From the NCBI GenBank assembly GCA_015523465.1, contig WAKF01000071.1, positions 1-39,677 on the forward strand: DNA of 39,677 bases, in the 5' to 3' direction. Below are positions 1-39,677 of the stretch, one piece after another; position 1 is the stretch's first letter; every line of letters starts with the position of its first letter. The DNA comes from Aeropyrum sp. (GTDB taxonomy: Archaea > Thermoproteota > Thermoprotei_A > Sulfolobales > Acidilobaceae). Below the pieces are notes generated by a model. The model saw nothing but the letters and a program-made list of their open reading frames with translations. It made no database searches and was not told the origin of the DNA. Both the position numbers and the translations under genes were made by a program.

Positions 1-9
1 ATGGGGGCT

Positions 10-439
10 GAATCCATAAAATGGAATTGAAAGCGAGGAGTCTTAGAAGGGAAAGATGGAGCAGGCTGGGTGGCATGAATCCATAAAATGGAATTGAAAG
101 CAAAGCTCAGGGGGAGCCCCCTAGCCCAGCTCGGCCTCTGAATCCATAAAATGGAATTGAAAGTAGTGCTGGAATAGTCGCTCCAGCTCGCCTAGGGTGG
201 AGGCTACCAGCGAATCCATAAAATGGAATTGAAAGCCCGGCTACAGGCGAGCAGGGCCGCCCCAGCATCGTCCCGGGCTAGGAATCCATAAAATGGAATT
301 GAAAGATACAACCTTTACCGTTCCACAAACTACATCGAAGTCATAAAAGAATCCATAAAATGGAATTGAAAGACTACTGTTGACGGCATAGGGCCCTTTT
401 AATGTTTCCCTCAAGGAATCCATAAAATAGAATTGAAAG
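10..439 (+). CRISPR. CRISPR array, trailer end (7 repeats, 6 spacers)
   Basis: Seven copies of a 24-nt repeat that starts GAATCCAT and ends ATTGAAAG lie at 10-33, 77-100, 140-163, 212-235, 282-305, 349-372 and 416-439. The six spacers are 43, 39, 48, 46, 43 and 43 nt. The repeat can fold a 5-bp hairpin (TCCAT/ATGGA around AAA). The last copy has one G-to-A change that breaks this hairpin, which is the usual mark of the leader-distal end. The ATTGAAAG end matches the 8-nt 5' handle of archaeal crRNAs, so transcription should run on the + strand with the leader beyond the left edge. No cas gene is present. Subtype is not decidable here; the repeat resembles type I-A/III arrays of crenarchaea. 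Confidence 0.97.
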
Positions 440-509
440 TGTTTGATGGTGTGGGTTGCGGTTTATGGGTTGTGGGGGGAGGGGTGTATTTAAAGGATTT
501 AGTGTGCTG

Positions 510-517
510 TATATTTA
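510..517 (+). promoter_or_regulatory. TATA box of the first AbrB-PhoU gene
   Basis: TATATTTA is centred about 23 bp before the GTG start at 536, which fits an archaeal TATA box driving a leaderless or nearly leaderless mRNA. No ribosome binding site is needed or obvious. A second similar element, ATTTAAAGG, lies about 25 bp further upstream. Confidence 0.5.
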
Positions 518-535
518 AGGCGGGGGCGGCTTCCT

Positions 536-1597
536 GTGTCGGGAGAGTCCGCTAGGACTTTCACCTTGATCCCCCGTAAGGTTCAAAGGCTTGGGGCTTC
601 AAGTCTTATCGTGACTATTCCTAAGGAGTGGGCTAGGAGGAATGGGATTAAGGTTGGGGATGTTATCTCCCTTGTGGATGTGGGTGACAGGCTTATAATT
701 TTGCCTAAAAACTATTTGAAGAGGACTATTGTTAGGTTTGATGGTAAGCATAAGAGGGTTGTTATGCATATTGGGAGGGTCTCGCTTTGCGGCTTTATTT
801 TCGGTCAGGATAGGATTATTGTTGACACGCCTCGGCAGGGCACTGCTCGGGAGGTCCTTAGCAGGCTTGAGAGGGTTATGAAGATACTCCCCTACATCTA
901 TGTTAGGGGGAGGGGTAAACAGGTCATTATAGACCTCGAGAGCCCTATGGAGGATCCATGGACTGCTTTTAAGGGTCTTGGGAATCATACTGTTAATTTC
1001 CTGGAGAAGCTGATCTCGCTTTTAGACTCTAACCCTAATTCTGGGATTAGCGTTGAGGAGCTTGAGACTCTGAGGGTTGAGGCTCTCAGGAATAGTTTTA
1101 GGCTTTTGAGGACCGTGTCTCTAAGTGATGCTAGGGGCGGGCTGGAGAGTGTCCTAGGGCTACACCTCTTCCTCTACGCCTCCCTGCTCGGGGTTGCTGT
1201 CGAGGAGTTCCACGATATTGGTAGGAGTATCGTGGAGCTTAAGGATAGGATGAGTGAGGATGAGAGGGAGAGGGTTAAGGCTTTCCTGCAGATGCTTGAA
1301 GTAGCCCTCGCCACTCTCTCCACTAACATGGACTCCTATAGCGTTAAGAAGGTAGAGGAAGCCCATTGGAGGCTCAAGTCCCTCCTAGACGTGAAGACTA
1401 GCGTTGACCCCGTGATCGATGGGGCTAGCCCGGCCTACGCCTATATTCTGGGTAAGCTTACTAGCCTTGCAAGCGTCCTAGAGCTGGCTGGGAGTGTGAT
1501 GGCGTGTTACATGGTGATGCAGAAGTACTCTGAGAGGGTTGAGGAGTCGGAGGTAGGCTTAGCCCCCCAGGGAGTGGATAGCGTGGAGCCCCGATGA
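536..1597 (+). CDS. AbrB/SpoVT domain plus PhoU domain regulator (copy 1)
   Basis: This 353-aa protein starts at GTG. Residues about 9-58 form a swapped-hairpin AbrB/MazE-type DNA-binding domain with the archaeal signature VQRLGASSLIVTIPKEWA and GIKVGDVI. The rest is mostly alpha-helical and resembles a PhoU domain. Proteins with this layout are annotated as PhoU-family phosphate uptake regulators in archaea, but no pst phosphate transporter is nearby, so a role in phosphate control is not supported by context. A paralogue with the same layout lies at 6073-6978 on the minus strand. The first 500 bp use many T-ending codons (ATT, GTT, GCT), unlike most neighbours, which may mean a different history. 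The CRISPR array is transcribed toward it. Confidence 0.85.
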   Translation: MSGESARTFTLIPRKVQRLGASSLIVTIPKEWARRNGIKVGDVISLVDVGDRLIILPKNYLKRTIVRFDGKHKRVVMHIGRVSLCGFIFGQDRIIVDTPRQGTAREVLSRLERVMKILPYIYVRGRGKQVIIDLESPMEDPWTAFKGLGNHTVNFLEKLISLLDSNPNSGISVEELETLRVEALRNSFRLLRTVSLSDARGGLESVLGLHLFLYASLLGVAVEEFHDIGRSIVELKDRMSEDERERVKAFLQMLEVALATLSTNMDSYSVKKVEEAHWRLKSLLDVKTSVDPVIDGASPAYAYILGKLTSLASVLELAGSVMACYMVMQKYSERVEESEVGLAPQGVDSVEPR

Positions 1598-1678
1598 GGA
1601 TGAACCCCTGATCAGGCTGGCAGCAGACCCCAACACGGGGGATGGTGAGGCCCCGCATCACCGAGGGGTGCATGTGCC

Positions 1679-2758
1679 TTGAGGGTTAGAGTATACTACC
1701 ACGATGACTTCAAACTCCACTCCCCCGACCCATACAGCCACCCCGAGAACCCTGATAGGTTAGAGAGAGCCCTTGATGGCCTGTCAAGGGGCCTAGAGGG
1801 TGTAGTAGAATTTAGGGAGCCCGCTGAGGGGGACCCTGGAGTATACACTGCAGTCCATAGCCCTTCTTACCTTAAGAGTGTACTCTCTATGGGCGTGTAC
1901 GGGGTGGAGTGGATTGACGCTGACACCTACATATCGCCGGGGACTCCTAAGGCGGTCAAAAGGCTAGCCGGGGCCGTGAAGGATGCTATAGGCGACGCTT
2001 TGAAGGGGAGTACGGCTTTGATACTTGGTAGGCCCCCGGGCCACCATGCAGGTATAGCTGGCAGGGCGCTTGGTGCTCCTACCAATGGTTTTTGTATAGT
2101 GAATACTGCGGCTCTCGCCGCTAAGATTCTTTATAGGGAGGCTGGAGAGCCCGTTTTAATGGTTGACTTTGACTTGCATCATGGAAACGGGACCCAGGAA
2201 ATATTCTGGGATGATCCTAATGTAATACACGTTGACATACACCAGGATCCAGCAACTATATACCCTGGCGTCGGGTTCCCCGAGGATATAGGCTCGGGCG
2301 ACGGTAGGGGGTCTAAAATAAACATTGTCACCCCCGCCTACTCCGGCGACGATATATACCTACACGCGCTATCAATAGTGGAGGATATACTAGAAGAGGT
2401 GAAGCCGCAGTACATAGTAGTCTCTGCAGGCTTCGATGCATACAGGGGGGACAATGATTTCACTGTGATGAATGTGGGCTCACGGTTCTACTGGGAGGCT
2501 GGTAAGCTCATAGCGGAGAAAGCTCGCGGCATCGTGGCTGTGCTTGAAGGCGGCTATGGATTAGGGCTTGAGAGGGGCTTGCCAGCATTCGTAGCAGGCC
2601 TAGCAGGCGTCGAGGACCCCCTGGGGGATAGGGAGTTCGCCAGCAGCGGATATGCCTGGAAGTTTTATAGGAGGGCCCTAGAGAGGCTAGAAAAAGCGCT
2701 AGAGTCGGCTGGTAGCCCCCTCGCGGAAGCGGTAAAGAAGGCGTTAGAGGGCTTCTAG
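1679..2758 (+). CDS. HDAC-fold (class II histone deacetylase / acetylpolyamine amidohydrolase family) deacetylase
   Basis: The 359-aa protein starts at TTG with GAGGGGTG about 9 bp before it. It carries the whole arginase-fold deacetylase signature: GRPPGHH (His122-His123), the zinc site DFDLHHGNGT (Asp165, His167) with the third ligand in GFDAY (Asp253), and EGGYG near 290. The family removes acetyl groups from lysines, acetylpolyamines or related small amides through a zinc-bound water, in the cytoplasm. The substrate cannot be read from sequence; protein deacetylation alongside the Sir2 protein at 37344 is possible. It meets tldE head to tail: the last four bases, CTAG, are a palindrome that provides TAG stops on both strands. 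Confidence 0.93.
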   Translation: MRVRVYYHDDFKLHSPDPYSHPENPDRLERALDGLSRGLEGVVEFREPAEGDPGVYTAVHSPSYLKSVLSMGVYGVEWIDADTYISPGTPKAVKRLAGAVKDAIGDALKGSTALILGRPPGHHAGIAGRALGAPTNGFCIVNTAALAAKILYREAGEPVLMVDFDLHHGNGTQEIFWDDPNVIHVDIHQDPATIYPGVGFPEDIGSGDGRGSKINIVTPAYSGDDIYLHALSIVEDILEEVKPQYIVVSAGFDAYRGDNDFTVMNVGSRFYWEAGKLIAEKARGIVAVLEGGYGLGLERGLPAFVAGLAGVEDPLGDREFASSGYAWKFYRRALERLEKALESAGSPLAEAVKKALEGF

Positions 2759-4083
2759 GCCCTCCTAACTCTTAAACCTCCATTCTCGGAGACGATCATG
2801 TAGGGCGACTTAGTGGGTGTCTCGACCTCCCACCACTTTATCCTATACCGCTCCCTGGTGAGGGCCTCAACACCCTTGATCATAGTCTTGAGGCTACCCT
2901 CAACCCTTATCTTAAAGCCTGGCACGCAGGCTACCGGTCTCCCCCCCTTCACTGTAAATGCTGCATCTCTAGGCACAGTGGAGAATGTGCCTTCCAGGAA
3001 GTTTTGGAACCTCGTATACCAGTTGTTTGTTATGTAGACTCCCGAGCCTAGAGCCTCGAAGACCTCATCCTCGCTTAAGTCGCCAGGCTTAACCTCTAGG
3101 TTGAAGAGCCTGGGGAAGATCCAGCCCCCATTACCGGTGGACTCTCCGCCTAGGACCTTAGCGGTTTTAGTGTTGTGTAGAAGCGTCTTGAACACTCCGC
3201 CATCTATAAAGGCTATATCCCTAGCCGCCACACCCTCATCGTCAAACGTAGCGTAGCCTGGCAGGTCCTGGTCCCTAGGTGTACTGACTATTGTGAGGGC
3301 CTCGGAAGCCACTGCATCACCCGGCTTGCTCCCCGCTAGGAAGGAGGAGCCTGTGATCACCGAGCCTGCTAGAGCCGAGGATGCTACATACTCTAATAAC
3401 TGGCTTGCAGTCATCGGGGAGAAGAGGAGCCTATAGGAGCCCTCCCCGAGAGGCTCCCTGGGTAGCGATACACATTCCCCCGCTATCCCCTCGGCCTTCT
3501 CGAAGGCTGTTTTCGCAAGGCCTTCATCAAGACTTGTAGAGGCCCAGGACCATTGCCCGCTAACTTCCCTCTCCTTGAAGACCCTAACGTACCCCTCAAA
3601 CCCGCTTACCGTCCTGGATAGCCTAGCACCCTTGCTCGTAGCCAGGGCCTCTCTCACAATGTAGATCATAGTCATTCCAGAGACGTCTAAGCCAGAGTCA
3701 ACGCCTAGAAGTGCGGCTAGCTTCGCGTAGTCTCTTTCCTCGACAGACTTTTCAAGCTGGGGGTCAACCTTCATACAGCTTTCGCCGCTGGGCTCAGGGA
3801 GGGGAGCGTAGAGTTTAGAGGGTTGGAGCCTCTCGACTATAGTCTCAGCAGCCTTAATAACTCTCTCAACGCTAGGAAGCTGCGTTGACGCTACGTAGAT
3901 CCTCCCTCCCTTAGCAATGTACACGTCCGCATCCTCATCCCTCCAGCTTTGAACCACGCTAACACTACCACGAGAAGCCTTGACCATAACAGAGTCTACT
4001 ATCGAGACTTTAACTGCAGCCTCGTCGAACTTCTTAGAGAGCCTTTCTAGCAGTCTCTCGGCCTCGCCTAGAGGGTCCCTCAT
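2755..4083 (-). CDS. tldE: TldE/PmbA-like partner of the TldD metalloprotease
   Basis: A 442-aa member of the TldD/PmbA family without the HExxxH zinc site, which is normal for the TldE subunit. Conserved family stretches include the central region around residues 215-300 (LLFSPMTASQLLEY, then PGYATFDDEGVA) and the late segment with TNNWYTRFQN and GTFSTVPRDAAF. TldE forms a heterodimer with TldD, which supplies the zinc; the complex trims unfolded peptides in the cytoplasm. The ATG start overlaps the tldD stop by 4 bp, so the pair is translationally coupled. Its TAG stop shares a CTAG with the convergent deacetylase gene. Confidence 0.93.
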   Translation of the reverse strand: MRDPLGEAERLLERLSKKFDEAAVKVSIVDSVMVKASRGSVSVVQSWRDEDADVYIAKGGRIYVASTQLPSVERVIKAAETIVERLQPSKLYAPLPEPSGESCMKVDPQLEKSVEERDYAKLAALLGVDSGLDVSGMTMIYIVREALATSKGARLSRTVSGFEGYVRVFKEREVSGQWSWASTSLDEGLAKTAFEKAEGIAGECVSLPREPLGEGSYRLLFSPMTASQLLEYVASSALAGSVITGSSFLAGSKPGDAVASEALTIVSTPRDQDLPGYATFDDEGVAARDIAFIDGGVFKTLLHNTKTAKVLGGESTGNGGWIFPRLFNLEVKPGDLSEDEVFEALGSGVYITNNWYTRFQNFLEGTFSTVPRDAAFTVKGGRPVACVPGFKIRVEGSLKTMIKGVEALTRERYRIKWWEVETPTKSPYMIVSENGGLRVRRA

Positions 4084-5513
4084 CCCACCCTCACCCCCCT
4101 AAGCCTTACATGGGGCCCGCCCATCCATACCGGCAGTGGTTGCATTGGCTCGCCCTTGCCACATAGGCCGGGGTAGAAGCGTAGGTCCTTAGCCACAGCG
4201 TCTATCCTAGAATAGAAATCCTGTGTAGGTATCTGGAGCACTACGTTCCTAACGGGCCTTTCGACCTTGCCACCCTTTATGAGGTAGGCTTCGAGTCCTA
4301 CGTATCTAGCTGTAAGCCTCCACTCGTCAATATTCCACTCCATATAGTTCTTCAGGTACACGCCTTCCTGTATACCCTCAACCAGCTCATCAAACGTGTA
4401 GTCGCCCGGCGCCATATAGGTAGTAGCCATCCTGACTATAGGCTCTCCCCGGAAGCTTGAGGCTCTAGCTGCAGCATTGCTCCTAACACCCATAACCGCC
4501 GCAGTCTCCCTATTATGAAGAAGCTCCGCCAGCAGCCCCTTGTCAATAAGGATTCTAGGCCTAGCCGGCACAGCCTCATCGTCGTATAGATAGAAGCCTG
4601 AGCTCCCCGGCACTGTAGGGTCGTCTATCACGGTTACAACCTCACTCCCAATCCTACCCCCAATGTACTCCCTATAACTCCTCCCAGCCTGAGCGGCCTC
4701 TCTACCAAGCACCCTATCGGCCTCGCTCGGGTGACCAATACTTTCGTGGAGCGCTAACCCCACTATCTCCGGGGATATCACGACGTCCATGACCCCCTTA
4801 GGGGGCTTCTCCCCCCTCGTAAGTGCAACCTCAAGTGACTGTAGGTCCTCTTCAAGCCTCCCCTTCAAGCCTAGTTCGTCTAAAAGCTCAAAGCCTCCAG
4901 AGCCTCCCACTTCCCCCCACTTATTAGCCCTTGAACCCTCATAGCTAGCCGCCATATTATAGAAGACTTCGACCCTCGGTACCAGGCTCTCGACCTCACC
5001 CCCATCGCTGGTAACGAGGTACTTGTACTCAGTATCATCGCGGTAAGCTATCAACTTTGAATCCAAACTAGCCTTACCAGGTTCAAGACTCTTAGAAACT
5101 TCAAGTAGGAAGTTAACCTTGTCCTCGAAGCTAGTATCCCAAGGCTTAACCCTCACTTTAACCTCGTAGCTAGCCCTTCCAAGCCTCTCCTCGGACATAG
5201 TAACTTTACCGCTCAGCCTGGCGAGGGATCTTGCGGACTTTACTGCGCGTTCTACTGCATCCAATACAGAACCCTTATCCCAGCTCGACGTGGATGCAAA
5301 GCCTAGAGACCCATCTACTATGACCCTGACAGCGACACCCCCTGAAAACCTAGGCCCCCCTCCTATAACATTATCGTTTAAAAGTGAGAGTCCTTCGCCG
5401 AACTTTATATGAAGCCTAGCTTCAGCATACGAGGCTCCAAGCTCCAAGGCCTTTTCAACGGCCTGCCTAAGGTCTAGCGGGTCGAAGCCCTCGGGATACC
5501 AGGAAAGGGCCAA
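4080..5513 (-). CDS. tldD: TldD zinc metalloprotease subunit
   Basis: A 477-aa TldD-family protein with the zinc motif HESIGH at residues 256-261, followed by PSEADRV, and the typical C-terminal CGKGEPM...WMGGPH near 450-470. It is the catalytic half of the TldD/TldE protease. The start is TTG; the sequence GGTGAGG lies 4-5 bases before it and supports this choice. A TTTTTAAA box about 44 bp upstream gives a short leader. First gene of the tldD-tldE operon. Confidence 0.95.
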   Translation of the reverse strand: MALSWYPEGFDPLDLRQAVEKALELGASYAEARLHIKFGEGLSLLNDNVIGGGPRFSGGVAVRVIVDGSLGFASTSSWDKGSVLDAVERAVKSARSLARLSGKVTMSEERLGRASYEVKVRVKPWDTSFEDKVNFLLEVSKSLEPGKASLDSKLIAYRDDTEYKYLVTSDGGEVESLVPRVEVFYNMAASYEGSRANKWGEVGGSGGFELLDELGLKGRLEEDLQSLEVALTRGEKPPKGVMDVVISPEIVGLALHESIGHPSEADRVLGREAAQAGRSYREYIGGRIGSEVVTVIDDPTVPGSSGFYLYDDEAVPARPRILIDKGLLAELLHNRETAAVMGVRSNAAARASSFRGEPIVRMATTYMAPGDYTFDELVEGIQEGVYLKNYMEWNIDEWRLTARYVGLEAYLIKGGKVERPVRNVVLQIPTQDFYSRIDAVAKDLRFYPGLCGKGEPMQPLPVWMGGPHVRLRGVRVG

Positions 5514-5552
5514 GTAGCCTCACCGCCAAGGGCTAAGATATTAGGGTTAGCC

Positions 5553-5560
5553 TTTAAAAA
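5553..5560 (-). promoter_or_regulatory. TATA box of tldD (and U-run on the minus strand)
   Basis: TTTAAAAA (minus strand TTTTTAAA) is about 44 bp before the tldD TTG start, predicting a leader of roughly 17 nt that contains the GGTGAGG ribosome binding site. The same T-run could end a minus-strand transcript from the hairpin at 5574-5645. Confidence 0.45.
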
Positions 5561-5573
5561 CTTGGTATATCGG

Positions 5574-5645
5574 GATGAGCGGACGACGGTCGACAGAGCC
5601 TCCATGAGGCGGTGAAGACCGTTTCCCCTTAAGCGACCGCTAATC
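5574..5645 (-). ncRNA. Candidate hairpin RNA with its own promoter
   Basis: Three nested stems are seen: outer 5574-5582 with 5637-5645 (8 pairs, one mismatch), middle ACGGTC 5586-5591 with GACCGT 5617-5622, and apical GCCTC 5598-5602 with GAGGC 5606-5610. Between outer and middle stems is a strongly asymmetric loop (3 against 14 nt). On the minus strand a TATA box TTATATATAG (5663-5672) sits about 26 bp before the outer stem, and a GTTTTT run follows at about 5557-5562. On the plus strand the inner loop reads GACAGA / GGTGAA, which resembles a kink-turn, so the strand is not settled; promoter spacing favours minus. It resembles a guide-RNA hairpin in shape only. Confidence 0.33.
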
Positions 5646-5662
5646 AACGGGCGAGCAGGCCA

Positions 5663-5672
5663 CTATATATAA
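5663..5672 (-). promoter_or_regulatory. TATA box for the 5574-5645 hairpin
   Basis: Minus-strand TTATATATAG is centred near 5668, so start of transcription is expected near 5642, which is where the hairpin begins. It is also just past the stop of the small gene at 5689-5805. Confidence 0.35.
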
Positions 5673-5688
5673 GCTTAGTTTTCGGTAA

Positions 5689-5805
5689 TTAAGCTCCTAC
5701 CCCGTAAAACTCTGCCATGTAAAAGTCTAGAGCTAGCTCGTCGTCAACTCTAACAGCATTCATAACAAATAGTCTTAGGACCCTACGTTCCACGGCTGCT
5801 TGCAC
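5689..5805 (-). CDS. Possible small protein, 38 aa
   Basis: A 38-codon frame starts at GTG (5803-5805) and ends with TAA at 5689-5691. It reads MQAAVERRVLRLF at the N-terminus and ends with AEFYGVGA. It has a good ribosome binding site, GGGGTGA at 5812-5818, with 6 nt spacing, and a TATA-like ATTTATCTATAG about 26 bp before the expected start of transcription. Those two signals are the case for it being real. The composition (mixed charged and hydrophobic, no Cys) would suit a short helical protein. I do not recognise a family; the centre NAVRVDDELALDFY is only vaguely like small antitoxin sequences. It may also be a remnant of a longer gene. Confidence 0.4.
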   Translation of the reverse strand: MQAAVERRVLRLFVMNAVRVDDELALDFYMAEFYGVGA

Positions 5806-5839
5806 AGGGCTTCACCCCCACTATCTGTATATGGGTTAG

Positions 5840-5885
5840 CGTCTATAGATAAATCTTAGGTATAAGAGAGTTACGTCTATAGACG
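5840..5885. repeat. Paired CGTCTATAGA repeats, one a perfect palindrome
   Basis: CGTCTATAGA occurs at 5840-5849 and 5874-5883, exactly 34 bp apart and in the same orientation. The second copy extends to the perfect 12-bp palindrome CGTCTATAGACG (5874-5885). The first overlaps the TATA region of the small gene at 5689-5805. This spacing and position suit an operator bound by a dimeric regulator on one face of the helix. Confidence 0.5.
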
Positions 5886-5907
5886 ATAGTCAAATTACGG
5901 TTTAAGG

Positions 5908-5913
5908 TTTATT
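5908..5913 (+). promoter_or_regulatory. TATA-like box for the kink-loop RNA
   Basis: TTTATT, preceded by TTTAAGG, is centred near 5910, which puts the expected start of transcription near 5936, just before the terminal stem of the RNA at 5939. Confidence 0.35.
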
Positions 5914-5938
5914 GGCTAAGCTCGGATAAACCCTTAAC

Positions 5939-6010
5939 GGTGGCCCCCGATGCCTTGGCCTGATCGCTGCTGAAACGTGATGAGCGAACCCGAGGAGGTT
6001 AGGGGCCACT
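5939..6010 (+). ncRNA. Candidate kink-loop (L7Ae-binding) guide-like RNA
   Basis: A long hairpin of three stems: terminal GGTGGCCCC 5939-5947 with 6002-6010 (8 Watson-Crick pairs and one G-U), middle CCTTGG 5953-5958 with CCGAGG 5990-5995, and apical TCGCT 5964-5968 with AGCGA 5983-5987. The apical loop contains CTGA (5970-5973), AAC, then GTGATGA (5977-5983), the exact D'/C' arrangement that forms an archaeal kink-loop bound by L7Ae. The paired loops CGATG / AGGTTA between terminal and middle stems could be a pseudouridylation pocket, as in archaeal H/ACA RNAs. A clear ACA box is not present, though ATA follows the terminal stem. It does not fit a regular C/D RNA because good outer C and D boxes are missing. 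A pyrimidine-rich ACTTTCTCCT lies downstream. Confidence 0.5.
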
Positions 6011-6072
6011 ATAAAAATGGAAGAGAAGATACTTTCTCCTATCATGTAATAGCGCTTGGGGGGTTAAGGGGT

Positions 6073-6978
6073 CTAAGCTAGATTATCTTCTATTGCTAAT
6101 CCGCAGATGGAGGTTCTAGCGATGGTATCTATTAGGTAAGCGGCGCTTCTTAGATATGCTGCAAACTCTCTATCACTAGCCTTTAGGGCGTCATCTGCGA
6201 GTTTAGAGCTCTCTAGGGATGCTGTCTCTATCCTCTTAGTACTATGGCTTGAAAGGCCTCCCAACAGCTCTAGGAGGACCCTTCTAAGCTTCTCCAGCAG
6301 CATCCTCCTCTCTTCTACAGGTAGTCGTGTAGAGGTTTCTATGACCTCGGATAGGATGCGTGGAAGGGTTATCATTGCCCCTAGGGCCATGCTGGCTTTA
6401 GAGGGCTCACAGAAGCTTGTTTCGGCCTTCGAGGCGCTCCTTAAGATGTCCTCTATTACTGTGCCAGCCTTTGAAATAGCGCTTCTAGCGGCCTCGAGGT
6501 TGTTGGAGTAAACCATATCTATAGCACTATTTATAATGTTAGCTAGCTTCTTGAACTGGTAGTGTAAAGGTGCCTCTTCTCCCTTGCTCAACTCTATAAC
6601 TACCATGTCATCGGTTACTACTACATCCTCTATTTTCTCTACAGTATCAGACTTGACGCTCTTAACAGAGCCCCTAAGGGTTTTAGGTATCTTATCATTG
6701 TATATAAGTATCTTATCGTAACCGTGAATGTAAGAACATGATACCATAAGCTTTATGTTATCTGGCTTAGAGAGAGTATGAGTAAGCTTTAGGGAAAGGC
6801 TCCTAGAATTGGAGGGTATATGGGCAGGCATGATCTTAAGATACTCGCCCTCATCAACAACTATAAGGTTATCCCCCGCCTTAACATTCATACGCTTAAC
6901 CCAGTTCTTAGGGAGGGTTACGACAAGGCTACTCCCCCCAAGCTTTTGGACACGCCTAGTATGCATTACAGTAGACAA
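6073..6978 (-). CDS. AbrB/SpoVT domain plus PhoU domain regulator (copy 2)
   Basis: This 301-aa paralogue of the protein at 536-1597 has the same N-terminal DNA-binding domain (residues about 8-54, RRVQKLGGSSLVVTLPKNWV) and a helical PhoU-like remainder. The TTG start at 6978 is favoured by GGTGG 6 nt upstream; an in-frame ATG is four codons further in. Its likely promoter (TTATC-containing AT-rich stretch near 7016-7028) overlaps an inverted repeat at 7022-7038, which could be an operator. As for copy 1, the phosphate link is by family name only. Confidence 0.85.
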   Translation of the reverse strand: MSTVMHTRRVQKLGGSSLVVTLPKNWVKRMNVKAGDNLIVVDEGEYLKIMPAHIPSNSRSLSLKLTHTLSKPDNIKLMVSCSYIHGYDKILIYNDKIPKTLRGSVKSVKSDTVEKIEDVVVTDDMVVIELSKGEEAPLHYQFKKLANIINSAIDMVYSNNLEAARSAISKAGTVIEDILRSASKAETSFCEPSKASMALGAMITLPRILSEVIETSTRLPVEERRMLLEKLRRVLLELLGGLSSHSTKRIETASLESSKLADDALKASDREFAAYLRSAAYLIDTIARTSICGLAIEDNLA

Positions 6979-7021
6979 ATCCTTCCACCCACTAGAATAC
7001 TATTCGGCCGGCTTAGATAAG

Positions 7022-7038
7022 CTTTAACACCGTTAAAG
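7022..7038. repeat. Inverted repeat in the promoter of the second AbrB-PhoU gene
   Basis: CTTTAAC, ACC, GTTAAAG is a perfect 7-bp inverted repeat about 45 bp before the TTG start and next to the TATA-like sequence. It could be an operator, possibly for self-control by the swapped-hairpin DNA-binding domain. Confidence 0.4.
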
Positions 7039-7118
7039 GGTGAGTGGAGGATTACGAAGTAGTCACTAGATGCATTATGTAGGTGTGAGAAGAGAACCTA
7101 CTGTTTCCACGTGATACC

Positions 7119-8060
7119 CTAGTATATTTCGTTTCCTCCCGCGTTAAACGTGTTTCTCTTATTTCTACACAAAAGCGCTTTGAAGAGTCTTAAAGCAGCT
7201 TCGGGAGCGGGCCTAGAAGAGCTATTATTCCTATCAACCTCTACTATCATGTGTTCATCATCGTCTGTCAGGCCGTAAGACTTACTCTTAATTACGCCGT
7301 CATCCGGGTCTACAGGCACAGTCTCCATGAAGGCTATGGTTTCCGAGGAACCAAGGTCTAAAATGCCGCCTACAAGTATTATGGGTACACCTACCTCCCT
7401 CGAACGCGCTATTAGGAAGTTGTTTATAATGTTTGTATCCATAGTTATTATGCCGCCATCGTACTCCACTATCCTTCCTAGGACCTCGCTGTTATAGGGC
7501 ATCATGCCCCCCACTATCACGTTAACGTCATAGATCTGCATGGCTCTAAATAGTTCTGGGAGAGCTAGGTCCTCATCTATGAAAACCCCCACAGACATGT
7601 TACCTTTGAGCTTGAAGACTCCAGGCTCTCTGCCATAGCTTATCCCAGCCTCTACCTCGTCTCTCGTCAAGTGGACCTTCCTATACTTACCCCACACACC
7701 CCCCTCAGGCGAGGTTATAACGGTTGTGAGGTAAAGCCTAGGACCCGCCCTCTCTATTATAGGCCCGCCCATAAGATAGACTCCATATTCCCAGCTCCAC
7801 TTACTCATAAAGTTAACCGAAGGTCCTACCGAGCCAGGCCTCTCAGTAACCTTTTCCGCAAACTCTCTAAGCTTCGTTTGGACCTTAGTCTTGTTGTAGT
7901 AACCTATTATAGGGCCCGTAAAGGGGTACGAGGGAAGAACAATCATGTCTACAGGGCCTGGAACCTCGTTCATAACTCTCTCGATCAGCATGCCGAGCCT
8001 CCGAATATTACTCCTTTTAGCGCCCATCTTGACTCTAGCGTGTAAGACTATTATCCTCAC
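7119..8060 (-). CDS. Nitrilase-fold protein lacking catalytic Glu and Cys (pseudoenzyme)
   Basis: The 313-aa protein has the carbon-nitrogen hydrolase fold: LPSYPFTG near 42-49, KYRKVHL at 125-131, and VGVFIDEDLALPELF at 157-171. Active members carry Glu after FP in the first motif, Lys in the second and Cys in the third. Here Ser44 replaces the Glu and Asp162 replaces the Cys, while Lys128 remains, so amidase or nitrilase chemistry through a thiol is not expected. It starts at GTG, 6 bp after the reverse gyrase stop, with its ribosome binding site (GGGTGAGGGGGT) inside the end of that gene, so the two are very probably one transcript. A binding, scaffold or regulatory role is inferred; its partner could be the reverse gyrase. 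Confidence 0.82.
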   Translation of the reverse strand: MRIIVLHARVKMGAKRSNIRRLGMLIERVMNEVPGPVDMIVLPSYPFTGPIIGYYNKTKVQTKLREFAEKVTERPGSVGPSVNFMSKWSWEYGVYLMGGPIIERAGPRLYLTTVITSPEGGVWGKYRKVHLTRDEVEAGISYGREPGVFKLKGNMSVGVFIDEDLALPELFRAMQIYDVNVIVGGMMPYNSEVLGRIVEYDGGIITMDTNIINNFLIARSREVGVPIILVGGILDLGSSETIAFMETVPVDPDDGVIKSKSYGLTDDDEHMIVEVDRNNSSSRPAPEAALRLFKALLCRNKRNTFNAGGNEIY

Positions 8061-8066
8061 ACCCCC

Positions 8067-11000
8067 TCACCCCTCCCTAGGCCTCTCCATAGCCATGGAA
8101 ACACACGCTATGAAAGACTTCTTCCAGCGTGAGACTGCGCCCGCCTCCGACGCCCCAAGCTTCTTCCTACCCTCACGGTTTATAAGAGCCCCGCCTCCCG
8201 CAGCCTTCTCCGCTTCCACGATCAAGCTTGCTAGGGGCGCAACCTCGCTGTAGACTCTAGCCAGTACATCCCTTCTACCAGCTTCACCTCTCTCTATAGC
8301 GTCCATCTGGTCCTGGAGCTGGGAGGTCCTCTCCTCGGAGACCATGTCTGGGATCCTCATTAAAACACTCATTATGCTGGGGTCGTCAATGTCGTATAAT
8401 GCGCCGGGGGTTCTTAGTAGGTCGTTGAGGTACTTGCACGTCCATATACCTCGTCTCCGCGCCACTAGGGCATTTAGTTGGGGAGGCTCGGCCACATACC
8501 CCCTTGAAAGCAGCACCTCGATTATCTTGGCGTACGTGCTAGGCCTTCCGATCCTCTTTCTCTTCATCTTTTGGACAACCTCGCCCTGCGTGTAGTAGAA
8601 GGTTAGGTTACCCTTACCCACTCTAGCCTCTGCCAAGGCTACAGTTTTCCCTTTCTCTTCAAGCTTAGATAGCTCTGGGTAAACGTTTACTCCCTCCCTA
8701 AAGATGAGGGCAAAGCCCATAGACGCCTTGTCACCATCAACCCCTACGGCTACCGGCACGTCGATGGTGAAGGAGTAGCCTGGGGGTATGTAGGGGTCCG
8801 CAGAAACCCTCACCTTGAGCTGCTTCACCCTAGCCTTCCTCATCTGGCTAGCCATGAACCTCCTAAATATGAGGTCGTAGAGCCTTGCATGCCTCTCAGT
8901 AAACCTCTCCAACTCCAACTCTCCCTCAGCTATCAAGGCTTTAAGAGTCTCTGAGTCTACGGGCCTCACAGGCCTTATGGCTTCGTGAGCCCCGCCCTCA
9001 CCCCAGGTCCTTGGAGCGAATATGTCCTCAAGCCTGAGCCCCTCCCTCTCAGCTAGGTTGCTAAGCCACTCACGGGCCACGAAAATGCCTCTCTCGCTTA
9101 CCCTCGTAGAGTCTGTTCTATGGTATGTTATAAGGCCCCACTCGAATAGGTCCTGAGCGAGCCTCATAGTCTCGGGAGCGCTGAGTCTCAGATACCTGTT
9201 AGCGTCTAGGAGTAGAGTATCGGTAGTATAGGGTGACGGAGGGTCCACTTCCACGATTTTCGAGTCTAGGACCTCCAGCACCACTTCTACACGGTTTGTC
9301 TTAGCTTTCTTAAAGTAGTCTCTAAAGTTCCTCACTATCTCGTCAAGGCTCTTTTTGTCTACTATGAAGACGATTCTGGATCCCTCAAGCCTAGCACCGC
9401 CCGCTCCATCTTTACCCTCCTCTGGCAAGTACTCTCTAAGGTACTCTCTAAGCCTTTCCTCATCTAGCCTATACTCTGGAGGGAGCCCGCAGAGCGAGTG
9501 GTTAGAGCGGCCTCCCATTATCACGTGGATTGCAGCCTCTATCCTAGGAGGCCTATAAACTATATTCAAAGGCCTCGAATCTCCCAGGCTCACGGTTATC
9601 TCTGCCTCATCGATCCGTCTCCTAGCAAGTATACTCTTATTTACAATCCACTTCAACACGGGGGTTTGAACTCTACCAGCGCTCAGGTTGAAGTTAGGCC
9701 TATACCTAAATCCTAGCCTTTCTAGGACCTCCGTTTCCCTATCTCCCCTTGTAATGGGCTTACACATCCTTTCTTCATAGTATGGCAGGGTCTTTTCAAG
9801 TTCTTGCCCTTCTTCTGACGATGGCGACGCGGAGATAGACGCTTCGCTAGCGCAGTACACCTTCGGCCAAAAGTGGCACCATAAGAGTGGCGATATGGTG
9901 AATCCTATCCACCTATCCTCAACTCTCCTAACTATCTGAGCGTCAACAAGGTTCCAGTCAAAGCTCCTCGGGTTCTTGAGTGCTTCTAGTATAGCCTTCT
10001 TGGTTACCTCGTGGAACTCCAGTCTCCTATAGTTCCTGTTATATGGTATTAGTGTTAAGAGTACATCCCACCCTATCTTTTCTCCCTCAGTATCCGGATC
10101 CGTCCCGATGAGAACCTCGTCAGCCTCCCATGCTAGGAGGCGTAGGTCCTCTAGAGTGGACTTGGAGTCTAATATGTCAGCCCAGTTGCACCACTTCCTC
10201 GGGCACTTATCAAGCCCTTCATCTACGTATTGATAGCCGCAGGGCCCACACCGTTTAAGGGTTGTATAAACTGCTATGAAGTCCTCGTTAGCGCTCCCAG
10301 GCCTTTTAACCCTGAGAACGCCGAAGACGTCGCCCATCAGAGTTCCTAGCTCCTTGGGAGCATTCTCGAATAGCACCTCCTCCTCCACGAGAGCGCTCTT
10401 AGCAAGGTCGTATACATGGCCCCCGCTCGCAGCAACCATAAGTATCCTATCTCCCGTAGACACCTCGTAGACCCTAAGGCCCCCAGGCATTATCCTCACG
10501 CTAGGCTGACCGAAGAACCTTGCTATAGTCCTAGCCTTGTTAGGCGACTCTACTACGAGGAGGGTGCTCTTAACAAGGTTACCTATCTTAGCTCCAGCCT
10601 CCCTCAGCCTTACAACCTTCCTCCTCTCTTCTTCGATGGCGTCTCTAACGCTCTCTAGGCTCCTACCATCCTCAAAGAACCAGGAACCATCCTTCCTGTA
10701 AAGTCTTAGCCATTCAGTCTCGACTAGGAGCCTTAACCTAGACTTTAGACCCTCGAACACCCTTTCATCGTCTACAACTACAATGCTGAGGCCGAGAGTT
10801 ATCCCGCCTGCGTAGAGCCTGCTAGTCCTGCCACTAGCTTGAACGTACGTGGGGGCGTCAGGGACTAGGAGCACGGGCTTCCCATCCTCCTTCGATACCC
10901 CTACCTCGAGGGTGCTAAGAGCCTCCCAAACATACTCCTTACCTAACGCTTCCCTTAGAAGCCTGTATGCCTCTAGTATGGTGGAGACTGGATGGGATAG

Positions 11001-12944
11001 GCTTGTTTCCCCTTTAACAGGTCCCCTCAGGTAGCTTAAAGCCTCTTCCGCTAGCATGCGGAGCCTCTGAGGACTCGCCTCCCTAACTAGCCTCCTAAGC
11101 CTCGCTGCAAGCCTCCTAGCCTTCTGCTTAAACTCCTCTAGCTCCCTAGCCTCCTCCTTGCTAAGCTCCCTTGGAGGCCGGGCCTCTGCTAAGAGCGTCA
11201 GCAGCCTTAGGAGCCTTGCCGGGTACGGGTCTCCTATGTCGCTTGTGAACCTATGTCTAGGCACTCCAGCGAAGATCGCATATTTAGCTCTAGTAGGCAT
11301 GTCCAAGCCCCTGACAAGGAGGCCATAGTAGGTTGCAACGCCTACTATAACGTTGACTTCCCCCTCTTTGAACTCGTCTAGGATCTTAGTGTACTCCCTA
11401 GACTTTAGCTTGGCGTGAACAGCCCTCGCCTTGACCCCCACACGCTCCTCTATTAGTTTCGCTAGCTCCTCAGCCTTCTCAGCACCTTCATCCATAGGCA
11501 CAAAGACCAGTATCCCATCCCTCAGCCTCGACACAAGGTCTAAGACTATCCCTTCTACACCCTCGGGCCCGGGGAGCACATACGAGTCTATTATATTGCG
11601 TAGGCCGATATCACCGCCTCCACCAGCCTCGAAACCGAGTAGTACTCTAAACAGCCTGACTCTCCTACCCCTGGGCCTTCCTGTGGCAGTACTTACTACT
11701 AGTGAGGCAGCATTACTCCTAGCCTTCTCTAGCTCTTTCCGGATCGACTTTATCCTTGCCTTAACCTTCTCTGTTAACTCTTTCGATAACATGTTATGCT
11801 CTAATTCAAGTTTTTCTAGCTCGCTTTCTACGGTCTTTAATTCCTCCTCAAGCCTCTTATTACCCTCATTCTTCTTCGCGTTACTCCTCCTCTCAACCTC
11901 CCACCTCCTCCTTCTAAGCCTCTCAATCCTCCTTCTCAAGGCTATGAGTCTCGACTCAAGCCTAGCCTCCAGCCTTATGAGGGATAGTAGCTCCTCGCCT
12001 AGCTCTAGGTGGTGTTGTTCGAATCCTACTAGTTTTAGTATTGCGTCCACGCTCTTTGAACTCTTAATGACGGCGTCAACGTCGTCTGCAAATACAAGGT
12101 TAAGCCCAACACCATTCTCCTTCAAGCCCTTAGCTATACCCTCAGCGTTCTTCACCATGTAGGCTGCAGTAGTTATTGCTATATGGAAATCACCTCTTCT
12201 AAGTTTAGCATCTAGCTCTTCCCTAGCCTTGGGGGAAAGCCTCCCAAACCTTCCAAGAACAGTTATGTGACCGCATCCGGTTTTCTCAGCTATCTGTAAC
12301 ACCTTCTCATACAGGTTCTTAGCTAACGTGCTAGTGGGTACAACGAAGAAAGACCTACCGTCCTTACGGCACGCCAGGTATACTGCTACTACAGCCCCGA
12401 AGGTAGTTTTCCCCGTGCCTGTAGGAGCTATAATGCTAAAGCTATCCCCCCTCACGATCCTCTTAATCCACGTTCTCTGAGCGCCCCAAGGCTGAGAGCC
12501 TATAGCCCTCTCGAAGAACCTCTCTAGCTCTTCCGCCTCGGCATGAAGACTATATATTCTTTCGTAACCCCGGGCATTCTCGCAAATCTTCAAAGCCGAT
12601 GTTACAGGGTTCCCGTCGTCGCTCGCTCCAAACCTTTCTAGGACCTCCCTTGCAGCTTCGACATCCCTTTCAACGGCTACCTTCCTGCAGACACTGAGAA
12701 TGCCTTCTCCGTTGTTTAGAGCCTCATATATGGCTTTTACAGGGATTTTCTCTCCATACTCATTAATCAGTTTTGCAGCCTCTTTGCTAGGAAGGCATCT
12801 AGGACATGGTAGTCCATAATAAAGCCTTGATTCCGTGTTAGAGCGGCCGCAGTTAGGGCACGAGTACCTATAGATACCTCTGCTCCAAGAAAGAGATTCT
12901 AAGACGGTTTTAACGTTAGCAGTGTATAGTCCCAAACGCATCAC
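8067..12944 (-). CDS. rgy: Reverse gyrase, oversized form (1625 aa)
   Basis: ATP-driven enzyme that adds positive supercoils to DNA. Order: N-terminal zinc finger (Cys29, 32, 47, 50), helicase-like half with Walker A APTGTGKTT (173-181), DDVD (287-290), STATGRPRG and QASGRTSRL (702-710), then the type IA topoisomerase half with Toprim VVESPNKAR (Glu799), DPDTEGE (949-955), second zinc finger (Cys899, 902, 914, 919) and the catalytic Tyr1274 in LITYHRTDST. Usual lengths are about 1050-1250 aa; this one is about 400 longer. The surplus is spread out: a longer N-terminus, a charged coiled coil at about 315-410, extra sequence at 1023-1085 and 1135-1225, and a longer tail. No intein signature is seen. 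The usual DPDREGE is DPDTEGE. Start is GTG (12944) or the next codon ATG. First gene of a pair with the nitrilase-fold gene. Confidence 0.95.
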   Translation of the reverse strand: MMRLGLYTANVKTVLESLSWSRGIYRYSCPNCGRSNTESRLYYGLPCPRCLPSKEAAKLINEYGEKIPVKAIYEALNNGEGILSVCRKVAVERDVEAAREVLERFGASDDGNPVTSALKICENARGYERIYSLHAEAEELERFFERAIGSQPWGAQRTWIKRIVRGDSFSIIAPTGTGKTTFGAVVAVYLACRKDGRSFFVVPTSTLAKNLYEKVLQIAEKTGCGHITVLGRFGRLSPKAREELDAKLRRGDFHIAITTAAYMVKNAEGIAKGLKENGVGLNLVFADDVDAVIKSSKSVDAILKLVGFEQHHLELGEELLSLIRLEARLESRLIALRRRIERLRRRRWEVERRSNAKKNEGNKRLEEELKTVESELEKLELEHNMLSKELTEKVKARIKSIRKELEKARSNAASLVVSTATGRPRGRRVRLFRVLLGFEAGGGGDIGLRNIIDSYVLPGPEGVEGIVLDLVSRLRDGILVFVPMDEGAEKAEELAKLIEERVGVKARAVHAKLKSREYTKILDEFKEGEVNVIVGVATYYGLLVRGLDMPTRAKYAIFAGVPRHRFTSDIGDPYPARLLRLLTLLAEARPPRELSKEEARELEEFKQKARRLAARLRRLVREASPQRLRMLAEEALSYLRGPVKGETSLSHPVSTILEAYRLLREALGKEYVWEALSTLEVGVSKEDGKPVLLVPDAPTYVQASGRTSRLYAGGITLGLSIVVVDDERVFEGLKSRLRLLVETEWLRLYRKDGSWFFEDGRSLESVRDAIEEERRKVVRLREAGAKIGNLVKSTLLVVESPNKARTIARFFGQPSVRIMPGGLRVYEVSTGDRILMVAASGGHVYDLAKSALVEEEVLFENAPKELGTLMGDVFGVLRVKRPGSANEDFIAVYTTLKRCGPCGYQYVDEGLDKCPRKWCNWADILDSKSTLEDLRLLAWEADEVLIGTDPDTEGEKIGWDVLLTLIPYNRNYRRLEFHEVTKKAILEALKNPRSFDWNLVDAQIVRRVEDRWIGFTISPLLWCHFWPKVYCASEASISASPSSEEGQELEKTLPYYEERMCKPITRGDRETEVLERLGFRYRPNFNLSAGRVQTPVLKWIVNKSILARRRIDEAEITVSLGDSRPLNIVYRPPRIEAAIHVIMGGRSNHSLCGLPPEYRLDEERLREYLREYLPEEGKDGAGGARLEGSRIVFIVDKKSLDEIVRNFRDYFKKAKTNRVEVVLEVLDSKIVEVDPPSPYTTDTLLLDANRYLRLSAPETMRLAQDLFEWGLITYHRTDSTRVSERGIFVAREWLSNLAEREGLRLEDIFAPRTWGEGGAHEAIRPVRPVDSETLKALIAEGELELERFTERHARLYDLIFRRFMASQMRKARVKQLKVRVSADPYIPPGYSFTIDVPVAVGVDGDKASMGFALIFREGVNVYPELSKLEEKGKTVALAEARVGKGNLTFYYTQGEVVQKMKRKRIGRPSTYAKIIEVLLSRGYVAEPPQLNALVARRRGIWTCKYLNDLLRTPGALYDIDDPSIMSVLMRIPDMVSEERTSQLQDQMDAIERGEAGRRDVLARVYSEVAPLASLIVEAEKAAGGGALINREGRKKLGASEAGAVSRWKKSFIACVSMAMERPREG

Positions 12945-13048
12945 CCTATTCTAGCAGTTCACCCCATAGTAGAGGGGCTCTCCGTCTTTCCAGTCGATAT
13001 CTACCCTACCCTCTATACCCGTGTAATACCCTTTAACCATGAAGGGGC

Positions 13049-13055
13049 TTAAAAA
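13049..13055 (+). promoter_or_regulatory. TATA box of the M42 aminopeptidase gene
   Basis: TTAAAAA is centred 26-27 bp before about 13079, giving a short leader that includes GGGGTG before the TTG at 13092. The minus-strand reverse gyrase promoter must share this 147-bp divergent gap; a TATAGA-like site near 13010-13016 is a weak candidate. Confidence 0.4.
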
Positions 13056-13091
13056 CTGTGATGCTGAAACGCTCTTCGGGGTGCTAAGGGC

Positions 13092-14120
13092 TTGGATAGA
13101 AGGAACCTTATAGCGCTTCTGAGAGAGGTAGTAAAGATACCGGGTCCAAGCGGCTTTGAGAGCATGGTGGGGGAATTCATTGTTTCCAAGCTTAGGGAAC
13201 TAGGTTTCAGCCCGGTAGTAGATAATATGGGTAATGTAGTGGCTGAAGCTGGCGAAGGTCCTACGCTAGTAGTTGCCGCCCATATGGATGAGCTCGGGTT
13301 AGTTGTGACTGGTATAACAGAGGAGGGGCTCCTCACATTCAGGAAGCTCGGAGGAATTGATGATAGAGTATTGCCTGGAAGTCAAGTTGAAATATTAACC
13401 TCTAGGGGAGTGGTTCCGGGGGTTATAGGGATTACGCCTCCGCACCTGCAGGACGAGAAGGATGCTCAGAAGGTTCCATCCTGGAGGGAGCTAAGGATAG
13501 ACGTTGGAGCTACTAGCCGCGAGGAAGCGGAGGAGATTGGGATCAAGATCCTAGATCCAGCAGTATTCTCTAAATCGTGGATAGAGCTTGGAGGAGGCAG
13601 GGCTGTTGCTGTAAGGAGCTTAGACGACAGGGCTGGAGTGGCCATACTACTAGCTATAGCAGAGATGATCGCTGAGGGAGAAATTAAGCCTAACTGGAGA
13701 GTCTTGCTAGCGTGGACTGTGCAAGAAGAGGTAGGCTTGAGAGGAGCCCAGTTCATAGCTTCAAAGTTTAAGGCAGACGCCGCCCTCATAGTAGACACGA
13801 TGGCTTGCTGTAGAGAGGAAATAACAGGCGACGTTAAACCAGGCGGGGGCCCGGTACTTAGGGCCCTTGATAACCAGTACATAGCTCCGCCAGGCTTGAG
13901 AGAGTGGATATTAAACTCGGCCAGGGAGGCAGGTGTTAAGATAACAGTGTCTACAGCGGGAGGCAGCACAGATGCGGCAGCACTTCAAAGAAGCGGCATA
14001 CCGTCGGTGGCCCTCGGCATACCGGTAAGATACGCTCATAGTATAGTTGAGATGGCGTTTAAGAGCGATATAGAGGACGCATTAAAGGTAGTAGCCTCAG
14101 CCCTCGAAAGGAAGCCTTAA
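13092..14120 (+). CDS. M42 family (TET-type) aminopeptidase
   Basis: A 342-aa dinuclear metallopeptidase of the M42 family, known in archaea as self-compartmentalised TET dodecamers that shorten peptides made by the proteasome. The metal and catalytic residues are in place: AHMDE (His64, Asp66), SLDDR (Asp178/179), QEEVG (Glu212/213), Asp235 in VDTMAC and His316 in YAHS. The PDZ-like lid region around 75-160 is typical. The TTG start follows GGGGTG with good spacing. Exact residue preference (glutamyl, leucyl, lysyl) is not clear from sequence. Confidence 0.93.
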   Translation: MDRRNLIALLREVVKIPGPSGFESMVGEFIVSKLRELGFSPVVDNMGNVVAEAGEGPTLVVAAHMDELGLVVTGITEEGLLTFRKLGGIDDRVLPGSQVEILTSRGVVPGVIGITPPHLQDEKDAQKVPSWRELRIDVGATSREEAEEIGIKILDPAVFSKSWIELGGGRAVAVRSLDDRAGVAILLAIAEMIAEGEIKPNWRVLLAWTVQEEVGLRGAQFIASKFKADAALIVDTMACCREEITGDVKPGGGPVLRALDNQYIAPPGLREWILNSAREAGVKITVSTAGGSTDAAALQRSGIPSVALGIPVRYAHSIVEMAFKSDIEDALKVVASALERKP

Positions 14121-14172
14121 ACTAAGGCAGCAAAACTTGAAGCCCTCCGAAGCAGAAGAGAATATAATGGAC

Positions 14173-14281
14173 GCCGGGGTGGCCGAGCGGTCGAAGGCGG
14201 CGGGCTGCAGAGTGCGAGAGATCCCCGAGTGGGGCCGTAGAGACCCGTTGATCCCGGGTTCGAATCCCGGCCCCGGCTCCA
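14173..14281 (+). tRNA. tRNA-Cys (GCA) with a 32-nt intron
   Basis: The acceptor GCCGGGG (14173-14179) pairs with CCCCGGC (14271-14277). The D arm is GCC...GGC, the T arm is CCGGG-TTCGAAT-CCCGG, and the discriminator is T14278 (U73, as in tRNA-Cys). CCA (14279-14281) is encoded. The anticodon loop is CTGCAGA with GCA at 14207-14209. Its 3' part is separated by an intron at about 14211-14242, the canonical 37/38 site; exon 2 starts with A38 and CCCGT, which closes the anticodon stem with GCGGG. The intron has a GGGGCC-CC type internal hairpin (CCCC 14222-14225 with GGGG 14231-14234). Confidence 0.93.
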
Positions 14282-14349
14282 TACTCTGCAACTCTCTACT
14301 TTTGCAAGCTTGCGACAAATAAAGGTTAAAAGGGTAATTGCGTAGGGTA

Positions 14350-14366
14350 TGAGAGATATCCTCTCA
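14350..14366. repeat. Inverted repeat upstream of a membrane protein gene
   Basis: TGAGAG, ATATC, CTCTCA is a perfect 6-bp inverted repeat some 20 bp before a TATA-like CTTAAATAG (about 14381). It could be an operator for the gene that starts at 14440; nothing else supports this. Confidence 0.25.
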
Positions 14367-14439
14367 GGTTGCATGGATAGCTTAAATAGCTTGTGTCTTT
14401 ATAGAGGGTATCTAGAGTGACTCGGCGGGGGTGACTGGC

Positions 14440-15339
14440 GTGCTTATAAGTGAGTTCATGCTGGCAATGCTAGCATTCGTGTTCGCAGGCCTCTCAGTCA
14501 TAACTTTCTCGCTATATTACGCCTATAGGACGAGAGAGAATATAATTAGGGGGCTGGCTTTCTTACTACTATCTCTCTCCTTCCTAGCAGCGCTATACTA
14601 TCACTCGAAGAAGATCAATTTGATTTTAATATATAGGGGTGCCTTCGGCTTCGAGAACCCTTCAGGCTTAGCGTTCGCACTCATGTTGGATTTGCTCCCG
14701 TTTAGGGGGCCTCCGGTATATCTTTTCGGCAATCTGGCAGCGTTAGCCTCGCCTGAAGTATATCAGCCTTCAGGCCTAGACTTGTTCCTAGTAGTGGTAT
14801 CCAAGGCATTGCTAATTGCCGGCTTAATACTATTGGTGTATAAATCTATAGTAATTTATTTGAGGGAGATATTAGGGAGTAGGAGCTACCTTATCTTAGC
14901 TGTAGCTATAGTGATAGGCCTAATATCTCTGGGTGCAACAGTAGCTACAGCGACTATGGTTAGAGGACCTCTAGGCGAGGCTGAGGAAGCTAGAGCGAGG
15001 CTGTTGGTCAACGCTGGCTCGGCTACTCTCCTAGCTTTGAGCCTAATGACATTACTCGTGCCATACAGCTATTTCAGGCTTTACAGGGAGACTGGGGAGA
15101 GAAGCTATCTCTTCCAGACCATCGGCTTCCTCCTACTATCAGCATTTCTAGGCCACCTTTCAGGGGTTCTATCAACGTTAACCCTAGACCTAGCGGGTGA
15201 GGCGATAGCATCATTCTCAGCCCAGGCTTCTATAATGAGGATTTACATAACCATGTTTATTCTATCACTAGTATCGAGTGTACTCCTCTCTGTAGGCATG
15301 ATCCTGGAAACGGTTCCTGCGGGAGAAGAGGCCGGCTAG
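14440..15339 (+). CDS. Multi-pass membrane protein of unknown function
   Basis: I do not recognise a family. The protein is about 299 aa with roughly eight hydrophobic segments, short loops, a basic first loop (YYAYRTRENIIRG) and an acidic end (PAGEEAG). The frame is open from a GTG at 14431, but the GTG at 14440 is preceded by GGGGTGA with 5-nt spacing and is the better start. A TTTATAG or CTTAAATAG box lies 30-60 bp upstream. It precedes a glycosyltransferase gene by 92 bp, with a T-run between them, so they may be separate transcripts. Some similarity in layout to archaeal sensor-type or energy membrane proteins is possible but cannot be shown. Confidence 0.75.
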   Translation: MLISEFMLAMLAFVFAGLSVITFSLYYAYRTRENIIRGLAFLLLSLSFLAALYYHSKKINLILIYRGAFGFENPSGLAFALMLDLLPFRGPPVYLFGNLAALASPEVYQPSGLDLFLVVVSKALLIAGLILLVYKSIVIYLREILGSRSYLILAVAIVIGLISLGATVATATMVRGPLGEAEEARARLLVNAGSATLLALSLMTLLVPYSYFRLYRETGERSYLFQTIGFLLLSAFLGHLSGVLSTLTLDLAGEAIASFSAQASIMRIYITMFILSLVSSVLLSVGMILETVPAGEEAG

Positions 15340-15431
15340 AACGTCGTTTTTACAGTCTAGACACACATCTTTTGTGGGGAAGTCAGCGATTTCAACCCCC
15401 CACCCTCTAGATAGTCATTGGGGCTGGAAGC

Positions 15432-16601
15432 TTGGCTCTTAAAATAGCATTTATATCAAGATATCCTCCAGTGCATTGTGGAGTGGGAGAGTATACTAGG
15501 ATGCTAGCTTTAGCCATGAGGACTATCTCACCCTCAACTGACATCTACGTGATAGCTAGCCGGGAGGCTACGAGGAAGAAGTACAATGATAACGAAGCCT
15601 CGATAACAATTATACCAAGCTTTGATAGAGGCGAGTCGGGTTATAGCGGTGTGATCGAGACGTTAGAGGATGTAGGGGGAGTCGATGTAATCCACATACA
15701 ACATGAATATGGCATTTTTGGTAGGAACCCGGGTGTCTTCAGAGCAGCGCTTAGAGCCGTTAAAGAAGGCTTAGCTTCCATAGCCTTGGTAACACTCCAC
15801 ACGGTATACCATAGGACGTCCAAAGACGAAGAGACGCTTGAGGCTCAAAAGGAAGCGTCTCTCCTACACGGCGTCATAGTCCATAGTTTCCTCCAGGAAT
15901 TTGAGTTGCAGACTCAGGGCTTCAACCTCTCTAAGATATTTAAGATACCTCACGGGACACTAATTAACCCCTACCTGGGCCACCCGCGAGAGAAGTTGCT
16001 AGAAAGGCTTGGTCTCGATCCCGCAGACATTGAGGGTATTATCCTCGCCACTCCAGGGTTCCTGAGGCCTGATAAGGGCTTAGAGGTTTTGTTATCGGCT
16101 ATAGCTCTAACTGATCGTAATTTTACTCTGATAGTTGCTGGGGAGCCTGTGGGCATTGATGTGGCTTCTCTACCTTCAATGCGGGGGAGGGTTAAGGTCC
16201 TAGACAGGTATCTCTCCGGCGACGAAATATTGATGTTGGCGGCGGCCTCCGACGTGGTAGTGCTACCCTATAAAGATAGGCCTGGGAAGTATAGTGTGAG
16301 TGGCATCCTTCACTTAAGTATGGGTAGTCTTAAGCCCCTAGTAGGCACTAGGGTACCCCGGCTAATAGAGCTATACCAGTATGCTCCTAACTTGACAGTG
16401 CCTCCAAGGAGCCCAGAGCTGTTGGCAGCGAGGATCGAGTGGGTTGTGGACAATTATGAGCTAGCCTCGGCATACAGCTCCCAGCTTTTCGCCTACGCTG
16501 CCGAAACCCAATGGCCTAGGATTGCTAGGGCGCATTTAGACTTGTATAGGGGCTTGCTGGAGGAGCGATGGCCCTTAGACCTGTTCCCCTCGTTATTATA
16601 G
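15432..16601 (+). CDS. GT4-type glycosyltransferase
   Basis: A 389-aa retaining glycosyltransferase of the GT-B fold. The N-terminal half opens with KIAFISRYPPVHCGVGEYTR, the glycine-rich acceptor-side loop, and contains DVIHIQHEYGIFG. The second half has the sugar-nucleotide domain with TPGFLRPDKGLEVLL, IVAGEP and VVLPYKDRPGKYSVSG. It transfers a sugar from a nucleotide donor to glycan, lipid or glycoside; donor and acceptor are unknown. Start TTG, with GGGGCTGG a few bases before it. The nearest upstream gene is a membrane protein on the same strand. Convergent with the FUN14-like gene, 2 bp apart. Confidence 0.88.
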   Translation: MALKIAFISRYPPVHCGVGEYTRMLALAMRTISPSTDIYVIASREATRKKYNDNEASITIIPSFDRGESGYSGVIETLEDVGGVDVIHIQHEYGIFGRNPGVFRAALRAVKEGLASIALVTLHTVYHRTSKDEETLEAQKEASLLHGVIVHSFLQEFELQTQGFNLSKIFKIPHGTLINPYLGHPREKLLERLGLDPADIEGIILATPGFLRPDKGLEVLLSAIALTDRNFTLIVAGEPVGIDVASLPSMRGRVKVLDRYLSGDEILMLAAASDVVVLPYKDRPGKYSVSGILHLSMGSLKPLVGTRVPRLIELYQYAPNLTVPPRSPELLAARIEWVVDNYELASAYSSQLFAYAAETQWPRIARAHLDLYRGLLEERWPLDLFPSLL

Positions 16602-16603
16602 GA

Positions 16604-16948
16604 CTAGCCATACTTGAACCCTATTGCTACCCCCGCGAGGAACGTGGATGCGAATGGTATATTCGCTATTATATGGGATTGGAAGCTAGCTGCTGTAGCC
16701 TGCGCGCCGCTGAGAGCCCTCTCGACTAGTAATGCCAGTTTATCGTAATTTACAGATATAACGCCGTAGTATTCCAGGGCTAGGAGGCCTACTGTGAAGA
16801 CCCCTAAAGCTAGCAAAGCCAGCTTAAGAGCCTTCTTCAAGGCATAGCCGGTGGCGAACCCTAGTATAAGGCCGCCACTAGCCTGGAATAATATGGCGGG
16901 TAAGACGTCCTGGAATGTAACGTCGGAAGCCACCTCGGGCACCCACAT
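16604..16948 (-). CDS. FUN14-family small membrane protein
   Basis: The 114-aa protein has FUN14-like features: a glycine-rich first membrane segment (GGLILGFATGYALKKALK), a second segment followed by YYGVISVNYDKL, and a C-terminal hydrophobic segment with GVAIGFKYG. FUN14 proteins are small integral membrane proteins; function in archaea is unknown. The ATG at 16948 lies about 26 bp after an AT-rich TATA-type box (16971-16980), so the mRNA is probably leaderless. Confidence 0.72.
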   Translation of the reverse strand: MWVPEVASDVTFQDVLPAILFQASGGLILGFATGYALKKALKLALLALGVFTVGLLALEYYGVISVNYDKLALLVERALSGAQATAASFQSHIIANIPFASTFLAGVAIGFKYG

Positions 16949-16970
16949 GGTATTCTATCCCTAGGGGACA

Positions 16971-16980
16971 ATTAAATTTA
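16971..16980 (-). promoter_or_regulatory. TATA box of the FUN14-like gene
   Basis: Minus-strand TAAATTTAAT is centred about 26 bp before the ATG at 16948, predicting a leaderless transcript. Confidence 0.45.
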
Positions 16981-17003
16981 AGTGTTAAGGAGAGTGTAAG
17001 CCC

Positions 17004-18338
17004 CTAAGGCACTACCCTCTCAGTATCTCTCGGCAGCATCCTAGCCTCCCTGACGTTCTGTAGCTTCAGGCTCTGCATTACAATCCTCTCGAGACCCATA
17101 CCAGCACCTCCATGAGGCGGGGCTCCATGCTTAAAGAAGTCTAGGTAGAACTGGAAGTCATCTTTCTTAAGGCCCTTAGACTCTAAGTTCTCGACGAGCC
17201 TCTCATACCTGTGCTCTCTTTGACCTCCCGTGACGACTTCTAGGCCCCTGAATAGAAGGTCAAAACTGTATGTCCACTCTGGCTCGAAGTCTATCCTCAT
17301 CGTATAGAAGGGCCTAACTCTCCACGGATACTCTATTATGAATACGAAGTCGCTGTCATACTCTTCCCTTGCGTAGGAGGCCATAAGCTTCTCAGCCTCG
17401 CTATCCAGGTCCTCGCCCTCCGGTATGACTTTGCCATATCTTTCTCTAAGGATCTCGTAGGCCTCCCTGATTCTTACTTTGGGTATCCCTGAAGCTGGGA
17501 TCCTGGGAGGTTCCGCTCCATGAACTTCTAAAGCTTTTCTAGCCGTGTTATCCTCCTCCATTCTCTTTGCCAGCTCTCTAAAGAATCCTTCAACATAGCT
17601 CATGACGTCGTGGTAATTCTCTATGAAGCCAAGCTCTATGTCTAGGCTGTGATACTCGTTTAAATGCCTTGTTGTATGGTGCGGCTCAGCCCTAAATACA
17701 GGGCCTATCTCGAAGACCCTCTCAAGCCCGGCAATCACCGCAAATTGCTTGTAGAACTGTGGGCTCTGTGCGAGGTATACTGTCTTGTCGAAGTAGAGTA
17801 CGGGGAACACTTCAGCACCGCTCTCGGTGCCAGCGGCAACTATCTTAGGAGTAAATATCTCTACGAAGCCCTGGCTGGCATAGTACTCCCTAAAGACCCT
17901 GGCTACGAAAGCCTCGAACTCGAATATAGAAGAGACCTTAGGATTTCTTAGGTCAAGCCACCTATACTTAAGCCTTACGGGCAAGGCAGCCTTATCCGAC
18001 TCTCCAGGCTCTAAGGGTAGGGGCTCCACAGGTATAGACAATACCTTGAGGTTCTCTACCTTAACCTCCACTCCCTCCCTGGTAGGAGCCTCTGAGAGTA
18101 GACCCTCGACGCATACAACGGATTCTAGCTTAATCCTTTCGGCCTCCTCGAGAACCTCGCTAGGAGTCACTCCAGCCTTAAGGGTAGCCTGTATGAAGCC
18201 CGTCCTATCCCTTAAGACGAGAAACTTGACCTTGCCCAGGTCTCTTATCCTGTGAACCCACCCGCATACTACCACCTGGGAGCCTACCAGCTCGCTCTTC
18301 CTTTCAACGAGGCTACCTATGAAGGCCTTCTTCAGCAA
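17004..18338 (-). CDS. aspS: Aspartyl-tRNA synthetase, archaeal type
   Basis: A 444-aa class IIb synthetase that joins aspartate to tRNA. The N-terminal OB-fold (residues about 15-105) reads the anticodon. The catalytic part has motif 2 with FRAEPHHTTRHLNEYHSLD, GGQREHRYE and motif 3 GAGMGLERI at 411-419, ending in PRDTERVVP. The OB-fold has GWVHRIRDLG: His29 stands where the discriminating Thermococcus enzyme has Trp26. A His here is reported for non-discriminating AspRS, which also charge tRNA-Asn for later amidation. The start is TTG with GGGAGGC just upstream; no other start is better. Confidence 0.95.
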   Translation of the reverse strand: MLKKAFIGSLVERKSELVGSQVVVCGWVHRIRDLGKVKFLVLRDRTGFIQATLKAGVTPSEVLEEAERIKLESVVCVEGLLSEAPTREGVEVKVENLKVLSIPVEPLPLEPGESDKAALPVRLKYRWLDLRNPKVSSIFEFEAFVARVFREYYASQGFVEIFTPKIVAAGTESGAEVFPVLYFDKTVYLAQSPQFYKQFAVIAGLERVFEIGPVFRAEPHHTTRHLNEYHSLDIELGFIENYHDVMSYVEGFFRELAKRMEEDNTARKALEVHGAEPPRIPASGIPKVRIREAYEILRERYGKVIPEGEDLDSEAEKLMASYAREEYDSDFVFIIEYPWRVRPFYTMRIDFEPEWTYSFDLLFRGLEVVTGGQREHRYERLVENLESKGLKKDDFQFYLDFFKHGAPPHGGAGMGLERIVMQSLKLQNVREARMLPRDTERVVP

Positions 18339-18398
18339 GCCTCCCAGGCCCTCCCCAGTGGATGGGGGGTATAGGGATTAAAGGTTTGTCCTGCCTCT

Positions 18399-18839
18399 TT
18401 AGAGGGAGATGCTCACGAATATCAGGCTTGGGTACTTGGAGGCTATCTTCTTGAAGTCGGACACCGTTAATGCATCTAAGCCTGACTCTGAGAAGTCGCC
18501 TCTAAGCATTATCTCAACGAGCCTTCTCTGCCAGGAATCACCCATTACCGTGTACTGGGAAGGACCTCCCCCGGGCTTCTCATACCTAAGTAGCACGGGG
18601 ATTTTAACTAGCTTCCAAAAATAGGGGGGTACCACCTCAAGTAGTTTCCTAACCTCGCCTTCATCCATTACATGGACTTCGCCACTGTGAAGCTTCACAG
18701 TCAGCCTCCCTTTAGAGGCTTCATAGAGGCTCACAGACTCGGCTGGTAAGCTGGCTTGTAGCATACGAGTGGACCTAAGGTATTCCTGCCTGACTATCTT
18801 AGCCGCTGATACCTTCTCCTCCCCGGCTTCAGGCTTCAA
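18399..18839 (-). CDS. UPF0216 (DUF61) family protein
   Basis: A 146-aa protein resembling the archaeal UPF0216 family of unknown function. The segment from about 45 to 100 (LHSGEVHVMDEGEVRKLLEV, then VPPYFWKLVKIPVLLRYE) and the late part with DSWQRRLVEIML fit the family pattern. It starts 2 bp after the flpA stop and is therefore the third gene of the nop5-flpA operon, hinting at a role in RNA processing or modification, but this is context only. Confidence 0.75.
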   Translation of the reverse strand: MKPEAGEEKVSAAKIVRQEYLRSTRMLQASLPAESVSLYEASKGRLTVKLHSGEVHVMDEGEVRKLLEVVPPYFWKLVKIPVLLRYEKPGGGPSQYTVMGDSWQRRLVEIMLRGDFSESGLDALTVSDFKKIASKYPSLIFVSISL

Positions 18840-18841
18840 GC

Positions 18842-19546
18842 CTATTTCCTCCTAAACCTGGCATATATCATAGCGTGGTCTCTATCGAAGGGGTCTAGGT
18901 GTACAACGTCTACTATCTCAAACCCTCCCTCCCTCAGGGTCGCCACTTCCTTCCTATAGACCTCGCTTGGCTCTGTAGTGACGTCTATGCTCCTAGCCTT
19001 TATTGCGAGTAGCAGGTAGCCTCCCTCCCTGAGGAAGAACCTGGCATTCCTAACCACTATGTCAGCCTGGGTGGGCTGAGCTATGTCGGCGTAGAGCCCG
19101 TCAACACCCTCCACAAGGTGTCTATACTTCTCTGGGAAGCGGGCGTCCGCTAGTATCGGGAAAATGTTTCTCCTATCTCTCACCACCGTTAGCAGGTCCC
19201 TCATGACCCTCGGGGCGAACTCTACACCATAGATCCGCCCCTTAGCCCCTATAATGTCGCTTATGTGGCTCGCTGTAGTGCCACTAGCTATGCCCAGATA
19301 CAGTATCCTATCGCCCTCCTTCACGGGAAGCTCTATGAGCCCCTTTAGTAGTGCTGCCGCCAGCTTACTCCTATAGGCATTCCACTCCCTATACTCGACA
19401 CCCTCAAAGTTGAATATTCTCTCCCCATAGACCCTTTGGCCGGGTACTAGGTTCTTTGTAGCGATCCTTAGGCTCCCGTCTTCCAGCTCTACTATATATA
19501 CTCCTTTCCACGTGTCATGCTCTCTCACGTTAACTGCATTAACCAT
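18842..19546 (-). CDS. flpA: Fibrillarin-like rRNA/tRNA 2'-O-methyltransferase
   Basis: The 234-aa protein has the Rossmann methyltransferase core with the SAM loop YLGIASGTTASHISDI, GVEFAPR, the fibrillarin signature DGLYADIAQPTQADI, and AIKARSID. It is the catalytic subunit of the C/D-box sRNP and methylates the 2'-OH of guided nucleotides. It is the second gene of the nop5-flpA operon. ATG start with GGAGGTG 6-7 nt upstream, placed in the 18-bp gap after nop5. Confidence 0.97.
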   Translation of the reverse strand: MVNAVNVREHDTWKGVYIVELEDGSLRIATKNLVPGQRVYGERIFNFEGVEYREWNAYRSKLAAALLKGLIELPVKEGDRILYLGIASGTTASHISDIIGAKGRIYGVEFAPRVMRDLLTVVRDRRNIFPILADARFPEKYRHLVEGVDGLYADIAQPTQADIVVRNARFFLREGGYLLLAIKARSIDVTTEPSEVYRKEVATLREGGFEIVDVVHLDPFDRDHAMIYARFRRK

Positions 19547-19564
19547 GCTCTACACCTCCATCCT

Positions 19565-20821
19565 CTACCTTCTACCCCTCCTTCTCCGCCCTCTTCTACC
19601 CCTCGCTGGGCGAGCCGGTCTTCGCTCGGGGGCTGCAGGCCTCCTCTTAGGCGGCTTGGCGTATATCTTCTTGATCTCTGCTATCCTCCTCTCTAGGTCC
19701 TCCTTAAGCTTATCTCCTATGAACCTGCCGGTAAAGGCGTCAACCTTAGCTGCGATGGCTAGTTTTGCTGCGAGAGCCCTAGCGATCTTGCCTCTCTGCC
19801 ACCTGGGGCTCCTATGTATGTGAGGATACTGGAATATGACTCCGTGCTTCGGCGGCTTACCTCCCGTCCTTAAGGCTCTGAAGAGGGCTTTCTCAGCCCC
19901 TAGCACCTGTATGGTGCTTGCAGGGAGTCTAGCTAGCTTCTCCAGGCCGCCTGCAAGGCTTATGAGGCGAGCTCCTAGGAGGGGTCCTACGAGGGCTGTC
20001 ACGTTAGGTGCAACCTCCTTCATAACCTGCTCTATATAGCCTGTCAGGTTCCTCCTAAGCTGGTATAGCTGTTTCGTTATGCTGGCTAAGGTCCTTATAG
20101 CCTCTATGTCGAAGTCGCTTAGATCCGCTCCTATACTCTGCCTTGCAGCCTCGGCGATCTTCCTAGCCTTCTCCTCCTTAAAGCCAAGCTCCCTGAGGGA
20201 TTCTACCGTGATATTGTCTCTGTGACCTAGCTCGGACACTATCTTAACATAGTCCTCGTGCTCCCTGATTAAGTCATTTAGCTCGGGGAAGTGGACGCTA
20301 TACCACTCTCTCAACCTAGCGACGAACAAGTTTATAGTCCGGTCTATGTCGTCTATAGCCCTTATAGCCTGGGCCGCCAGCAGGTCCCTCTTCTGAGCAG
20401 CCCCTCTCAGCTTCCTCCTAGTATACTCAACGTTTAGCTCATAGAGCCAGGAATGCAGGTCCTCGGGGCTCTTAACAAACTCCCTTTCCAGCGCTAGAGT
20501 GAATAGCCTCTCCCTAGCCAGGAAAGCGGGCGTGTTACCAGGCTCTACTGAGACTTTAAACCCCATCTTACTCAGGCTCCTAGCCTCATCGTCATCCTCG
20601 ACGACGACCTCAGTAACACCCCTCTCCTTAAGCCTCTCTAGGAGCTTGAGGGCTGCTGATGTAAGGTTGCCGTCTTCAACTTTCATAGCCTCGGCTACGG
20701 CCTCGTCTATGGATTTAGGGGCGAACTCATACTCGAGGACTTGACCGTCAGCATTGACCGCAAAAGCGCCTATAGGCAGGTCTACTAGATACACCCTCTT
20801 ATCATCCCTTTCCCCGGTCAA
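19565..20821 (-). CDS. nop5: Nop5 (Nop56/58-like) C/D sRNP core protein
   Basis: A 418-aa scaffold of the archaeal C/D guide RNP: N-terminal domain that binds fibrillarin (about 1-125), a long coiled-coil (about 130-260) for self-dimerisation, and the NOP domain with LVGPLLGARLISLAGGLEKL and QVLGAEKALF...HGVIFQYPHI (about 285-345) that binds L7Ae-RNA. The C-terminal tail is rich in Arg, Lys and Pro, usual for the family. Start TTG at 20821 with GGGTGG 6 nt upstream. A TTTTAAC box about 50 bp upstream fits a short leader. Confidence 0.96.
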   Translation of the reverse strand: MTGERDDKRVYLVDLPIGAFAVNADGQVLEYEFAPKSIDEAVAEAMKVEDGNLTSAALKLLERLKERGVTEVVVEDDDEARSLSKMGFKVSVEPGNTPAFLARERLFTLALEREFVKSPEDLHSWLYELNVEYTRRKLRGAAQKRDLLAAQAIRAIDDIDRTINLFVARLREWYSVHFPELNDLIREHEDYVKIVSELGHRDNITVESLRELGFKEEKARKIAEAARQSIGADLSDFDIEAIRTLASITKQLYQLRRNLTGYIEQVMKEVAPNVTALVGPLLGARLISLAGGLEKLARLPASTIQVLGAEKALFRALRTGGKPPKHGVIFQYPHIHRSPRWQRGKIARALAAKLAIAAKVDAFTGRFIGDKLKEDLERRIAEIKKIYAKPPKRRPAAPERRPARPARGRRGRRRRGRR

Positions 20822-20883
20822 TACAAGCCACCCAGCTCTAACCCGTTGAATCTAGTCGCATACGGGTTAAAATAGTATTAATC

Positions 20884-20955
20884 GGGCGGCTCTGAGACTG
20901 GCGTCACTCCCCACTAGCCTGGAGTCGGCAATACCAGCCTTCTTCACAGCCGCCC
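20884..20955. ncRNA. Candidate hairpin RNA between nop5 and an SDR gene
   Basis: A perfect 8-bp inverted repeat GGGCGGCT (20884-20891) and AGCCGCCC (20948-20955) encloses CTGG / CCAG (20898-20901 with 20934-20937) and ACTCC / GGAGT (20906-20910 with 20921-20925). The element lies between the two divergent promoters and outside both genes. On the minus strand a CCTATAAGG box (20970-20976) lies close upstream; on the plus strand TTAAAATAG lies close upstream. Neither fits the usual 26-bp spacing exactly, so the strand is open. It could also be a DNA-level site. Confidence 0.28.
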
Positions 20956-21002
20956 ACTATAGCCTTCCCTTATAGGCCCTAATTTGAGTTGGGGTGAGCT
21001 AG

Positions 21003-21779
21003 GTGACTTGCATAGGTTTAGTGCTAGGGGGGAGCAGGGGTCTGGGGTTCTCGGCTGCCAGGGCTATAGCGTCGCTGGGCTGTAACGTCTGCATTGTTGC
21101 TAGGGGCTTGGAGGGGCTTGTGAGAGCGGCTTCCGAGATCACTTCAATGTTTCCCGTGGAGGTCCTATATCTCAAAGCTGACTTAAGGGCTGAAGGGTCT
21201 GTTAGAGGCGTTGTAGAGAGGCTTGTAGGAGGGTGGGGTAGGGTCGATTACGTAGTTTCAGCCTACGGTAACATTAGTAGGGAACCCTTAGAGCTGCATG
21301 AAGCTTCGTGGAGCGACTGGATGGAGGCGGCGGCTCTCTACGTGGCGTCTACAGGGGAACTCTTTAGGGCTCTAGTAGAGCTTAACCCTTCCAAGGCTAC
21401 AGTGGTTCTTTTGTCTAGCTTCAGCGTTGCAGAGCCAATGTCCCCCTTAGTAGTTTCAGATGCTATGAGAGCAGCTTTATCTAGGATAGTAAAGGTAGCG
21501 GCTAGAAGGTATCCCGACAAGCTTAGGCCCATATTAGTGCTTCTCGGGAGTTTCCCTACACCTGGAGCTTTTGAGACTTTAAGGAAGATTGCTGAGAAGA
21601 GGGGGGAGGACCTAGGAGAGCTGTGGAGGCGTGAGGTTGAGGGTAGGAGTCCCCTAGGTAGGGCTGGAAGGCTCTCCGAGTTTGAGAGGTTCCTGATGGG
21701 AATCTTAAGGTCTCCAGAGTACCTTACGGGGGTTACAATAATGTTTGATGGGTCAACCTCGAGGGTAGCATGGCCGTGA
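21003..21779 (+). CDS. SDR-family protein with non-standard active site
   Basis: The 258-aa protein has the NAD(P)-binding Rossmann loop GGSRGLG (9-15), NAG-like SAYGN near 86-90, and the serine segment LLSSFS. The usual Tyr-xxx-Lys is absent: the aligned stretch VVSDAMRAAL puts Ser152 where Tyr should be and Arg156 where Lys should be. Some 3-oxoacyl-reductase-like SDR subfamilies share this replacement, so it may still bind NAD(P) and act in another way, but a normal dehydrogenase mechanism is not expected. GTG start with GGGGTGA 5 nt upstream. Confidence 0.85.
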   Translation: MTCIGLVLGGSRGLGFSAARAIASLGCNVCIVARGLEGLVRAASEITSMFPVEVLYLKADLRAEGSVRGVVERLVGGWGRVDYVVSAYGNISREPLELHEASWSDWMEAAALYVASTGELFRALVELNPSKATVVLLSSFSVAEPMSPLVVSDAMRAALSRIVKVAARRYPDKLRPILVLLGSFPTPGAFETLRKIAEKRGEDLGELWRREVEGRSPLGRAGRLSEFERFLMGILRSPEYLTGVTIMFDGSTSRVAWP

Positions 21780-21792
21780 GAGGATCGCTTCC

Positions 21793-22356
21793 CTAGATTT
21801 TGTCAGACTTCCCGATTACGTAGAGATAGAGCGTTTTCTGCCAGGCACCCTCAGTTTGCATAGTCTTAACGGGTTCCCAGCCTGGTATCGGGAAGTCTAG
21901 GGTCACTATCCTAGTCCCCGGCCTTAACTCCCGCTTGAGCTTTGGCTTCAACGCCTCGTTAACACTGGTTAGTAGATACATGTATATAGCTGTAGCCTCG
22001 CTAAGATTGACCTTGAAGAAGTCCGCTTCAACCACGTAAACTCTATTGTCAACGCCCTCCCTCTTAGCCCTCCTCCTAGCCTCTTCAGCTAGCTCTCTCC
22101 TAAGCTCAATGCAAACAGCCTTTCTAACGGGGAATCTCTTAGCAGCCTCTACAACTACACGGCCGTCGCCGCACCCCAAGTCGTAAAATATGTCTCCGTC
22201 GTTGAGATTTAGTAGTTTGAAGACGACCGGTAACACCTCATTCCTTGTAGGCACGAAGGGCACCAGCGGGTTTCCTCCCAGGGTCAAGCTCAGCCACCCT
22301 ACCAGGTCTATTTGCTCCCAAGGGTCAATATCTCCCGTATCCACTTTAAACCTCAC
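21793..22356 (-). CDS. Class I methyltransferase, aKMT/Dot1-like
   Basis: A 187-aa SAM-dependent methyltransferase with FVPTRNEVLPVVF before the SAM loop FYDLGCGDGRVVVEAA, then Glu in VCIELRREL and a DPPY-region equivalent IYMYLLTSVNEALKPKL. This pattern fits the small archaeal protein lysine methyltransferases (aKMT type, Dot1-like), which modify chromatin and many other proteins in Sulfolobales. The N-terminus carries an extra 35 aa or so. GTG start at 22356. The family assignment is by motif only. Confidence 0.78.
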   Translation of the reverse strand: MRFKVDTGDIDPWEQIDLVGWLSLTLGGNPLVPFVPTRNEVLPVVFKLLNLNDGDIFYDLGCGDGRVVVEAAKRFPVRKAVCIELRRELAEEARRRAKREGVDNRVYVVEADFFKVNLSEATAIYMYLLTSVNEALKPKLKRELRPGTRIVTLDFPIPGWEPVKTMQTEGAWQKTLYLYVIGKSDKI

Positions 22357-22453
22357 CCAGCCACAAACCGTAACTGCTCATAGCCCCTTACACCATACTA
22401 TCAGACTCTCAAGCTCTTATATCGTAGCCATAACCTAATGCTCGAAGAACCCG

Positions 22454-23647
22454 CTAGCCCTCCTTGGAGGATAGGACCTTCCTTCTAACCTCCTCAATCT
22501 CCCTTAATGAGAGTGTGCGTGAGGGGGGTTCTGGTATGACTCCTCTGGGCCTGAAGTATATTACGGCTAGCATTAGTAGAGCTATAAGCATGTATTCTAG
22601 CGCATTGGCGAAGTACCCTTCATCGATGCCTACATACTCTAGGGGTAGTAGTCTTGCTATGTCGTCCTTATAGATCCTTATAGGGCCTATGACCAGGGCG
22701 CCTACAATGATTGTTGCAATAGTTACGCCCCTATTACTAGCCATGCCTCCCAGTATCATTAGAGCCCAGGGCCAGAAGGTCCATAAGACCCTATCGAATA
22801 TTGACTGGGCTGCAACGCTACTCCCTCCAAGCCAGGGGTTGAGGCTGTAGACTAAGCCTGCTAGAGCGGCTAGGGCTCCTCCCAGTATCATAGCATCTCT
22901 CCTTACAGCCGCTATGTTCTTGCCTACGGCCTTTGCCGTGTCCTCGTCATCCCTCACAGCCCTGAAGAGGCGGCCGCTCGGGGAGTTGTAGAACGACTCT
23001 ACGAAAAGATAGACGAGTAGGGCTACGAGTACTGCGAAGAGGGTAGCGGCTAACGGAGGGTCTGGGGTCCACGCGAAGAGCCTGGGCTTGAAGAGGCCTA
23101 CTGTAGGGGTGGCTCCCATCACCTGCGGGGTGTAGGTTACCAGCACCCTGATCCCCTCGCTGGCTGTAAGGAGCATTATGGCTAGGTACTCTCCCCTAAG
23201 CCTTAGCGCCGGGTAGGACGCTATGAACCCGAGGGCTCCTCCGAGTACTAGGGAGAGCGCTATGGCTACTAGTAGCATCGTTATAGCTGTTAAGGGCGAG
23301 TTGGGTAGGTACTCGTTGTTTATGAGGTTTAGCGTCTTCTCGTTGTTGCCTAGCACCAGGTCGTCCACCATTCCCAATGAGGGTGACCCGGGCTTTCCAG
23401 TTATGGTAGCTACTTCCTCGGGCCCTATGAAGCCGGTTAGTATGGCTATGGCGACTACAAGGTGGGCCACCAGGTTACCGACTACTATGCCACCCACCGC
23501 GAAGAACATTGCATGGCCGAAATCCGGTATACCCGTCATCCCCGCTTTAACGTTGAGCGCAGCAGTCAATATATAGTAGACTGCGGCGAAGGCGAGAATC
23601 TGCTCAACAACAGTTACAAGCGACTCTAGACTAACCACTTCTACCAC
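22454..23647 (-). CDS. livM: Branched-chain amino acid type ABC permease, LivM-like
   Basis: The 397-aa inner-membrane permease has about ten membrane segments and the LivM signature region GRLFRAVRDDEDTAKAVGKN, the cytoplasmic coupling loop that contacts the ATPases. It ends in a charged tail. It is the last gene of the transporter operon and overlaps livH by 17 bp (GTG start). The system may import branched-chain amino acids, other amino acids or urea-like solutes; the substrate is not fixed by sequence. Confidence 0.9.
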   Translation of the reverse strand: MVEVVSLESLVTVVEQILAFAAVYYILTAALNVKAGMTGIPDFGHAMFFAVGGIVVGNLVAHLVVAIAILTGFIGPEEVATITGKPGSPSLGMVDDLVLGNNEKTLNLINNEYLPNSPLTAITMLLVAIALSLVLGGALGFIASYPALRLRGEYLAIMLLTASEGIRVLVTYTPQVMGATPTVGLFKPRLFAWTPDPPLAATLFAVLVALLVYLFVESFYNSPSGRLFRAVRDDEDTAKAVGKNIAAVRRDAMILGGALAALAGLVYSLNPWLGGSSVAAQSIFDRVLWTFWPWALMILGGMASNRGVTIATIIVGALVIGPIRIYKDDIARLLPLEYVGIDEGYFANALEYMLIALLMLAVIYFRPRGVIPEPPSRTLSLREIEEVRRKVLSSKEG

Positions 23648-24707
23648 CCCTCACCTTCAAAGCAGATAATAGCCCGAGAAGCCTTCCCCTCCTAGACACG
23701 AGCCCTGCAAGGCCCTCCGGGAAGAATAGTAGAGTGACTCCAACGGCAAGCATAGAGAGGGCCTTATTATACTTGATTATGGCTCCGAAGCCTGTTAACT
23801 GCTGTATAAGATACGCAGCGTAGACCTCTATAACACCTATTAGGAAGCCTCCAGCGATCCCTCCGAACACATTAGTTATACCTCCTACAACGCTTCCGGC
23901 GAAAGCGCTAACTACTATCTCGTCTGCGGGCGAGGTAGCGCTTATGGGCTTTAGCGGAGCAGTATCGGCTGCAAATAGCATTATGAAGCCTGCAACTCCG
24001 GCTGTAGCCCCTCCTATAATCCATGCTAGGGCGTATATCGCCTCCACATTAATCCCCAGTACCGAGGCTAGTGAGGGGTTTTCTATGGCAGCCCTCATTT
24101 TAACTCCTATCAGAGTCTTGAAGAGGAGTATGTAGAGTCCCACGGCTATTAGTATGGAGGCTGCTAGGGAGAATATGAACATGCCTCTAAACCCCTCCAC
24201 TTTGAAGTCGTAGGATGACATATCCATGCTTGTAGAGGAGAGGGCTATATTGTCTAGTAGGGGCTTAACCTCCATGTGAGTATTGTAGAGAACGAGCACC
24301 GCTAGGAGTAGGAAGTCGTAGGCTAGCGTAGCTATCATAAGCATTAGGAAGTCCGCGCCCCTTCTGAGGAGGGGCCTCAGTATAACATAGTATTCGAAGA
24401 GCGTTGTGGCGGTTGCTGCCAGAACCCCAGCTATGAGTCCTGCAATGTATACGTATACGGGGTATGGAACTAGTATCTCGAGGCCTAGCAGTTCTATGGG
24501 TTCGAAGCTATATTCTATCCCCATTCTAGTGATCAAGATGCCTATTACGGTGGCTGACGCGTATGCTCCTACGAGGGCTATTCTGGCGTGGGCAAAGTTG
24601 AAGACCTTTGTAGTTAGGTAGATGAGGGTTATGCCTAGGCTAAGGAGCGCTATGACGCTAGAATATATTACAGTGTTCTTTAAGACTATAGGGTCTATGA
24701 GGGCCAC
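23631..24707 (-). CDS. livH: Branched-chain amino acid type ABC permease, LivH-like
   Basis: A 358-aa permease with eight to ten membrane segments and the coupling loop GVKMRAAIENPSLASVLGINVEA typical of LivH. It pairs with the LivM-like subunit to form the channel. GTG start 3 bp after the livF stop, with GGTGA close by; the two permeases overlap by 17 bp. Confidence 0.9.
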   Translation of the reverse strand: MALIDPIVLKNTVIYSSVIALLSLGITLIYLTTKVFNFAHARIALVGAYASATVIGILITRMGIEYSFEPIELLGLEILVPYPVYVYIAGLIAGVLAATATTLFEYYVILRPLLRRGADFLMLMIATLAYDFLLLAVLVLYNTHMEVKPLLDNIALSSTSMDMSSYDFKVEGFRGMFIFSLAASILIAVGLYILLFKTLIGVKMRAAIENPSLASVLGINVEAIYALAWIIGGATAGVAGFIMLFAADTAPLKPISATSPADEIVVSAFAGSVVGGITNVFGGIAGGFLIGVIEVYAAYLIQQLTGFGAIIKYNKALSMLAVGVTLLFFPEGLAGLVSRRGRLLGLLSALKVRGGRSG

Positions 24708-24710
24708 AGC

Positions 24711-25442
24711 TCACCCCCCGATTCCAAGGTACATCTTAGCCAAGTCTTCCCTAGCCATTAACTCCCTAGCGTCGCCATCGAATACTATTCTACCGTTGAC
24801 CACTAGTACCCCTTTATCCCCGATTTCTAGCCCCGCCTTAACGTTCTGCTCGACGAGGACTACAGTGTAGCCCTGTTCATTAAGGGTCTTAACATAGCCC
24901 AGGACCTCCTTCGCCAGTTTGGGTGAGAGGCCCGCTGTGGGCTCGTCTATCAAGAACACCTTGGGCTTCCTCATAACCCCTATAGCCATAGCTAGCATTT
25001 GCCTTTCGCCTCCACTCAGGGTACCAGCTTTCTGGCTCTTCCTCTCTTTGAGCCTAGGGAACATGTCAAATACCTCTTTCAGCCTCTCCTCGAAAATGCT
25101 GGGCGGTAGATCGTAGCCTGCTAGCTTAAGGTTCTCCATGACAGTTAAGCCTGCAAACACGTTTTCGAGCTGGAATATGAATGCCATCCCCAGCTTTGCC
25201 CGGGCATGCGGCGGTAGCCGGGTAATATCTCTACCCTCAAATAAGACCTTACCCTTGTAGACCTTAGTCAGGCCGAATAGGGTCTTGAGCAGTGTACTCT
25301 TCCCAGCGCCGTTAGGTCCTACAATCACCGTTATCTTGCCTCGAGGGATCTCCAGGCTTACATCGAAAAGGGCCTGTAGGCCTCCGTAGCCCGCGCTCAC
25401 CCTCTCAACAACTATTATACTATCCTCAGCCATAGAGATCAC
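24711..25442 (-). CDS. livF: ABC transporter ATPase, LivF-like
   Basis: The 243-aa ATPase has Walker A GPNGAGKST (42-50), Q-loop FIFQLENVF, signature LSGGERQMLAMA, Walker B VFLIDEPTAGL and H-loop-type VVLVEQNV, the LivF subfamily wording. It powers the permease pair together with the LivG-like ATPase. The GTG at 25442 overlaps the livG stop (GTGA), but an in-frame ATG at 25433 is better placed behind GGAGGGTGA and may be the true start. Confidence 0.92.
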   Translation of the reverse strand: MISMAEDSIIVVERVSAGYGGLQALFDVSLEIPRGKITVIVGPNGAGKSTLLKTLFGLTKVYKGKVLFEGRDITRLPPHARAKLGMAFIFQLENVFAGLTVMENLKLAGYDLPPSIFEERLKEVFDMFPRLKERKSQKAGTLSGGERQMLAMAIGVMRKPKVFLIDEPTAGLSPKLAKEVLGYVKTLNEQGYTVVLVEQNVKAGLEIGDKGVLVVNGRIVFDGDARELMAREDLAKMYLGIGG

Positions 25443-26233
25443 CCTCCCAGGTAGCTTTCTAATACCGCCTTGTCATTCAGTACCTCTTCAGGCTTACCCT
25501 GACTTATAACCCTACCCATATTCATGGCGTAGGCGTAGTCAACGTACCTCGCTACAAGCCCGATCCTATGCTCAACTATGAGGAAAGATATTCCTCTCTC
25601 GCTTGCCAAGCTCCGGATCCTCTCGAATATTGAGTCTACGAGAACAGGGTTGACTCCAGCCGCAGGCTCATCCATGATTATAGTGTCGGCCCCCCTCATT
25701 ATAGCCCTACCAATCTCAAGCAGCTTCATTTGGCCTCCGCTAAGCTCTGAAGCCCTAGCATCCCACTTACTCTCGAGGCCAACCCACTTCAACACTTCAA
25801 AAGCCCTAGCAACCATCCTCTTCTCGAAAGGCTTCCAAAGCCTCCTAGCTATCGCAGATATATATGGCCTCTCGCCGGGGTTGCCGTCAACAGATACCAG
25901 AAGGTTCTCGAGCACCGTCAGGTTTAGGAACGGCTTTGGTATCTGGAAGGTCCTAGCTATACCCAGCTTAGCCCTTTCGTGTGGCGGGAGCCTCGTTATA
26001 TCCTTGCCCTTATAGTACACGCGCCCAGCATCGGGCTCTATAAACCCTGTTATCACGTTAACTAGCGTAGTCTTACCGCTACCGTTAGGCCCTATAAGTA
26101 GTGTTACCTTACCCTTGGGGACCGCTATGCTGACTCCATCTAAAGCTACTATCCCCCCAAACCTCTTCACTACACCCACAGTCCTGATCACATACTCCTC
26201 TGGCATCCTATCCTCAGTCACGCCAGCAACCAC
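25439..26233 (-). CDS. livG: ABC transporter ATPase, LivG-like
   Basis: A 264-aa ATPase with Walker A GPNGSGKTT (48-56), signature LSGGQMKLLEIGRA, Walker B IIMDEPAAGV and SFLIVEHRI. The insert and the ARTFQIPKPFLNLTVLENL stretch are LivG-like. It follows the binding-protein gene after 162 bp that include a minus-strand T-run, so it may have lower expression than the binding protein or its own promoter. Starts are GTG at 26233, a GTG four codons later, or ATG at codon 10; the choice is uncertain. Confidence 0.9.
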   Translation of the reverse strand: MVAGVTEDRMPEEYVIRTVGVVKRFGGIVALDGVSIAVPKGKVTLLIGPNGSGKTTLVNVITGFIEPDAGRVYYKGKDITRLPPHERAKLGIARTFQIPKPFLNLTVLENLLVSVDGNPGERPYISAIARRLWKPFEKRMVARAFEVLKWVGLESKWDARASELSGGQMKLLEIGRAIMRGADTIIMDEPAAGVNPVLVDSIFERIRSLASERGISFLIVEHRIGLVARYVDYAYAMNMGRVISQGKPEEVLNDKAVLESYLGG

Positions 26234-26361
26234 ACCCTAGGTTTAAGTGAAGTCTTTAAGATATCAACTTAACCTTTTCCCTCGCCCTGGAGGGTTTATG
26301 AGGACCTCTAGTAACCGGGTTCTTACGCGCAGAAACAGGGGATAAGGAGAATAGAAATGGG

Positions 26362-26371
26362 AAAAAGAAAT
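26362..26371 (-). terminator. T-run after the binding-protein gene
   Basis: On the minus strand, about 25-35 nt after the stop of the binding-protein gene, the sequence reads TTTCTTTTTC followed by further T-rich triplets. Such runs end transcription in archaea. Partial stop here would give more binding protein than ATPases and permeases. Confidence 0.4.
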
Positions 26372-26395
26372 GGTGCTGGGGATCGAGGGTTAGGC

Positions 26396-27925
26396 CTAAC
26401 TACCCCTCATTCTCAGGAAGTAGAAGGCCGCTGCAGCTACCACTACTATGATTATAATCGCTGCTACTATGGCGGTAGTACTAATACCTCCCTCCTCTGG
26501 GGTCGTCATAGTCTCTGCAGGCTTCTCGGCGGGAGGAGCTTCAGTCTCGGTCTCGGCAGGCGCAGGGGTCTCCTCCTTAGGCTTCTCAGGCGTCGCCTCG
26601 GCCGGCTTCTCCTCCTTCATAGCCGCGAACTTGGCACTGAAGAGGTCTGGGAACGTCTTACCGTCAGGCAGCGCAGTCCACTCGTTCTTGTCCTCAACGC
26701 CCTTATAGACTCCAACCTTGACCCACTCAGGCTTCCCTCCGACCTTATAGATAATCCACCAGTCGTAGTCTGCAGTAGCCCTGTCACCAGCATCGTTCAA
26801 CGGGAACTTGCCCGTAGCGGCCATGCCAGCGAACTCGTCGCTAGTCGTTATCTCGGGTAGGACCTGCTTCACAGCGTTAACTAGCTCGTCGGGGCTACCC
26901 TTGGGGCCTACCTTCAATAGGGCTAGGGTTAGAGCCACTACAGCGTCGTAGGCTGCATAGCTGTAAGCGTCGGGCTCCTCTCCGATCTTAGCCTTGACCT
27001 CATCCTTCACCCTTAGCTGCGTCTCAGTGGCTGCAGGGGAGAATATTGGGTTAATGAAGAGGGTCTCCATAGAGAACTCGGCTGCTACAGGGTCCTTTAT
27101 GAACTCGCTCAGGTTCGCTGTGCCATCGCTGCCAAACCAGGCAACCTCCCTAAGCTCCTTATAGTTGGCAGCCTGCTTGAAGAGTTGAACCACCTCCTTG
27201 AAGCCTATAGCTATCACAGCCACCTTATCGTAGCCATACTCGCTCACAAGGGCCTTCACGTCGTTGGCGGCGCTGCTAGCTATGGCTGAGAAGTTGGGGC
27301 TCTCAGGGTTGTAGCTATAGACGTTCTTGACCTCAATGCCCAGGCTCTCGAGCACACTCTTAGTAGCCTTAGCTAGTCCCTCACCCCAAGTGTCAGCCCT
27401 ATTAATGATGACTACAGCCTTAATACCAAGATCCCTGGCAAGGGCCCCTATAGCCTTACTCTGCACGTCGTCAGCCGGACAGAACCTGAAGACGTTGTCG
27501 CCGGGTATCGCTAGCTCGATAGCAGTGCTGCTGGGGCTTATGAGTAGCACGTTGTTCTGGTCTGCTAGCTCCTTCAGCTTCTTTACCTCAGCGCTGGTCA
27601 TGGGGCCTACTATGAACTTTATGCCCTGGGCTACAAGGCTGTTGAACTGTTGCACGGCTACGTCAGGCTTCGTCTGAGTGTCAGCGACTACTAGCTCCAG
27701 CCTAAACCAGGCGTTCTGCTGCTCCAGGTACTTGTTCATGTCGTCTACGGCCACCTCTACAGCAGCCTTAGCCCTCACACCATAGCTCTGAAGGTCGCCT
27801 GTTAGTGGTAGTAGGGCTCCTATAGTAATAGTTTGCTGTGCCTGAGCGACCTGGGTGAAGGAGGCTGCTAGGCTTAACGCTAACACTGCAACGAGGGCTA
27901 GGGCGGCGAGAGCCGTATACCTCAT
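26396..27925 (-). CDS. Extracellular solute-binding protein, C-terminally anchored
   Basis: A 509-aa type I periplasmic-binding-fold protein (LivK-like). It has a signal peptide (residues about 1-28, ending VAQAQ), then ITIGALLPLTGDLQSYG, the standard start of the binding lobe. After residue about 440 comes a linker of Glu, Pro, Ala and Thr repeats, then one membrane segment (about 483-503) ending FYFLRMRGS. The linker and C-terminal anchor replace the bacterial lipid anchor and are usual in crenarchaea, which have a pseudo-periplasm under the S-layer. Substrate unknown. ATG start with GGAGGTG 6 nt upstream; TATA box at 27974-27981. Confidence 0.93.
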   Translation of the reverse strand: MRYTALAALALVAVLALSLAASFTQVAQAQQTITIGALLPLTGDLQSYGVRAKAAVEVAVDDMNKYLEQQNAWFRLELVVADTQTKPDVAVQQFNSLVAQGIKFIVGPMTSAEVKKLKELADQNNVLLISPSSTAIELAIPGDNVFRFCPADDVQSKAIGALARDLGIKAVVIINRADTWGEGLAKATKSVLESLGIEVKNVYSYNPESPNFSAIASSAANDVKALVSEYGYDKVAVIAIGFKEVVQLFKQAANYKELREVAWFGSDGTANLSEFIKDPVAAEFSMETLFINPIFSPAATETQLRVKDEVKAKIGEEPDAYSYAAYDAVVALTLALLKVGPKGSPDELVNAVKQVLPEITTSDEFAGMAATGKFPLNDAGDRATADYDWWIIYKVGGKPEWVKVGVYKGVEDKNEWTALPDGKTFPDLFSAKFAAMKEEKPAEATPEKPKEETPAPAETETEAPPAEKPAETMTTPEEGGISTTAIVAAIIIIVVVAAAAFYFLRMRGS

Positions 27926-27973
27926 ATTAACACCTCCACCCCGCTCATAGAATATGTACCGCCTAAGGCTTCC

Positions 27974-27981
27974 TATTTAAA
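27974..27981 (-). promoter_or_regulatory. TATA box of the solute-binding protein operon
   Basis: Minus-strand TTTAAATA is centred near 27977, predicting transcription start near 27951 and a leader of about 25 nt that includes GGAGGTG (27932-27938) before the ATG at 27925. Confidence 0.55.
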
Positions 27982-28090
27982 CTTTCACCTTGTAAAGAAG
28001 CTCAATGCCACGACCTAGTGTACTACAAGCTGCAGTAGACATGGGAGAAAGGAGTGAAAGACTGGGAGAGTGCGGTATAAGGTGTCTGAG

Positions 28091-28191
28091 CCCCGCTAAT
28101 ATTAGCCTCACCAGTAGCATCATAACTTTGTGGAGGGATGAATGGACCGCCAGTGGCCCGACCCCCTGGGGGTGAGGAGCTTTCAGCGGGG
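28091..28191. ncRNA. Candidate structured RNA, 101 nt
   Basis: CCCCGCT (28091-28097) pairs perfectly with AGCGGGG (28185-28191). Inside, CCTCACC (28106-28112) pairs with GGTGAGG (28171-28177), with loops of 8 and 7 nt between. The centre contains ACCCCCTGGGGGT, which offers an alternative fold that competes with the second stem. A plus-strand hairpin and T-run follow at 28222-28246, which would suit a plus-strand transcript. A TATAAGG near 28076-28081 is too close for the usual spacing. Class unknown. Confidence 0.28.
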
Positions 28192-28221
28192 TAGACCTCC
28201 GCTTTAAAGGTATTTCAACAG

Positions 28222-28246
28222 TAAGCCGGGGGCTCACTCTATTTTT
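28222..28246 (+). terminator. Hairpin and T-run
   Basis: AGCC-GGG-GGCT followed by CACTCTATTTTT on the plus strand looks like a terminator for a transcript coming from the left. The TATTTTTA part is also placed to act as a TATA box for the next hairpin. Confidence 0.3.
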
Positions 28247-28270
28247 AGCGTTTATGGCGTCGGCTTAAAC

Positions 28271-28315
28271 ACGGCCGGTCATAACCCCCCTCCAGGGGGT
28301 TCCAGTCACGGCCGT
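28271..28315 (+). ncRNA. Candidate two-stem hairpin RNA, 45 nt
   Basis: ACGGCCG (28271-28277) pairs with CGGCCGT (28309-28315), and AACCCCC (28283-28289) pairs with GGGGGTT (28295-28301) around CTCCA. The internal loop is GTCAT against CCAGTCA, a layout like a pseudouridylation pocket, but no kink-turn or ACA box is seen. The box TATTTTTA (28240-28247) is centred about 27 bp before 28271, which is the right distance for its start on the plus strand. Confidence 0.3.
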
Positions 28316-28476
28316 CTCCCCATCCAGAATTTCCCTTGAGCTTCTAAGGGTTTGAAGCCTTTGTCCGGCGTCTACCCGGCGTTCACGCTGAGAGGCTATA
28401 CGGGTAAGTATGCGTGTAGAGCAAGCCTGCTAGGTCTCGGCTTGAGTAGTGTATAGTCTGGCGCGGGTGTAGCTAG

Positions 28477-29184
28477 TTGGGTAGACGTAGGCTTCTGGGC
28501 CTACCCCGCGAGGGCGGGGCTATTGGTGTCTGGGTTAGCGGCATGGCCTATGGCCTAGTATATGCGTTGCTTAGGGGCTACGATATGATGCTTCTCTCAA
28601 CAGCCCTGTTAGGCTCCATTGCAACCCTATTCCTAGTTGACTGGGCTAGGTACGGCTCGGGGTTTAGAAGGCTAGTTGCTATAGTGGCCCCCGGCGTGCT
28701 CCTCGGCTTCGTAGTCTTCGATAAGTTCCCCTGGAGCATAGCTTTAGCGGCTTTCGAAGCTTCCCTCCTTGCAGCTAGCCTCCAGCTTAAGAGTCTATGG
28801 CGCATAGTCTTGGGGGGCGGCTTGCTAGGTGGCGTAGGCGGATTCGTAGCCTTAGCTAGCCCTGAGTGCGGGATAGTAGAGTCGCTCCTTCCGGGCTCTT
28901 ACCTCCTAATGGCTACTGGCTTCTCGGGTTTGAGGGCTGTGGGGGTTAAGAGGGAGACTGTGACAGGCTTCGCTATAGGCTTGGGCATGCTCACTGCCTT
29001 TACTGTGTACTACCTGCTGGAAGGGGTGTTCACCATAGTCCTAGTATTGTCACTTGATGTAGTGTCGAGGGTGCTAGGGTGGCTTTTAGGATTTTATCAG
29101 TCAATGAGGCTTAGGACCTACGGGTTCCTAGAGGCTTTCAGGACGCTCGTAGTGATGGTTTTGGCGGGGTTTCTTGCGGGGTGA
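28477..29184 (+). CDS. Multi-pass membrane protein of unknown function
   Basis: The 235-aa protein has six to eight hydrophobic segments and few charged residues outside the short loops. I do not recognise a family. The TTG start is preceded by GGGTG with 7-nt spacing; a later start at the ATG of residue 23 is possible since the first 20 residues are basic (GRRRLLGLPREGG). GTATAG about 26 bp before the start could be its TATA box. It stands alone, convergent with the ABC-2 permease gene. Confidence 0.7.
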   Translation: MGRRRLLGLPREGGAIGVWVSGMAYGLVYALLRGYDMMLLSTALLGSIATLFLVDWARYGSGFRRLVAIVAPGVLLGFVVFDKFPWSIALAAFEASLLAASLQLKSLWRIVLGGGLLGGVGGFVALASPECGIVESLLPGSYLLMATGFSGLRAVGVKRETVTGFAIGLGMLTAFTVYYLLEGVFTIVLVLSLDVVSRVLGWLLGFYQSMRLRTYGFLEAFRTLVVMVLAGFLAG

Positions 29185-29213
29185 GCGTCTTAGACGGGTC
29201 ACGCCTAGAAGGT

Positions 29214-30146
29214 TTAGACCTCGATCTTTAGTGCAAGCCTGTAGTTGAGGTAGGCTAGGGCTAAAGCTCCAATAGCGGTTGATGCTATGTAGAGTGGAAG
29301 GACCTCGAGGGGCGTCAGGCTTACTTCCACTAGGCTCGCTGCTACTTCAGGGTTTTCTACTAGGGGTAACGGGAGCGGTATGAACTTGTTGTCGAACTCT
29401 ATCAGGTAGTATAGTATCGCTGGTAAAGTAGGCCCCGCCGTTATCGGGATAGCACCCGAGACTATAATGTTGAGTTCGTAGTACTTCCTCCAGGCCTCCA
29501 GACTTAGAGGGTTCTTTATGATGATTATTGAGAGTGAAAGGCCTATTACAACGCCTGTTAACAGGCTAGCTGCAGCCCCCAGGATGAAGCCTGTCACAGC
29601 GTTCCTAGTTAAGCCTCCGAAGAGGGAAGCTATGAGGGCTGTAGGGACGCTACCCAGCCCTATAAGGGCGCCTAGTATGGGAGCTAGCCAGACACCCTTC
29701 TGCCAGCCTCCCACTATGGTGGCGGAGACTCCCGCCGCCACTCCGGCTAGAGCGAAGACTATGACTAGAAAGGCGGTCAAGGCTATGAGTTTACCCATAA
29801 CGTACCCTTTCCTGCCTAGAGGCCTGATCGCTATGAGCCTAAGACCGCCCTCTCGTAGGTCTGAGGCTAGCAGGTCGCCTCCGTAGAGCACCGCCACCAG
29901 CCATGCCCACCCAGCTAGCCCTAGGCTCGCGACGGCACCCCCCGCTATGCTCGAGCCTATGTCGAGCCCCATTATGAGGGCCCACAGCCTTTCATCCTCG
30001 ACCTGGGCCCCCACAGCCTTAAGTATCGCCGCCACGAGAACTGGGAGGAACGTGAAGACTATAACCAGGATCAGCGTCTTCTTCCTCAAATCCCTCTTAA
30101 ACTCATATAGCATTATGCCGTATAGGCCCTTAGCCACCGCCCTCAC
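29214..30146 (-). CDS. ABC-2 type permease
   Basis: A 310-aa membrane protein with about six membrane segments; the region LLASDLREGGLRLIAIRPLGRKGYVMGKL (in part) is the ABC-2 pattern in which the permease is described by the loop after the second segment. It forms an exporter with the ATPase encoded just upstream, whose end it overlaps by 17 bp. Substrate unknown; drugs, lipids or peptides are common for this class. Confidence 0.87.
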   Translation of the reverse strand: MRAVAKGLYGIMLYEFKRDLRKKTLILVIVFTFLPVLVAAILKAVGAQVEDERLWALIMGLDIGSSIAGGAVASLGLAGWAWLVAVLYGGDLLASDLREGGLRLIAIRPLGRKGYVMGKLIALTAFLVIVFALAGVAAGVSATIVGGWQKGVWLAPILGALIGLGSVPTALIASLFGGLTRNAVTGFILGAAASLLTGVVIGLSLSIIIIKNPLSLEAWRKYYELNIIVSGAIPITAGPTLPAILYYLIEFDNKFIPLPLPLVENPEVAASLVEVSLTPLEVLPLYIASTAIGALALAYLNYRLALKIEV

Positions 30147-31047
30147 CCCTCACAAGGGCTAGGTAGGCCTCTTCTAGGTCTAGTCTAGCCGATGACACCC
30201 CGTATATCCTCACGATACCCTTCAAAGCAATAACCACGTCCTCAACGTCGGCATCCAGGACCTCAACCCTCTTAGCCGAGACTAGCTGGGCTTTAAGCCC
30301 CTTAGCTCTTAAAACGTCGAGGGCCCTCTTAGCATCGTCTACATCAGCGACGACTTTCCTAGCCTGGGTGAGCTTGGAGAGTAGGTCCTCCACCCCGCCC
30401 CTATACAAGACCCTCTTTTTCAAGACTACCACAGAGCTTGCCAGGCCCTCCACCTCCTTAAGCAGGTGGCTACTCAGCAATACAGCCGCGCCTTCCCCAC
30501 CAGTAGCCTCAGATATGAGTCTTCTCACCTCAGCTATCCACTCGGCGTCAAGCCCCGCCATAGGCTCGTCCATCAGGTACACGCTTCTCGGCTGGAGGAA
30601 CGCCTGGGCTATAAGCACCCTCTTCCTCTCCCCCTTACTAAGCCCGCCGAGCCTCCTCCCACAGAAGTCCTCGGCGCCTAGGAGAGCCAGGGCCCTCCTA
30701 GCTTGGACTCTAGCATCTAGCGACGACATACCCTCCATTACCGCTAGATACTCTAGAAGTTCGCATGCTGTTAGCCAGGGAGGGGCTTCAGGGGTTTCAG
30801 GAACGTAGCCTACCTCCCTAGCGACCCTGGGAGGCAGGCCGCCCAGCACGGTCTCCCCTAGCACCCTCACATGGCCCCTGTCAGGCCTGGCAAGGCCTAG
30901 TATACACCTTATTATAGTGGTTTTCCCGGCACCGTTAGGTCCTAGAAGGCCCGTAACCCTCCCTTCCTCCACGTAGAAGGTGACATCCTCAACTGCAACC
31001 CTCCACTTATACCTCTTAGTTAGCCCCTCAACCTCCACAAGCCCCAC
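30130..31047 (-). CDS. ABC-2 exporter ATPase (CcmA-like)
   Basis: The 305-aa protein has Walker A GLLGPNGAGKTT (about 33-44), signature LSKGERKRVLIAQAF, Walker B VYLMDEPMAGLD and SSHLLKEVE, all typical of ABC-2 ATPases, and a C-terminal extension of 80 aa found in this subfamily. It is the first gene of the two-gene operon. It diverges from the second reverse gyrase gene across 157 bp. Confidence 0.92.
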   Translation of the reverse strand: MGLVEVEGLTKRYKWRVAVEDVTFYVEEGRVTGLLGPNGAGKTTIIRCILGLARPDRGHVRVLGETVLGGLPPRVAREVGYVPETPEAPPWLTACELLEYLAVMEGMSSLDARVQARRALALLGAEDFCGRRLGGLSKGERKRVLIAQAFLQPRSVYLMDEPMAGLDAEWIAEVRRLISEATGGEGAAVLLSSHLLKEVEGLASSVVVLKKRVLYRGGVEDLLSKLTQARKVVADVDDAKRALDVLRAKGLKAQLVSAKRVEVLDADVEDVVIALKGIVRIYGVSSARLDLEEAYLALVRGEGGG

Positions 31048-31204
31048 TCACAGGACACCAATATAGTAGGTTATGGCTGGGGAAGAGCAGGATTAAGGTA
31101 TTACTACCCCTCAACCATGCTCCCCACGCCCCTAGCTAATCCTGTTTTAGGGTAGCGCCGGAGGGGGTGAACGCTAGCCGCCCGCAGGACCTGGGTGAGA
31201 CGCT

Positions 31205-34200
31205 ATGGGGGCTGTGAAGGGGGTCTATAGAGGGTTCTGCCCTAACTGCAGGGGGCCCGTCGAGGAGGATAGACTGGCTAAGGGGCTACCATGTAGAAAG
31301 TGTCTTCCCAGGCCTGCGGGCGGCGATGTCGATTCGATTGTCCGTGCTCTCTCAGCTAGGGGTAGGCTAGGAGGCTACTATTGGATCTGGAGGCTTGAGA
31401 AAGACCTGGAGGAGTTCGAGAGGTTCTTTGAAGAGAGGACTGGGCTCAGGCTTTGGAGCGCCCAAAGGAGCTGGGCTAAGAGGCTACTGAGGGGCGAGAG
31501 CCTAGCCATAATAGCTCCTACGGGAGTCGGGAAGACTACTCTAGTGAGCACCTACGCCTCATTTACGGCTGAGAAGAGGGGGTGGAGGGTCCTTTACCTA
31601 GTACCTACTGAGAACTTAGTGAGGCAGGTTTCAAGTAGGCTCGAGGGCCTAGCTAGGGCTAACATCTACTACTACTACTCAAGGCTTAGGCCTTCCGCTA
31701 GGGAGGAGGCTTTAGAGAGGATAGGGCGCGGGGGTCCCGGGATAATAGTCGTTACTACTGGCTTCCTCCAGAGAAGGTTTAGCCTGCTAGCCTCTGGAGG
31801 CCCCTTCAACCTCGTCGTTGTAGATGACGTGGATAGCTTGCTGAGGAATAGCAGGAACGTCGAAAGGGTACTATCTCTCCTAGGCTTTAGCGAGGACCTA
31901 GTAGCTGCTGCGCTGAGACTAGTGGAGGCTAGGATCCAGCTCTACCAGGCGCTCACCCTCGGCTCAACAAGGATTGAGGGCCTTCAGAAGAAGGTGGCTG
32001 AGCTTGAAGACGAGGTTAGAAGAGGCCTTTCTACCTTGGCTAGGGTAGGGCAACTCGTCATAGCCAGTGCCACTGGGAGGCCTCGAGGCTATAAGCACCT
32101 TGTATTTAGGGAGCTGCTCGGCTTTGAGGTGGGGGGCGGTAGCGACTATCTGCGTAACATTCTAGACGCCTATAGAATCTGTAGGGACCCGCTAGCGTGC
32201 CTCAGAGACCTAGCCTTAGAGCTGGGTGACGGAGTCATAGTGTTTGTATCCCAAAGGCTAGGGAAGGAGTGGGCTAGGAGGGCTGCTGAAGTCCTAGAGG
32301 AGTCGGGGCTTAGGGTGGCGCTAGCTCTAACGGGCTCTCGTAGGCCTGTAGAGGAGTTTGCTAGTAGCAAGGCCAAAGTGCTGGTGGGGGTCGCTAGCAG
32401 GTATGGAGTTATCGTTAGGGGTTTAGACTTGCCCGAGAGGGCTAAGTATGCTCTATTCCTCACAGCACCAGGCCTTAGGCTGAGGGCCTCTGAGGCCCTG
32501 CTAAACCCTAGGAGGCTACTCAGGCTCCTCGACTACGCGTCGTCACGGGGGGAAGACTGGGCTAGGGACTACTATGAGAGGATTGCAAGGGCTCTAGATA
32601 AGGTTAGGGACCCCACAATACTCGTGGCAGCAGCTAAGGGTAGCTTTAAGGCTGAAGGGTGGCTAGCTGAGGCTGCATCGCTGCTACTCGAAGCTTCGAG
32701 TACTGCTGGAGACTGGGCTGTTGGAGAGGCTAGGAAGTCTGGCGGCGTACTTAGGGTTGGTAGCTTCGTTGTTGACTCGCAGGGTTATGTAACGGTACCT
32801 GACGCCCTCACCTACCTACAGGCTAGCGGTAGGACGAGTAGGCTCTACAAGGGTGTTATGACTTTTGGCGTCAGCGTAGTATTCGACTTTAATGAAGCCT
32901 ATGTGGAAGCCCTCTGGGAGAGGCTTAGGTGGGTATCGGGAACCAGCTTCAAGGAGCTGGGGGAGGTTGACTTAGAGGAAGCTAAGAGGAAGGTAGAGGA
33001 CTCTAGGAGGGGTCGTGGTAAGAAGGTTAATGTGAAGACAGTGTTGCTCGTGGTTGAGTCACCTACAAAGGCTAGGACCATAGCGTGGTTCTGGGGGAGG
33101 CCTGGGAAGAGGAGGGTCGGGAGGCTAACGGTTTACGAGGCTAGTGTAGCCGACGAGGAGGCCGGAGTCGTGTATATACTCAACGTTACTGCTACTAGAG
33201 GCCATGTGACAGATCTTGCCGTTGACGCTCCAGATACGAGGTATGGGGTTAAGGTCGTCAATTCCACCTTGAAGCCCATATATGGGACTATAAGGAGGTG
33301 CCTGGAGTGTGGATGGCAGTTCGTGGCTGAGAGTAGTGTATGCGTGAGATGTGGCTCCCCAAGGATCATTGATAGCATGAGCGTCGTAGACCTCCTAAGG
33401 AAGCTCGCTGTAGAGGTGGACGAGGTTGTTGTTGCTACGGACCCTGACAGGGAGGGTGAGAAGATAGCGTGGGACGTAATGCTGGCGATAAAGCCTTACA
33501 ACCAGAACGTGAAGAGAGGGCGGTTCCACGAGGTTACTCCTAAGGCCGTGCTCGAGGCTCTGAGGGGGGCCGGGCCCTTCGCTTTAAGCCTGGTTAAGGC
33601 TCAAGAAGCTAGGAGGATCGTTGATAGATGGATAGGCTTTAGCCTCAGCAGCCACTTGTGGACTGTCTATGGGAAGCCCTGGCTAGGGGCTGGCAGGGTT
33701 CAAACGCCCGTTCTAGGGTGGATTGTAGACGCTTATAAGAAGTGGAAGGATGCTCGTGGATACTACGCGATCTTGAGGTTAGAGAGCGGGGGAAGGCTCT
33801 CAATATTTGCTAGTGAAAGGGAGGAAGCTGAAGATGTGGCTAGAGCTAGGGACGTCGAGGTCACGAGCGTTGAGGCTTACTGGGAGGAACGGCAGCCCCC
33901 GCCACCCTTCACTACAGACACGCTACTCTATGAAGCCTCTACGAGGCTGGGAGTCAATGCTACTATAGCTATGAGGGTAGCGCAGGACCTCTTCGAGTGG
34001 GGTCTCATAACATATCATCGAACGGATTCAACCAGGGTTAGCTCAGCGGGAGTCGCTGTAGCTAGGACCTGGCTTGAGAAGGCAGGATTGGCTAGCCTTT
34101 TCAGGCCAAGATACTGGGGCGAGGGGGGTGCACACGAGGCAATACGCCCCACAAGGCCCCTAGACTCTAGGGAGCTTGAGAGGGCTGTGCTAGACGGCTC

Positions 34201-34840
34201 TATAAGGATCGCTGGTAAACTGACACGTCTACACCTGGCAGTCTACGACATGATATTTAGGAGGTTCGTTGCGAGCCAGATGGCGCCTGGGAAGGTGTTA
34301 GTGGTAAGAGCCTCTCTTAGCGTGGGAGGCAAGCGCGTTGAGGTGGAGGGTATAGCAGGGGCGAAGGGAGGATTCGTGGAAGTCTACCCGCCACAGACCT
34401 CTGAGTGGCTCTCAAGGCTAAAGCCCGGGGTTAGGCTGGCTGTCGAGGATTCTAGGGTGGTTAGGGGTAGTAGGGAGAGGCTTTTGAAGAGTGGCGACGT
34501 GATCAGGCTTATGAAGGAGCACGGGATAGGGAGGCCTAGCACCTACGCTAAGGCGATAGAGGCCAATATGAGGCACGGCTACGTAATCGAGAGTAAGAAG
34601 AGAAGGTTCCTCATACCTACCAGGCTTGGACGCGAGGTCTACGTCTACCTGTCTACAAGGTTCCCTGAGCTCATCTCCGTAGAGACTAGCCGGAGGCTGG
34701 AGGAGGAGCTTGACGCTATAGAGAGGAGTGGGAGGGGCGTGTACTCGATGCTTCAGAGGGCGTGGGCTCTTATTGAGGGTAAGCTAGAGGAAGCTTCAGC
34801 CACAGCTAGCATAGGCGGGGAGGCTGAGGCTAGGACCTAG
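31205..34840 (+). CDS. rgy: Reverse gyrase, standard size (1211 aa)
   Basis: Second reverse gyrase of the window. It has an N-terminal zinc finger (Cys12, 15, 30, 33), Walker A APTGVGKTT (104-112), DDVD (207-210), SATGRPRG, QASGRTSRL, Toprim VVESPTKAR (Glu618), DPDREGE (746-752), second zinc finger (Cys699, 702, 713, 716) and catalytic Tyr937 in LITYHRTDST. All key residues are intact. ATG start with GGGTGAG 5 nt upstream. It lacks the coiled coil and the topoisomerase inserts of the 1625-aa paralogue. The last 11 bp overlap the convergent Alba gene. Confidence 0.96.
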   Translation: MGAVKGVYRGFCPNCRGPVEEDRLAKGLPCRKCLPRPAGGDVDSIVRALSARGRLGGYYWIWRLEKDLEEFERFFEERTGLRLWSAQRSWAKRLLRGESLAIIAPTGVGKTTLVSTYASFTAEKRGWRVLYLVPTENLVRQVSSRLEGLARANIYYYYSRLRPSAREEALERIGRGGPGIIVVTTGFLQRRFSLLASGGPFNLVVVDDVDSLLRNSRNVERVLSLLGFSEDLVAAALRLVEARIQLYQALTLGSTRIEGLQKKVAELEDEVRRGLSTLARVGQLVIASATGRPRGYKHLVFRELLGFEVGGGSDYLRNILDAYRICRDPLACLRDLALELGDGVIVFVSQRLGKEWARRAAEVLEESGLRVALALTGSRRPVEEFASSKAKVLVGVASRYGVIVRGLDLPERAKYALFLTAPGLRLRASEALLNPRRLLRLLDYASSRGEDWARDYYERIARALDKVRDPTILVAAAKGSFKAEGWLAEAASLLLEASSTAGDWAVGEARKSGGVLRVGSFVVDSQGYVTVPDALTYLQASGRTSRLYKGVMTFGVSVVFDFNEAYVEALWERLRWVSGTSFKELGEVDLEEAKRKVEDSRRGRGKKVNVKTVLLVVESPTKARTIAWFWGRPGKRRVGRLTVYEASVADEEAGVVYILNVTATRGHVTDLAVDAPDTRYGVKVVNSTLKPIYGTIRRCLECGWQFVAESSVCVRCGSPRIIDSMSVVDLLRKLAVEVDEVVVATDPDREGEKIAWDVMLAIKPYNQNVKRGRFHEVTPKAVLEALRGAGPFALSLVKAQEARRIVDRWIGFSLSSHLWTVYGKPWLGAGRVQTPVLGWIVDAYKKWKDARGYYAILRLESGGRLSIFASEREEAEDVARARDVEVTSVEAYWEERQPPPPFTTDTLLYEASTRLGVNATIAMRVAQDLFEWGLITYHRTDSTRVSSAGVAVARTWLEKAGLASLFRPRYWGEGGAHEAIRPTRPLDSRELERAVLDGSIRIAGKLTRLHLAVYDMIFRRFVASQMAPGKVLVVRASLSVGGKRVEVEGIAGAKGGFVEVYPPQTSEWLSRLKPGVRLAVEDSRVVRGSRERLLKSGDVIRLMKEHGIGRPSTYAKAIEANMRHGYVIESKKRRFLIPTRLGREVYVYLSTRFPELISVETSRRLEEELDAIERSGRGVYSMLQRAWALIEGKLEEASATASIGGEAEART

Positions 34841-35132
34841 GCTCGCCCCCTCCGGCGCTACCCTCAACAGCCTCTACCTTGACGAGCACGTAGGGTATCT
34901 TCTCCTCGTCCTTCATGACTACCCCGATCTTCTCTATCCCGACCCTGATGTCTAGGCCGCTAGTCTGAAGGGTCTCCCTAGCCCTGTTGATTGAGTCGAA
35001 GAGCTTGCATATGCTCCTTCCCGTGGCTGTGAGCAGCGTCTCCCCCTTCTCGGTCACTTCCAATATTATCCTGCGAGCGTAATCCTCTATATCGCCCTCA
35101 TCGGCTACGACTATAGCCCTTCTCCCCGCCAC
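34830..35132 (-). CDS. Alba-family DNA/RNA-binding protein
   Basis: A 100-aa protein with the Alba core: TATGRSICKLFDSINRARE matches the loop-helix region that carries the acetylated Lys and dimer contacts in Alba (ARGRAISKAVDTVE in Sulfolobus-like sequences). It lacks the extended N-terminal tail and has an acidic extension at the end. Alba coats DNA and RNA in archaea and is a substrate of Sir2 in Sulfolobus. The Lys in the SICK stretch would be the closest counterpart to a modifiable site. GTG start; GGGTG 7 nt upstream. Convergent with the reverse gyrase gene. Confidence 0.8.
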   Translation of the reverse strand: MAGRRAIVVADEGDIEDYARRIILEVTEKGETLLTATGRSICKLFDSINRARETLQTSGLDIRVGIEKIGVVMKDEEKIPYVLVKVEAVEGSAGGGEPRS

Positions 35133-35168
35133 CTAAATGCACCCTCACCCTACGAGTCTACTAGGGGG

Positions 35169-36482
35169 TTAAATGGGGAATGCTACTAGGACTAGAATTG
35201 AGGCTAGGAGGGGGGGTATGGAAAGGGCTAGGCTAGCTACCCCCACGCCCCTAAGTACGTCGCCTTTGGCTCCGGCAGCCCTCGCATAGAATATCTTGTT
35301 GAGGGTGGCTGAGAACATGGAGAGAAGCATGCCCGCGAGGGCGTTGGCCAAGCCTATATCCTGGGCCGTACTGGCTAGTGATAATAGAGCTGCAGTAGCA
35401 CTAGCTCCCCCTCCTAGGAGCCCTACGATAGCTGCGGCTAGAGCCCCTCCCTGGGGAGCAGCTTCTACTATAGCCTTAGCCATGATCGTGAGTAAAACGT
35501 AGATTAGCGCTCCCCTCAAGGCTGCTACCCAGTCTAGAGGGTTCCTGGGCTGAGGAATCGGTGTCTCGATCCCCCTTATAGCGTCGGAGGAGTACTTGGC
35601 AGCCACTATGGATGCCAGGGCTACAATGGCTAGGGGTGCTAGGAGTGTAGGTTCTCCCCCAGCTATTAGTAGTGCTATAGCAGCTAGTATAGAGGATCTG
35701 AGCTGCATCGCAGATACTATGAGTGAGGTTATGAGGGCCGAGGTCCTAGCCCCCTTAGGGGGCCTGGCGAAGACGCTCGACATCGTAGCCTCGCTGTTTA
35801 CAAGGCTTGCGAGGAATGCACCAGCCACTAGCGCCTGCGCCCCCCATATCCTGGCTGCAGCGTAGCTACCGAAGCTTATTGCCACTACGGCCGTGAAGAA
35901 TAGGTATGCAGTAAACAGGTTGAAAAGGGGGACGAGTTGGGAGTACTCTCTCACGAGCGGCCCAACTATCACTATGAGGGCTGCTACCTCCAGCATTGCT
36001 ATTAGCTCGGAGTAGCTTATGTTCCTTGCAAGCTTCACTATGGGGTCTTTTAGGGCAAGCAGCATGCTCACGGCAACGCTAACCCCCGCAGCCTCGAGTA
36101 TCAAGCCCATACCAGCCATAACGCCTACCAGGAAGGTTAGAAGTACTACTAGGTACGTTGTGAAGCCGTAAGTGCCAGCCTTAACCATCCTAGCGTAAGC
36201 GTAGATGAGGACTAGCATTACTATGCCGGCGGCTGGCAGGATCATCATAGCGTTGCCAGCAGTCCCTCCCAGCGAGAGCGCTATGATACTAGACAAACTC
36301 CCATACAACCCTACTAACCCCATACTCCTAAACCCTGGTATCGTCACAGCCTTCCTGGAGGACCTACCCGAGATCTGAGCCCTCTCCCTCTCAAGACCCA
36401 CGAGTGCCCCTCCCATAAGCCCTGTTCCCACCCTCAGAAGGAAGTCCTCGTAGCTAGCTACAGCCTCAACCAAGAACAGCAC
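35169..36482 (-). CDS. MgtC/SapB and DUF4010 membrane protein
   Basis: A 437-aa membrane protein with about twelve hydrophobic segments. The N-terminal part has the MgtC signature GGALVGLERERAQ and later RSMGLVGLYG; the second half fits DUF4010. Function is not established in archaea; a role in ion or membrane homeostasis is a guess from the name. The GTG start overlaps the upstream gene by 17 bp, so the two are co-translated. Confidence 0.85.
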   Translation of the reverse strand: MLFLVEAVASYEDFLLRVGTGLMGGALVGLERERAQISGRSSRKAVTIPGFRSMGLVGLYGSLSSIIALSLGGTAGNAMMILPAAGIVMLVLIYAYARMVKAGTYGFTTYLVVLLTFLVGVMAGMGLILEAAGVSVAVSMLLALKDPIVKLARNISYSELIAMLEVAALIVIVGPLVREYSQLVPLFNLFTAYLFFTAVVAISFGSYAAARIWGAQALVAGAFLASLVNSEATMSSVFARPPKGARTSALITSLIVSAMQLRSSILAAIALLIAGGEPTLLAPLAIVALASIVAAKYSSDAIRGIETPIPQPRNPLDWVAALRGALIYVLLTIMAKAIVEAAPQGGALAAAIVGLLGGGASATAALLSLASTAQDIGLANALAGMLLSMFSATLNKIFYARAAGAKGDVLRGVGVASLALSIPPLLASILVLVAFPI

Positions 36483-37008
36483 CCGCTACCCTTAACGCCT
36501 CACCTACAGCCTCCAGAGACTCATCCAGGTTCATGATGTAAGCCGAGGGGGGAGGCTTATGAGTGAGCCGCTTAGACTTTACGGGCGTCCTCCTCCCAAC
36601 TTTAATCTTCACCCTCTCCCCACCCTCAAACTCAACCTCAACATAGCGGCCCTCAACGACTCCGTAGCATATAGCTCTTCCCTCACCCCTCTCAACAAGG
36701 AATCCCCTCCTAGCTAGGTCCTTCAGCTTCTCCCTAAACTCTCCCCTCCACCTACAGGTAACTTTAACTTCAACCCCAGCAGTGCTTAAAAGGTCTCCGG
36801 CTTCCTTAGACAGCCTTCTAAGCCCTCCAGCGGATACAGTACACCTTACAACCCTATTCTCCTCGTCAACATCTAGTATCACGCCTCCAACGCTCTCAAC
36901 CGCCTTGAGTAGCCTGGAGATAAGCCTGTCAGGTCGCACGTAGAAGGCTGCTACGGCATAGACAGAGCAGCCCTCAGCATGGAGGTCATTCGGGGATAAC
37001 GTCATCAC
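36466..37008 (-). CDS. Protein of unknown function, coupled to the MgtC-like gene
   Basis: The 180-aa protein is not recognised. It seems to have two parts: an N-terminal alpha/beta stretch (about 15-90; VYAVAAFYVRPDRLISRLLKA) and a small beta-rich central segment with VEFEGGERVKIKVGRR, with a basic PVKSKRLTHKPPP linker before a final helix. No signal peptide or membrane segment is seen. The end overlaps the start of the membrane gene by 17 bp. Start is GTG (37008) or the ATG that follows. Confidence 0.75.
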   Translation of the reverse strand: MMTLSPNDLHAEGCSVYAVAAFYVRPDRLISRLLKAVESVGGVILDVDEENRVVRCTVSAGGLRRLSKEAGDLLSTAGVEVKVTCRWRGEFREKLKDLARRGFLVERGEGRAICYGVVEGRYVEVEFEGGERVKIKVGRRTPVKSKRLTHKPPPSAYIMNLDESLEAVGEALRVAGAVLG

Positions 37009-37178
37009 CGGTTTCCCTCAGGCTACCCCAATTCAATCATCCCTTAAACGCTTCATGCAGACCCATAAAATCTGCTCGAAGGCTCGGTGCTTATAAGAAG
37101 TAGCCCCTCGGCAACACAGGCCTCCATCATCACCCTCGAGGGCTCTGCGTGCGAGCTTTCCTCACAGGGACCATAAGG

Positions 37179-37267
37179 TGGCGCCGGGGGCGGGATTCGA
37201 ACCCGCGCGCCCCTCGCGGGGCAACGGGTCTCAAGCCCGCCGCCTTGGGCCGCTCGGCCACCCCGGC
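37179..37267 (-). tRNA. tRNA-Ser (UGA)
   Basis: Read on the minus strand, acceptor GCCGGGG (37261-37267) pairs with CCCCGGC (37183-37189). The anticodon loop is CTTGAGA with TGA at 37231-37233. The long variable arm GCCCC-GCGA-GGGGC marks a type II tRNA, and the discriminator is G (37182), as for serine. CCA (37179-37181) is encoded. No intron. The D arm GCCGAGCGG...GGC is like that of tRNA-Cys at 14173. Confidence 0.95.
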
Positions 37268-37315
37268 ACCCACAACTTCCCTTCTAGCCCCGACGCCTGT
37301 TAAGATTACGGGAGG

Positions 37316-37324
37316 CTTTACAAG
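37316..37324. promoter_or_regulatory. Shared TATA-like element between tRNA-Ser and sir2
   Basis: CTTTACAAG reads as a TATA-like box on both strands. Its centre is about 24 bp before the sir2 ATG (37344), predicting a leaderless mRNA, and about 53 bp before the tRNA 5' end, predicting a leader of some 27 nt on that strand. Confidence 0.35.
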
Positions 37325-37343
37325 TTAGCTGGGTAGAGGCCTA

Positions 37344-38099
37344 ATGACTCCCAGGGACATTGCCGAAGCTGGAAGGCTTGTTAGAGAGTCTAGGTATCTA
37401 ATAGCTTTTACGGGTGCTGGGATAAGCGCTGAGAGCGGCATCCCCGTTTTTAGGGGCCCTGGCGGGCTCTGGCGAAAGTATAGGCCCGAGGACCTAGCCA
37501 CCCCAGAGGCTTTTAAGAGAAATCCTAGGCTGGTCTGGGAGTGGTATAGGTGGAGGATGGAGCTAGTATTCTCTGCAAAGCCCAACCCAGCCCACAAGCT
37601 TCTAGCGAGGCTCGAGGAGAAGGGCATCTTGAAGGCGGTCATCACGCAGAACGTGGATTGCCTTCACAGGATTGCAGGTAATAGGAGGGTTATAGAGCTA
37701 CATGGGAGTCTTAGGAGGGTCAAGTGTACTAGGTGTGCTTACAAGGCAGAAATACGTGCTCCCCCTAAGGAGGACCTACCCAGGTGCCCTATCTGCGGGT
37801 CCCTTCTAAGACCCGATGTTGTGTGGTTCGGCGAGCCCCTACCTGAAGGGGAGCTTAGGGAGGCGTTCTTGGAGGCCTCGAAGGCTGATGTAGTACTTGT
37901 TATTGGCACTAGCGGGGCCGTTGATCCAGCGGGTCTTATACCGCTCTACGCTAAAAAGCAGGGAGCTAAGCTGATCAACGTTAACCCAGAGCCTAATAGG
38001 TATACCGGGATAGCTGATGTAGAAGCTAGGATGGGCGCCGTAGAATTTGCTAAAAAGATTGCAATAGTGTTAGGTATAGGCGAGGCTAGCCTAGGGTGA
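37344..38099 (+). CDS. sir2: Sir2-family NAD-dependent protein deacetylase
   Basis: The 251-aa sirtuin has [15 protein letters not shown] (NAD loop), [13 protein letters not shown], the catalytic His in ELHGSL, a zinc site of two pairs (CTRCAY and CPICGS), FGEPLPE and [10 protein letters not shown]. It removes acetyl or other acyl groups from lysines with NAD as co-substrate. In Sulfolobus the Sir2 protein acts on Alba; an Alba gene lies 2.2 kb away. ATG start; probably leaderless. The end overlaps the convergent AAA ATPase gene by 14 bp. Confidence 0.95.
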
Positions 38100-39677
38100 G
38101 CTTTTTCAGCTCCCTCGCCATCCTCTCGTAACGCTCTACATCCTCTCTCGTCAGGCTTGGAGGCACCTTCTTCAGCGCTTGTAGGAAGTGGCGCATCTCG
38201 ACCCTACCGACCTCGAGCTTCTCCCTCAGCTTAAGCATGACAGCCTCCCTAACAACAGCCTCGATGTCAGCGCCCGTATAGCCTTCTGTCAGCTCAGCTA
38301 GCTTGTCGAAGTCTACGTCGTCGGCTAGTGGTACCTTCTTGGTGTGTATCATGAATATCTGCTTCCTAGCCTCCTTGTCTGGCGGCGGCACGTAGATAAT
38401 CCTGTCAAACCTGCCGGGCCTCAACAGGGCGGGGTCTAGTATGTCGGGCCTGTTAGTAGCCGCTATCACAACAACGTTAGTTAGGGGCTGGATGCCATCC
38501 ATCTCAGTTAGTAGCTGGTTGACTATCCTATCGGTGACCCCCGAGTCGAACCTAGCGCCCCTCGCCGGCGCTATCGAGTCTATCTCATCGAAGAAGACTA
38601 TGGCGGGTGCTACCTGCCTAGCCCTCTCGAAGATCTTCCTGATGGCCTTCTCGCTCTCTCCGACCCACTTGCTCAGGACCTCGGGCCCCCTTACGGCTAT
38701 GAAGTTAGCCTGGCTCTCAGTGGCTGCGGCCTTTGCCAGTAGGGTCTTACCGGTGCCCGGCGGCCCGAAGAGTAGTATACCCTTGGGAGGCCTGATCCCC
38801 ATTTCCTCGAAGATCTTTGGGTATTTCAGGGGCCACTCTACAGCCTCTCTGAGCTCCTGCTTAACCTCATCCAGCCCTCCGATATCCTCCCAGTGCACCT
38901 CAGGCACTTCAACGTAGACCTCCCTTATGAGGGTGGGCCTCACCATCTTCATAGCCTCCATGAAGTCGGCCATAGTAACCTTGAGTTCCTTGAGAACGTT
39001 GGCCGGTATTTCCTTGGCACTAAAGTCTATCTTGCCGGCCTTAATGAACCTCCTTAGAGCAGCCATAGCAGCCTCCTTGGCTAGAGCAGCCAGGTCTGCG
39101 CCTGTGTAGCCGTGAGTCATCTCTGCCAGCTTCTCCAAGTCCACATCCTCAGCTAAAGGCATGTTCCTAGTGTGGACCTTGAGTATCTCCACTCTAGCCC
39201 TCTTATCGGGAGGTCTAATCTCGATCTCTCTGTCAAATCTGCCGGGCCTCCTTAACGCAGGATCTATAGCGTCAGGTCTGTTGGTAGCCCCTATAACTAT
39301 GACCTTCCCCCTCTCCTTGAGCCCGTCCATAAGGGTGAGTAGCTGGGCGACAACCCTCTTTTCAACCTCGCCAGTAACCTCCTCCCTCTTAGGAGCTATC
39401 GCGTCTATCTCGTCAATGAATATAATGCTCGGGGCGTTCTCCTCAGCCTCCTTGAAGATCTCTCTCAGCCTCTGCTCGCTCTCGCCATAGTACTTGCTCA
39501 TTATCTCGGGACCGTTGATGCTGATAAAGTAAGCTCCGATCTCGTTAGCCAAAGCCTTTGCTAGCAAGGTCTTACCTGTGCCCGGAGGGCCATAGAGTAG
39601 TATGCCCTTAGGGGGCTCAATGCCAAGGTGCTTGAATATTTCGGGATGCTTCATGGGCAGCTCTACTATCTCTCTAA
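38086..39677 (-). CDS. CDC48/VCP-like AAA ATPase, 5' part cut off
   Basis: Over 520 codons are present and the frame is still open at the right edge, so the N-terminal domain and the start are missing. Two AAA modules are seen: D1 with [17 protein letters not shown] and [15 protein letters not shown], and D2 with [17 protein letters not shown] and [17 protein letters not shown], each with the arginine-finger region ATNRPD...RPGRFDREI or RPGRFDRII. It uses ATP to unfold proteins, likely for the proteasome. The C-terminal end carries a helical tail ([15 protein letters not shown]). Confidence 0.96.

Follow-up and report, generated by a model that had tools for sequence, protein, structure and literature searches.

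The window analysed here (the whole stretch of 39,677 nucleotides, from Aeropyrum sp.) carries two genes for reverse gyrase, the hallmark enzyme of hyperthermophiles, which overwinds DNA at high temperature and of which most Crenarchaeota keep two. Directly downstream of one of them, on the same strand, lies a gene of nitrilase fold that we call NIT; an Rfam scan of the window returned two tRNAs only. The features referred to below are the following.

8067-12944, minus strand: TopR1-like reverse gyrase, 1,625 aa (TIGR01054, 1,176 bits; tree placement)
8067-8077, minus strand: Shine-Dalgarno-like GGGAGGGGTGA, overlapping the 3' end and the stop codon of the gyrase gene (sequence seen, function putative)
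7119-8060, minus strand: NIT, nitrilase-fold gene predicted to be catalytically dead, 313 aa, GTG start (open reading frame and translation)
7929-7931, minus strand: codon of Ser44 at the catalytic Glu position (LPS44, against LPE in canonical nitrilases)
7740-7754, minus strand: ERAGP motif, residues 103-107, invariant in the alignment of 36 homologues
7677-7679, minus strand: codon of Lys128, the sole triad residue kept in NIT of the window (GKYRK aligned with GKYRK of 3ivz)
7575-7577, minus strand: codon of Asp162, which takes the place of the nucleophile Cys (GVFIDEDLALPE against GVMICFDWFFPE)
31205-34840, plus strand: second, TopR2-like reverse gyrase, with no linked nitrilase homologue (start codon at 31205 or 31214)

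Membership of NIT in the nitrilase superfamily is well founded. The window protein matches PF00795 (CN_hydrolase) with 48.5 bits (E=9e-13; curated cut-off 23.2), as do 47 of 49 family members at E<=0.01. With the window protein and 35 homologues as input, AlphaFold2 gave a model with a mean pLDDT of 93.6 and a pTM of 0.90, and its top 50 Foldseek matches in the PDB belong without exception to this superfamily with its alpha-beta-beta-alpha fold, the best being a Pyrococcus amidase, N-carbamoylputrescine amidohydrolase, Nit2 and D-carbamoylase. The Pyrococcus nitrilase/amidase (PH0642; 3ivz, 1j31, 6ypa) is like NIT in fold (Foldseek E 5e-17, target-normalised TM-score 0.75), and at several positions that structure the fold (N18, P43, E103, R127 and E169) NIT keeps the residue; NIT of the window differs from it in lacking the catalytic Glu and Cys, in an extended C-terminus and in being linked to the reverse gyrase gene (rgy). 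The archaeal nitrilase profile NF040852 gives the window protein 39.2 bits against a cut-off of 500. With N-carbamoylputrescine amidase (AguB, TIGR03381; 5h8k) NIT shares the fold but not the triad, and TIGR03381 matches 30 of 36 NIT homologues at E<=0.001, the window protein not being among them. As modelled, NIT is a nitrilase scaffold that has been retained with its chemistry lost.

At the three positions of the Glu-Lys-Cys triad the window protein has S44, K128 and D162; in the alignment with the P. abyssi and P. horikoshii nitrilases K128 falls on the lysine of KYRK and D162 (in GVMICFDW) on the nucleophile site. The sequence-only reading had called this protein a dead nitrilase with Lys128 as its last triad residue, and both the diagnosis and the codon positions of Ser44 and Asp162 proved correct. 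The loss is moreover a trait of the whole order, since none of the 80 distinct rgy-linked NIT proteins (all loci fetched) has Glu or Cys at these sites. Homologues away from rgy that keep Glu and Cys would, in that reading, have spoken against a partnership; the unlinked NIT homologues also lack both residues, and the relatives with a Glu-Lys-Cys triad in the same set (n=17) are never rgy-linked.

What stands at the former catalytic sites is rather different from one site to the other. The Glu site of the 80 linked proteins is occupied by S (38), A (16), P (9), Y (9), Q (6) or H (2), and the Cys site by D or E in 68, with Lys and D/E occurring together in 68 of the 80. The acid is absent in all 8 linked proteins without Lys (families f3 and f2) and in 4 of the 72 with Lys, counts which rest on few independent events. 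Because loss of the Lys goes with loss of the acid at the Cys site, a structural Lys-Asp/Glu pair is suggested, which, to judge from the aligned residues, has probably replaced the former catalytic triad. All three triad positions are changed in f2 and f3. The ERAGP motif and Lys128 are retained in most members, and across 49 diverse members P168 and G231 are the only invariant residues, therefore no shared chemistry or pocket is left in NIT.

Regarding its distribution, NIT homologues are present in 34 of the 40 related genomes searched and occur throughout the order, Sulfolobaceae included, nearly everywhere downstream of rgy and on the same strand. The adjacency survey proposed by the sequence-only reading used an rgy-based sample of 40 genomes, unbiased by NIT, where NIT adjoins 29 of 32 TopR1 genes, as counted by hand from the coordinates and with the linked, longer gyrase taken as TopR1 in genomes outside the tree described below; it took the family profile to detect two highly divergent cases in f2. 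The exceptions are one genome of family f7 (G029), in which about 25 kb separate NIT from TopR1, and two f6 genomes that have no NIT. In the rgy-based search of Sulfolobaceae, NIT was found downstream of one gyrase in 28 of 28 genomes, and this gyrase is the longer of the two where both are intact. Many of the sampled genomes are metagenome assemblies; complete single-contig genomes, such as G002, G004, G148 and G250, show the same linkage.

The two genes are also tightly packed, as had been pointed out for the window, where NIT starts 6 nt after the gyrase stop codon (8067-8069) with the Shine-Dalgarno-like sequence inside the gyrase gene. This holds order-wide: the gap from gyrase stop to NIT start has a median of 7 nt, and 57 of 69 pairs either overlap (16) or are separated by 0-30 nt (41). 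A fusion of NIT and TopR1, looked for as Rosetta-stone evidence, was not found, and a plasmid tblastn search returned nothing but ordinary distant nitrilases. With about ten families covered, the pair has the conserved gene adjacency expected of an accessory protein of reverse gyrase. NIT is a family of nitrilase-fold pseudoenzymes with a rewritten catalytic site, which has stayed with TopR1 throughout an archaeal order and over many archaeal families; a functional link with TopR1 is likely.

The identity of the linked gyrase was examined by phylogeny and by published epitopes. In a tree of 64 gyrases all NIT-linked gyrases, including the one beside NIT in the window, fall into one clade (SH-aLRT 98), and the other type, TopR2, is never linked to NIT; a linkage to TopR2 was rejected on this tree. 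Two peptides have been used to raise TopR1-specific antibodies, and a TopR2 peptide was published likewise (PMC4183072). The linked gyrase of a Saccharolobus-like genome (G326, locus L223) matches the two TopR1 epitopes 15/15 and 15/15, and the unlinked gyrase of the same genus resembles the TopR2 peptide (11/15 in L229); in the first Sulfolobaceae genomes the TopR1 epitope match failed, apparently because they belong to other genera. From the exact matches in Saccharolobus and the single clade it follows that the NIT-linked gyrase is TopR1, the orthologue of the Sulfolobus/Saccharolobus enzyme. As an independent check, SiRe_1581 of S. islandicus is TopR1 (PMC5535833) and SiRe_1582 is CDC48 (PMC5682000), with which the gene order CDC48-TopR1-NIT, seen in several loci, is consistent.

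The TopR1-like gyrase of the window has intact helicase, TOPRIM and active-site Tyr motifs. It had been described as oversized, and its 1,625 aa indeed exceed the range of other TopR1-like genes (about 1,246-1,465 aa); however, only the sister genome G003 (a 1,891-aa frame) also lies above this range, and the extra length is therefore not a general trait of the pair. An oversized gyrase as the explanation of NIT was rejected, normal-sized TopR1 genes carrying NIT too. TopR1 of the window lineage (window 8067-12944; L021:329-6001) has many insertions and a long branch with its motifs intact, the largest insertions relative to the A. pernix-like G004 being 64 and 47 aa.

NIT is under strong purifying selection and shows no decay. 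Its frames are open, and pairwise dN/dS ranges from 0.026 to 0.10 in six species pairs: 0.026-0.029 in the Aeropyrum-like and Saccharolobus pairs, 0.071 between the window and G003, and 0.05-0.10 in the Caldisphaera-like and Acidilobus-like pairs, both of which are without TopR1. TopR1 itself gives 0.095 in Saccharolobus, above NIT in this single pair with both measured. All these ratios are approximate, as some dS values are high. NIT is likewise kept in the Acidilobus/Caldisphaera clade (G009, G015, G021 type) and in G027, lineages that have lost TopR1 and are all without a gyrase of its clade, and family f6 has TopR1 without NIT. The joint loss expected of an accessory protein and its partner was accordingly not seen, at least two lineages and f6 departing from it. 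As to rates, those of NIT and TopR1, compared over 29 taxa and controlled with EF-2 and AlaRS, covary weakly (partial r 0.19-0.39 depending on branches and controls), and over all branches EF-2 and AlaRS covary with NIT equally to or above TopR1.

The TopR2-like gyrase of f6 (G028, G038; L143, L145), the only family with TopR1 and no NIT, is shortened to a frame of about 1,100 aa. The remaining gyrase of G027 (L152) and a gyrase of G034 (L141) fall among the outgroup sequences, which may reflect horizontal replacement, and in G027 NIT is retained as an orphan.

TopR1 is the temperature-responsive gyrase, which controls supercoiling with temperature (PMC8185306). Because NIT has been retained order-wide in a short unit with TopR1 and without catalysis, a binding role is suggested, and because of the function of TopR1 we place NIT as its regulator or stabiliser. 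We propose that NIT, a nitrilase-fold protein of ancient origin and without catalysis, came to occupy the second position in the transcription unit of TopR1 no later than the common ancestor of the order; a single mRNA would serve both proteins, their translation being coupled, and NIT would act through contact with a macromolecule. The most likely target is TopR1 itself, of which NIT would be a regulatory or stabilising subunit and whose temperature-dependent supercoiling it may tune. To NIT as a candidate non-catalytic, protein-binding regulator or stabiliser of TopR1 we assign a probability of about 0.5. The sequence-only reading had likewise proposed a partner or regulator of the topoisomerase; the order-wide adjacency to TopR1 fits this, and the survival of NIT in lineages without TopR1 does not. 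A narrower form, which we regard as possible but less likely than not, makes NIT a dedicated regulatory subunit about as old as TopR1 in the order, helping to explain why TopR1, and not TopR2, responds to temperature; if this is true, a pseudoenzyme of metabolic origin was recruited to the control of DNA topology.

The retention of NIT without TopR1, and of TopR1 without NIT in f6, leaves two readings: either NIT acts on TopR2 or in some other process as well, or its function is a separate one. The latter is the main rival: NIT could have a function of its own apart from TopR1 mechanics, for example in another complex, and share the operon through a useful co-regulation by temperature or growth, or by hitch-hiking, which is possible but somewhat unlikely in our judgement. 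Synteny elsewhere around rgy bears on it in both directions. NIT, looked for downstream of rgy in sister orders, was not found; in the sister order of G101 an archaeal NMN adenylyltransferase (motif GRFQPFH; TIGR01527 match in L298) adjoins rgy in 17 loci, mostly directly downstream (L155, L295, L297, L298, L300, L302, L303, L305-L314), a conserved pair of another kind, which shows that the slot is able to hold an apparently unrelated gene, and the convergent gene downstream of TopR2 is conserved too, in 21 of 29 taxa. On the other hand, the most common gene upstream of TopR1 is found in at most 8 of 23 taxa (11 of 29 for the gene upstream of TopR2), NIT adjoins TopR1 over about ten families (the corresponding 24 of 24 in this comparison is a biased figure, the TopR1 loci being partly chosen via NIT), and a neutral passenger would be expected to separate from TopR1 more often.

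The remaining possibilities concern the old active site. A sensor of a small amide ligand had also been suggested in the sequence-only reading. Such a small-molecule sensor, which would take up an amide or polyamine-like compound in the old pocket, leave it unhydrolysed and pass a signal to TopR1, agrees with the closest families, archaeal nitrilase and N-carbamoylputrescine amidase (the latter matching 30 of 36 members), and with the ERAGP motif and Lys128 of most members, but even the Lys is lost in f2 and f3, where all triad positions are changed, and with P168 and G231 alone invariant the pocket residues are not conserved family-wide, so that we consider it improbable. A neofunctionalised enzyme, with the Asp/Glu at the old Cys site as nucleophile or base together with Lys128, could account for the K plus D/E of 68 linked members; yet residues change freely at the former Glu site (S, A, P, Y, Q, H), and in f2, f3 and some f9 members the gene stays in place without K or acid, which leaves this idea very improbable. 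As for NIT being a pseudogene in decay that travels with TopR1, the loss of catalytic residues is all that would point to it, and it was rejected by the open frames with a dN/dS of 0.026-0.10 in the six species pairs, besides the near-universal presence of NIT across the lineages of the order; we give it next to no credence.

A known interactor of reverse gyrase is the translesion polymerase Dpo4, which binds it and is reportedly inhibited by it (PMC11946384); Dpo4 differs from NIT in not having a nitrilase fold. Full-text searches of openly accessible papers, covering rgy together with nitrilase or carbon-nitrogen hydrolase, TopR1/TopR2, pull-downs and the locus tags of adjacent genes, turned up no account of a partner of this kind, which agrees with the sequence-only reading in knowing of no reverse gyrase accessory protein of this fold, and the NIT-TopR1 pair is apparently unreported. 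NIT could matter for published in vitro studies that used recombinant TopR1 by itself, and in genetically tractable Sulfolobus it would offer a direct handle on how TopR1 alone tracks temperature.

Other neighbours of the two gyrases were also noted. A protein with an AbrB/MazE-like N-terminal domain (window 6073-6978, minus strand) is encoded after or near NIT in several Acidilobaceae, the loci L021, L043 and L127 among them, and a gene resembling it lies also at 536-1597 of the window. The small convergent gene next to TopR2 (window 34833-35132, minus strand; loci L179-L197) looks Alba-like by eye, with no NCBIfam match, and AlbA lies upstream of TopR2 in 11 taxa.
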